Of a DNA stretch of 46,826 nucleotides, positions 1 through 46,826 are shown one piece after another (position 1 is the first letter of the stretch; the number at the start of each line of letters is the position of its first letter). A program made the translations under genes and the position numbers. The notes under the pieces were generated by a model. It saw nothing but the letters and a program-made list of their open reading frames with translations, did not search any database and had not been told where the DNA came from. Source of the stretch: Flavobacteriales bacterium (GTDB lineage: Bacteria; Bacteroidota; Bacteroidia; Flavobacteriales_D; Sanyastnellaceae); assembly GCA_022428285.1 (NCBI GenBank), contig JAKMCX010000009.1:1-46826 (forward strand), written 5' to 3'.

Positions 1-2
1 CC

Positions 3-923
3 AATGTGATTCCGGGCGTCGCCATCGCCACAGCCCTGATGCCTCCTCTGTGCACAGCAGGATATGGATTGGCCAACGGTGAATGGAACTTTCTGGCGGG
101 CGGATTCTATCTGTTCCTGATCAACACAGCCCTGATTGCGCTCTCTACCTGGCTGGTAGTCCGGTACTTGAGGTTCCCCATCCTCCACTATGTAGAGCCA
201 GCCTTGGAGCGCCGATACAAGCGGCTCTCCGCCCTTCTCTTCCTGGCGCTCCTCGGTCCTTCTGGCTACATTTTCTACAACATCGTTCAGGAAAGCAGGG
301 AAAATGCGGCTTTGCAACTTTTCGTGCAGAGCAACATGGAAATCCCGGGCAACACGGTCGACTTGGAAATCAACAGGGACGTGACCCCCCCCGAGCTGGA
401 GGTGTCCATTTACGGTTCCATGGTCACCGCCGAGCAAGAAGAGCAGTGGAAGCAACAGCTCGCTGCTGCCCACCCCAAATTCAACCTGAACCTCATCAAC
501 AACGGCATCAATGAAGCGGACATTGAGGAAATCCGGGAGCAGATGGCGTTTATGATGAGCAGCTTCTCCGACCTCACCGCCAAGGACCGACAGATTCAGC
601 AACTCAATGCCGAACTGACCTTGACCAGCGGCCGCCTGCGACAATTGGAGTCGAAACTGCTCCCCGCCGGAATTGGCAATGAGCTCTACACAATCTGCCC
701 CAATGCCACCCGCGTGAGGTGGGGACGGATCAACGAACAGGGCCGCAGCGCCCAGGTTCCAGAGACGTTCATGGCACAATTGGAAGTCACCTTAGATGCG
801 CCTTTCCCCCGGCCTCAAATGGAAGACTCCCTTCGCAATGTGCTCACCAATTGGATTCAAGCCAGGCTGGCCTCGAACCACCGAATGGAGGTGTCCATCC
901 AGTACGAGACCGCGTTGCCTTGA
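3..923 (+). CDS. DUF389 family membrane protein, 3' part (5' end outside window)
   Basis: The frame is open to the left edge (Asn codon at 3-5, then a GTG), so the start lies upstream; the visible part is about 306 codons. It opens with the hallmark NVIPGVAIATALMPPLC stretch of DUF389 (TIGR00341-like) proteins, followed by hydrophobic segments at about residues 28-52 and 73-92. After these comes a soluble C-terminal region with paired-helix character (EEIREQMAFMMSSFSDLTAKD, then LTLTSGRLRQLESKL), probably extracytoplasmic. The family is widespread but its function is not established. The TGA stop overlaps the TTG proposed as start of the next gene, which suggests translational coupling. Confidence 0.85.
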   Translation, partial: NVIPGVAIATALMPPLCTAGYGLANGEWNFLAGGFYLFLINTALIALSTWLVVRYLRFPILHYVEPALERRYKRLSALLFLALLGPSGYIFYNIVQESRENAALQLFVQSNMEIPGNTVDLEINRDVTPPELEVSIYGSMVTAEQEEQWKQQLAAAHPKFNLNLINNGINEADIEEIREQMAFMMSSFSDLTAKDRQIQQLNAELTLTSGRLRQLESKLLPAGIGNELYTICPNATRVRWGRINEQGRSAQVPETFMAQLEVTLDAPFPRPQMEDSLRNVLTNWIQARLASNHRMEVSIQYETALP

Positions 924-1612
924 GAAAGTTTCTGAGACTGAGCCTTCAGGGGCTGCGCTGGCCCTTGGGGGCGGTGACCCTTTTTGGGCTTCCGGCAGCC
1001 CTCCGGGTCATTTGGACCGAAATCCACCCCATGCTGCGCACAGACCAGTGGCCATTTTGGGCGGGATTTGTGGGCACCTTGATCCTGTGGACCGCCTGGT
1101 GGAGGCACACGCGTTGGGCCCGGTTCATCACGACCATTGAGCACGAATCACTGCACGCCATTGTGGGCATGCTCACCCTGATTCCGGTTCGAGAACTCAA
1201 GGTGCGGGAGGATGGCAGCGGCCATGTGCTCTTCGAACCGCCCGGTCATTGGCTCCTGTACCTGTCGCCCTACTTCATCCCCCTGCTCCTGCTCATGGAA
1301 ATCGGTCTCACGGGGTTGATGGGACTTCCCGTTTGGGCCGAGCGCGCTTTACTGGGCGCCCTCCTCGGAATGTCCATTGTGGGTCACTTGCGACAGATCC
1401 ACCCGCGACAAACCGACTTCCGCCATGCGGGCAGGGTGTTCACCATATCATTTTTGCCCACAGCGTTTCTGCTGGCATACGGCGCCGCCTTTACCATGAT
1501 TCAAACAGGCCAGCTCGGGGCCATTCCAGAATTCTTGGGGGCTTGGGTGCAAGGCCTGCTGCACGACGCACAGTGGGCATGGCTTCATTTGAGCCAGTGG
1601 TTGGCAGGCTAA
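920..1612 (+). CDS. M50-like integral-membrane metalloprotease
   Basis: The proposed start is the TTG at 920 (MRKFLRLSLQGLRWP), whose last bases overlap the upstream TGA; the first in-frame ATG alternative is at 1031. The product is 230 residues with several hydrophobic segments (about 16-30, 45-60, 112-138, 143-157, 173-193). HESLH (residues 75-79) is an HExxH zinc motif inside a membrane context. A later HPRQTDF segment (161-167) could give the third ligand, Asp166, as expected for site-2-protease-like M50 enzymes. Substrate and pathway cannot be read from the sequence. Frame and motif are secure; the start codon is not. Confidence 0.65.
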   Translation: MRKFLRLSLQGLRWPLGAVTLFGLPAALRVIWTEIHPMLRTDQWPFWAGFVGTLILWTAWWRHTRWARFITTIEHESLHAIVGMLTLIPVRELKVREDGSGHVLFEPPGHWLLYLSPYFIPLLLLMEIGLTGLMGLPVWAERALLGALLGMSIVGHLRQIHPRQTDFRHAGRVFTISFLPTAFLLAYGAAFTMIQTGQLGAIPEFLGAWVQGLLHDAQWAWLHLSQWLAG

Positions 1613-1619
1613 GCCCCGG

Positions 1620-2579
1620 TCACTCCCAACGGGAAACGAAATCCGCCACGTCAGATTGGTGGCGCTTGTTCCAGCGGATCACCTTGATGATTTGCGTGGT
1701 GTAAATCAAACCCGCCAAACCAGCAGCACCCCATTTTGCTTGCTTGTAGGGCTGTGCCGCTTCTTCCGCAGAGGTTTCACTTCCAAAAGGACGTTCCAAC
1801 TCCTCTTCATAGGCCTTGGTTTCCAGGTTGGACAGCAAGGCCGCCGCACCCCCAAAGATGGCGATGCTCCAAAAGTTACCGTTGCCTTTTTTGCGCTTTC
1901 GGTCGTTGTATTCCACCGTCCAGTTTTGGGATTCTCCGTAGGTGACGTAGGGAATTCCTGAGCCGGGCAGCAAAGCACTGCACAGCATGCCCACTGCGGC
2001 AGAGCGGTGTCGAAAACCCGTCAATTCCGCCGTGGAACTCACCCCCGAACCACTCAATTCATGGTGCATTTCAAAATCGTAATTGCCAGAAGGGGCTTTC
2101 ATTTCGATGCCGTTCCAACCGGACACTTGGCGCAACCGGTAAGAAGCCAAGTCTTTGTCTTCGCCAAAGTCATCTGAAATGGCGGCCGGGACATTGAACC
2201 AATCGTCCCGGAACTTCATCGAAAAACCATAGTGCTCGCTGGTTTTCACCTTGAACCTGAAGCGGTCACCCCACAGCTCTTCCACCTCCTCGGCAAAGTT
2301 CCAAACGATTTTTCGCTTGCCGGGCATGACCCTCGGACCCACATCGCCAGAAACGGACTTGAGCGGCCCCCTCCACGTGTATCCATCGTCTTCGCTGAAA
2401 TAGAGCTGCACGGTCAACGGGCGGTCTGCCTTGAGCTGATAACTGACCTCCAGCTCCTCCGCAAAGTCTTTAACATTCAGCTTGTTAACGCTCTGGGACG
2501 CTCCAACAATGGGCACCACGCACCACAGCACAGTCAGCAACTGAAAGGCAACACATCGGTTCGAATCCATCCTTTCCAT
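1620..2579 (-). CDS. Exported protein of unknown function, third gene of the caspase operon
   Basis: The start is taken as the ATG at 2579 (METMERMD... frame, beginning MERMDSNR), 8 nt after the caspase gene's stop; an ATG at 2570 is equally possible. About 319 residues. A hydrophobic signal sequence (QLLTVLWCVVPIVGASQ) is followed by a domain with SVSGDVGPRVMPGKRKIVWNF, a pattern I associate with Bacteroidota exported proteins that carry a short beta-sandwich before a variable C-terminus. Two hydrophobic stretches near the C-terminus (SIAIFGGAAALL and WGAAGLAGLIYTTQII) suggest membrane attachment. No catalytic motif is visible. Tight spacing implies co-expression with the caspase-like gene. 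I do not recognise a function. Confidence 0.75.
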   Translation of the reverse strand: MERMDSNRCVAFQLLTVLWCVVPIVGASQSVNKLNVKDFAEELEVSYQLKADRPLTVQLYFSEDDGYTWRGPLKSVSGDVGPRVMPGKRKIVWNFAEEVEELWGDRFRFKVKTSEHYGFSMKFRDDWFNVPAAISDDFGEDKDLASYRLRQVSGWNGIEMKAPSGNYDFEMHHELSGSGVSSTAELTGFRHRSAAVGMLCSALLPGSGIPYVTYGESQNWTVEYNDRKRKKGNGNFWSIAIFGGAAALLSNLETKAYEEELERPFGSETSAEEAAQPYKQAKWGAAGLAGLIYTTQIIKVIRWNKRHQSDVADFVSRWE

Positions 2580-2587
2580 CGTTTCAA

Positions 2588-4285
2588 TCAATCGTCCAAT
2601 CCCCACAAACGCCATTCATCGATGATGGTTGGCGCAACACGGACGGAAGGTTCTTGGTCTCGGCCGTCCCGATTGGACTGCAGTTTGACCTCTTTTCGGA
2701 CACCGTCAAACATGTCCCCGTAATTCAGTTTCCCTTTGGATTCCTGCATGTACTTGAGCAGGAAATAAGTGAAGTAACCGTGCTCTTGGTCCTCGAAAAC
2801 GCCGCTCGACTGGTTGCCAGAACTGGACGCAAAAACAACAGCATTGCCTCCTGCTTCCACCTCCTCTGGCACCCGCGCGAGCCCCTTCATGCCAGCAATC
2901 AGACTCTCATTGCGGGCACCACCCGAGAAACAAGCGTCCAAAAAGACCGTGGTCCTCTTGGTCGGCGTCTCGCCCAATTCCGCATACACCTGTTCCAATG
3001 AAAGCCCAAGTTCCGGGGCATCGCCGTCCACATCTACCGGAATCAAAAACGGCTCTTTGGTCGCCTCGGAAGGCAAGCCATGACCGCTGTAATAAAAAAT
3101 CAATTCAGCCTCGCCTTCCAAGGCCTCGGCAAAGTTGGACAACTGCGCCAAAGCACGCTCCATCGTCACCTTCGTGGCATTGATTTCCAAAATGATGTTC
3201 TCTTCGGGAATGCCCCACAGTTTCTGGAGGTATTGCTGCATGATGTGCGCATCGGCTTCTGCAAACGGAACATTCTGAGTGGGGTTCAATCCCGGGTTGG
3301 ACGTCGCATACTTTTCGTTTCCAATGATCAAAGCAAATCGCTGGTCCTGGACCTTTTTGACGGTTGGAATGTTGCGGTCAACATCAGAACCAAAGAAAAC
3401 GGCACTGCCAGATCCGGACCCATCCGAAGTGGGCACCTGCCACATCGCTTGGTCCAACATCGCCTCCAGCGGCAAAGCACCAATAAAGGTCTCCGCATAC
3501 CGGCCAAGCGACTCGTCCAAAACAACCTTGAACTGGACTTCCTGATGCGGGTAATCAGGCGGTACGATGACCGAAACCCACAGCTCTTTGACTTCGCCAG
3601 GTTCCATCTGATTGAACTTGAAGCTCTGGGTGGACAGCGGCTGCACGCCTTCGTCGAGAAGCTCCAATTCGCAGCGCACGTCATAGGCAAAGCCCGCCCC
3701 TTTGTTGCGCACCAAGAACTGGTAAGTGAAAGCCTGCCCCCGTATGATTTCCCCTTCCTTGACCCTGTGGTCCACCACCAATAGCTCAGGTTGCCTGAAT
3801 TCTAGGGTGTTGATGTTCACCGAAGTTTCGGGGGGGCCAAAACCAAGGGGCTCCTGAATTTTCAGAAAGACCTTCAATTCACCATCCTTGGTTTTCATGG
3901 AAGACTGGATCGGCACCGCAAACTCCATGGTGGCCCCTCGGGGCAAATCGGCCAACCGAATCTGCTCCGAAACGGTCACGCCCGAAGACGCACCCTCCAA
4001 TCGGATTTCACACACCATGCCTTGGGCATCCCCCAAAGCCGTTGGGGCATTGTTGAGTTTGTAGGTCAGCGTCGCCTGTTCGTTTGCGTCCAAGTATCCG
4101 TTGCCATTGTTGTCTTCGAACCGCACACTGCCCTCCACAATGGACAGCTGCGGCGGTGCAATGACCGGACGGCGCTGAATGGTCATGGCCCGCTTCGTCA
4201 CCGCCTCGACTTGGGCATCCACTGCCCACGTGCCCGCAGCCAATGCTCCCAACAAACACACCACCCCTTGTATGACTCCCTTCAT
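2588..4285 (-). CDS. Secreted caspase-like (peptidase C14) protein
   Basis: 565 residues. An N-terminal signal peptide (about 1-24, hydrophobic core VVCLLGALAAGTWAV) precedes a beta-rich region. A 12-residue loop at 58-69 (DNNGNGYLDANE) matches an EF-hand calcium loop, and a second sandwich-like domain covers about 165-270. The SDVDRNIP linker (300-307) leads into a caspase/metacaspase p20 fold beginning RFALIIGNEKY (316-326). The catalytic dyad is visible: His402 in YYSGHG and Cys452 in DACFSGG. C14 enzymes cleave after Arg/Lys or Asp; the specificity here is unknown. The ATG overlaps the stop of the upstream DUF4384 gene by one base (TGATG on the minus strand). Family assignment is firm; biological role is inferred only. 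Confidence 0.9.
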   Translation of the reverse strand: MKGVIQGVVCLLGALAAGTWAVDAQVEAVTKRAMTIQRRPVIAPPQLSIVEGSVRFEDNNGNGYLDANEQATLTYKLNNAPTALGDAQGMVCEIRLEGASSGVTVSEQIRLADLPRGATMEFAVPIQSSMKTKDGELKVFLKIQEPLGFGPPETSVNINTLEFRQPELLVVDHRVKEGEIIRGQAFTYQFLVRNKGAGFAYDVRCELELLDEGVQPLSTQSFKFNQMEPGEVKELWVSVIVPPDYPHQEVQFKVVLDESLGRYAETFIGALPLEAMLDQAMWQVPTSDGSGSGSAVFFGSDVDRNIPTVKKVQDQRFALIIGNEKYATSNPGLNPTQNVPFAEADAHIMQQYLQKLWGIPEENIILEINATKVTMERALAQLSNFAEALEGEAELIFYYSGHGLPSEATKEPFLIPVDVDGDAPELGLSLEQVYAELGETPTKRTTVFLDACFSGGARNESLIAGMKGLARVPEEVEAGGNAVVFASSSGNQSSGVFEDQEHGYFTYFLLKYMQESKGKLNYGDMFDGVRKEVKLQSNRDGRDQEPSVRVAPTIIDEWRLWGLDD

Positions 4286-5214
4286 CAGTATCGTTGTTGA
4301 GGTTTAATCCGAATGAACACCCGCTGCATTTGAAAATGGTCCGAACGCCCTGAGTTCTGCTTGACCCACCGCTCAAACTCCTCCTTGCCCAGCGTCCACA
4401 TCTGGTCCTCTTCCTGCCAATTCATAGCAGGTGGCGCAAAACTGTGCGTTGCAAAAGCACCCATCAAGATCGCCTGTGAGTCCATCTTGTCCTCATTGGT
4501 CACCTGAAACCCCCAGGCGTATCGGGCCATGCGGTTCAAGCCTTGCTGGGACGCCTCCACTTCCAACCACTCCGATTCATTGCTGAAGAGCGAATACACC
4601 TGCTGGCCCTTCACCTCTTCTGCAAACTCCGAGTTGTTGTTGGACAGCGCATAGACCAAGTCTTTCTCGAGGTAAAAGAACATCACATGCCCATCGACAG
4701 GCGACTGAAAACGGGCACGGACGCGGTCCCCAGCTTCCAAAAATGTCACCGGCCTGAGACCAAGGACATCCGAACACAGCTCCAACACCACATCGACTTT
4801 GTCCTCTTTGATGGGCTGCGCCTTTCCTTGGACCCTCACGGACCACCAGATTTCATTGTCACGCACCTCTGCAAAGGGGCCTTCAGTCTCCGTTGTTTCG
4901 ATCCACTCGCCTTTGACTTGCAGCACGCTGAGCTCTGTAAAGGACCCGTCGGTCTGGCCATTGAAGTCCGAAGAAACCTGCACGGTTTCGCTGTTGATCC
5001 GGGTGCCAAATGCCGCCGCAATGGCCCTGATTTTGGCCTGTTCAACGACCCATTCTTTGGCCTGTTCAGTGGTCCTGCCTTGCGGGTTGGCGAAGTACTC
5101 CCAGCCCGAGTCCACCTTTTTTGTTTGCGCAAACAACACAACGCTTCCCCCGATCAAACAAAGGAGCAGAAAAGACCGGTAAGCCATCTGCAAGGGGAAC
5201 GTGGAGCGCTTCAT
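4285..5214 (-). CDS. Exported DUF4384 domain protein
   Basis: 309 residues, first gene of the three-gene minus-strand operon. The signal sequence lies at about 12-30 (SFLLLCLIGGSVVLFAQ); an alternative ATG at codon 10 (5187) would also leave it intact. The middle (about 165-255) has the DUF4384 look: FLEAGDRVRARFQSPVDGHVMFFYLEKD, then a LYALSNNN-like strand. DUF4384 domains are often fused to or next to caspase domains in bacteria and are thought to be non-catalytic. That fits this position directly before the caspase-like gene. The N-terminal part (EQAKEWVVEQAKIRAIAAAFG) resembles a small alpha/beta module of exported Bacteroidota proteins. Domain call is moderate, export is likely. Confidence 0.75.
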   Translation of the reverse strand: MKRSTFPLQMAYRSFLLLCLIGGSVVLFAQTKKVDSGWEYFANPQGRTTEQAKEWVVEQAKIRAIAAAFGTRINSETVQVSSDFNGQTDGSFTELSVLQVKGEWIETTETEGPFAEVRDNEIWWSVRVQGKAQPIKEDKVDVVLELCSDVLGLRPVTFLEAGDRVRARFQSPVDGHVMFFYLEKDLVYALSNNNSEFAEEVKGQQVYSLFSNESEWLEVEASQQGLNRMARYAWGFQVTNEDKMDSQAILMGAFATHSFAPPAMNWQEEDQMWTLGKEEFERWVKQNSGRSDHFQMQRVFIRIKPQQRY

Positions 5215-5332
5215 GACAAGTGAGGTCGCAATTTACCCAAGCCGGAGTAGATGAGGAGCATAAAGGCACCACCACCTTGCCACCGATGAAAAGCCGAACG
5301 CTCGAATCGAATGGCGTGCCTAATTTGCCGAC

Positions 5333-5785
5333 ATGAGGGCTGTCGTCCAAAGGGTAAGCCGCGCTGAAGTGCGGGTAGAAGGGAAAACCATCGGGTCCTG
5401 CGGCCGCGGCCTCATGGTCCTGCTCGGCGTGCATGCCGAAGACACACAAGCGGATGCAGAATGGCTGGCTGCGAAAGTGGCGGCGCTTCGGATTTTTTCC
5501 GACAGCGAAGGCAAGATGAATTTGTCCATCACAGACGTATCTGGCGGGGCATTGGTGGTCAGTCAATTTACCCTGCACGCCAAATACAAGAAGGGCACCC
5601 GCCCCAGCTTCATTCATGCAGCACGGCCAGAAACGGCCATTCCCCTCTACGAACACTTCGTGAAAAATCTAGAGGAACACCTCAAGAGACCCGTGGCGAC
5701 CGGTAAGTTTGGTGCCACGATGGAAGTGGACCTGGTCAACGATGGTCCCGTCACGATCACCATGGACACCCAGCACAAGGAATGA
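5333..5785 (+). CDS. dtd: D-aminoacyl-tRNA deacylase
   Basis: 150 residues, the usual Dtd length. Dtd removes D-amino acids (and mischarged Gly) from tRNA in the cytoplasm, a translation quality-control step. Visible signatures are the start [13 protein letters not shown], the SQFTL motif (77-81), the KGTRPSF segment (about 87-93), and the C-terminal NDGPVTI (136-142), equivalent to the family's Gly-Pro loop (usually NxGPVT). The ATG at 5333 matches the canonical N-terminus. The stop overlaps the next gene's start (ATGA), so this gene is translationally coupled to the MazG-like gene. Confidence 0.96.
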
Positions 5786-6123
5786 CCCCCGATTCGCCCA
5801 GCCTCGCAGAAGTCCAATCCACAGTAGACGAGTGGATCACCACCATTGGCGTTCGGTACTTCAGCGAATTGACCAACATGGCCATCCTCACCGAAGAAGT
5901 GGGCGAACTGGCCCGCATCATGGCCCGCCGCTATGGCGACCAAAGTGAAAAGCCCTCCGATGCCGGTCGTGACCTGGGCGATGAGATGGCCGACGTACTT
6001 TGGGTTTTGGCTGCTTTGGCCAACCAAACAGGCGTTGACTTGAGTGCCGCATTCCAGCGGAACCTCGAAAAGAAAACCACCCGCGATGCCGACCGGCACC
6101 GCAACAACCCCAAGCTCCGATGA
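5782..6123 (+). CDS. MazG-like nucleotide pyrophosphohydrolase
   Basis: 113 residues, a single-domain all-alpha NTP pyrophosphatase. Metal-binding motifs are EEVGEL (38-43, Glu38/Glu39/Glu42) and GDEMADVLW (66-74, Asp67/Glu68/Asp71), the ExxE...ExxD pattern of MazG and iMazG enzymes. Such enzymes hydrolyse (d)NTPs to NMPs and pyrophosphate, often as house-cleaning of damaged nucleotides; the substrate here is not predictable. The start (ATG 5782) overlaps the dtd stop and the stop overlaps the next start, both as ATGA. Two cytosolic quality-control genes are thus coupled to a large exported protein. Confidence 0.9.
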
Positions 6124-9113
6124 GCCGCGCATTCCTAAACACCTGCTGCCTCCTCCCGTGCCTGCTGTTGGCCCTGACCGCTGCCGGTCAAAGGGGACGC
6201 AAGGGCGACATGATCGCGCCGACCACGGCCGAAGCGCGCCTCAATGTCACTGCAGCCCACGAAGCCTTAGATGCTGCCAGCTGGACGGCCGGCTTAGACC
6301 TGCGCAGTGTGGGGCCCACCGTGATGAGCGGTCGGGTGGTCGACCTTTCCGTCAACCCCGAGAACCCTGCGGAATTCGTCGTGGGCTACGCCACCGGCGG
6401 GCTTTGGCACACGACCGATCAAGGCACTTCCTTCGCGCCGCTGTTCGACCAAGGGCCCACCATGTTTGTGGGTGCCCTCGCCGTGAATTGGGAGCTCCGC
6501 CACCTTTGGGTCGGAACTGGAGAGGTCAATTCATCCCGCTCCAGCTATGCCGGTGTCGGGGTTTACCTCAGCGAGGACTGGGGCTCCTCTTGGGCCCATG
6601 CGGGCCTGTCCGAAAGCCACCACATTGGCCGCATTGTGCTTGATGAAGATGACGGCATCTACGTGGCCGCCCTCGGACCGCTCTACACCGAAGGCGGTTC
6701 CAATGCCCAACAAGGCGTGTTCCACAGCACCGACCGGGGTGCCACATGGCAGTTGCTGCTCGATGGAACCCAGGCCGGCAGGCCAAAGGCAGGCGCCGTC
6801 GACTTCATCATGGACCCCGACCGGTCAGACCACCTCTACGCTGCCTTGTGGGACCGCTCCCGCCGCTCCTGGGACTTTTCGGAAGGCGGGCCTGGCAGTG
6901 GCGTTTTTGAGTCCACGGATGCTGGAGCCACATGGGTGCACTTGTCTTCGGAGGAATTTGGATTTCCCGATGGCGACCACATTGGCCGAATGGGACTGGC
7001 TTACCATTCAGGAGCAGACCGGTTGTATGTCATCGTAGACAATCAAAACGCAAAACCCGAGGAGGACGAAGACCCAGACGGCGAGCGTGCCTTGGAAGCC
7101 AAAGCATTCAGAGGCATGTCCAAATCGGAGTTTGCCGGATTGGACACTACGGCTCTGGCGGATTTTCTCGAAGACAACAACTTCCCCGAGGAAGCCGATG
7201 CCGGTTCAATTTTTCGTCGGGTCGCCGATGGTTCGCTGAGCACAGAGGCCCTTGCCGATTTCTTGGGAGACGCCAATGCCGAGATGTTCGACCCGCCCAT
7301 CATCGGGGCCGAAGTCTACCGCTGGGAAGGACAAGCCCTTCGCAGCGGCGAATCCACGCCGAAAGACAACGGTGCTGCGGGCGCCCAATGGGTCCGCACC
7401 CATGAAGAAGCCTTGGATGAAGTCTGCTACAGTTACTGTTACTATTTCGGACTGATCGCCGTGGATCCCAGCGATGCTGCCCGGCTTGTGATCGGTGGCG
7501 TGCCTTTGCTGGAAAGCACCGATGGCGGATCCACTTGGGCGTCCATCGCGCAAGACAATGTGCACGTTGACCACCACCACATTTGGATCAACCCCGACAA
7601 CCCTCAGCACATCATCAATGGCAACGACGGTGGCATCAACGTCACCCTCGACGGAGGCGAACACTGGACCTCCTGCAATTCCCCCGCCGTGGGCCAATTC
7701 TATGCCATCGCCGTCGACAATGCCGAGCCCTATCGCATTTACGGTGGCCTCCAAGACAATGGCACATGGCGAGGGCCCAGCGGTTATGACGCCAGCCCGC
7801 GCTGGCACCAGACGGGCGACTATCCCTATGACCGGCTCAACGGCGGTGACGGAATGCGCATCGAGGTCGATACACGCGACAACGAAACGGTCTACACCGG
7901 TTACCAATTTGGCTGGTACAGCCGGTCCAACCGAAACACAGGGGACCGGGCGCGGCTGCATCCCGAGCACACCCTCGGTGAAACCCCGCTGCGCTGGAAT
8001 TGGCAAACCCCCATCCACCTGTCCCGCCACCACCAAGACGTACTCTACATGGGGTCAAACCGGTTTCACCGGTCGTTGGACCGCGGAGACAATTTTGAGA
8101 CCTTGTCCGATGACCTCACCCGGGGCACCATCAAAGGAAATGTACCCTACGGCACCCTCACCAGCGTGCACGAGAGTCCACTTCGGTTCGGCAGGTTGGC
8201 TGTTGGATCAGACGACGGACTCATCCACCTCAGTCCCGATGGAGGGTACACTTGGGAGAACCGGACGCCACCGGCACCTGCAGCCGCGCCCAACCGCATG
8301 CTGTGGGTCACAGAGGTCCTGTGGTCACACCATGCGCCCGACCGCCTTTATGCCGCACTCAACGGATACCGCCACGACCACTTTGCCCCCTATCTCTATG
8401 CTTCAGATGACAATGGACGGAATTGGACACGGCTGGGCGACGACGGCAGCGTGCGCAGCGGCCTGCCCATGGAACCCATCAACGCCCTCACCGAGTCAGC
8501 GGACGTCGAAGGGCTGCTGTTTTGCGGCACCGACGGCGGGCTCTACATCTCCATAGATGGAGGGTACACTAGGGCCATGGCACACCCCGATCTGCCCAAG
8601 GTTCCCGTGCACGACCTCGCCATTCAAGAGCGCGACAACGAACTCGTCATCGGCACACATGGGCGCAGCATCTGGGTGCTGGATTTGAACCCCCTCATCA
8701 CAGGCTTGACCGCAGCGGGCAGCGCCGCACCGCAATCCCTCTCCCTGGACATCGACGGTCCCGAAGACCTCACTTGGCGCGAAGGATGGGGCGAACGTGG
8801 ATACGGATGGGGCGACCCTTGGCAACCCGAAGTGGCCTTGCCAGTGTTCTTACCAGCGGATGGTTCCTACGTGCTCCAGGTTCTAGACAGCCTGGGCAAC
8901 ATCGCCAGCGAAACCGAATTCAACGGCATGCGCCGCGGCTGGCAATCCCTGGATTTCATTCCTACAAAGGCAGAAGATGAAGGTTACCTCGAACCCGGGA
9001 ATTTCACGCTGAAGCTCTTGTCCTACCGCGAAGACAGCAACGGCAATGTGACGGTTGCAACTTCCGAGGAAGGGGCAGCGGCCGAATGGGCCATTGTCGA
9101 AGAAGACGATTGA
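6120..9113 (+). CDS. Secreted BNR/sortilin-like beta-propeller protein
   Basis: 997 residues with a signal peptide (about 1-23, LNTCCLLPCLLLALTAAG). Many Asp-box/BNR motifs of the S-x-D-x-G-x-T-W type are visible: STDRGATW, STDAGATW, STDGGSTW, TLDGGEHW, SPDGGYTW and SDDNGRNW, spread over about residues 200-850. This is the VPS10/sortilin-type ten-bladed propeller architecture common in exported Bacteroidota proteins annotated as glycosyl hydrolases; no glycosidase active site can be identified by eye. A stretch rich in Asp/Glu at about 310-395 (EEDEDPDGERALEAK) looks like an insertion between blades. The C-terminal 130 residues form a separate beta domain without an obvious T9SS tail. Start by ATGA overlap with the MazG-like gene. 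Confidence 0.85.
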   Translation: MSRAFLNTCCLLPCLLLALTAAGQRGRKGDMIAPTTAEARLNVTAAHEALDAASWTAGLDLRSVGPTVMSGRVVDLSVNPENPAEFVVGYATGGLWHTTDQGTSFAPLFDQGPTMFVGALAVNWELRHLWVGTGEVNSSRSSYAGVGVYLSEDWGSSWAHAGLSESHHIGRIVLDEDDGIYVAALGPLYTEGGSNAQQGVFHSTDRGATWQLLLDGTQAGRPKAGAVDFIMDPDRSDHLYAALWDRSRRSWDFSEGGPGSGVFESTDAGATWVHLSSEEFGFPDGDHIGRMGLAYHSGADRLYVIVDNQNAKPEEDEDPDGERALEAKAFRGMSKSEFAGLDTTALADFLEDNNFPEEADAGSIFRRVADGSLSTEALADFLGDANAEMFDPPIIGAEVYRWEGQALRSGESTPKDNGAAGAQWVRTHEEALDEVCYSYCYYFGLIAVDPSDAARLVIGGVPLLESTDGGSTWASIAQDNVHVDHHHIWINPDNPQHIINGNDGGINVTLDGGEHWTSCNSPAVGQFYAIAVDNAEPYRIYGGLQDNGTWRGPSGYDASPRWHQTGDYPYDRLNGGDGMRIEVDTRDNETVYTGYQFGWYSRSNRNTGDRARLHPEHTLGETPLRWNWQTPIHLSRHHQDVLYMGSNRFHRSLDRGDNFETLSDDLTRGTIKGNVPYGTLTSVHESPLRFGRLAVGSDDGLIHLSPDGGYTWENRTPPAPAAAPNRMLWVTEVLWSHHAPDRLYAALNGYRHDHFAPYLYASDDNGRNWTRLGDDGSVRSGLPMEPINALTESADVEGLLFCGTDGGLYISIDGGYTRAMAHPDLPKVPVHDLAIQERDNELVIGTHGRSIWVLDLNPLITGLTAAGSAAPQSLSLDIDGPEDLTWREGWGERGYGWGDPWQPEVALPVFLPADGSYVLQVLDSLGNIASETEFNGMRRGWQSLDFIPTKAEDEGYLEPGNFTLKLLSYREDSNGNVTVATSEEGAAAEWAIVEEDD

Positions 9114-9137
9114 TCCTGCATCACCGCAGGCCGCACA

Positions 9138-10730
9138 TCAGCCACCCAAAAAATAGCGGAGGCTCACTGTGGCGGGCAATTGGCGGGGGAAAGTGCGGGA
9201 AACCGCATCCACTTTGTGCAACCCAGCCTCGGCGGCCATAGCGTCATAAACAGGCACTTCAACGATGTACTGGTCCGAAAACCCATGGGTCGCATCGTAC
9301 GCTGTGGCGGGCATCCGTCCGTGACGTTCTGCCGCATCTTCTGGAGACATGGTGTGGAGCTCAATCACCAACAAGCCGTGTTTCTCCACATGAGGCCGCC
9401 ATTTCAGGAAGTGCTCCTTCAAGCTTTGCTCCACGTCGCGCGCCCGCAAGCGTTCACCGCGAAAAGCAAAGGCACCCGTGGTGAGCACTTGGGCATCTCG
9501 ATGCCCTTCTGGCCGATTAAAAACACGGTTGTGGTCCAGAAAAGAACGGACATTGAGCAGTTCACCGAGGGCGATGCCGTGCCGGCCTTGTAAATCGCGG
9601 TCCAATCGATCGGGATCTCCAATGTCTCCCCAAAGGAAATGCCCATCGACCCCTTCTGACCGGAAATGGGTGGCCGTCGCATCAAGTGCAGCTTGATTAA
9701 AATCGGCACCAACCAAAACCAATGGATGGGAATCCAAATGCTGGCCTCTGAGCGTTTCTGAGCGGATGAATTCTTCCAAATGGAGCAGCAAAGCGCCATT
9801 GCCACAGCCCATATCGCAGAGCCCAACAGGTTGGTCCTCCAATGGTGCATCAAACACCGTTCTCACAACTTCGTCCAGGTGCAGGAAATAAGCGCCATGG
9901 GCACCGCCACTCCCCCAAACATTGAGGGTTCGGTCCACATGAATTTCGGCCTCACCCGGCGCAATGCGCCACAACCGACCTCCATCGCCAAAAGTGAGTT
10001 CATCGGCCCACAAAAACGTCCGGATATATGAAGTGGTCACCCCATATGCGGCTGAACGCGCCAAGAAGAAACCTCCCTTTTCGGTCCCCATAAAGTCCAA
10101 GGCGTTCAAGGCGCGCAACGCCGCTTTTCCGCGGGACGGGTGCAAGCGGGACAGCGCCACAGATACCGAAGCCCAATCAGCCAGCGGATCGGTTCCGTGC
10201 AAGGTGCCCAACGCCACAAACCAAGGAGCCGCTAGTGCGCCCTCGAGGTGCGCGCGCCAAGGCGAATCGCCCAAAGACTGCAACACCTCTATAAACGCCT
10301 CCATAGAAGCCTCCTCCGAGGAGGTCCAAGGCGCTTCAGGTCGGTTCCACATGCCTTCCGCGGCGCGCAACCATTCCTGGCCCTTTCGCGCAAACACCAC
10401 ACCTTGACGCCATGTCTTCCACCCCTCCTTTGAGGACCTTCGGTAACACACGGCATCACCATCGGTTTCGCGGATCAACCACCCTTGTGAGGCACACAAC
10501 CGGCACAACACATTCAAATAGCCGGGGTTGGCACCAAGCGAAGCTGCCAACGCGTCCAAGTCGTGGGGCTCTTTTGATTCAAACGCATCCAGAACGCCAT
10601 GCTCTTGAAGCATCGGAACCAAAATGGTGAGCGCGAGACCATCCAAGTGGTGAAAAAGTGATCCGCGCCAAAGCTTGGCATGGTCGGAATGGGGGGCCAA
10701 AAAGGCCCCATGTGGTAAACCTGTAGACAT
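9138..10730 (-). CDS. Class I SAM-dependent methyltransferase, large N-terminal domain
   Basis: 530 residues. The N-terminal half (about 18-120) looks like a dimerisation/winged-helix region of O-methyltransferase type (FHHLDGLALTILVPMLQEHGVLDAF). The Rossmann domain begins around residue 300, with motif I CDMGCGNGALL (305-315), and a VWGSGGAH segment just before it (271-278). An acidic-loop candidate is VGADFN further on. The overall design recalls stand-alone methyltransferases related to the AprA-type methyltransferase domain of polyketide assembly lines; that likeness is from memory and unchecked. No biosynthetic partner genes are nearby. It follows nadE by 72 nt on the same strand and converges with the propeller gene. 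Confidence 0.8.
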   Translation of the reverse strand: MSTGLPHGAFLAPHSDHAKLWRGSLFHHLDGLALTILVPMLQEHGVLDAFESKEPHDLDALAASLGANPGYLNVLCRLCASQGWLIRETDGDAVCYRRSSKEGWKTWRQGVVFARKGQEWLRAAEGMWNRPEAPWTSSEEASMEAFIEVLQSLGDSPWRAHLEGALAAPWFVALGTLHGTDPLADWASVSVALSRLHPSRGKAALRALNALDFMGTEKGGFFLARSAAYGVTTSYIRTFLWADELTFGDGGRLWRIAPGEAEIHVDRTLNVWGSGGAHGAYFLHLDEVVRTVFDAPLEDQPVGLCDMGCGNGALLLHLEEFIRSETLRGQHLDSHPLVLVGADFNQAALDATATHFRSEGVDGHFLWGDIGDPDRLDRDLQGRHGIALGELLNVRSFLDHNRVFNRPEGHRDAQVLTTGAFAFRGERLRARDVEQSLKEHFLKWRPHVEKHGLLVIELHTMSPEDAAERHGRMPATAYDATHGFSDQYIVEVPVYDAMAAEAGLHKVDAVSRTFPRQLPATVSLRYFLGG

Positions 10731-10802
10731 CGATTGGGGTGGCGGTACATTTCCGCTCTCGCCCCCCTACGAAAACCTACATGCTTAGGTTTCACTCAGC
10801 GC

Positions 10803-11630
10803 TCAGGACCTGCTGAACAGGTGCGGTGGCATTGTACACACCGGGATGGGGTCCATCTTGTGCCGGTTGGCCCGGTGATGGCCGGCGTAAATCTGCATGA
10901 CTTGGTGCTCCCGAGAACCTTCGGGGAAATCTTGGGACAACCGGCCCGACTCCACTTGCTCCATGGCCCACTCGAGCTCGTCATAGCGCGCCCCGAGCTG
11001 GTCTTCGTCGGTGCGGTCGTCGCCCCAAAGCCCATCGGTAGGAGCAGCCTTCAAAATGGCTTCACCAATGCCGAGGACCCGGCCTAGCGCATACACCTCG
11101 CTTTTGAGCAGGTCAGCAATGGGGCTGAGGTCGACCCCGCCATCCCCGTATTTGGTGTAGAAGCCGACGCCAAAGTCCTCCACCTTATTGCCCGTTCCCG
11201 CCACCAAAGCCCGCCGTTCGGCAGCCACCGCATACAGCGTTGTCATGCGCAACCGCGCCCGGGCATTGGCCAAAGACAGCCCGCCAAACGGACCATCGGC
11301 AGCCGCAGACAGCGCCGCAGACAAACCGTCAAAGGAAGAAGTCAAATCAACCACGCATGAGGAAACATGGCCATGGGCGGCCTCCAAAGCCGCAATGTGA
11401 TCGGCCCCCCTTTGGTCTTGATCCACAGCCTGGTGAATGGGCATCCGCAACAAGGTGGTGGGCTTCCCGGTAAGGGCGGCCAGGGCCGATGTCACCGCAG
11501 AGTCTATACCACCACTGACGCCGACGACCCAACCATCGAGGCCGGACCGGTCCAAGTATTCGGTCATCCACCCGACAATGTGTCGGGCCGCCCCATCGGC
11601 ATCCAGAGAACGGGAGGTGTGCAACTTCAT
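10803..11630 (-). CDS. nadE: NH3-dependent NAD+ synthetase
   Basis: 275 residues, the length of the short, ammonia-dependent NadE without a glutaminase domain. NadE converts deamido-NAD+ to NAD+ in an ATP-dependent step, last in NAD biosynthesis. The P-loop SGGIDSA of the N-type ATP pyrophosphatases is at 39-45, and GTGNKVEDFGVGFYTKYGDG (about 144-163) is the family's NAD/ATP-binding segment. A further family mark is APTDGLWGDDRTDEDQLG. It begins 1 nt after the stop of the outer-membrane barrel gene. nadE next to gldB/gldC is, as I recall, a recurrent arrangement in Flavobacteriia. Confidence 0.96.
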   Translation of the reverse strand: MKLHTSRSLDADGAARHIVGWMTEYLDRSGLDGWVVGVSGGIDSAVTSALAALTGKPTTLLRMPIHQAVDQDQRGADHIAALEAAHGHVSSCVVDLTSSFDGLSAALSAAADGPFGGLSLANARARLRMTTLYAVAAERRALVAGTGNKVEDFGVGFYTKYGDGGVDLSPIADLLKSEVYALGRVLGIGEAILKAAPTDGLWGDDRTDEDQLGARYDELEWAMEQVESGRLSQDFPEGSREHQVMQIYAGHHRANRHKMDPIPVCTMPPHLFSRS

Positions 11631-11631
11631 A

Positions 11632-12519
11632 TCAGAACAACAATCCCAAACTAAAAAGGATGGCGTTGTCGACCATTTTTATGTCGTACCCCGCCGCGGC
11701 AGGGTCGAGCGAGCCGTCCGCAGCCGCTTGAATGTGCTCTTCAATGCGCTCGGGGCCGAAGTTTTTATTGCTCGCAACATTGAAGATGCCGTTGTTCAAT
11801 GTCGCCCCCACAAGCAAGGCGGTTTTTCCACTCAGGTTGTACTCAATGCCCAGCCCCACAATCATCGCAGCGCGCAACAAAGCCACATCGTCTTCCACGG
11901 GCACATCCTCCAAGAGCACTATCCCTTCATTGTCAGCAGCAATGACCGTTTCCTCAGTCCATACGGTACCCTCTTCACCCTCTTGGCCCCTGTAGCGGTA
12001 GTCCAAAGCGTCCTTTGCAGTGCTGCGCAAATTGAGGCCCAGTCCAAGGCCAAATTGTCCCCAGTAGGTGATGTGTCCAATCTGGCGGGTCCGGAACTTA
12101 AAGCTGAGGGGCACTTCCACCCAATGCTGGGTCAACGTACGTTCTCTGCGCACAAGAAATGCCGTGCTGTCATTTGCGGCATCCTCCGGATCCCCCACTG
12201 TGCGGTCGAAATGAGAAATCTTGCCCCCATTTCGGAAAACATTCAGGCCTGTGCCCACCGCATAATTGTCGGCGAACATGATGTCAGCGGTAAAACCAAA
12301 ACCGAAGCGCACCACACTCCCTTCTGAAGCGCTATGGGCGTCCCTCACATCCATCCAAGCCACAGATGGCAGCAGGTGCAGGCCCATTCTGAATTTGGGT
12401 TCACTGTATCGGGTGCGGCCACTGTTGGTCGATGAGGGGGCAGATGTCTGGGCCGACGCGGTCAGTGCAATGAAGCCCAACACGACTGCGGCGGAACGAA
12501 ATATTGTTGTGGATACCAT
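11632..12519 (-). CDS. PorT-like outer-membrane beta-barrel protein
   Basis: 295 residues with a signal peptide (1-23, AAVVLGFIALTASAQ). The mature part shows alternating hydrophobic strands separated by Gly-rich turns, e.g. VRFGFGFTADIMFADNYAVG, then WGQFGLGLGLNLRST and IVGLGIEYNLSGKTAL. It ends with an aromatic residue (LFSLGLLF), as outer-membrane barrels usually do. This matches the PorT/OmpW-like small barrels of Bacteroidota. PorT itself is a T9SS component, but the barrel fold alone does not prove that role. It is divergent from gldB with 83 bp between starts, and nadE follows 1 nt downstream. Confidence 0.75.
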   Translation of the reverse strand: MVSTTIFRSAAVVLGFIALTASAQTSAPSSTNSGRTRYSEPKFRMGLHLLPSVAWMDVRDAHSASEGSVVRFGFGFTADIMFADNYAVGTGLNVFRNGGKISHFDRTVGDPEDAANDSTAFLVRRERTLTQHWVEVPLSFKFRTRQIGHITYWGQFGLGLGLNLRSTAKDALDYRYRGQEGEEGTVWTEETVIAADNEGIVLLEDVPVEDDVALLRAAMIVGLGIEYNLSGKTALLVGATLNNGIFNVASNKNFGPERIEEHIQAAADGSLDPAAAGYDIKMVDNAILFSLGLLF

Positions 12520-12602
12520 GTCTTAGAAATCAAACGTTCCTCAGAGAGCAAATTGCGTACCAAAGGCTAAAAATGGACCACCAACCGCTGCACTTTTGCA
12601 CC

Positions 12603-13670
12603 ATGCGTGTTCAGAGAGACAATCCCCCATGCTCCATTCGTGGGATACTCCCCCTCATCGGTGCGGTATTGGTGCTCACCGGTTGCCAAGGCCCAGACCC
12701 CTACGGGCCATTTGAGCGGTCACCGGAAAACAACGGCTCCACCCCTTCTGCAAGCTGGGAAAAAGTCCGCGACCGCGCTGAACTCTCCCCAGAAGAAACA
12801 GCCGAAAACTGGCACGGTGCGCTTGTGCGCGACATTCTTCAAATCGGACCCTGGCCTCCCGCATCCGAAAGCCAACAAACCGCCCTCGATTCCGCTTGGC
12901 AACAATTCACCGCCTTTGAAGGCACGCGCGCAGCCATCAACGGCATCGACAGCGCCCTCCAACGCACGGGAGCACTCGGTGCTGCGGCAGAAGACATCAC
13001 CGACGCGCTCAGCCGCTTTCACCAACATTTCCCGGCCTCTCCCATCCCCCACGTCGACTTGGGATACACCGGTTACAACTACAGCGTTTACCCCACCGAT
13101 GAACTGCTGTTGGTCGGGTGCGAATTTTTCATTGGCCCCGAGCATCCCGCGGTCAAAAACCTGCCACCGCACATCTATCCCGGATACATGCAAGAGCGGA
13201 TGGTGCCTGAACACCTCACGGCGGATGCCCTCAGGGGGTGGCTGCTGGTCCAATTCCAACAAGAGCACTATCCCGCCCAGGGTCAACTTTCTCAGGAGCT
13301 GCTGTATTGGGGCAAAGTGTTGTTCATCACCCAGTGCATCGCCCCGGAGGTGGCACCACACGACCTCATGGATTGGTCACCCGAAGAATGGCAATGGGCC
13401 CAAGACCACGAGATGCAAACCTGGGTGGAATTGCGCAAGGAAGAGTTCCTGTACACCACCAAACGGATGGACATCCAGCGGTGGGTTGCGGATGCTCCAT
13501 TTACCAAGGCTGGGGCGGTCCCACAGGAAAGTCCCGACAGGCTCGGTTGGTACATGGGACTGCGTTGGGTGGAAGACTACGCCGTCCGCCATCCAGAAAT
13601 GTCACTGGCTCAGTTGATGGATCTGGAGGATGTGCTGCCCTTTTTGCAGTCATACAGGCCCAAGGGCTGA
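12603..13670 (+). CDS. gldB: Gliding motility lipoprotein GldB
   Basis: The start is taken at the ATG 12603 (MRVQRDNPPC), giving a lipoprotein signal with lipobox LTGC, acylated Cys at about residue 28. Earlier in-frame starts would put extra residues ahead of the signal. 355 residues, in the GldB range. The body carries the GldB-like pattern of a conserved aromatic core, e.g. IPHVDLGYTGYNYSVY, EFFIGPEHPAV, IYPGYMQERM and LGWYMGLRWVEDY. GldB is required for gliding in Flavobacterium johnsoniae and is associated with the T9SS machinery. gldC follows immediately, as in known gliding bacteria, which strongly supports the assignment. Confidence 0.88.
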   Translation: MRVQRDNPPCSIRGILPLIGAVLVLTGCQGPDPYGPFERSPENNGSTPSASWEKVRDRAELSPEETAENWHGALVRDILQIGPWPPASESQQTALDSAWQQFTAFEGTRAAINGIDSALQRTGALGAAAEDITDALSRFHQHFPASPIPHVDLGYTGYNYSVYPTDELLLVGCEFFIGPEHPAVKNLPPHIYPGYMQERMVPEHLTADALRGWLLVQFQQEHYPAQGQLSQELLYWGKVLFITQCIAPEVAPHDLMDWSPEEWQWAQDHEMQTWVELRKEEFLYTTKRMDIQRWVADAPFTKAGAVPQESPDRLGWYMGLRWVEDYAVRHPEMSLAQLMDLEDVLPFLQSYRPKG

Positions 13671-13694
13671 CCGGGAACACCGAACTTGCATCCC

Positions 13695-14036
13695 ATGGCC
13701 AACGACCGCACCTCCGACATCCATTTGACCGTCACGACGGACGACAACAAAGTGCCCACCTCCATCCGTTGGTCCGCTTCAGACGCCGGCATCGCCAACG
13801 CCGAGGCCAAAGCCTTCGCTTTGAGTGTCTGGAACGGCCGCGAAGCCTTGAGCATCGACCTCTGGGACAAGGACATGACCGTCGAGGAAATGAAAGTCTT
13901 TGTGTGCCAATCCATGATGACCCTGGCCGATGCACTCGAACGGTCTACTCAAGATGAGAGGGCTGCAGGCGCCATTCGGGGGTTCACCTCCGAACTCGCC
14001 GAACGGATCGGTGTGGGTCCCGGAAACGAAAACTAA
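13695..14036 (+). CDS. gldC: Gliding motility protein GldC
   Basis: 113 residues, soluble, no signal peptide. The order of elements matches GldC as I know it: SDIHLTV near the start, VPTSIRWSASDAG, then AKAFALSVWN, IDLWDKDMTVEEMKVF and ERSTQDERAAG. GldC is a small cytoplasmic protein that assists gliding but is not essential for it. The ATG at 13695 is preferred over an upstream in-frame TTG (13686). It lies 24 nt after gldB and converges with engB (stops 9 nt apart). Confidence 0.9.
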   Translation: MANDRTSDIHLTVTTDDNKVPTSIRWSASDAGIANAEAKAFALSVWNGREALSIDLWDKDMTVEEMKVFVCQSMMTLADALERSTQDERAAGAIRGFTSELAERIGVGPGNEN

Positions 14037-14045
14037 AGCCGGGCC

Positions 14046-14687
14046 TCACTCCATCGGAGGAGGCTTCCTGTAGATGGGATTGGTCTGGGCGATGAAGCCG
14101 AGCACGTCTTGCCGGCCGTCTCCCTTGGCAGCCGAAGTCACAAAATGCGGCGGCATTGCCGACCACTGCTTCAACATGTGTGCCGTGTAACGCGGCAAAA
14201 ATGCCTCGCGCTCCGCGATGGTAAGCTTGTCCACCTTCGTAAAGATCATCGCAAAAGACAGTCCGTTTTTTGCCATCCACACCATGAAATCCAGGTCGAT
14301 TTTCTGAGGTGGGACACGGGAGTCGATGAGCATCATGATGCACATCAGGTTCTCCCGTTTGGTCAAGTATTCCCGCGAGGTGCGCTCCCAGGAGGCCCTG
14401 TCCTTCTTGGACACCTTGGCGTAACCGATGCCCGGCAAATCCACGAGGTACCAAGGCTTGCCTGCCGTGGTCATCTCAAAATGGTTGATCAGCTGGGTTT
14501 TTCCTGGCGTAGAGCTGGTTTTTGCCAGCGCCTTGCGGCCCGTCAACATGTTGATCAAGGAACTTTTGCCCACGTTGGACCTCCCGATAAACGTGTATTC
14601 GGGACGGTCTGCTTCGGGGCATTCCTGGAGTTTGGCGCTCGACTTCACGAACGCAGGGTCGTCAACTGAGTATTCCTCGACGCTCAT
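14046..14687 (-). CDS. engB: Ribosome biogenesis GTPase EngB (YihA/YsxC)
   Basis: 213 residues, typical of the family. GTPase motifs in order: G1 GRSNVGKSS (35-43), the G2 region SSTPGKTQ (58-65), G3 DLPGIGYA (83-90), G4 TKVD and a C-terminal TSAAKGDG (G5-like). EngB is an essential GTPase for 50S ribosomal subunit assembly. Its 5' end overlaps the 3' end of the alpha/beta hydrolase gene by 26 nt, so the two form one transcript from the divergent promoter region facing mraZ. Confidence 0.95.
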   Translation of the reverse strand: MSVEEYSVDDPAFVKSSAKLQECPEADRPEYTFIGRSNVGKSSLINMLTGRKALAKTSSTPGKTQLINHFEMTTAGKPWYLVDLPGIGYAKVSKKDRASWERTSREYLTKRENLMCIMMLIDSRVPPQKIDLDFMVWMAKNGLSFAMIFTKVDKLTIAEREAFLPRYTAHMLKQWSAMPPHFVTSAAKGDGRQDVLGFIAQTNPIYRKPPPME

Positions 14688-15432
14688 ACCAATCGCTCAA
14701 GATGCTGTTGAATTCCTCGGGGTGCTCCATCATGGGGGCATGGCCACATTGGTCGATCCAATGGAGGTCGGCATCTGGCAATAAAGCCTTGAACTCACCG
14801 GCCACCTCGGGTGGCGTAATGGTATCATTTCGACCCCAAATCAAGCAGGATGGCTGCTTCATGTGGGGCAGGTCTGCCGCCATGTTGTGCCGAATCGCAC
14901 TCTTGGCAATCGCCAGAATGCGCAGGACACGGCTGCGGTCATTGACTATGGCAAAGCACTCATCCACCAAATCGTCGGTGGCATGCGTGGGGTCATAAAA
15001 CGTCTCCCCCACTTTGTCGCGGATGAACTGCTTGTCTTCCCGCCTCGGAAAAGAACTGCCAAAGGCGTTCTCGTAAAGACCGCTGCTCGCCGTCAGCGAC
15101 AATGACAATACGCGGTCTGGATTGCGCTTGGTGTAGATGAGGCCTACATGTCCTCCGAGAGAATTCCCGAGCAGGTGGACTTTTTCTAAACCGAGGTGGT
15201 CGATGAAGCCTTCTACGTGCTTGCACAATGTCTTGGCACTGGTCGTGGCCAAGGGCAAGTCATAGAGCGGGAGCATGGGGATGATCACCCGCATCTTCCC
15301 TGCAAAGTGATTGAACAGGTGCTCGAAGTTGCTCAATGCGCCAAACAACCCGTGCAGCAAAATCAAGGGCGTGCCTTCAGTGGCGCTTTGCACGTAGCGA
15401 TAACGTCCGTCAGTGATGAGATTCTGCTCCAT
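14662..15432 (-). CDS. Alpha/beta hydrolase
   Basis: Starting at ATG 15432 (MEQNLITDGRY) gives 256 residues; an upstream start at 15489 would add a short unconserved leader. The oxyanion-hole segment is LLHGLFG (about 25-31). The nucleophile elbow is GNSLGG (Ser91), the acid is Asp203 in GRNDT, and the base is His231 in CGHAPM, which is a complete catalytic triad. The fold and triad are those of esterases/C-C hydrolases; the substrate is not predictable. It precedes engB with overlap and is transcribed away from mraZ. A hydrolase beside engB is common in Flavobacteriia. Confidence 0.88.
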   Translation of the reverse strand: MEQNLITDGRYRYVQSATEGTPLILLHGLFGALSNFEHLFNHFAGKMRVIIPMLPLYDLPLATTSAKTLCKHVEGFIDHLGLEKVHLLGNSLGGHVGLIYTKRNPDRVLSLSLTASSGLYENAFGSSFPRREDKQFIRDKVGETFYDPTHATDDLVDECFAIVNDRSRVLRILAIAKSAIRHNMAADLPHMKQPSCLIWGRNDTITPPEVAGEFKALLPDADLHWIDQCGHAPMMEHPEEFNSILSDWYERRGILS

Positions 15433-15549
15433 GGAATGGCCTATTCCTAATCCTACAAAGTAAGGCCCCCTTTGGTTCCTAACGTCCACATGATTTTACC
15501 GAGAATAAAAGCGCCTGTGTGAACAAGCACAGCCCCCTCCCATCCATTC

Positions 15550-15593
15550 TTCCATCAACACCCCATCAACACCCCACAATTCCCCACTTCCCA
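15550..15593 (-). promoter_or_regulatory. Reverse-oriented TGGGG repeat array
   Basis: Read on the minus strand this is TGGGA (15593-15589), TGGGG (15586-15582), TGGGG (15576-15572), TGGGG (15565-15561) and TGGAA (15554-15550). Gaps are 2, 5, 6 and 6 nt. The central pair has the 5-nt gap typical of MraZ boxes; the others are one base off or closer. Part of it is a perfect 11-bp tandem repeat (ATCAACACCCC twice, 15554-15575), so simple duplication is an alternative explanation. If functional it could place the hydrolase-engB transcript under MraZ control. Confidence 0.35.
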
Positions 15594-15658
15594 AAGCCCG
15601 GCCAAATACAGCTCATGAGTCGCTGTATATCAGCTATATAGAGCCATTGTTGAAAAAG

Positions 15659-15687
15659 TTGCCCATTCACAGTGGTCAGTAAATTTT
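15659..15687 (+). promoter_or_regulatory. Candidate Bacteroidota promoter for mraZ
   Basis: TTG at 15659-15661 and TAAATTTT at 15680-15687 are separated by 18 nt. This is close to the Bacteroidota -33 TTG / -7 TAnnTTTG pattern, with one mismatch in the -7 element. Transcription from here would begin just upstream of the MraZ boxes. Confidence 0.4.
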
Positions 15688-15705
15688 CCACATTGTGTCA
15701 GATTG

Positions 15706-15730
15706 TGGGAGCCAGTGGGGAATCGTGGGA
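15706..15730 (+). promoter_or_regulatory. MraZ-box operator (three TGGGN repeats)
   Basis: TGGGA (15706-15710), TGGGG (15716-15720) and TGGGA (15726-15730) form a direct array with exactly 5-nt spacers, hence a 10-bp period. MraZ is known in other bacteria to bind such TGGGN-N5 repeats in front of its own gene. The array ends 41 nt before the mraZ ATG and lies between two candidate promoter elements. Repression of the cluster by MraZ is inferred. Confidence 0.8.
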
Positions 15731-15739
15731 TAAACCGGC

Positions 15740-15747
15740 TACTTTTG
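15740..15747 (+). promoter_or_regulatory. Perfect TAnnTTTG -7 element before mraZ
   Basis: TACTTTTG matches the Bacteroidota -7 consensus exactly and would give a leader of about 20 nt before the ATG at 15772. No TTG is present at the expected -33 spacing; that position falls inside the MraZ boxes. Either this promoter relies on another factor, or the upstream candidate is the true one. Confidence 0.4.
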
Positions 15748-15771
15748 GATGGGCAAGACGCCCACAGAACC

Positions 15772-16275
15772 ATGCTCAACCTCCTCGGGGAATACCACTG
15801 CCGGATCGACGCCAAAGGGCGCGTCAGCTTTCCGGCCAAGCTGCGCAAGCAGTTGGACCGCGTGCTGCACGACGGTTTGGTGGTCAACCGCGACATCTTC
15901 GAGGGTTGCTTGGTCCTTTACCCTAAGCCCGAGTGGGACAAGGTCAACGCCGAGATGGGCCAGCTCAGCCGTTACGATCGCCAGCACCAACTCTTCCAAC
16001 GGAAATTCATGAAGGGGGCCACCCTCGTGGAATTGGATGGGTCTGGCCGCATGTTGTTGCCCAGCGCATTGCTGGGACACGCTGGACTGGAAGCCGGCAA
16101 AGCAGGCGACTGCGTGGTGACCGGTCTCGGCGAGAAGATCGAGGTATGGGCCAAGGACCGCTTCGAAAACCAAGTGCTCGGAGACGACGAAGACTTTGAC
16201 TTCGGCGCCTTGGCAGAGCGCGTGCGTCAGGACATCGAGCCTGGCACCAACCCCAACGATTCCAGCCGCAACTGA
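15772..16275 (+). CDS. mraZ: Transcriptional regulator / division-cluster protein MraZ
   Basis: 167 residues from ATG 15772; a longer GTG-initiated frame from 15703 would run through the operator and is rejected. Two SpoVT/AbrB-like half-domains are visible. The first has CRIDAKGRVSFPAKLR (10-25) and the second VELDGSGRMLLPSAL (86-100), both with the DxxGR signature. MraZ forms a ring-shaped oligomer that binds TGGGN direct repeats upstream of its own gene; three such repeats are present here. The stop overlaps the rsmH start by one base (TGATG). A charged C-terminal tail (about 135-167) extends beyond the core. Confidence 0.95.
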   Translation: MLNLLGEYHCRIDAKGRVSFPAKLRKQLDRVLHDGLVVNRDIFEGCLVLYPKPEWDKVNAEMGQLSRYDRQHQLFQRKFMKGATLVELDGSGRMLLPSALLGHAGLEAGKAGDCVVTGLGEKIEVWAKDRFENQVLGDDEDFDFGALAERVRQDIEPGTNPNDSSRN

Positions 16276-17201
16276 TGTCCACGACCTACCACGTTCCCGT
16301 GCTGTTTGACGCCGCCCTCGAAGGGCTCGACCTGCAGCCCGCTGGAACTTACGTGGACTGCACTTTTGGCGGAGGCGGACACAGCCGTGGCATCCTCGAA
16401 GCACTCGGCCCAGATGGGCGCCTGTTTGGCTTTGATTGCGATCCAGATGCAGAGCCCAATGTCCCCGATGACAGCCGGTTCACACTGATCCCAGAGAACT
16501 TCAGGTTTGCCGCCAATTTCTTGCGCCTGCACGGCGTGCAACAAGTGGACGGCATCCTCGCCGACCTGGGCGTGAGCTCGCACCAATTCGATGCCGCAGA
16601 ACGCGGCTTCAGCATCCGCGGCGATGGCGCCTTGGACATGCGCATGGATCCCCGCCTGCCCGAAGGCGCCGACGACCTCATCCAACGCATGAGCGAACAG
16701 GAGCTCACCACACTGCTCCGGCAATACGGCGAACTCTCCCAAGCCCACCGCGCCGCAAGGGCCCTCCGAAAGGCCATCGAAGAAGATGGCGCCGAAGGCA
16801 TTGCATCCACTGGCCGGCTACAGAGCATCCTGGCTCCATTGGCACCACCACAGAAGCGCAACCAATACCTCGCTCAAGCCTTTCAAGCGCTGCGCATTGC
16901 GGTCAACGACGAACTCGGCGCCCTTTCGGACCTGCTCAAGTCCAGCCTCCAATTGCTCAAGCCCAGTGGAAGACTGGTGGTCATCAGCTACCACAGCTTG
17001 GAAGACCGCATGGTCAAGCGCTTCATGCGGGCCGGAAACATGGAAGGGGAAATCAACAAGGATTTCCACGGCCGCTCCCTGGCTCCTTTCGACAAGGTCA
17101 CCGGCAAGGCCATTGTGGCCGACGCCGAAGAAATGGAACGGAACCCCCGGTCCCGCAGCGCGCGCATGCGCATTGCGGCCCGCAACACCCTCGCCGCATG
17201 A
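16275..17201 (+). CDS. rsmH: 16S rRNA (cytosine1402-N4)-methyltransferase
   Basis: 308 residues, typical for RsmH (MraW). The enzyme N4-methylates C1402 in the 16S rRNA P-site using SAM. Motifs: HVPVLFDAALEGL (6-18), the SAM loop VDCTFGGGGHSRGI (27-40), DGILADLGVSSHQFD, the following RGFSIRGDGALDMRMD, and near the end VVISYHSLEDRMVKRF with RNPRSRSARMR. All are diagnostic. The stop overlaps the ftsL-like start as ATGA. Confidence 0.97.
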   Translation: MSTTYHVPVLFDAALEGLDLQPAGTYVDCTFGGGGHSRGILEALGPDGRLFGFDCDPDAEPNVPDDSRFTLIPENFRFAANFLRLHGVQQVDGILADLGVSSHQFDAAERGFSIRGDGALDMRMDPRLPEGADDLIQRMSEQELTTLLRQYGELSQAHRAARALRKAIEEDGAEGIASTGRLQSILAPLAPPQKRNQYLAQAFQALRIAVNDELGALSDLLKSSLQLLKPSGRLVVISYHSLEDRMVKRFMRAGNMEGEINKDFHGRSLAPFDKVTGKAIVADAEEMERNPRSRSARMRIAARNTLAA

Positions 17202-17740
17202 CCCGCCGTTCTTCCCGTTCCTCCTCCAACAGCCGGAAGGGCAACCGCCCGCTGTCTGCCGCAGAAAGGCTCGCGCGCAACATTGCGCAGGAGAACCGAA
17301 GTGAGCGCCCAAAGTCTGCCCGCCGCAAATCGGGCCACGCCAAGCCCCTTGAACCCGCAGGGCCCCGCGCCACTCCAAAGACCAAAAAACCCTCGCGCGT
17401 CCGTCAAAGGGTGGCCCGTGCCATCGCGCCTGTTCGCCAATCCCTGGCAGGAGAATGGCTCGGTGGACCAGAAGTGACGCGCCATCTGCCTTTTTTCGCA
17501 TTCATCGTGGCCCTCATCTTGGGCTACACCTACCTCGAGTACCAATACGAGTACGACGAGCGCGCCATCAAAGAAGGCCGCAAAGAGCTGCGCGATCTGC
17601 GGCACCACGAACAAAGCCTCCGCGGACGCTTTGAATCTCAACTTCAGCGGAGCCGCCTCGACGAGGACATGGCCAACGTAGGATTGACCGCTCCATCGGC
17701 ACCCCCTACCTCACTGCCGGCAAACTCCACCGCACCATGA
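17198..17740 (+). CDS. ftsL: FtsL-like division protein with basic N-terminal extension
   Basis: 180 residues, in the ftsL position between rsmH and ftsI. It is a bitopic protein with one transmembrane helix at about 97-113 (LPFFAFIVALILGYTYL). A short periplasmic coiled-coil-like helix follows (DERAIKEGRKELRDLRHHEQ...). Sequence similarity between FtsL proteins is low, so the call rests on topology and position. The cytoplasmic part is long (about 95 residues) and very rich in Arg/Lys/Ser, compared with a short tail in most FtsL proteins. FtsL forms a complex with FtsQ/FtsB and activates FtsW/FtsI. The frame is kept by ATGA overlaps at both ends. Confidence 0.8.
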   Translation: MTRRSSRSSSNSRKGNRPLSAAERLARNIAQENRSERPKSARRKSGHAKPLEPAGPRATPKTKKPSRVRQRVARAIAPVRQSLAGEWLGGPEVTRHLPFFAFIVALILGYTYLEYQYEYDERAIKEGRKELRDLRHHEQSLRGRFESQLQRSRLDEDMANVGLTAPSAPPTSLPANSTAP

Positions 17741-19875
17741 AGAGCGCACAACACATTGCGACGCGGGCGTGGGTGCTCTTCGGGTTGTTCGCCCTCTGTG
17801 GCGTCACGATTCTATTGAGGATCGTGTTGATCCAGCTCGACCCGAGCCACGAGGACATGAGCGCCATGCTCCCTCAGGTGCGCACCATTGAACCAGAGCG
17901 CGGCCGCATCCTGTCGGCCGATGGACACCTGCTCGCGGCTTCCGTGCCCCGTTTCGACCTGCACTGGGACCCGTCTGTCATCGACACAGAAAAGGAAATC
18001 CAAGAATTCCTCAATGCCCTGCCCGCATTGGCCGAGGCCCTGGCCAAGGAGTTCGGGAACAAGAGTGCCCAAGGCTGGCGCAACTACCTCGTCGATGCCC
18101 ACCGCTCCGGCAAAAGCCGGTACGTCGCCATTGCCCGCAACATCGCTTGGGACCGGCGCCAATCCGTGCAGTCCTTTCCCTGGATTGGCGACATGTCCCG
18201 CAACCGGTCTGGGTTCATGTTTTCCGAGAAGCCGCGCCGCGACAAGCCCTTTTCGCCACTGGCCAACCGCACCATCGGACTTCACCGTCCGAATGGCGGC
18301 AGCGTGGGCATTGAGGCCGCCTTTGATGAAGCCCTTTCGGGCAAATCTGGACAGCGCCTGATGCGCAGGATCCACGGCAACTACTGGATTCCCGCCACCG
18401 ACGACTTCATTCAAGTACCAGAAATGGGGCGTGACGTGCGCACCACCATCGACCTGCGCACCCAAGATGTGGCCACCGACGCCCTCCGTGCACAATTGGA
18501 CCACCATGCTGCCGAATGGGGATGCGCTGTGGTGATGGAGGTCCAAACAGGCCATGTCGTGGCCATCGCCAACCTCGTCCGCGATCCCGAGACTGGACGA
18601 TGCTCGGAGTCCTACAACCATGCCATTGGCACGGCCGTAGAGCCGGGATCCACCTTCAAGTTGGCCAGCGTCATGGCGCTCTTGGAGTCCGGCAAAATGT
18701 CGGCCACGGACACCCTCTTCACGGGCGATGGCTCCTTCCGGCCCGCGCAAGGGTGCTCCAAGATGACCGACACCAGCGAGCCCGACGGCGGCTATGGTCC
18801 ACTGCGGTTGGAAGAGGTGTTTGAGCGCAGCTCCAACGTCGGTACCGCAAAGGCCGTGCAACAGGTGTTTGGAGACAACCCCCAAGCATGGCTCGACGCC
18901 CTGGCCGACATCGGCTTGGGACAGCCCCTCGGCATCAGCTTGGCCGGTGAAGGCCAGCCTCAAATGCACGCCTCCACGACCGAAAAATCATGGAGCGCAT
19001 GCTCGCTCACCTCCATGTCGATTGGCTATGAGGTTGCGATGACTCCACTCCAAACTGCGGCTTTTTACAACACCATCGCTGCAGACGGGCGGCTGATCCG
19101 CCCCCGTTTTGCAGACGCCTTGCTCGACGGAGACGAGGTCACTGCAACCTTCTCCAAAGAGGTCATTTCCGAGCGGATCGCCAGCCGCACCACCATCACA
19201 GCATTGCAATCCATGATGGAAAGGGTCTGTGCACCTGGAGGCCACGGCACCGCAGAGGATGTTTTCGATGACCGGCCATACCGCGTCGCGGGCAAGACAG
19301 GAACAGCAAGGGCAACGGTCCCCGGAGGCGGTTACCAGGGACACCGCGCCTCCTTTGCAGGATATTTCCCCGCCGAAAAGCCGGCCTTCACCATTGCAGT
19401 GGTCGTCCAACGGCCCACTGAACACGGGTATTACGGCGGCGTTGTGGCAGCACCTGTCTTCCGCGCCATCGCCGATCACCTTCACGGCACGCGCCCCGAC
19501 TTGGTCGAAATGGAATCGGGTTTGTTGGCAGAGACGCCCCGTCTTCCCGTCTCCATGAATGGGTCGGCCAACACACTCACATCGCTCTACGAAACACTGG
19601 GCCTTCCCTTTGAGATTGACACCACCGAAAACGGAGAGACCCCCGCCTATGTCGCCGCATCCACAGGAGACGGCTTGGTCACCCTGACGGCGCGAACTGT
19701 CAGCGAATCCAGCATCCCCGATGTGCGGGGCATGTCGCTTCGGGACGCCGTCCGCCTGCTTGAAACAAGGGGCATGCACGTGGACATCAATGGCCGGGGC
19801 ACGGTGCGCCGTCAAAGCATTGCTCCGGGAACAGCGCCCCGCCAAGGCCAAACCATTCTGCTCGAACTGTCATGA
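17737..19875 (+). CDS. ftsI: Septal peptidoglycan transpeptidase FtsI (PBP3) with PASTA domain
   Basis: 712 residues, class B penicillin-binding protein. A membrane anchor (about 13-33) is followed by the pedestal domain, starting IEPERGRILSADG. The transpeptidase motifs are SxxK at Ser305-Lys308 (EPGSTFK), SxN at 365-367 (RSSN) and KTGT at 520-523. A single PASTA-like domain closes the protein (about 655-712, IPDVRGMSLRDAV...). FtsI cross-links septal peptidoglycan together with FtsW and is the target of beta-lactams. It overlaps both ftsL and murE by 4 nt. Confidence 0.96.
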   Translation: MKSAQHIATRAWVLFGLFALCGVTILLRIVLIQLDPSHEDMSAMLPQVRTIEPERGRILSADGHLLAASVPRFDLHWDPSVIDTEKEIQEFLNALPALAEALAKEFGNKSAQGWRNYLVDAHRSGKSRYVAIARNIAWDRRQSVQSFPWIGDMSRNRSGFMFSEKPRRDKPFSPLANRTIGLHRPNGGSVGIEAAFDEALSGKSGQRLMRRIHGNYWIPATDDFIQVPEMGRDVRTTIDLRTQDVATDALRAQLDHHAAEWGCAVVMEVQTGHVVAIANLVRDPETGRCSESYNHAIGTAVEPGSTFKLASVMALLESGKMSATDTLFTGDGSFRPAQGCSKMTDTSEPDGGYGPLRLEEVFERSSNVGTAKAVQQVFGDNPQAWLDALADIGLGQPLGISLAGEGQPQMHASTTEKSWSACSLTSMSIGYEVAMTPLQTAAFYNTIAADGRLIRPRFADALLDGDEVTATFSKEVISERIASRTTITALQSMMERVCAPGGHGTAEDVFDDRPYRVAGKTGTARATVPGGGYQGHRASFAGYFPAEKPAFTIAVVVQRPTEHGYYGGVVAAPVFRAIADHLHGTRPDLVEMESGLLAETPRLPVSMNGSANTLTSLYETLGLPFEIDTTENGETPAYVAASTGDGLVTLTARTVSESSIPDVRGMSLRDAVRLLETRGMHVDINGRGTVRRQSIAPGTAPRQGQTILLELS

Positions 19876-21365
19876 AGCTGTTGAAGGACATCTTGTACGG
19901 AACGCGCATCACAGAAGTGGTGGGCTCTACCCATGTTGCCATCGAATCCGTAGTGGCCGACAGCCGGCAGGTCAAACCCTTTGGCTGCTTTGTGGCCATC
20001 TCTGGAACTGCCGTTGACGGCCATGAGCACATACCCGGTGCTGCCCGCGCAGGCGCTGCGGCCATTGTTTGCGAACGCCTTCCAGAAGAAGGAGACCGCA
20101 AAGAGCATGTGGTCTATGTGCAGGTCGAGGATACCCGCGCTGCACTGGGCCACATCGCTGCGAACTTCCACGACAATCCCGGAGAGCGGCTCAAGGTCAT
20201 CGCCATTACCGGCACCAATGGCAAGACCACAGTGGCCACACTGCTGCACCGCCTTGCACGGATGTTTGACCGCAAGGCTGGACTGGTCAGCACCGTGGAA
20301 AACCGCATTGTAGACAAGGTGGTTCCCGCCACCCACACCACACCGGATCCCGTAGGGCTGCAACGGCTCTTCGCCGACATGCTCGATGCCGGCTGCACCC
20401 ATTGTTTCATGGAAGCCAGCTCGCACGCCCTTCACCAACACCGCCTCGCAGGCACGCCCATTGCAGGCGCTGTGTTCACCAACATCACACACGACCACCT
20501 CGATTACCACGGTGATTTCAACGGCTACATCGCCGCCAAGAAATCCCTGTTCGACGGACTCACCCCTGCGGCTTTTGCCCTGACCAACGCCGATGCCCGG
20601 CACCATGAGACCATGGTCGCTGGCACGAGAGGGCGCGTGGTGACTTACGGCACCCAACAGGTGGCCGACCACAAATCAAGGATCATCGAGAACGGATGGG
20701 GTGGACTCCAACTGCACATCGATGGCCAAGACCTGTACACCCGACTGATTGGGGACTTCAATGCATCCAACCTCACCGCTGTGTACGCCGTGGCACGCGA
20801 ATTGGGGTGGGACATGATGGAGACCCTGACCCACCTCTCCTTGCTGAATGCGCCCGATGGCCGGATGCAGCAAATCCAATCCAAAGACGGCAGTGTGCAC
20901 GCCATCGTCGACTACGCGCACACACCAGACGCCCTGCGCAAAGTCTTGGAAACCCTGAACGCCGTGCGCCAATCCGGTTCCGCCGCAGGCGCCACAGGCC
21001 AAGAATCACGCATCCTCTGCGTTGTGGGCTGCGGGGGTGACCGCGACCGCACCAAGCGTCCCGTCATGGCGCAAGTGGCGGCCGACCTCGCCGATCTGGT
21101 CATCCTGACCTCCGACAATCCACGCGGCGAAGATCCTGCGTCCATCATCGCCGAAATGCGCAACGGGCTGGATCCGATTCAAGCGCGCAAAGTGACGGCC
21201 AACCAAGACCGAGAAGAAGCCATTCGTTCGGCCTGCATCCAAGCGCGTCCAGGCGACGTGGTGCTCGTTGCAGGGAAAGGACACGAGAAGTACCAAGAAA
21301 TCCAAGGTGAAAAGCAGCCCTTCGACGATGTCGCCGTGCTCACCGCATCACTCATGACCCACTAA
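19872..21365 (+). CDS. murE: UDP-MurNAc-tripeptide synthetase MurE
   Basis: 497 residues. MurE adds the third stem-peptide residue to UDP-MurNAc-L-Ala-D-Glu in an ATP-dependent cytoplasmic step. The P-loop ITGTNGKTT is at 112-120, followed by the TVENRI, HTTPDP and FMEASSHAL elements. DNPRGEDP (415-422) carries the Asp-Asn-Pro-Arg signature that goes with meso-diaminopimelate as the added residue; enzymes using L-Lys differ there. The peptidoglycan is therefore predicted to be of the mDAP type. The start overlaps ftsI. Confidence 0.97.
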
Positions 21366-21375
21366 ATCCGAGACG

Positions 21376-22614
21376 ATGCTGTACCACCTGTTCGATCAAC
21401 TCCACCAGATTTCCGACATCCCCGGTGCCGGTCTGTTCCAATACATCTCGTTTCGGGCAGCTGCCGCAGCGCTCATTTCCTTGCTGGTCTCCATTGGAAT
21501 TGGCCGCCGGATCATCGAGTGGCTGCAGCTGAAGCAGGTGGGCGAGATCGTGCGTGACCTCGGTTTGGAGGGGCAAATGCAGAAGCAGGGCACACCCACC
21601 ATGGGGGGCATCATCATCCTGAGCGCCATCCTCATCCCCACGCTGCTGCTGGCCGACTTGACCAATGTGTACATCCAATGCATGCTCTTGGTCACCATCC
21701 TGCTGGGCGGCATAGGTTTCATCGATGACTACATCAAGGTTTTCAAGAAAAACAAGGAAGGCCTCGCAGGAAAGTTCAAGGTCATTGGCCAAATCGCAGC
21801 CAGCCTGCTCGTGGCGTCAATGCTGTTCTGGAACCCGCAAGTCCGGGTCAAGGAATTGGCGCCTGCCAACAGCACCGAAGCCATCGCCCAGCAATTGGAA
21901 GACACCGATGGAGACGGATGGGTGCGCGTGGAACACCGCTCCCAAAAGACCACCATACCCTTTGTAAAGGACAACGAGTTCGACTACGCCAAGCTCACCG
22001 AATGGGCCACAGACAGCCCCTGGGCACAGTTCGCGGTATTTGCCCTCATCGTGACCTTCATCGTGACAGCCGTCTCCAATGGCGCCAACCTCACCGACGG
22101 CATGGATGGACTCGCCACCGGGACCAGCGCCATCATCGGCATGACCCTGGCCATTCTGGCTTACGTCTCGGGCAACGCCGTTTTCTCTGATTACCTCAAC
22201 GTGCTCTTCATTCCGGACTCGGGTGAGCTCGTGGTCTTCATCTCTGCCTTTGTCGGCGCCTGCATCGGGTTTTTGTGGTACAACGCCTATCCGGCTCAGG
22301 TCTTTATGGGAGACACCGGCAGCCTGGCACTTGGCGGCATCATCGCCACGTTTGCCATCGCCATCCGAAAGGAACTGCTCATCCCTGTTTTGTGCGGGAT
22401 TTTCCTGATCGAAAACCTGAGCGTGGTGATCCAAGTCGCTTGGTTCCGACACACCAAAAAGAAGTATGGCGAAGGCCGGCGCGTTTTCAGAATGTCGCCC
22501 CTGCACCACCACTACCAAAAGGCAGGAATGCCCGAAAGCAAGATCACCGCTCGGTTCTGGATCGTTGGCATCCTGCTGGCCGTCATCACCATTGTCACCC
22601 TCAAGGTCCGTTGA
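21376..22614 (+). CDS. mraY: Phospho-MurNAc-pentapeptide transferase MraY
   Basis: 412 residues, polytopic. MraY transfers phospho-MurNAc-pentapeptide to undecaprenyl phosphate, giving lipid I at the inner face of the membrane. Signatures are GTPTMGG (72-78), the Asp pair in GFIDDYIK (114-121), NLTDGMDGL (238-246) and [11 protein letters not shown]. The HHHYQK motif is near the C-terminus. A hydrophilic segment at about 153-217 ([10 protein letters not shown]... to ...DSPWAQ) interrupts the usual membrane core; comparable insertions occur in other Bacteroidota MraY. It starts 10 nt after murE and its TGA overlaps the murD ATG. Confidence 0.97.
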
Positions 22615-23975
22615 TGCGCGACACGGTGACCATACTCGGTGCCGGCGAAAGCGGTGAAGGAGCGGCCAAGCTGTGCCTCAGCCTTGGCATGTCCTGTCGC
22701 GTCAGCGATGCCGGTCAGGTGTCCGCAGAGCGCAAGGCCACCCTGGCATCTTTGGGCGTCGACTTGGAAGAGGGCGGGCACGACCGCAGCCTCATCGAAG
22801 CGGCAGCCCTCGTGGTCAAGTCACCCGGAATTCCCGCCACGGCAGCACCCGTTCAATGGGCCCAGAGTGCCGGAGTGGAAGTCATTGGCGAACTGGAGTT
22901 TGCAAGCCGCCACACCGAGGCCCGCATCGCTGCAGTCACCGGCACAAACGGCAAAACCACCACCACCGCACTGCTCCATCATTTGCTGCGCACTGGCGGA
23001 GTGGATGCGGGCTGTGCCGGCAACATCGGCACCAGTTTCGCGGGCGCCATTGCAGAGGCACAACAGAGGCCGGAGGGCGACCACGACATCTGGGTTGTCG
23101 AAGCGTCCAGCTTCCAATTGGAAGACACCACCGACTTCAGTCCCCACATCGCCATCCTGTTAAACATCACGCCAGACCACCTCGACCGCCACGGCGACGT
23201 GGAGGCCTACGGCGATGCCAAATGGAACGTCACCGCCCGGCAAACAGAAGCAGACCACCTCATCGTTTGCGGCGATGACCCCGGGCTCAGCGCCCTGCGG
23301 TCGCGCCAGAGTACCCGAGCCCAGCAGCACACCGTGCAGCTGACTCCCCCTACAGAACACACGCCAGAATTGGCAGCACACAGCATTGATCAACAACGAT
23401 TCACATTCCTCAATCCCCCTTTCAACATGAGCATGCAGGAACTCGCCCTTCAAGGCAAACACAACCTCTACAATTCAATGGCCGCCGGCGTTGCCGCGCG
23501 CATCCTCGAAATCAACGATGCTGACATTCGCGCCGGCTTCACGCACTTCCGCAACATGGAACACCGCTTGGAGCACGTCTGCGACGTCAACAACATCAGC
23601 TTTATCAACGACAGCAAAGCCACCAACGTCAACGCCGCTTGGTACGCCCTCGACAGCATGACCAGTCCCACCATCTGGATTGCTGGCGGCGTCGACAAAG
23701 GCAACGACTACACCTCGCTGATTCCCCTCGTAGGAGACAAGGTGCACACCTTGATTTGCCTCGGAAAGGACAACACCAAGCTCAAGCAAACCTTTGCCAC
23801 AGCCGTGACCCGCATCCTCGAGGTCGAAAGCGCCGAGGAAGCTGCACTGCTCGGTTACAACGTGGCACTGCCTGGGGACACCATCCTGCTTTCTCCGGCA
23901 TGTGCCAGCTTCGACCTGTTCTCCAGCTACGAAGAGCGCGGTCACCGTTTCAAGGCCGGCGCACGCTCAATCTGA
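22614..23975 (+). CDS. murD: UDP-MurNAc-L-Ala-D-Glu ligase MurD
   Basis: 453 residues from the ATG at 22614, which shares a base with the mraY stop (TGATG). A longer open frame from 22275 runs antiparallel-free inside mraY and is not used. MurD adds D-Glu to UDP-MurNAc-L-Ala with ATP. Evidence: Rossmann start VTILGAGESGEGAAKL (5-20), P-loop [11 protein letters not shown] (108-118), VVEASSFQLE, NITPDHLDRH, and the C-terminal NDSKATNVNA and SPACASFDLF segments. All are standard MurD marks. Confidence 0.97.
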   Translation: MRDTVTILGAGESGEGAAKLCLSLGMSCRVSDAGQVSAERKATLASLGVDLEEGGHDRSLIEAAALVVKSPGIPATAAPVQWAQSAGVEVIGELEFASRHTEARIAAVTGTNGKTTTTALLHHLLRTGGVDAGCAGNIGTSFAGAIAEAQQRPEGDHDIWVVEASSFQLEDTTDFSPHIAILLNITPDHLDRHGDVEAYGDAKWNVTARQTEADHLIVCGDDPGLSALRSRQSTRAQQHTVQLTPPTEHTPELAAHSIDQQRFTFLNPPFNMSMQELALQGKHNLYNSMAAGVAARILEINDADIRAGFTHFRNMEHRLEHVCDVNNISFINDSKATNVNAAWYALDSMTSPTIWIAGGVDKGNDYTSLIPLVGDKVHTLICLGKDNTKLKQTFATAVTRILEVESAEEAALLGYNVALPGDTILLSPACASFDLFSSYEERGHRFKAGARSI

Positions 23976-23979
23976 GGCC

Positions 23980-25185
23980 ATGCCCAACAGGTTCGCCGAC
24001 TTCCTCAACGACCACCTCCGTGGTGACCGCGCTACTTGGGTGGTGGCCATCTTATTGGTGCTCACCTCACTCGTGAGCGTGTATTCTGCAAGCGCGACGC
24101 TGGCTTGGAAACAGGGAGGCAATTCGGTGGGCATCCTGTTTCGCCATGGCACCTTTTTGGCCGTGGGATTGGGCTGCATGTGGGCCGTTCACCGCCTTCG
24201 GTTTGCTTGGTTTTCGCGGTTGAGCCAACTCGGCATCCACATCGCGCTGGTCCTGCTGCTGTTGACTGTGTTGGTCGGTTCAGAAATCAACGATGCCCGC
24301 AGGTGGATGGACATCGGCGGCTTTCGGTTCCAGCCTTCCGACATCGCAAAAGTTGCGCTGGTGGCTTTCGTGGCACGCATGCTCGACCGCAACCGTTTGG
24401 TGCTGCACGACTTTCACAAGGGCGTCAAGCCCATCGTGGGTTACATCGCACTCACCTGTGCGTTGATTTTGCCCGCAGACTTTTCGACCGCAGCCATGCT
24501 GGCCCTGGTTTGCTTTCTGATGATGGTCATCGCAGGGGTGACTTGGAAGCCCCTCGCCATCACAGCGGGATTGGGCGCAGGATCGGTTATGGCCGTGATT
24601 GGTTTGGCGACGGCGATGCCGGCATTGTTTCCACGAATGGGCACTTGGATCGCACGTGCCACTGGATTTCTAGGGGGCCGAGGGGGCTCCGACTCCAGCC
24701 AAATTGACTTTGCACTGCAAGCCATTCACCAAGGAGGACTGCTGCCACACGGACCGGGATCGAGCATGAGCCGCAACGCGATGCCTGTGGCATATGCCGA
24801 TATGATCTATGCCTTCATCATTGAGGAATGGGGGGCCATACTCGGAGGATTCGGACTGATTCTGCTCTACCTCATTCTGTTTTCCCGCGCCATTCGCATC
24901 GGAACGCGTTGCCCCAAGCATTTTGGCGGCCTGTTGTCCATTGGACTTGGTCTGATGCTCACGCTTCAAGCCTTGGTCAACATGGGGGTGGCCGTGCGCC
25001 TCTTGCCCATGACCGGCCAACCCCTGCCCCTGGTATCCATGGGAGGTACGTCCATCATATTTACCTGCATCGCCATCGGCATGATCCTTTCGGTCAGCCG
25101 GAGTTTGACCGACCCAGATGCAGCAGCCCCTGTAGAACCCTCGGGAAGCAGGCACACCCGTCCACTCGAACCCAGCGCGCCCTGA
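23980..25185 (+). CDS. ftsW: Septal peptidoglycan polymerase FtsW (SEDS)
   Basis: 401 residues from ATG 23980 (MPNRFADFLN), 4 nt after murD. The protein has about ten hydrophobic helices, beginning WVVAILLVLTSLVSVYSASA. SEDS-family features include the catalytic-Asp region around QIDFALQAIHQGG and the helix containing EWGAILGGFGLILLYL. A late LLPMTGQPLPLVSMGGTS segment is the classic FtsW/RodA/SpoVE signature. FtsW polymerises lipid II glycan at the septum with FtsI. Position between murD and murG is the conserved one and separates it from RodA. Confidence 0.96.
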   Translation: MPNRFADFLNDHLRGDRATWVVAILLVLTSLVSVYSASATLAWKQGGNSVGILFRHGTFLAVGLGCMWAVHRLRFAWFSRLSQLGIHIALVLLLLTVLVGSEINDARRWMDIGGFRFQPSDIAKVALVAFVARMLDRNRLVLHDFHKGVKPIVGYIALTCALILPADFSTAAMLALVCFLMMVIAGVTWKPLAITAGLGAGSVMAVIGLATAMPALFPRMGTWIARATGFLGGRGGSDSSQIDFALQAIHQGGLLPHGPGSSMSRNAMPVAYADMIYAFIIEEWGAILGGFGLILLYLILFSRAIRIGTRCPKHFGGLLSIGLGLMLTLQALVNMGVAVRLLPMTGQPLPLVSMGGTSIIFTCIAIGMILSVSRSLTDPDAAAPVEPSGSRHTRPLEPSAP

Positions 25186-25189
25186 CACC

Positions 25190-26329
25190 ATGGAGAAGGC
25201 ACCGTTGCGCATTTTAATTTCGGGCGGAGGCACTGGCGGTCACATCCATCCTGCCATCGCCATCGCAGAGGGAATTCAAGCCCAACAACCCGACGCTCAA
25301 ATCGAATTTGTGGGGGCCTTGGGCCGCATGGAAATGGACCGAATTCCGGCAGCCGGGTACACCATTACCGGACTCCCCATTACCGGCATTGACCGCAAGT
25401 TGAGCCGCCGCAACCTCGGCTTTCCACTGCGGCTCATCCGCTCGCTGATCTTGGCCCGGCGCATCATTCGACGTTTCCAACCCGATGTGGCCGTGGGCGT
25501 GGGAGGTTTCGCCAGCGGACCATTGCTTTGGATGGCATCAAAAGCGGGCATCCCCACCCTGATTCAAGAGCAAAACGGCTTTCCGGGCATCACCAACCGG
25601 CTGCTGGCCAAACGCGTCCAAAAGGTCTGCGCCGGTTTTCCTGGCCTCGAGCAGTGGTTTCCGGCCGACAAGATTGCCGAAACTGGCAACCCACTGAGGC
25701 GCAGCATTGTCGAGCGGTTGGAACTGTCCCAAAACGACCCATCCCACAACGTCACTTCTGCCCGCGCCCACTTTGGACTGCGCGAAGACAAGCCCGTGCT
25801 GCTCGTATTGGGCGGCAGCCTCGGTGCAGCATCGATGAATGCGGCAGTACGCCACCTGCTCTCAACAGGCCCCTTGGCCAAGAAAGGCTTCCAGGTGTTG
25901 TGGCAATGTGGTGGCCGCTATGAAAAAGAGCATACGGCATGGGCCGATGCCCACGGCGATCCATTTCTGGTGGTCAGGGGATTCATAGACCGAATGGACT
26001 TGGCCTATGATGCCGCCTCCATCATCGCCAGCAGGGCCGGCGCCATGTCCATCGCCGAGCTCGCCCTTGTGGGAAAGCCCAGCATACTCGTGCCTTCCCC
26101 CCATGTTGCGGAAGACCACCAAACCAAAAACGCGCGCTCAGTGGTAGACCGGCAAGGCGCCATCATGCTGTCAGACGACAGGGTGGTCCGCGATTTGGGC
26201 CAGGAAGTCCGCCATTTGCTCAACGACGCGGAAGGCTGTGCCAAGATGTCTCGGGCCCTGCGGGCAGCTGCCCGACCCGAAGCTGCCGCAACCGTCGCCC
26301 AAGCTGTGATTGAACTGGCGCGAACATGA
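25190..26329 (+). CDS. murG: UDP-GlcNAc: lipid I GlcNAc transferase MurG
   Basis: 379 residues. MurG converts lipid I to lipid II at the cytoplasmic membrane face. Motifs: the N-terminal SGGGTGGHIHPAIAIA (11-26) with the first G-loop; VGVGGFASGPLL, the second G-loop; LIQEQNGFPGITNRLLA; VLGGSLGAASMN, the third; and the donor-site segment ASRAGAMSIAELALVGKPSI with VAEDHQTKNA. The TGA overlaps the murC ATG by ATGA. Confidence 0.97.
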   Translation: MEKAPLRILISGGGTGGHIHPAIAIAEGIQAQQPDAQIEFVGALGRMEMDRIPAAGYTITGLPITGIDRKLSRRNLGFPLRLIRSLILARRIIRRFQPDVAVGVGGFASGPLLWMASKAGIPTLIQEQNGFPGITNRLLAKRVQKVCAGFPGLEQWFPADKIAETGNPLRRSIVERLELSQNDPSHNVTSARAHFGLREDKPVLLVLGGSLGAASMNAAVRHLLSTGPLAKKGFQVLWQCGGRYEKEHTAWADAHGDPFLVVRGFIDRMDLAYDAASIIASRAGAMSIAELALVGKPSILVPSPHVAEDHQTKNARSVVDRQGAIMLSDDRVVRDLGQEVRHLLNDAEGCAKMSRALRAAARPEAAATVAQAVIELART

Positions 26330-27774
26330 CGCAAAGCCTGTACTTCCTGGGCATTGGCGGCATTGGAATGAGCGCTTTGGCCCGCTGGTTCCAAGCCCAA
26401 GGAGCAGAGGTTGCAGGTTACGATCGCACAGCCACCGCCCTCACACAGGCCCTTCAATCAGAAGGAATCGCAGTGGACCACACCGGCGCAACCAGCGCCC
26501 TTCCCGAGGGCCTACAGCTCGACATGGCCAAGGGCAGAACCGACCGTTGGACCATTGTTTGGACCCCTGCCATTCCGGGTGAATTCCCCTTGCTCCAACA
26601 ACTGCAGCAAACCGGATTCAACCTCTACAAACGGTCCGAAATATTGGGCCAACTCAGCGAAGACAGACCGTTATTGGCTGTGGCGGGCACCCATGGAAAA
26701 ACCACCACAAGCACGCTGCTGGCCCACCTTTTAAACCACAGCGGGACACCCGTGGAAGCCTTCCTCGGCGGAATCGCCCGGGGACAAGAATCCAACCTGC
26801 TTTTGGCCGGTCTCGGCAACCCACGGCCTTGGATGGTGGCCGAAGCCGATGAGTACGACCGGAGCTTTTTGACCCTCCACCCCACTTGTGCTGCCATCAC
26901 CTCTATTGATGCGGATCACTTGGACATTTATGGCTCCCATGATCAAATGCTCCAAGCCTTTGGTCAATTCTCAGCCCAAGTCAAACCTGGAGGGTTGCTG
27001 TGGCATGCCGATGTGGTCGCCCCCCTGCAAAAAGCTGTTCCTGCAGCCCGCAATCTGGCCCCAGAAGTCTACGGCGCATTGTCGTCCGACTCTTCCTTGT
27101 CAGACCTTGGGTGGGCAGCAGGCTATAAAGCGGTCGGTGCCTCAGAATCTGGAGTTTCTGGTGAAGCCCAGTTCGAGCTCCACCTCAAGGGGCACTCCCC
27201 CATGAAAGTCTCATGGCAGATGCCAGGACCACACAATGCCGCCAACGCCACGGCAGCGGCTTATCTGGCCTGTCGCGCAGGAATGGATCCCGAGACCATT
27301 CCCGACGCCTTGGCCGCATTTCCTGGGGTTGCTCGGCGCTTTGAGATCAAACACAAGAGCGGTGACAAAGCCATCATCGACGACTACGCTCACCACCCCA
27401 CCGAGGTAGAAGGCGCCATTGCCGCAGCCCGTCAATCCTTCCCGGGACGACGGCTCACCGGCATCTTCCAACCCCACCTCTACAGCAGGACCCAAGACTT
27501 CATGGAGGGCTTTGCACAAGCCCTGTCTGCGCTCGACAACTGCATCCTTCTGCCCATCTATGCCGCACGCGAAAAACCCATACCCGGCGTGGATACACAG
27601 GGCATTGGGGAAAAGATGGTAGGGTGTCCAGTAGAATGTCCCTCAGAAATCCGGTTTTTGGATGCTTTAGAGCAAATGGACCCAGAGGTACTCCTCTTCA
27701 TGGGCGCCGGGGACCTCGATCGTTGGATTGACCCCGCCTGGGACCGGATGAACAAAAACACAACCACGCCCTGA
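26326..27774 (+). CDS. murC: UDP-MurNAc L-alanine ligase MurC
   Basis: 482 residues. MurC attaches L-Ala to UDP-MurNAc, the first step of stem-peptide synthesis. It starts YFLGIGGIGMSALARW (6-21, the MurC Rossmann signature). The P-loop VAGTHGKTTTST is at 119-130; the His in GTHGKT is typical of MurC as opposed to the Asn in MurD/E. Later marks are EADEYDRSFL, DADHLDIYGS, the ammonia/ribose segment PGPHNAANATAA and the DDYAHHPTEV motif. Start by ATGA overlap with murG. Confidence 0.97.
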   Translation: MTQSLYFLGIGGIGMSALARWFQAQGAEVAGYDRTATALTQALQSEGIAVDHTGATSALPEGLQLDMAKGRTDRWTIVWTPAIPGEFPLLQQLQQTGFNLYKRSEILGQLSEDRPLLAVAGTHGKTTTSTLLAHLLNHSGTPVEAFLGGIARGQESNLLLAGLGNPRPWMVAEADEYDRSFLTLHPTCAAITSIDADHLDIYGSHDQMLQAFGQFSAQVKPGGLLWHADVVAPLQKAVPAARNLAPEVYGALSSDSSLSDLGWAAGYKAVGASESGVSGEAQFELHLKGHSPMKVSWQMPGPHNAANATAAAYLACRAGMDPETIPDALAAFPGVARRFEIKHKSGDKAIIDDYAHHPTEVEGAIAAARQSFPGRRLTGIFQPHLYSRTQDFMEGFAQALSALDNCILLPIYAAREKPIPGVDTQGIGEKMVGCPVECPSEIRFLDALEQMDPEVLLFMGAGDLDRWIDPAWDRMNKNTTTP

Positions 27775-27785
27775 ATCAACGTCCT

Positions 27786-28565
27786 TTGAGCCGCAGAACA
27801 ACACCCCATCAGCCTATACCCGAGGCGACTTCCCGGCCCAACAGCCGTTGGAAGGTGTGGTGGACCATGCTGCTCATGGTACCCGTCGCTGTGGCTTTTA
27901 CGGCCGCTGACCGCGCCACAGAGGCGGTTCCGTGTCTGGCCCTCGACATTGAAGTCGATCAGATGGAAGGGATGTTTTTTGTGGATGCTCCCACCCTGCA
28001 TGCACTCGTCACGGAGGAGTTTAATCTGCTCAACAGGCCCATGGCCTCACTGCCCCTTGCCGCATTGCACCGGACCATCTCCGCGCAAAACGGGGTGGCC
28101 TCTTGCAGCTTGGAACCCACATTGGGCGGCGCATTGAAAGTGCAGGTCACCCAACAACGGCCGTTGGCCCGCGTTTGGCTGCCCGATACAGTGCTCTACA
28201 TGGACGAATTGGGCAGCTCAATGGCACTGTCAAAGCGCTACACAGCAGATGTCCCCGTGTTGCACGCGCCCACCATCGAGGCGGCCCAATCCACCCTGCC
28301 CCTGCTGAGAAAATTGGACACCGCTCCATTTTGGGACCAACTCATCGACCAAATTGAAATCCAAGAAGACGGCACCATCGCCCTCCGACCTCGCATTGGC
28401 GATGTGTTGGTGGAATTGGGAGCCGCATCTCAATTGGAACAAGAGTTGAACGGCCGTTTAGAGCGGCTTTTGACCTTTTACACCGCATTGATTCAAAGGG
28501 GCGATCTCCGTCAATACCGGAAGATCAGCCTGCAGTACGACGGCCAATTGGTGGCCTCGAAATGA
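27786..28565 (+). CDS. ftsQ: Cell division protein FtsQ
   Basis: 259 residues if initiated at TTG 27786 (MSRRTTPHQ). The first in-frame ATG (27867) would begin inside the membrane helix and is less likely. Topology: short basic cytoplasmic tail, one transmembrane helix at about 26-42 (WTMLLMVPVAVAFTAAD), then a periplasmic domain with POTRA-like beginnings (FVDAPTLHALV) and a beta-domain ending QYRKISLQYDGQLVASK. FtsQ sequences are divergent; position between murC and ftsA and topology drive the call. The stop overlaps the ftsA ATG (ATGA). Confidence 0.85.
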   Translation: MSRRTTPHQPIPEATSRPNSRWKVWWTMLLMVPVAVAFTAADRATEAVPCLALDIEVDQMEGMFFVDAPTLHALVTEEFNLLNRPMASLPLAALHRTISAQNGVASCSLEPTLGGALKVQVTQQRPLARVWLPDTVLYMDELGSSMALSKRYTADVPVLHAPTIEAAQSTLPLLRKLDTAPFWDQLIDQIEIQEDGTIALRPRIGDVLVELGAASQLEQELNGRLERLLTFYTALIQRGDLRQYRKISLQYDGQLVASK

Positions 28566-29869
28566 ACCCCCACTCCCGCACAACTCCACACATGGAACAA
28601 TTCCAACCCCATCAGGACATCGTCGTCGGACTCGACATCGGCACCACCAAAATTGCGTGCATCGTTGGACAAAAGAACACCCACGGCAAACTGGAAATCA
28701 TCGGCTATGGCAAGAGTGAGTCCATAGGGGTAACCCGTGGCGTTGTCGCCAACATTGAGCACACCGTTCAATCCATTCGCACCGCTGTCGAAGCCGCGGA
28801 AAAGTCCGCGAATGTGAAGATTGAAGTGGTCAACGTGGGCATTGCAGGCCAGCACATCAAAAGCCTCCAGCACCGCGGCCAACTGATTCGAACGGAAACA
28901 GACGATGAGATCACACGCAGCGATGTGCAGCAACTCGTGGATGACATGCGCAAGCTCAAGGTCTTGCCCGGCGAAGAAATCCTGCACGTCCTGCCGCAAG
29001 AGTTCACGGTCGATGGCGAGCCCGGCATCAAAGAGCCTGTAGGCCACACTGGCGTTCGTCTTGAAGCCAATTTCCACATCATCACGGGTCAGACTTCAGC
29101 CGCCAAAAACATATACCGCTGCATCAAGCGGGCCGGCTTGCAAGTCGACCAATTGATCCTCGAGCCCATCGCCTCGAGCTCGGCCGTCCTGAGCGAAGAA
29201 GAAAAAGAAGCGGGAATCGCACTCGTGGACATCGGAGGTGGAACCACCGACATCGCGATCTTTCAAGAGGGCATCATCCGACACACGGCAGTGATCCCGT
29301 TCGGCGGCAACGCCATTACAGACGACATCAAGCAAGGATGCGGTGTACTCAAGAAGCACGCCGAAGCCCTCAAGAACAAGTTTGGATCCGCCCTTGAACG
29401 GGAGATGGCCGAGGACCAAATCGTGGTCATTCCTGGCTTGCCCGGACGCCCCCCTAAGGAAGTTTCTCGGCGCAACATCGCGGGCATCATCCAAGCCCGG
29501 ATGTCGGAGATCATTGAGCACGTCCACTATGAAATCAAGAACAGCGGTCTGGAGCGTGAGCTCATTGGCGGCATCGTGGTGACGGGCGGCGGAAGCCAAT
29601 TGAGCCATGTGCGTCAATTGTTTGAGTATGTCACCACCATGGACTGCCGCATCGGGTTCCCAAACACCCACTTGGCACAGGCACCCGACCGCAGCTTAAC
29701 CGCCCCGACCTATGCCACAGGAATAGGCCTCGTTCTGCTCGGATTCGACAGTGAAGGCAATCCAGAAATGGAGGATTCGAGGCACCAGGAAGCCAAGGAA
29801 ACCATGGCTGGACCCCGGCGCTTCCTCCAGAAAATCAAGGATTTCTTCGAAGACGAGATTCCTGAATAA
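28562..29869 (+). CDS. ftsA: Cell division protein FtsA
   Basis: 435 residues, actin-like ATPase that tethers FtsZ filaments to the membrane. Phosphate-1 motif: VVGLDIGTTKIACIVG (21-36). The 1C domain contains VRLEANFHIITGQ. Phosphate-2 is VDIGGGTTDIAIFQEG, and the adenosine region is GIVVTGGGSQL. The C-terminal residues (RRFLQKIKDFFEDEIPE) form the amphipathic membrane-targeting helix. ATG 28562 overlaps ftsQ; an internal ATG at 28592 is also possible. Confidence 0.97.
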   Translation: MNPHSRTTPHMEQFQPHQDIVVGLDIGTTKIACIVGQKNTHGKLEIIGYGKSESIGVTRGVVANIEHTVQSIRTAVEAAEKSANVKIEVVNVGIAGQHIKSLQHRGQLIRTETDDEITRSDVQQLVDDMRKLKVLPGEEILHVLPQEFTVDGEPGIKEPVGHTGVRLEANFHIITGQTSAAKNIYRCIKRAGLQVDQLILEPIASSSAVLSEEEKEAGIALVDIGGGTTDIAIFQEGIIRHTAVIPFGGNAITDDIKQGCGVLKKHAEALKNKFGSALEREMAEDQIVVIPGLPGRPPKEVSRRNIAGIIQARMSEIIEHVHYEIKNSGLERELIGGIVVTGGGSQLSHVRQLFEYVTTMDCRIGFPNTHLAQAPDRSLTAPTYATGIGLVLLGFDSEGNPEMEDSRHQEAKETMAGPRRFLQKIKDFFEDEIPE

Positions 29870-30037
29870 GGCTCAAGCCAACAGCATCCAAATCCTCTTA
29901 TCCACGACAAGACCGTGAACGGAAAGCCGACATCCACATCAAACCAAGGCATTCTTCGTTTTTCTTGACGTGTTCCTGCGAAAGGCTGAAAAGCCCGTAA
30001 ACACGCAGCAGTAATCCACTCCAATAGGAAACCTCAG
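29870..30037 (+). other. ftsA-ftsZ intergenic region, no clear signal
   Basis: 168 bp without a gene, much wider than other gaps in this cluster. I found no TAnnTTTG element with a TTG at suitable distance and no hairpin with a T-tract. It may still carry a separate ftsZ promoter that does not match the consensus. Confidence 0.5.
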
Positions 30038-31909
30038 ATGGAATTTGCACTCCCCATTACTTCTGGATCGCCCATCAAAGTCATTGGTGTAGGTGGCGGC
30101 GGCTCGAACGCCGTGAACTACATGCATGAGCAAGGCATTAAAGGCGTTGATTTCATTGTGTGCAACACCGACAATCAAGCCTTGGAGGCCTCCAATGTGC
30201 CCGTGCGCATCCAATTGGGAACTACCCTCACCGCAGGCCAAGGTGCAGGAAGCCGGCCTGAGATTGGAAAAAATGCCGCCATCGAAAACCTCGATGATGT
30301 GCTCAACAAATTGGAGGACAACACCACCATGGTTTTTGTGACCGCTGGAATGGGCGGTGGCACTGGAACAGGTGCAGCCCCAGTGATCGCACAGGCTTGT
30401 AAAGACCTTGGCATCCTCACCGTTGGCATCGTCACGGTACCATTCAACTTTGAAGGCAAACGCAGGGCCACCCAAGCCGGCGAAGGATTGGAAGCCATGC
30501 GCGCTGCCGTCGACACACTGCTGGTCATCCGCAACGACAAGCTTCGCGAACTGTTCGGCAACCTTGCCCTCAAGCAAGCCTTCTCCAACGCCGATGAAGT
30601 GCTGTGCACAGCAGCCAAAGGCATTGCCGAAGTGATCACCTTGACCGGGGACATCAACGTCGACATGAACGACGTCAAGACGGTCATGAGCGAATCGGGA
30701 GCCGCCATCATGGGCGCTGGCAGCGCCAGCGGAGAAGGCCGCGCCATGACAGCCGTCACCGAAGCTTTGGAAAGTCCCCTGTTGAACGACAGCGACATCA
30801 CTGGCGCCAACTTTGTACTCCTCAACATCACTTACGGTACAGATGAAATCCTGATGGACGAGATTTCGGACATCACCGATTACATCCAAGACCAAGCCGG
30901 CGCTACTGCTGAAGTCATTTGGGGCTATGGCCACGATGCTGAGCTCGGAGAAAAGATTTGTGTGACCGTCATCGCCACTGGATTTGAAGCCTCTGCAGAA
31001 TTGCCTGAGGGTCCAACGGTGTCCAAGCTGACCCTTCAAGACGAAGCCAGAGAAATCACTTCTCCGCTGAGTGGCCCAATGGGCGGTATGGCCATGGGGG
31101 ACACCATGAACGACATGGGCCTCGCCAATCCCGAAGCCACGGAAGTGACGCCTCACCTCAAAAGCGATACCCCCATCGGCAACACCCTCGATCCACGCGA
31201 GACGCTGCTCGAAAACAGCTGGCATGCTGAGGACATCACAGGCGAAGAAAACGACAAAGCTCCCGATCTGTTCGGTGAAGCCACCTCTGCCTCGGAGGTG
31301 ACCCTCGCCCACAAGGAGGCAGAACTGCCGACCCCGGCGCCCATCATTCTTCCCAAGACCGAAGTTCAAGAGCCCGCTGCGCCCGTCGAGCCTGCAGCGC
31401 CCATTGAGCCTGCTGCGCCCATCACTCCAGAGCCCACACGCATCGGTGAATTCAACGTCCTCGACCTCGATGAAGCTGGCGACGACAATCTGATCCCAGA
31501 AGAACTGAATGGTGTTGCGTTCACCAACGAGCAAGTCAACACCGAAGAGGCCATGCCTCCAGTGCCCGAAGCAGCAACCACTGCGCAGGCACAACCCGTC
31601 CCGACCCCTCAGCCTGCCCCTGAGAAGAAAAGGGTGGCACCCTCTGCACCCAAACCGCATATCCAGGAGACATCGGATTTGTCCGCACGGATTGCCAAGC
31701 GGCAAAACAGCATTGAGTCGTATACCAAACGGTTGCGGACCCCAAGCGGATTGACAGAGCTCGAAGACGAGCCCGCTTACAAGCGCCGCAACATTCAGCT
31801 GACACCCACACCCGCCAGCGATGAATCTCAGGCCACCCGCCTGAGCATTGACGAGGAGACCGGCAGCCTGAAGACCGACAATCCATACCTCCACGACAAC
31901 GTCGATTAA
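30038..31909 (+). CDS. ftsZ: Cell division GTPase FtsZ with extended C-terminal linker
   Basis: 623 residues against about 380-400 in model bacteria. The tubulin-like core covers about 1-325: VIGVGGGGSNAVNYM (15-29), the tubulin signature GGGTGTGAAPV (106-116) and the T7-loop catalytic motif NVDMNDV (in the stretch INVDMNDVKTVM). After the core comes a long Pro/Ala/Glu-rich linker (about 345-560, with repeats of EPAAP). The conserved Bacteroidota tail follows, with YKRRNI then SIDEETGSLKTDNPYLHDNVD-like residues at the end. FtsZ makes the Z-ring scaffold for the septal machine encoded upstream. Confidence 0.97.
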   Translation: MEFALPITSGSPIKVIGVGGGGSNAVNYMHEQGIKGVDFIVCNTDNQALEASNVPVRIQLGTTLTAGQGAGSRPEIGKNAAIENLDDVLNKLEDNTTMVFVTAGMGGGTGTGAAPVIAQACKDLGILTVGIVTVPFNFEGKRRATQAGEGLEAMRAAVDTLLVIRNDKLRELFGNLALKQAFSNADEVLCTAAKGIAEVITLTGDINVDMNDVKTVMSESGAAIMGAGSASGEGRAMTAVTEALESPLLNDSDITGANFVLLNITYGTDEILMDEISDITDYIQDQAGATAEVIWGYGHDAELGEKICVTVIATGFEASAELPEGPTVSKLTLQDEAREITSPLSGPMGGMAMGDTMNDMGLANPEATEVTPHLKSDTPIGNTLDPRETLLENSWHAEDITGEENDKAPDLFGEATSASEVTLAHKEAELPTPAPIILPKTEVQEPAAPVEPAAPIEPAAPITPEPTRIGEFNVLDLDEAGDDNLIPEELNGVAFTNEQVNTEEAMPPVPEAATTAQAQPVPTPQPAPEKKRVAPSAPKPHIQETSDLSARIAKRQNSIESYTKRLRTPSGLTELEDEPAYKRRNIQLTPTPASDESQATRLSIDEETGSLKTDNPYLHDNVD

Positions 31910-31920
31910 TTCGGAGCCAA

Positions 31921-32370
31921 GTGACGCTACAAGACCGCATCAGCGCAGACATGAAAGAGGCCATGAAGGCCCGGGACAAGGTGCGCCTTGCAGCCTTGCG
32001 CGACATCAAGTCCAAAATCATGCTCGCCTTGACGGAAACATCGGGTGAGGACACTTTGGATGACACCGCTGTCACGAAAATCCTGTCCAAGCAACTCAAA
32101 CAGCGCGAGGACACGATGGTCATCTACAAAGACCAAGGAAGGGACGATTTGGTGGCCGAGGAAGAAGCTCAAGCGGCTGTCATCCGGGTGTATCTGCCAC
32201 AACCCATGACCTCAGAAGAATTGGCACAAGCCGTGGCAGCATTGGTCGCTGAATTGGGAGCCACCTCGATGGCCGACATGGGACGGGTGATGGGAGCAGC
32301 ATCCGCCAAATTTGCTGGAAGAGCCGATGGCAAAGCCATCAGTGCCCTTGTGCGCAGCCAACTCGGCTAA
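31921..32370 (+). CDS. GatB/YqeY domain protein
   Basis: 149 residues, the standard size for YqeY-type proteins. It starts with GTG at 31921, 11 nt after the ftsZ stop. Signatures: SADMKEAMKARDKVRLAALR, the KILSKQLKQREDTM segment, and the C-terminal DMGRVMGAASAKFAGRADGK motif shared with the tail of GatB. That tail binds tRNA in the amidotransferase, and YqeY is thought to act in tRNA-related chemistry, but its exact role is unproven. Linkage to ftsZ is common in Flavobacteriia. Confidence 0.93.
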   Translation: MTLQDRISADMKEAMKARDKVRLAALRDIKSKIMLALTETSGEDTLDDTAVTKILSKQLKQREDTMVIYKDQGRDDLVAEEEAQAAVIRVYLPQPMTSEELAQAVAALVAELGATSMADMGRVMGAASAKFAGRADGKAISALVRSQLG

Positions 32371-32417
32371 GCATCACCCCCGCTTCTTTCTTTAATTTCT
32401 TCTCTAAGTGCCGGATT

Positions 32418-32435
32418 GGTGTTGAACTCAACACC
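32418..32435. promoter_or_regulatory. Palindrome upstream of yceI-like gene (1)
   Basis: GGTGTTGA-AC-TCAACACC is an 18-bp inverted repeat with 8-bp perfect arms and a 2-nt centre. The short centre suits a dimeric protein-binding site better than an RNA hairpin, and no T-tract follows. It could also be chance. Confidence 0.4.
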
Positions 32436-32491
32436 CCCTGAAATCTTCCTGCACCTGTAGGAAAGCACCTTATACCACCATGGATTGAACG

Positions 32492-32507
32492 AGTTGGGTT
32501 CCCAACT
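32492..32507. promoter_or_regulatory. Palindrome upstream of yceI-like gene (2)
   Basis: AGTTGGG-TT-CCCAACT has 7-bp perfect arms and a 2-nt centre, 51 nt before the ATG at 32558. Its centre is 73 bp (about seven helical turns) from that of the first palindrome. Both share GTTG/CAAC arm cores. The regulator is not identifiable. Confidence 0.4.
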
Positions 32508-32557
32508 GTTGTGTCAAGGCGCGTTTACGTGCCACAACATTAAAACAACCCACCTCT

Positions 32558-33160
32558 ATGAACACACTACTCCTCTCAGCCGCGCTGTTGCTCAACCCAC
32601 TTTTTGGCTCACCCACCGGTGGCGAAGCCGAGCGTTCCACCATTGATCCAGCCTCCAGCAGCATCACATGGGAAGGCAAAAAAGTAACGGGAAGCCACAA
32701 CGGCGACATCCAAGTCCAATCAGGATTCATCGACACCGAGAACGGCCTCATCACGGGTGCCACGGTGATCATCAATATGGCCACCATCAACACCACTGAT
32801 TTGGAAGGAGGCAGCAAGGAAAGCCTCGATGGACACCTCATGAGCGATGACTTTTTTGGGGTAGAACAATTCCCGACAGCACAATTTGAACTGACCGGAA
32901 TCAACCCCGTTCGGTCCGAAAACGGCATGAATTTCGTTGCCATGGGTACAGTGACAATCAAGGGGCGGACTGCTAATGTGTCTTTCCCCGTGATGGTCAA
33001 CAACAGCAAATCAGAAACTTCTATTTCTGGAGAAGTGGTCCTAGACCGCTCAGATTTCGACGTGCGTTTCAGAAGCAAGTCCTTTTTTGACCCCGCAGAA
33101 TTGGGCGACAAATTGATCTACGATGACTTCACCATCGGCTTCAGCTTGAACGCAAAATAA
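32558..33160 (+). CDS. YceI family periplasmic lipid-binding protein
   Basis: 200 residues. A signal peptide is present (about 1-18, LLLSAALLLNPLFG). The mature protein is a lipocalin-like barrel of the YceI family: DPASSSITWEGKKVTGSHNG, then SDDFFGVEQFPTAQFELTGI and VTIKGRTANVSFPV, and it ends with DRSDFDVRFRSKSFFD and a final strand. YceI proteins bind isoprenoid-like lipids in the periplasm; the ligand here is unknown. It stands alone, with its own upstream palindromes and a terminator behind it, so it is probably monocistronic. Confidence 0.93.
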   Translation: MNTLLLSAALLLNPLFGSPTGGEAERSTIDPASSSITWEGKKVTGSHNGDIQVQSGFIDTENGLITGATVIINMATINTTDLEGGSKESLDGHLMSDDFFGVEQFPTAQFELTGINPVRSENGMNFVAMGTVTIKGRTANVSFPVMVNNSKSETSISGEVVLDRSDFDVRFRSKSFFDPAELGDKLIYDDFTIGFSLNAK

Positions 33161-33181
33161 CCTTTGCTTTAGAGAGACTAG

Positions 33182-33216
33182 AGCCCTCGGCACCCAGTGT
33201 GTCGGGGGCTTTTTTT
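33182..33216 (+). terminator. Rho-independent terminator after the yceI-like gene
   Basis: A 12-bp stem (33182-33193 with 33199-33210, two G-T pairs) closes a 5-nt loop and runs into a seven-T tract. It lies 22 nt after the stop. On the opposite strand the hairpin has no T-tract, so it serves the + strand only. Confidence 0.88.
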
Positions 33217-33247
33217 GTTCGCACCCACCACCCCGTCTCCCTTTAAA

Positions 33248-34015
33248 TCAATGAAGAATGAGACGGAGGTCCAGCGCCCACCAGCTGCCATCCAGCGATC
33301 GCTCCAAATTGCGCGAACTGACATCGGACTGCCCGACATTCCAGCGGGCCTTTAATTCTCCTTGAAACAGCGGCTGTATCAATGGACGCAACGCACCTCC
33401 AATGTGCAGGTCAGCATCTTCACCTTCCCGAACAATCCCAAGCTCCAGCCCCATCCCCCACCGGTTCCAATTGTAACGCAATGAACTGTGCTCCAACGCC
33501 AATACATTGCCCGACTCCTCGCTGCTCTCGGAGGTGAAGGCATTGGTTGGCAGAATTTCCATCACCACTCCTCCGCCAGCACCCAAGCGCCATCCCGGCG
33601 CCAAGGTGACCTCTGTTCGGTACAAGATGGGCATGGAGTAAGACGCCACAATCCAATCCATTCTGACCGTGGACAATGGCGCCGAATTCACCATCGGCAT
33701 CCAATCTGCCTCTACGGTCCAAATCCTCCGCGTTTGCTCGAAACCAAAGGCCAGTTGTCCTATGGCACCGAGCCGGCGGCGCACTGACACCCCATAACTC
33801 CTCGTGCCTTGCTGCCCCCACCGGGCCAGCAAAGGACTGTCCACAGCTTGCAAAGGCTGTCCACGCCAACCTGAGCCCTCCCCCAATGCAGGACGGCCCA
33901 GCGGCAGCGATGTGAGCAAGCGCACATCCAATGTCCAGTTCTCTTGCTGTCCTTGGGCATTCACTGACGCCGCAACAACAGCGAGCAACAAGAAACAACG
34001 CGACAGCACCTTCAT
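33248..34015 (-). CDS. Exported beta-rich protein, probable outer-membrane barrel
   Basis: 255 residues from ATG 34015 (MKVLSRCFLLLAVVAASVNAQ), a clear signal peptide; longer leaders upstream are rejected because this ATG overlaps the preceding stop (ATGA). The mature part has alternating hydrophobic strands: VRLLTSLPLGRPALG, SYGVSVRRRLGAIGQLAFGFEQ, WRLGAGGGVVMEI, MGLELGIVREGEDADLHIGG. This looks like a porin-type or OmpA-like barrel. I do not recognise a specific family. It is the last gene of the minus-strand operon starting with the SDR. Confidence 0.7.
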   Translation of the reverse strand: MKVLSRCFLLLAVVAASVNAQGQQENWTLDVRLLTSLPLGRPALGEGSGWRGQPLQAVDSPLLARWGQQGTRSYGVSVRRRLGAIGQLAFGFEQTRRIWTVEADWMPMVNSAPLSTVRMDWIVASYSMPILYRTEVTLAPGWRLGAGGGVVMEILPTNAFTSESSEESGNVLALEHSSLRYNWNRWGMGLELGIVREGEDADLHIGGALRPLIQPLFQGELKARWNVGQSDVSSRNLERSLDGSWWALDLRLILH

Positions 34016-34347
34016 GACTGCATCCATCCCATCACAGCCAAACCCAACATACCCGCAGTGATCAACAGCATCGCCCATCTCAATCCCTGGTGGGCGATGA
34101 ATGGCGCACGGTGGCGGCCGTGCAACAGGTGATTCACCCGGAGCGCCTCCTTGAAAACGGACCGGTGAACCCCGAATTGCAGCACCATGCCTTCGCCACC
34201 CTCCATCTGTTCTACGGGTGCCTTTTCAAACGCTATGCCCTCTTGGACAAGGTCGCGTTCGAATTCTCCAGCCATCTCAGCATCCCGAAACTCAAAAACA
34301 TGGTACCGGTTGTCTGCAGGATGGGTATACCAATTGGTCAGACGCAT
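34012..34347 (-). CDS. Small membrane protein, unknown function
   Basis: 111 residues. The soluble N-terminal part is HVFEFRDAEMAGEFERDLV, followed by FEKAPVEQMEGGEGMVLQFG, which reads as a small ferredoxin-like alpha/beta domain. A single C-terminal hydrophobic helix follows (WAMLLITAGMLGLAVMGWM, about 91-109). It sits 1 nt after the nitroreductase gene and overlaps the next gene by 4 nt. I do not recognise a family; coding status is supported by the tight operon packing. Confidence 0.7.
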   Translation of the reverse strand: MRLTNWYTHPADNRYHVFEFRDAEMAGEFERDLVQEGIAFEKAPVEQMEGGEGMVLQFGVHRSVFKEALRVNHLLHGRHRAPFIAHQGLRWAMLLITAGMLGLAVMGWMQS

Positions 34348-34348
34348 G

Positions 34349-34936
34349 CTACTCGGTTTTCCAACGCGTTACATATTCGAGGGGCTTGCGGTGCCCCTTT
34401 GATGGCCAATCGCCTTCGGGATAGCCCATGTAAAACAGCCCCATGCCCTGAACACCTTCTTCATGGCCGAGCGCATCCAAAGCCAGGGGGTGGCTCAAAA
34501 ATCCAGGCGTCGACCAAAACCCACCAATACCGTGAGCAGTGCACATGAGGTACATGTTTTGGACCGCAGCAGCCAAAGCAGCTTGGTCCTCCCACAATGG
34601 AAACCGTCCTTCTGAATCGTGGGCAAGTCCCAGTGCCACAATGGCATTGCAGCGCTGCCCCCGCATCCGGATTTTCTCCTCCTTTTTCTCCAATGCCGCA
34701 TCCCCGGCATGGCTGCGATAAGCCTCAGCGAGGCTGTCCATCAAACCAACTGCTGCACCATCCATGAAAACATGAAACCGCCAGGGCTGGGTCAACCCGT
34801 GGTTGGGGGCCCAAGTGCCGTGCTGGAGCACTTCTTCTACAATCTCCCGATGCACCTTCCGGCCTGAGAACCGTTCAGGAGAAATGCTCCTTCGGTCGAG
34901 GATCAGTTGGCTGCTATCGCTGATGCTGTGTCGCAT
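34349..34936 (-). CDS. Nitroreductase family protein
   Basis: 195 residues. The FMN-binding opening LDRRSISPERFSGRKV (13-28) and TWAPNHGLTQPWRFHV (41-56), with Asn45, are typical. The mid-region WEDQAALAAAVQNMYLMCTAHGIGGFWSTPG and the C-terminal GMGLFYMGYPEGD are hallmarks of the nitroreductase fold. Such enzymes use FMN and NAD(P)H to reduce nitro groups, quinones or enones; the native substrate is unknown. It starts 5 nt after the M28 peptidase stop, within one operon. Confidence 0.92.
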   Translation of the reverse strand: MRHSISDSSQLILDRRSISPERFSGRKVHREIVEEVLQHGTWAPNHGLTQPWRFHVFMDGAAVGLMDSLAEAYRSHAGDAALEKKEEKIRMRGQRCNAIVALGLAHDSEGRFPLWEDQAALAAAVQNMYLMCTAHGIGGFWSTPGFLSHPLALDALGHEEGVQGMGLFYMGYPEGDWPSKGHRKPLEYVTRWKTE

Positions 34937-34941
34937 GATAT

Positions 34942-36393
34942 TCAGTCGAGGTCATCGTAATTCAAACGGTCCAGCAAATACACCATGGAGGTCAACGCGG
35001 CCGCTCCCAACTTCAATTCGCGCTCGTGGACATTCTCAAAGACATCGCGGTCGCTGTGGTGGTAATCGAAATAGCGCTGTGAATTGGGACGCAAACCTAC
35101 CATCAATGGGCGCTTCCCTGCAGGCTCCTCCTTTTTGAGCGGACCGATGTCGACCCCTGCCCCTCCCCGGCGCAAATCACCGACACCGTATTGAGACAAA
35201 CCTTCCTTCCATGCGCGCACTGCCGCCGTGCCAGCATCTGTTGCATCTATAGAATAACCTCGGGGCGCATCTCCCCCCGCATCGCTCTCTACAGCAGCCA
35301 CATGCCACTCTCCCTTTTCGCGTGCACGAAGCGCATAGGTCTTGCCTCCATTGTTACCATTCTCTTCATTGATGAAGAGCACCACCCGGAGGGTGTGTCG
35401 CGGACGATAGCCCAAAGCATGCAACGTGCGCAACACTTCAATGCTCTGGACGATTCCCGCACCATCGTCATGCGCTCCTTCGCCGATGTCCCAACTGTCC
35501 AAATGCCCCCCTACCACAATGTACCGGTCGGGGTATTCAGATCCTGTCCATTCGGCAATCACATTGGCTTGGGACTTGTCATCGTGCAACATGCAGCCCA
35601 TGTTCAGACCTACACGCACCTCATGACCCTCTTGGACCAGCCCTGCAATGCGGCGCGCATCCACTGTGCTTAAAGCCGCGGCCGGGACCTGGACGACCTC
35701 CTCATCATACCTCATTCCGCCTGTATGGGGAAAAGTGTCCATGGCATGGGTGAGAGAACGAACCAATGCGGCCATGCCACCATGCCGCGCAGCTTCAACC
35801 GCACCCTTGGACCGCTGCTCATAAGCACCTCCATAGGCGCTTCCCGCATTGATCATCAAAGGGTCCATAGGGCGGTTAAAGAAAGCCAGGCGCCCGGCCA
35901 AACCCGCTTCACCCAAGCTGTCCAATTCAGCAAAATCCCTGAACACCACCACCTCACCTTCGAGGTCACCTTGGGTTCCAACACTGCCACCCAAAGCGGC
36001 GACACGCAACGGCTCCATCTCTCCACCATCAACCCGCAACCAAGCACGCTCCGGTCCTCCCCTCTCCCAATGCGGCACCACAACGGGCTGCATGCGCACA
36101 TCACCCACTCCCACCTCCTGCAATGTCTTGCCCCCCCAAAGGATGGCGGCATCAGCCTCTGGTGAGCCACTCAGCCGAGGGCCAATATCCTTACAAAGGA
36201 CCCGCAAGTCTTCATAACACTCCCCTTTGCCCAACACTTGCTCATGAATGCGGGCCACCATCGAAGAGTCCTCCTCTGACCACCCTCCTAATGGCGGGAC
36301 ATCCTGAGCCGACATAGCGAACGCAGCGGCCATAAAGAGCAACAACAACGCTCGAACACACAAAAACTCCATCCTTTCAAACTTATACCTCAT
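34942..36393 (-). CDS. Secreted M28 family zinc peptidase
   Basis: 483 residues from the ATG at 36393, which overlaps the SDR stop as ATGA; an ATG at 36372 would give a more compact signal peptide (MEFLCVRALLLLFMAAAFAMSAQ). A PA-like insert lies at about 120-270. The co-catalytic zinc site is recognisable: His297-x-Asp299 in GGHLDSWD, Asp309/310 in GAHDDGAG, Glu343/344 in INEENGNNGG, Asp371 in ESDAGG, and a late HHSD near the C-terminus. M28 enzymes are aminopeptidases or carboxypeptidases; the resemblance is to the glutamate carboxypeptidase/plasma Q-type group. Confidence 0.92.
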   Translation of the reverse strand: MRYKFERMEFLCVRALLLLFMAAAFAMSAQDVPPLGGWSEEDSSMVARIHEQVLGKGECYEDLRVLCKDIGPRLSGSPEADAAILWGGKTLQEVGVGDVRMQPVVVPHWERGGPERAWLRVDGGEMEPLRVAALGGSVGTQGDLEGEVVVFRDFAELDSLGEAGLAGRLAFFNRPMDPLMINAGSAYGGAYEQRSKGAVEAARHGGMAALVRSLTHAMDTFPHTGGMRYDEEVVQVPAAALSTVDARRIAGLVQEGHEVRVGLNMGCMLHDDKSQANVIAEWTGSEYPDRYIVVGGHLDSWDIGEGAHDDGAGIVQSIEVLRTLHALGYRPRHTLRVVLFINEENGNNGGKTYALRAREKGEWHVAAVESDAGGDAPRGYSIDATDAGTAAVRAWKEGLSQYGVGDLRRGGAGVDIGPLKKEEPAGKRPLMVGLRPNSQRYFDYHHSDRDVFENVHERELKLGAAALTSMVYLLDRLNYDDLD

Positions 36394-37169
36394 GACATCC
36401 AGCTTCCATTGTTTAAGTCAAGTCCCTGTCCAGTGAACCCTTGCTGTTCCGGAGACATCAACCATGACACAAAATTGGCCACCTCCGAAGGTTGACTCAT
36501 TCTGCCTGTTGGCAAGAGCGCACACTGCTGGCTATGGCACTCTTCATAAGACATGCCTTGACCGTCGGCCATGCGCTGAATCGACTCCTGCGCCATGGCC
36601 GTTTCCACCCATCCCGGACAAATGGCATTTACCAAAATCCCATCACCGCCCCATTCAACCGCCAAACTGCGCACCAATCCGAGCACTGCCGTCTTTGAAG
36701 TCACATAAGCCGACTGACCTGGCACTCCAAACCGCGCCAAGACACTGGACGTAACCACAGCATGTGTGATGGCCTGTTCAGCAGCTTTCAAATAAGGCAA
36801 AGCCGTCTGCAGCGTCACATAAACACCCGTCACATTGGCCATCATAATCTCTCCCCAACGGTCCTCCTCCTCATCCAAGGCATAACTGTTTCCGCCACCT
36901 ATACCTGCATTTGCAAATACACCGATCAGCTCGCGATTTTTCCCCTCAGCCATAACCTCCGCAAGCCTATCGTGAAATACCAAACGATCAGAAACATCTA
37001 GGGCCAAACTCAGGTGATGTCCCGGTCCATCCAGCGAACGCATCGTCTCTTCTAACGGAGCCAAACGTCGGCCCACCAGAATCACATCAAAACCATCAGA
37101 TGCAAACCGACAGGCCGAAGCCCTGCCTATGCCTGATCCCGCTCCTGTGACCAAAATTGCCTTCCTCAT
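36390..37169 (-). CDS. Short-chain dehydrogenase/reductase
   Basis: 259 residues, classical SDR. The cofactor motif TGAGSGIG is at 8-15, with RR at 34-35 after the second strand, suggesting NADP(H). NAG at 87-89, the catalytic Ser141/142, and Tyr155-x3-Lys159 (SAYVTSK) complete the active site. The substrate cannot be read from sequence. First gene of the operon with the M28 peptidase, nitroreductase and two small proteins. The start ATG at 37169 is followed upstream by a 96-bp gap that contains the terminator of the giant protein gene. Confidence 0.93.
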   Translation of the reverse strand: MRKAILVTGAGSGIGRASACRFASDGFDVILVGRRLAPLEETMRSLDGPGHHLSLALDVSDRLVFHDRLAEVMAEGKNRELIGVFANAGIGGGNSYALDEEEDRWGEIMMANVTGVYVTLQTALPYLKAAEQAITHAVVTSSVLARFGVPGQSAYVTSKTAVLGLVRSLAVEWGGDGILVNAICPGWVETAMAQESIQRMADGQGMSYEECHSQQCALLPTGRMSQPSEVANFVSWLMSPEQQGFTGQGLDLNNGSWMS

Positions 37170-37197
37170 GCTGCTAAGATGGGGCCTGTCTAAATGA

Positions 37198-37225
37198 GAA
37201 AGGCCCGACTTGCGTCGGGCCTTTC
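37198..37225 (-). terminator. Strong hairpin behind the first giant repeat gene
   Basis: A perfect 12-bp stem, GAAAGGCCCGAC paired with GTCGGGCCTTTC (37198-37209 and 37214-37225), has a TTGC loop. On the minus strand it follows the stop at 37266 by about 40 nt and leads into TTTCTCATTTA. The T-tract is short, so efficiency is uncertain. Confidence 0.65.
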
Positions 37226-37265
37226 CAATGTTTACGAAGAGCTTAGCCCTTCATCTGATAGATGA

Positions 37266-40200
37266 TCAGCACTCAGTACCGAAGGCACCCAAGAAGATCA
37301 ACAGGTCAGATGTGGTTGTCGTACCGTCTCCGTTCAAGTCCGTAGGACAAGGGTTGGCGATATCGAACGTACATCCACCATCATCGTTGGTAGCTGTCGG
37401 TTCGTAGTTAGATGCGTCTGGGTAAGTACAACCCATCACGTAGTTCTGGAAGTCACAAAGGTCATTGTTGACGACGTCAACACTGTCTGGATCCACATAG
37501 TTTGGAGCAAATGGCAAGCCACATCCTTCAGTACAAGGAGTACCCAGACCAACTTGGAAGGTTCCAGGACCTCCGCTAGTGGTGTTGAACGCATCACCTG
37601 AGATGCTCCATGAAACCTCACTTGGGAATCCTCCCTCAGTCACAATCAAAGTGTAGCAACCTGCGGCATCGAGACAAAGAGCGTCTGTGTCGAAGTCACC
37701 GCCGTTCTCAGTGGACAGCAATCCTCCCTCTGCGAGAAGGTTACCCTCAGAATCGTAGAAGCTGTAGGTTGCGTTGTTCCATCCGTCACCGAAGCTGTCG
37801 AACATATTGAACTCAATAGATGCGCCGAAGCAGCATGAGCCGTCATCCACAGAAGCGAATGGATCGTAGTTCACAGCCTCTGAGTTTGTGCAACCCAAGC
37901 AGCTGAAGTCACAAAGTGCGTTGTCCGCGAAGTCCACAGGGCCGTTGTAGTTACAAGCTGTAGTATCAGCACAACCTGTCGTTGGAGCAGGAGCACATGT
38001 GATAGACAAAGCGATAAAGAGGTCAGAACCAGACACACAACTCACTGAACCATCAGAGGTAAAGCTTACAGTCAAAGAGTCGGTACCGATGACAAGGCTC
38101 TCGTCAGGATCAACGTCGCTGTTGTAGAGGTTGGCACCCGTAGCAGCATCATCGATCACCAGTTCGTCCCAGTTCTGCTCGATGGATGTTCCCGTCAAAT
38201 CCACCACGATGGTGCCTCCGTTCGGGTTCACCAGAGTGAAGCTCCAAGACTCGTTGCTATCGTAGCAGTATTCCCAAGACTCAGTTTCACAATCAAGGCA
38301 GCTTGTGAAGTCACAAGGATCATTGACGTCATCCACGTTTGCATCCACATTGTAGTTGCAAGCGAGTTCGTCCATACAACCGTATACAACTGGCTCGCAA
38401 GTAACGCTCATGTCGAACTCACCACCAAGCGATCCAGAACCTGCAGCTACGAGGATAGCGTAAGTGCTAGCCTGTGCGTCGCTGATGAACTGGAAGGTCT
38501 CACCATTGTCACATGTCTCTGACATGGTAACAGTGTTGTCACCCTGGTCCCAGCAAATCAAGCTAGAGCAGAGGCCAGTTCCACCAAAGATGGTAAAGGA
38601 CTGCTCCACTGTTGCTCCGGCAGGGAAGTTGAACGGGCTAGCCTCCAATGTGAAGGCAAAGCTTGAGCCAGCACCATCAACGTCTCCCGCAACAACGAGG
38701 GCATCGCCACCAGCTGTGGTCACGTTGACGTCATCAGAACCAGTAGTGCCAATTCCGTCGCCGAAGCCATCCGCCACGTCCAACGTGTAACTACCTGCAG
38801 GCAGGCAGAGGGTCTCAGTATTGGTAGAGTTGGCAAATTCAGGAGCACCACTGGCGACTACTGAACCACTGCTATTGGTGATGGTCCAACTGGTCTCACT
38901 CGGGTAAAAGTCAGTGTTGATGCTCACATCGAAACACACCTGAGGATCAGTGGTACAATCACCGCTGCACAACAGATCCTGAGAGGAGCCGTCTGTAGAA
39001 ATAACTTGAGCAGCAATGCCGTCCAATTCTGTACCCTCATTGGTGAAATACACCGTGTAGTCACCACCAGACAAACCGTAATAGAAGTCGTTGAAGACGG
39101 TCGGGAACAGGTCACCCGCAGGGATGGTCGCTACAGTGTCACCGTTGAATACGATAACGGCACTGATGTTTGAGTAGTTGTCGACATTCAAGCTGTTCAC
39201 CTCGAGCGTAGCATCAGGTGCATCAACATCCTGGAAGACATCAAAGATCGTATTGACAGTGGAGCCACAAGTGCTCACTGTAATCAGCTGCTCCATCCCT
39301 CCGTTGTCAAGGGTGTACCAGATTCCAGATCCAGATCCTCCACAAGCATTGGTTCCACCAACACTAGTTGCACCACCGGTGTTACCCGCAATGGTCTCTC
39401 CACATGCTACAGCAATGGCATTGCTACAGCTGTCATTCGGCTGCGTTACTCCAACATAGAGGCAGTTGGCATTCACCGTTGCATCTGGGTTGTAGTTCGA
39501 CGCAATGGGATCAGTACATCCTGAAATCTCAGCAGAAACGCTCACGTTATATGAACCACAATCATCCGTTTGGGTCGTCCACACGAACAAGTAGTAGCTG
39601 TTGTCATAGTTCGGAGAAGCAATTGAGACCACTGCTGGTCCTTCCACTTCGTTGCCGAAGTACTGGTTCATTTGCGTCTGAACAGATCCCTGAACAACAC
39701 CTGAGGCCATGTCAGCCAAATCGGTGCAATCATCACCATTGTAGGTAGCGTAACCGATTGCTCCTGTTCCAGTAGCATCAACAGTGATGTTGTAGAGGTT
39801 ATAGGGAGCTTCAACAGTGACTTGATACCAAACACCATAAGCTGTTGCAAAGGTGCTCAAGCTTGGCATGCCAAAGTCCTCATCTGGACCAGAGCAGCAA
39901 AGGCTACCGTCATATGATCCACCGTCAACCAATGGAAGTGCCAAAGTGCACAAATCGTCATTGTTAGGGAATCCATCAGGGCAAGAAGCACATGCCGCCT
40001 CGAGAACGATGCCTGTCTGGCTGCTCGTGGAACCATATGTACTGACACGTACGAGGTAGTTGTTACCCTGCTCAGCGTTGATGCTTACGATAGAGTTGAA
40101 AGTTCCAGTAGTTCCAGAACCACATCCAGCCACACCGGAGTCATCGTTGGTTGCGATTGCAGTGAGGGATCCGTCTGTGCCTACAGCGAAAACCACAACA

Positions 40201-42539
40201 TCAGTATCGGTGATGCCATTGTCTACGTCTGCTGAAGCGCAAGTGTTAAAGGTGACCTGGTAGTCTTGGTCTGAGTTGAATTCATACCAAACAGCACCAT
40301 TGGTAGCAAGAGCGTTACCCAAAACCGTGGTACCACCATACTCGTCAGAGTTGGCATTCTCCAATGTACCAGTCAAGATCAAACCACAAGCGATCGCCTG
40401 AGCGTCCTCCGGATTGTCATTTGCAGGTGGGAATTCACAGCTTCCATCATCCACAGAAGCAGAGATGTTGTAGTTGTTCGCGAGCATGTCAGTACATCCT
40501 CCGAAGGCACAATCCGTAACATCCAAGCCGCCAAATGCGACAGGGTATCCGTCTGTGGGACCATAAGTCAGCGCAGCGTATTCGTTACCCAAGTTGTCAG
40601 AGATGGCCCAACCTTCAGTGGTGAAAATGCTTCCTGTGCTGAAAGTGTAGCAACCAATGTCCAAGCAATTGATGACTTCAACCGTCGTAGCACCTGACTC
40701 CATCGTTCCCTCATAAATGGTATCGCCAGTCTCCTCGCTCACCAAGTAGTAATCGTTTCCTGGAGACCAGCCAGAAGCGAAGTCGTCCTGCAAGGTCAAG
40801 AAGAATCCAAGCTGACCATTGTCACACACAACACAAGAGCCATCATCAATGGTAGCATCTGCATTGTAGTTGATCGCTGCTGGCAGCGTACAACCGCTCA
40901 AGCAAGTGGCCTCTTCTGATCCAAAGCCGATGTCATACACACCCAAAGTACCGTCGTGAATCACGTTTCCAGCGAAGTCCAGGATGTACCAAGAAGCCTG
41001 TCCAAGAGGCGTACCGCCTCCACCAGAGAACTGAAGACATGCATCGTTAGGAATACAGAACTCCCAATATCCGTCCACCACTGTGGCCTCGAGATCTGGG
41101 GTGTACAAATCGTTGTTGTATCCAGCTGACAGCAGAGTGTCACCGGTGGAAGGATCATAGATATACGCCGCATTGTTTCCCCAGAACAGGTAAGTGTCGT
41201 GGTTCAAATACAAGATGTAAGACGTGCTATCCGCATTGCCAATGCAACTTGGAGAGAAGCAGCTTCCGTCATCAGCAGTTGCAGTCTCATCGTAGTTGAA
41301 GGCATTGCTGTCCGTACATCCACAAGTAACATCTCCTGTTGCAACACCAAACACTCCAAATCCATCGTTGGCAGTGAAGTCATAAAGGATTTCTCCAGTG
41401 TTGTAGTCAAAGATCTGCCACTCCTTTTCTCCAGGGTAGATGCCTCCAGAAATCTCGAGAACATAACATTCGGTAGTGGACAGACAGAAGAAGTCGTATC
41501 CCTGAGCACCTGGATCAACAGTGAACAAAGCATTGTCCAAAGAACCAGAGTTCAAAATCTCACCCGCTTGATTCGAGAGGGTATAGCTAGCGCCATCCCA
41601 ACCGTCACCAAAGGTGTCATACATCATGAATTGAGCCAACACATCATCTGGGTTGTCACAACTTGGGAAAACACAGCTTCCATCATCGATGGTAGCCTCT
41701 CCGCTGTAGTTCAATGCCTCAACATCTGTACAACCGCAAACTTCTTCAGTCAGTCCGTAGTAGAACTCGACCGTACCACCGCCTGCATCAGCAGCAATGT
41801 TCTCGCCTGTGTAGACATTCACCATGGTCCATCCGATTTCACTGAGGAAGCTTCCGCCACCGCTCGTGACTTCATAACAAGCCCCCACTGGGATGCAGAT
41901 GGTATCCTGTCCCGCGTTGAAGCCACCGCCAGAACCACCGGATCCTGTAGCAGAGGCATCCAATGATCCAGAAGCGATCAAAACATCGTCAGCATAGACT
42001 TCATAGGTATTGCCGTTCCAACCGTCTCCCCAGGAGTCAGTCATGTTGACAAACACCATGGTTTGCGCCTCATCTGGGCATGCATCGAAGAGGCATGAAC
42101 CGTCATCGAGGGTTGCTGTATCGTCATAGTTCAAGGCGGCAGTATCCGTACAACCTGGAACGTCGCTCGTCAAGGAGAACACAAAAGTCGTACCACTACC
42201 CGAAACTGAACCGGCGCAATCACCAGCGCAGTTAAACGGAGACGCGTCAACAGCGATGGCCGTACCTCCGTCACCATAGGTGTCGTCGATAAAGACAGTA
42301 TAGTCTCCAGCGCCATAGGAAGCGACGGAGTACACGTTTACATCACCGCCCCCATTAGGGAACAATGTTGCACCGTCTACGTTAAGAATGGTGTCCCCGT
42401 TGAAGGTGACAATACAAGTCGACACTTCGCCAGGCCAGTTGTCGGCCGTAAAAGTGATGGTCTGCGCCTGCAAGGACGCAAAGAGGGCCAAAGCAAACGT
42501 GCTTAGGGTGCCTCGGAGAATGAGATTTCTCAGGTTCAT
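37266..42539 (-). CDS. Giant secreted Cys-rich repeat protein (GCTD repeats) with dockerin-like tail
   Basis: 1757 residues from ATG 42539, with signal peptide (1-26, FALALFASLQAQ). Eleven GCxxxxAxNYxxxA...DDGSC repeats occur near residues 129, 269, 408, 550, 681, 1008, 1386, 1521, 1548, 1672 and 1703; the first five are spaced about 140. Between them lie FGDGWNG-type modules (e.g. 167-245, 307-395), two domains near 705-850 and 860-1005 of WYEFNSDQDY/GVWYQV type, and a CUB-like segment (about 1415-1500). The tail ends CPTDLNGDGTTTT...FGTEC, a single dockerin-like calcium loop flanked by Cys. Probably a cell-surface or secreted adhesin; no catalytic motif was seen. GC content looks lower than in the division cluster. 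Confidence 0.88.
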   Translation of the reverse strand: MNLRNLILRGTLSTFALALFASLQAQTITFTADNWPGEVSTCIVTFNGDTILNVDGATLFPNGGGDVNVYSVASYGAGDYTVFIDDTYGDGGTAIAVDASPFNCAGDCAGSVSGSGTTFVFSLTSDVPGCTDTAALNYDDTATLDDGSCLFDACPDEAQTMVFVNMTDSWGDGWNGNTYEVYADDVLIASGSLDASATGSGGSGGGFNAGQDTICIPVGACYEVTSGGGSFLSEIGWTMVNVYTGENIAADAGGGTVEFYYGLTEEVCGCTDVEALNYSGEATIDDGSCVFPSCDNPDDVLAQFMMYDTFGDGWDGASYTLSNQAGEILNSGSLDNALFTVDPGAQGYDFFCLSTTECYVLEISGGIYPGEKEWQIFDYNTGEILYDFTANDGFGVFGVATGDVTCGCTDSNAFNYDETATADDGSCFSPSCIGNADSTSYILYLNHDTYLFWGNNAAYIYDPSTGDTLLSAGYNNDLYTPDLEATVVDGYWEFCIPNDACLQFSGGGGTPLGQASWYILDFAGNVIHDGTLGVYDIGFGSEEATCLSGCTLPAAINYNADATIDDGSCVVCDNGQLGFFLTLQDDFASGWSPGNDYYLVSEETGDTIYEGTMESGATTVEVINCLDIGCYTFSTGSIFTTEGWAISDNLGNEYAALTYGPTDGYPVAFGGLDVTDCAFGGCTDMLANNYNISASVDDGSCEFPPANDNPEDAQAIACGLILTGTLENANSDEYGGTTVLGNALATNGAVWYEFNSDQDYQVTFNTCASADVDNGITDTDVVVFAVGTDGSLTAIATNDDSGVAGCGSGTTGTFNSIVSINAEQGNNYLVRVSTYGSTSSQTGIVLEAACASCPDGFPNNDDLCTLALPLVDGGSYDGSLCCSGPDEDFGMPSLSTFATAYGVWYQVTVEAPYNLYNITVDATGTGAIGYATYNGDDCTDLADMASGVVQGSVQTQMNQYFGNEVEGPAVVSIASPNYDNSYYLFVWTTQTDDCGSYNVSVSAEISGCTDPIASNYNPDATVNANCLYVGVTQPNDSCSNAIAVACGETIAGNTGGATSVGGTNACGGSGSGIWYTLDNGGMEQLITVSTCGSTVNTIFDVFQDVDAPDATLEVNSLNVDNYSNISAVIVFNGDTVATIPAGDLFPTVFNDFYYGLSGGDYTVYFTNEGTELDGIAAQVISTDGSSQDLLCSGDCTTDPQVCFDVSINTDFYPSETSWTITNSSGSVVASGAPEFANSTNTETLCLPAGSYTLDVADGFGDGIGTTGSDDVNVTTAGGDALVVAGDVDGAGSSFAFTLEASPFNFPAGATVEQSFTIFGGTGLCSSLICWDQGDNTVTMSETCDNGETFQFISDAQASTYAILVAAGSGSLGGEFDMSVTCEPVVYGCMDELACNYNVDANVDDVNDPCDFTSCLDCETESWEYCYDSNESWSFTLVNPNGGTIVVDLTGTSIEQNWDELVIDDAATGANLYNSDVDPDESLVIGTDSLTVSFTSDGSVSCVSGSDLFIALSITCAPAPTTGCADTTACNYNGPVDFADNALCDFSCLGCTNSEAVNYDPFASVDDGSCCFGASIEFNMFDSFGDGWNNATYSFYDSEGNLLAEGGLLSTENGGDFDTDALCLDAAGCYTLIVTEGGFPSEVSWSISGDAFNTTSGGPGTFQVGLGTPCTEGCGLPFAPNYVDPDSVDVVNNDLCDFQNYVMGCTYPDASNYEPTATNDDGGCTFDIANPCPTDLNGDGTTTTSDLLIFLGAFGTEC

Positions 42540-42565
42540 GATTAAGGTTTTTTCCAATTGCCGGA

Positions 42566-42594
42566 GCAATATAGCGGAAACGGAACCGAATCAA
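42566..42594 (-). promoter_or_regulatory. Candidate Bacteroidota promoter for the first giant repeat gene
   Basis: On the minus strand TTG (42594-42592), an 18-nt spacer and TATATTGC (42573-42566) approximate the -33/-7 pattern, with one or two mismatches in the -7 element. The spacing equals that of the candidate before mraZ. The leader to the ATG would be about 20-25 nt. Confidence 0.4.
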
Positions 42595-42686
42595 GAATAG
42601 ATTGGAGGGGTAAATCTGTCTTCACCCCTGAGACCCGGCCCCACATTTAAATCAGGTCGCTGATTATCAGGGCTTCAAAAAGCAAA

Positions 42687-42714
42687 CAGCCCCGAACGCT
42701 CAGGTCCGGGGCTG
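42687..42714 (-). terminator. Terminator behind the second giant repeat gene
   Basis: Read on the minus strand, CAGCCCCGGAC pairs with GTTCGGGGCTG over 11 positions (one mismatch) around a 6-nt loop, followed by TTTGCTTTTTG. It is about 60 nt after the TAA at 42774 and upstream of the first giant gene's promoter, so the two giant genes are probably separate transcripts. Confidence 0.75.
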
Positions 42715-42773
42715 CTTATAGAGTCCATGAACAGCTCCAAAACAAATTTGTAGCCGTTCGGTCTTAGATGTCT

Positions 42774-45700
42774 TTACTCGGTACAAGGGTCGCCGAAACT
42801 GATCAAGAACGCGAGCAGGTCAGCGGTTGTAGTCGCACCGTCTTGGTTCAAATCAGTAGGGCAAGGACTCTGCAAGATGAATTCACAAGTGCCGTCATCC
42901 TGAATGGCATTCGGGTTGTAGTTCTCAGCGATGTCATACTTGCAGCCTCCACAGCCGTCAAAAATGCAATCCTCCAGAACCGTAATGTTGGCTTCAGGGT
43001 TGTAGTTACAAGCCACCGAGACCGTGCATCCAGAGACACAATCAGATTCGCCAACCTCAAAATACACGGGGCCGGCGGGTGCGCCTCCCGAGGTAATGCC
43101 ACTTGAAGTACCCAACAAGGTCCATCCGACCTCCACCGGAATCACTCCCGCGGAAACTTCGAGGTAGTAACATCCATCTGCCAAGCAGAAGTTATCCGTG
43201 CCGCTGGTGCCTTCCGGGGTTACCGTAAACCCAACACTGGGAAGTCCTCCTTGAGCAAGCAACAATCCATCTACGCTATACAAGCTGTATTGAGCTCCGT
43301 TCCAACCATCCCCGAAGTCATCCGTCATTTGGATGCGAACACAGCTGTCGTAGCAACAATCATCTGTAGAGATGGTGGCCGTCTCATCATAATTGCAAGC
43401 CGTTGCATCGGTACAACCCGCGCAACTTTCATAATCACATGATCCATTGTCAGAAGTGGCAGCAGGATCAAAGTTGCAGGCTCCGGCATCCACACATCCG
43501 CACACCACACCTCCGAGAGAGAAGTTCACGGAGCCAATGGCGCCTGATACCACTTCACCATCTGCCGTAGAAAGCGTCCAAGTGATCTCCTCATCGAAGT
43601 CACCTCCGCCTACCGTCAGGGCGTAGCAACCCTCCACAAGGCAGAAGGTGTCAAAACCTTCGTCTCCACCCAGGAAATTGTCGACATCCAAAATGTATGC
43701 AGCACTGTCCAAGTTGCCAGAGAGCAAGGTGTCTCCACTGGCGTCTGTCAGGTAATAATCCGCACCATTCCAACCGTCACCAAAGCTGTCGAACATGTCC
43801 AACTTCAAAGCAATTCCATCGGTAGCTTCCTCTGGACATGCACAACTCAAGAAGTCACATGACCCGTCCTCAATGTTGGCCTCTACATCATAGTTGCAAG
43901 CCACATCATTGGTACATCCCTCCACTGCTGGGGCGCAGCTCAGGCTGATCTCAACAGTACCATTGTCATCGGTGATGGGGTCACCATCGGCGTCCTCTGC
44001 ACTGACATATGCATAATAATGTCTGCCGGGCTCAGAAATGAACTGCACCCAAGCATCGTTTTGATCGAAGAAACCGCAATTGATGAAGTCGGCCTCTTCC
44101 GAAGCGTAAACCCCATCCTCTACCGTGAGCACACACTCAAACAACTGGGGAATACCTCCTGCACACACAGCATCACTCACATAGAGGTTGAGCTTGGAGT
44201 CAATGTTAGAACCACACAGACTCAGTGTATGCAAATCACCGGTACCCTCGAAGGTGTACCAAATTCCAGGTCCTGGAACGGGGTCACAACCATTGATCAA
44301 GTTGGGTGCACCGAGGTTCGTTGCGCCACCAGTAGAACCTGCCAAAGACGTATTGCAGTCCAAAGCTTCTGCCGTTCCGCATGTATTGTTAGAAGGCACC
44401 ACTCCTGCGTAGTCGCAAGTGCCGTCGTCCATGGTCGCAGTGGGGTCATAATTGGGGGCCGCATCATCCATGCAACCCAAGTAGACGCCGTTGGTCAAGA
44501 ATTGATACTGACCGCAGTCTTCGGGGTCTGTGGTAAACACATAGAACAAGTAGTCCGTGTTGGCTTGAAGCACCGTGAAGTCACTGATCTCACCTGCACA
44601 TTGCTCGGAGACAAGACATCCAACCTGCGCCTCGAGGTCCCCACAAGAACCCACGTCGAAAATCGCAAGACCGATGTTGGCCGCATTCAAGTTCAGGAGG
44701 TCAAAGAAGAAAGTCTCGTAATCCAAGCTGTTGAACTGGTACCAAACACCATAACTGGTTTGGAATCCTGCCAAGAAACTTACGTCTACGTTGTCGGGGC
44801 TAGAGCAGCAGACGGAGCCGACGTGGGGCACACCATTCTGAAGTTCCAACGCACTGCTGCAATCGTCATTGATCGGAGCACCACTGGTGCAATCGACGCA
44901 TTCTACTGACAGCAGGAATTCATCTCCACTGGTGTACTCACTAAATCGGGTGACATATATATAGTAGTCCTGGCCCTGCTCCACATTGAATGCGACTTCA
45001 CTCATAAAGCCCTCCGAGCAACCATCGTCGTTGCCACCGAGGCACTCCAAGTTGTCGAGGTCTCCATCCGTTGCCGCAAAGACAAACACTTGAGAGTCAA
45101 ACAAGGGGTTACCAGCTGGGTTAAACGCATCCGTGCCGCATGTGGAAAGCACCATCTGTTGATCAGACTGTGCATTGAACACATACCAAACACCCGCAGC
45201 GCTGATTTCTTGACCCGAGCAAGTCGTTCCGTTCAGGCCTTCGCCGTCGACCGCGTAGGTCAACGTCCCCGCGATTTGAGCGCCACACTGCACCGCTTGT
45301 GCACTGTAAGCATAGTTGTTGTTGGGGGGACACTCGCAACTGCCGTCATCGTCGGTAGCACTTGGGTTGTAGTTCAAGCAGAAGGGATCTGTACATCCCA
45401 AGAATGAGCAAGAACCGGTCTCACCAAAGTCGACACCAAAGCTGGAAACTTCATCGACTCCTGTGCCATAAAAATTACCGACCACGTCTTCGAGGTACCA
45501 ACCGATGTCGTCCGAATCATCGCCGGGCGTGATGTCAAACACATAACATCCAGGCTGCAAGCACACGAGGTCAACACCACTGGTCAGACCATCGCCTTGA
45601 TCCGAATTGTCCAAGGTTCCCGTCGCCGCAATGTCACCGTTCAAATCAGAAATGTAATAGACACCGCCATTCCAGCCATCGCCAAACGCGTCTGTCATGG

Positions 45701-46826
45701 TGACTTCGAGGATGAGCTCACCGCCAGCGCAATAGACACATGTCCCATCGTCAATGGAGGCTGAAGGCGTAAAGTTGGTCGCGTTGAAGTCGGTACAACC
45801 GTAGCAAGAGAAATTACAGAAGCCACTGTCGAAGACAGCATTCGAACTGAAGTTACAGGCCGTGGGGTCTGTACAGCCCACGGGGCAGCTCACGCCTCCA
45901 AGGGTTATCCTGTCTGCACCGCTGATCAATTGATCACCGAATTCAGCTTCATCCAAAGAACCGGTGTACACCACCTGCCCATCAAACGTGCTGAACGTAT
46001 AGATTCCATTGTTCCAGCCGTCCTGGAAACTGTCGAACATCTCGAAGTTGTAGCATCCCTCTGGCAGACAAACAGCATGAGAGCCTGCGCCACCAAAGTC
46101 GACCACGGTGTTGGTTTCCATGTTTCGGATGTTCCAGCTGATTTCGCCGTCCCAGCTTCCACCACCTACTTCGAGAAAGAAGAAGTACTCCTCATAGCAG
46201 CATGTTCCATCATCATAAATGGCCGCGTCGTCATAATTGACCGCATCAGCCTCCGTACAACCGTAACAACTGTAATCACAATCTCCATTGGAAATGGTAG
46301 CGTTCTGGTCGTAGTTACAGGCCGTAGGGTCTGTGCAACCTTGGCAAGACAAGTACTCACAGCTTCCATCATTGAAGTTTGCAGCTGGATCATAATTACA
46401 GGCACCAGTAATGGTGCACCCCTCATTCAAACACTCTGGGTTTCCTACATAGAAGAACTCTTGAATGGTGCCGCCAGCAACTCCCGGGCCTCCTTCCAAA
46501 ATCAACTGTTCTCCGAGGTATATCTCCCATGAAGCCTCCACCGCGAGGTTGTCGAACTGCAATTCCAAGACGTAGCAATCATCCACCAAACAGAGGTCGA
46601 GCTCAGCCACACCTCCTTCTGTGAACTCGATGCTTCCCAATTCCTGGCCCGCCAGATTGCCCACTGCTGCGCCTCCAATATTGCCTTGACTGTCTACCCA
46701 TCCATTGGAAAAGGCGTCATACAAACGCACCGTTACGCAAGAATCGAAGCAACACGAACCGTCATTGAATCCAGCTTCGGGGTCGTAGTTACAGGCCGTA
46801 GGGTCTGTGCAACCTTGGCAAGACAA
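42774..46826 (-). CDS. Second giant Cys-rich repeat protein, 3' part (start beyond right edge)
   Basis: At least 1350 residues; the frame runs off the right end (the edge codon is an internal Leu), so the signal peptide is not seen. Thirteen GCxxxxAxNY...DGSC repeats are present, several followed by FGDGWNG modules such as MFDSFGDGWNGADYYLTD. A WYVFNAQSDQQM domain and a GVWYQFNSL domain mirror those of the neighbouring giant protein. The tail CPTDLNQDGATTT...FGDPCTE parallels the neighbour's tail. These are paralogues by duplication. Function inferred as surface adhesion or secreted matrix; Ca2+ binding is plausible from the many Asp-rich loops. Confidence 0.88.
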   Translation of the reverse strand: MSCQGCTDPTACNYDPEAGFNDGSCCFDSCVTVRLYDAFSNGWVDSQGNIGGAAVGNLAGQELGSIEFTEGGVAELDLCLVDDCYVLELQFDNLAVEASWEIYLGEQLILEGGPGVAGGTIQEFFYVGNPECLNEGCTITGACNYDPAANFNDGSCEYLSCQGCTDPTACNYDQNATISNGDCDYSCYGCTEADAVNYDDAAIYDDGTCCYEEYFFFLEVGGGSWDGEISWNIRNMETNTVVDFGGAGSHAVCLPEGCYNFEMFDSFQDGWNNGIYTFSTFDGQVVYTGSLDEAEFGDQLISGADRITLGGVSCPVGCTDPTACNFSSNAVFDSGFCNFSCYGCTDFNATNFTPSASIDDGTCVYCAGGELILEVTMTDAFGDGWNGGVYYISDLNGDIAATGTLDNSDQGDGLTSGVDLVCLQPGCYVFDITPGDDSDDIGWYLEDVVGNFYGTGVDEVSSFGVDFGETGSCSFLGCTDPFCLNYNPSATDDDGSCECPPNNNYAYSAQAVQCGAQIAGTLTYAVDGEGLNGTTCSGQEISAAGVWYVFNAQSDQQMVLSTCGTDAFNPAGNPLFDSQVFVFAATDGDLDNLECLGGNDDGCSEGFMSEVAFNVEQGQDYYIYVTRFSEYTSGDEFLLSVECVDCTSGAPINDDCSSALELQNGVPHVGSVCCSSPDNVDVSFLAGFQTSYGVWYQFNSLDYETFFFDLLNLNAANIGLAIFDVGSCGDLEAQVGCLVSEQCAGEISDFTVLQANTDYLFYVFTTDPEDCGQYQFLTNGVYLGCMDDAAPNYDPTATMDDGTCDYAGVVPSNNTCGTAEALDCNTSLAGSTGGATNLGAPNLINGCDPVPGPGIWYTFEGTGDLHTLSLCGSNIDSKLNLYVSDAVCAGGIPQLFECVLTVEDGVYASEEADFINCGFFDQNDAWVQFISEPGRHYYAYVSAEDADGDPITDDNGTVEISLSCAPAVEGCTNDVACNYDVEANIEDGSCDFLSCACPEEATDGIALKLDMFDSFGDGWNGADYYLTDASGDTLLSGNLDSAAYILDVDNFLGGDEGFDTFCLVEGCYALTVGGGDFDEEITWTLSTADGEVVSGAIGSVNFSLGGVVCGCVDAGACNFDPAATSDNGSCDYESCAGCTDATACNYDETATISTDDCCYDSCVRIQMTDDFGDGWNGAQYSLYSVDGLLLAQGGLPSVGFTVTPEGTSGTDNFCLADGCYYLEVSAGVIPVEVGWTLLGTSSGITSGGAPAGPVYFEVGESDCVSGCTVSVACNYNPEANITVLEDCIFDGCGGCKYDIAENYNPNAIQDDGTCEFILQSPCPTDLNQDGATTTADLLAFLISFGDPCTE
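46307..46352 (-). repeat. 46-bp direct repeat, copy 1
   Basis: Identical over 46 bp to 46781-46826, 474 bp (158 codons) away and in frame. It encodes the SCQGCTDPTACNYD part of a repeat. Identity at the DNA level, including third positions, suggests recent duplication or gene conversion of one module. Confidence 0.9.
46781..46826 (-). repeat. 46-bp direct repeat, copy 2 (reaches window edge)
   Basis: Second copy of the 46-bp identical segment at 46307-46352; it may extend beyond the window, so its true length is unknown. Confidence 0.9.

Follow-up and report, generated by a model that had tools for sequence, protein, structure and literature searches.

Results

Gene organization of the locus

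The window, a 46,826-nucleotide stretch of Flavobacteriales DNA, carries three neighbouring minus-strand genes, here named A, B and C. Their features and the two genes bordering them are given below.

923-1612, plus strand: M50B-like gene, left border of the trio site
1620-2579, minus strand: gene C, 319 aa, predicted to be exported; Ig-like N-terminal domain and moderately hydrophobic C-terminal half
1677-2000, minus strand: hydrophobic segments of C (aa 194-301), a candidate membrane module
2232-2501, minus strand: Ig-like domain of C (aa 27-116), called Ig-like from sequence and predicted strands rather than from a solved relative
2588-4285, minus strand: gene B, 565 aa, caspase-type peptidase, predicted to be exported
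2639-3340, minus strand: caspase domain of B (aa 316-549) with His402, Cys452, Asp345 and Asp450
3512-3790, minus strand: CARDB-like domain of B (aa 166-258; PF07705, E=2.8e-4)
4285-5214, minus strand: gene A, 309 aa, predicted to be exported; alpha/beta N-terminal domain and Ig-like, DUF4384-type C-terminal half
4288-4800, minus strand: C-terminal Ig-like sandwich of A (aa 139-309), the region that DUF4384 occupies in homologues
4813-5127, minus strand: N-terminal alpha/beta domain of A (aa 30-134), from the AlphaFold2 model and conserved columns
5333-5785, plus strand: D-Tyr-tRNA deacylase-like gene, right border of the trio site, named by sequence recognition

Three minus-strand genes had been predicted within 1620-5214, with a 1-nt overlap and an 8-nt gap. 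Coordinates, strand and both spacings proved exact, A and B overlapping in TGATG and B and C being 8 nt apart with C starting at 2579. Near-identical spacing was found in two genomes of the same genus (G162 and G098), with an A/B overlap of 1 nt and a B/C gap of 8-9 nt. Judged by this layout, A, B and C form a tight operon. Comparison of the window with its two nearest relatives by YN00 gave dN/dS values of 0.13-0.16 for A, 0.04 for B and 0.05-0.09 for C (overall range 0.03-0.16), which are approximate since dS was close to saturation. Each of the three is under purifying selection and they are therefore real genes, with stronger constraint on B than on A.

Elsewhere in the window, two very large minus-strand ORFs (37266-42569, 1767 aa; 42774-46826, at least 1350 aa) had no Pfam match at E<=1e-4. 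At 9138-10730 on the minus strand lies an AprA MT2-like methyltransferase that stands alone and has an AprA N-terminal domain. AprA MT2-like methyltransferases are known mainly from polyketide loading modules.

Export signals

A, B and C each have a single strong N-terminal hydrophobic stretch (Kyte-Doolittle 1.87-2.17) that ends before a Gln, placing Gln at the +1 position after the leader (Q30 in A, Q25 in B and Q29 in C). Gln at +1 corresponds to the Q-rule for Bacteroidetes signal peptides (PMC5837995). The signal peptides foreseen for all three proteins were thus recovered, called here from hydropathy and motif. No lipobox was evident in the three leaders, and the T9SS sorting domain (Por_Secre_tail, PF18962) had no match in A, B or C. 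Within the B family, a signal peptide with Gln at +1 was present in 47 of 56 ORFs, a set with a few duplicates between collections and several truncated members; most of the other nine were truncated or had an over-extended start. Export therefore characterises the subfamily as a whole and is not peculiar to this genome. The original prediction regarded an exported caspase as an unusual setting for this fold; the export signals and exported partners bear out the setting, whereas its rarity does not stand, as export of a caspase homologue is not in itself unusual in the phylum and a 2012 publication had already pointed to possible signal peptides on such prokaryotic proteins (PMC3501461).

The caspase-type protein B

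B matched the Peptidase C14 profile (PF00656) with E=1.8e-21 and 77.3 bits against a cut-off of 21.4, which places it within that family. The proposed intact caspase dyad was found at exactly the positions given, His402 in YYSGHG and Cys452 in LDACFSGG. This motif was present in 51 of 57 B homologues, and the remaining six comprised three truncated ORFs and three variant motifs retaining both His and Cys. Asp345, Asp450, His402 and Cys452 were invariant in the B alignment, in which an SSSG motif was also conserved. Asp345 and Asp450 aligned with metacaspase residues that correspond, as the alignment was read, to Asp95 and Asp211 of TbMCA2, which are S1-pocket residues of that enzyme (PMC4357240). 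The residues of the acidic S1 pocket seen in Arg/Lys-specific orthocaspases and metacaspases are present in B, and from this Asp pair B is predicted to cleave after Arg or Lys. The CARDB-like domain of B fell short of the PF07705 gathering score (21.5 vs 22.7), which was passed by B homologues (32.6 and 33.9). The position of such domains ahead of the caspase domain suggests a role in protein docking.

The DUF4384-type protein A

A had been named a DUF4384 protein, a label that turned out to be right by transitivity only. The PF14326 (DUF4384) profile gave no match to A itself at E<=1, whereas an A homologue adjoining another B gene (L162) matched it with E=1.8e-13, above the Pfam threshold; matches of the remaining A homologues were weak. 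A joined the DUF4384-matching family through an iterated profile, whose E-values, computed over a small set of ORFs, served to establish linkage and not as strict statistics. By this route, A is classed as a remote DUF4384 homologue.

The AlphaFold2 model of A was of moderate overall confidence (pLDDT 68) and placed a helix-containing alpha/beta domain ahead of an Ig-like sandwich. Blocks of the N-terminal domain mostly reached pLDDT 77-89, with a weak stretch at aa 71-100. Comparison of the C-terminal half with known structures (VIA-align Z<8) returned only generic Ig-like sandwiches, which are a common arrangement. A Foldseek search with the model gave no match at E<=0.001, the N-terminal domain being barely covered by the fold comparison, and a sequence search of solved structures yielded nothing useful for A or C. 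The linkage of A to B, together with the occurrence of DUF4384 inside orthocaspases elsewhere (PMC8283722), makes a dedicated binding or regulatory subunit the simplest reading of A. DUF4384 and C14 domains had been described as often fused; the fusion is known, and it concerns a minority, 23 of 473 cyanobacterial orthocaspases (PMC8283722).

The modular protein C

C had been viewed as an unknown partner ending in hydrophobic segments. The segments, at 194, 234 and 283, are there, with moderate hydrophobicity (1.2-1.4, Kyte-Doolittle) and uncertain membrane status, whereas the unknown partner can now be placed: C belongs to a modular family whose members combine a constant Ig-like domain with variable tails. 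Its structural model was unusable (pLDDT 38.8). Among C proteins encoded beside B, the tails carry moderately hydrophobic segments in the genus of the window, FISUMP in G134 and G312 (and, by eye, in G335), and beta-barrel-like sequences in G508, G291, G495 and G491, the latter recognised by sequence pattern. Away from B, the Ig-like domain is found ahead of FGE-sulfatase domains and of M28 peptidases that end in T9SS tails.

In one genome (G090; L069:3045-5567 and L068:4509-6869), the Ig-like domain interrupts an S46 peptidase without breaking its reading frame (aa 589-680, with peptidase sequence on both sides) and, in another peptidase, lies between PDZ and S41 domains; the contigs hold ambiguous bases, so these insertions deserve caution. 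A second S46 protein of this genome (L063), fused to a CARDB-caspase, has no Ig-domain insertion. Two candidates suggested by eye were rejected: DUF5683 (PF18935) for the C tail had no profile match and an hhalign probability of 1.5%, and a fusion of the C Ig domain to a caspase in G254 was not significant (E=0.07). C may be a general exported-protein module, because its Ig domain occurs without B (M28, FGE-sulfatase) and many B genes have no C beside them.

Distribution of the trio

Conserved synteny of the third gene with the caspase and A genes, the check on which the original prediction was to be judged, was found both in the genus and in the class. B was carried by 6 of the 17 genus genomes searched and by one further contig (L019), and all these loci adjoin the same M50B-like and D-Tyr-tRNA deacylase-like flanks. 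The trio was complete wherever contigs reach, the G205 locus being split over two contig ends and the G206 locus cut by one. In G140, G203, G080, G199, G202 and G208 the flanking genes lie next to each other, with A, B and C all absent. Within the genus, the trio is gained or lost as one block, all-or-none at one site. Trio-positive and trio-negative genomes were interleaved on the flank-gene tree, so the block was gained or lost repeatedly; gene trees were too short to tell a single gain from repeated loss. The contig L019 is publicly labelled Rhodobacteraceae while carrying a Flavobacteriales trio locus, and is probably mis-binned.

Across a class sample of 345 genomes, A was detected in 21, B in 61 and the C domain in 35. 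B was also present in 20 of the 21 A-positive genomes (Fisher p=8.6e-16, which overstates independence because related genomes are treated as independent), and for 18 of 22 A matches, B lay on the same strand less than 1.2 kb away. Of 43 C-domain matches, the 16 strongest and the one in G491 were compared with B, and 10 of these 17 lay within 1.2 kb of it. Co-occurrence of A and C alone was not significant in the 345 genomes (p=0.15). The order A→B→C on one strand recurred in three further families of this class (G508, f23; G335, f70; G312, f42), while the three genes were clustered and rearranged in G134, G495 and G291. In G134, from another genus of the same family, A is transcribed divergently from B-C. 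G491 has a B-C pair in which A was not detected, and many B genes have no neighbouring C.

Bacteroides-type genomes combine A-like and B-like genes in one operon of exported proteins, which lacks C and encodes additional proteins between the two. In two such loci from Bacteroides/Mediterranea (L031:268-7548 and L037:217-7493), an exported A-like protein is followed by a protein of 478-497 aa, a WD40-containing protein and a TPR-CARDB-caspase. An exported protein of 210-265 aa, LPP20/LpoB-like by eye and with a weak LpoB match in one case, is often found beside A in caspase operons (L143, L146, L147, L149, L150, L152, L153, L157 and L158). At L181:3979-8715 (G313), a pair that appears by eye to be sigma-factor-like and anti-sigma-like lies between a C-like gene and weak A-like and B genes.

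Discussion

The trio probably works in the cell envelope. With moderate confidence, we interpret A-B-C as a functional unit, a cell-envelope caspase (orthocaspase) module with A as the regulator of B and C as the part that anchors or aims B. B would be exported by the Sec route, begin with Gln in its mature form and use its CARDB/Ig-like domains for docking. Its predicted activity, in the periplasm or at the outer membrane, is the cleavage of proteins after Arg or Lys. A would serve as a soluble accessory subunit dedicated to B, which it binds or regulates. The constant Ig-like domain would attach C to the complex, and the variable tail of C, with hydrophobic helices here and beta-barrel or FISUMP tails in relatives, would fix or aim the protease. 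The data show the gene linkage, the export signals, the intact dyad with its S1 pocket residues, the purifying selection and the all-or-none inheritance; the physical A-B-C complex, the proteolysis, the docking roles, the trigger and the substrate are inferred.

An unlikely alternative is envelope maturation, in which B would process surface or outer-membrane proteins and the Ig-domain proteins, C included, would be its clients rather than its anchors. The beta-barrel-like and FISUMP tails of C, the presence of its Ig domain in exported M28, S41 and S46 peptidases, and the stronger constraint on B than on A are in keeping with such a role, whereas absence of the trio from at least six genus members argues against essential housekeeping. 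Envelope-triggered cell death or defence, with B as a periplasmic suicide protease, A and C as sensors and the block as an accessory defence cassette, strikes us as rather improbable. It would suit the patchy, all-or-none presence at one site of the genus and the generic caspase match of B in PADLOC, but B did not pass the EACC1-associated caspase model (NF047832; 79.7 vs curated 140), no other defence genes were recognised beside the trio, no phage-protein families matched A or C, and the chromosomal site is fixed. The evidence does not separate the module, maturation and death/defence readings well.

Catalytically altered pseudo-orthocaspases, some with export signals, are known in other phyla (PMC6426788), which could make B a non-catalytic scaffold despite its dyad; this is very unlikely, given that the dyad, the S1 Asp pair and the SSSG motif are conserved and that pseudo-forms are rare in Bacteroidetes (10/1078; PMC6426788). 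Coincidental neighbourhood of A, B and C with no functional link would accord with the occurrence of the C domain elsewhere without B, and is scarcely credible in view of linkage repeated across families, four with identical order and strand, and the joint absence of the three genes within the genus.

Beyond the envelope module proposed for the window, we tentatively entertain the idea that an envelope caspase system is widespread in Bacteroidota, with a core of DUF4384-type subunit and exported caspase and exchangeable Ig-domain third proteins; the mobile Ig domain (S46, S41, M28) might then be a common tag that recruits or controls envelope proteases. The role of caspase homologues in bacteria is a long-standing question, mostly discussed on the assumption of cytoplasmic cell death. 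An exported module that is conserved and has defined partners offers a testable alternative, and genetics is possible through the homologous operon of cultured Bacteroides relatives.

Likely signal peptides on caspase homologues, and caspases joined to WD40, TPR, FGE-sulfatase and DUF4384, have already been published (PMC3501461, PMC8283722, PMC6426788). In the literature covered, which mostly excluded subscription papers and in which absence is not proof, no account was found of the operon, of the common Ig domain or of a DUF4384-type subunit encoded on its own in Bacteroidota, and the A-B-C module appears undescribed.

Among known systems, orthocaspases (peptidase C14, PF00656) share with B the p20 fold, the His-Cys dyad and the acidic S1 pocket, and relatives again show the associations with WD40, TPR and FGE-sulfatase that are known from that family; B differs in being exported, in its N-terminal CARDB/Ig-like domains and in having two separately encoded exported partners. 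Gingipains are exported clan CD cysteine proteases of Bacteroidota that are secreted by the T9SS. They resemble B in clan, export and Arg/Lys specificity (PMC4357240; predicted for B), but belong to a different family (C25) and use the T9SS, whereas A, B and C have no T9SS sorting domain. In the DUF4384-containing orthocaspases of Cyanobacteria and Alphaproteobacteria, DUF4384 is tied to the caspase fold as it is here (PMC8283722, PMC6426788), whereas the DUF4384-type domain of the trio belongs to a distinct exported protein that also has an alpha/beta domain. The Bacteroides-type operon (L031, L037) likewise encodes homologous A and B in a single operon of exported proteins, and differs from the trio in having no C, extra proteins and a B with a TPR extension.
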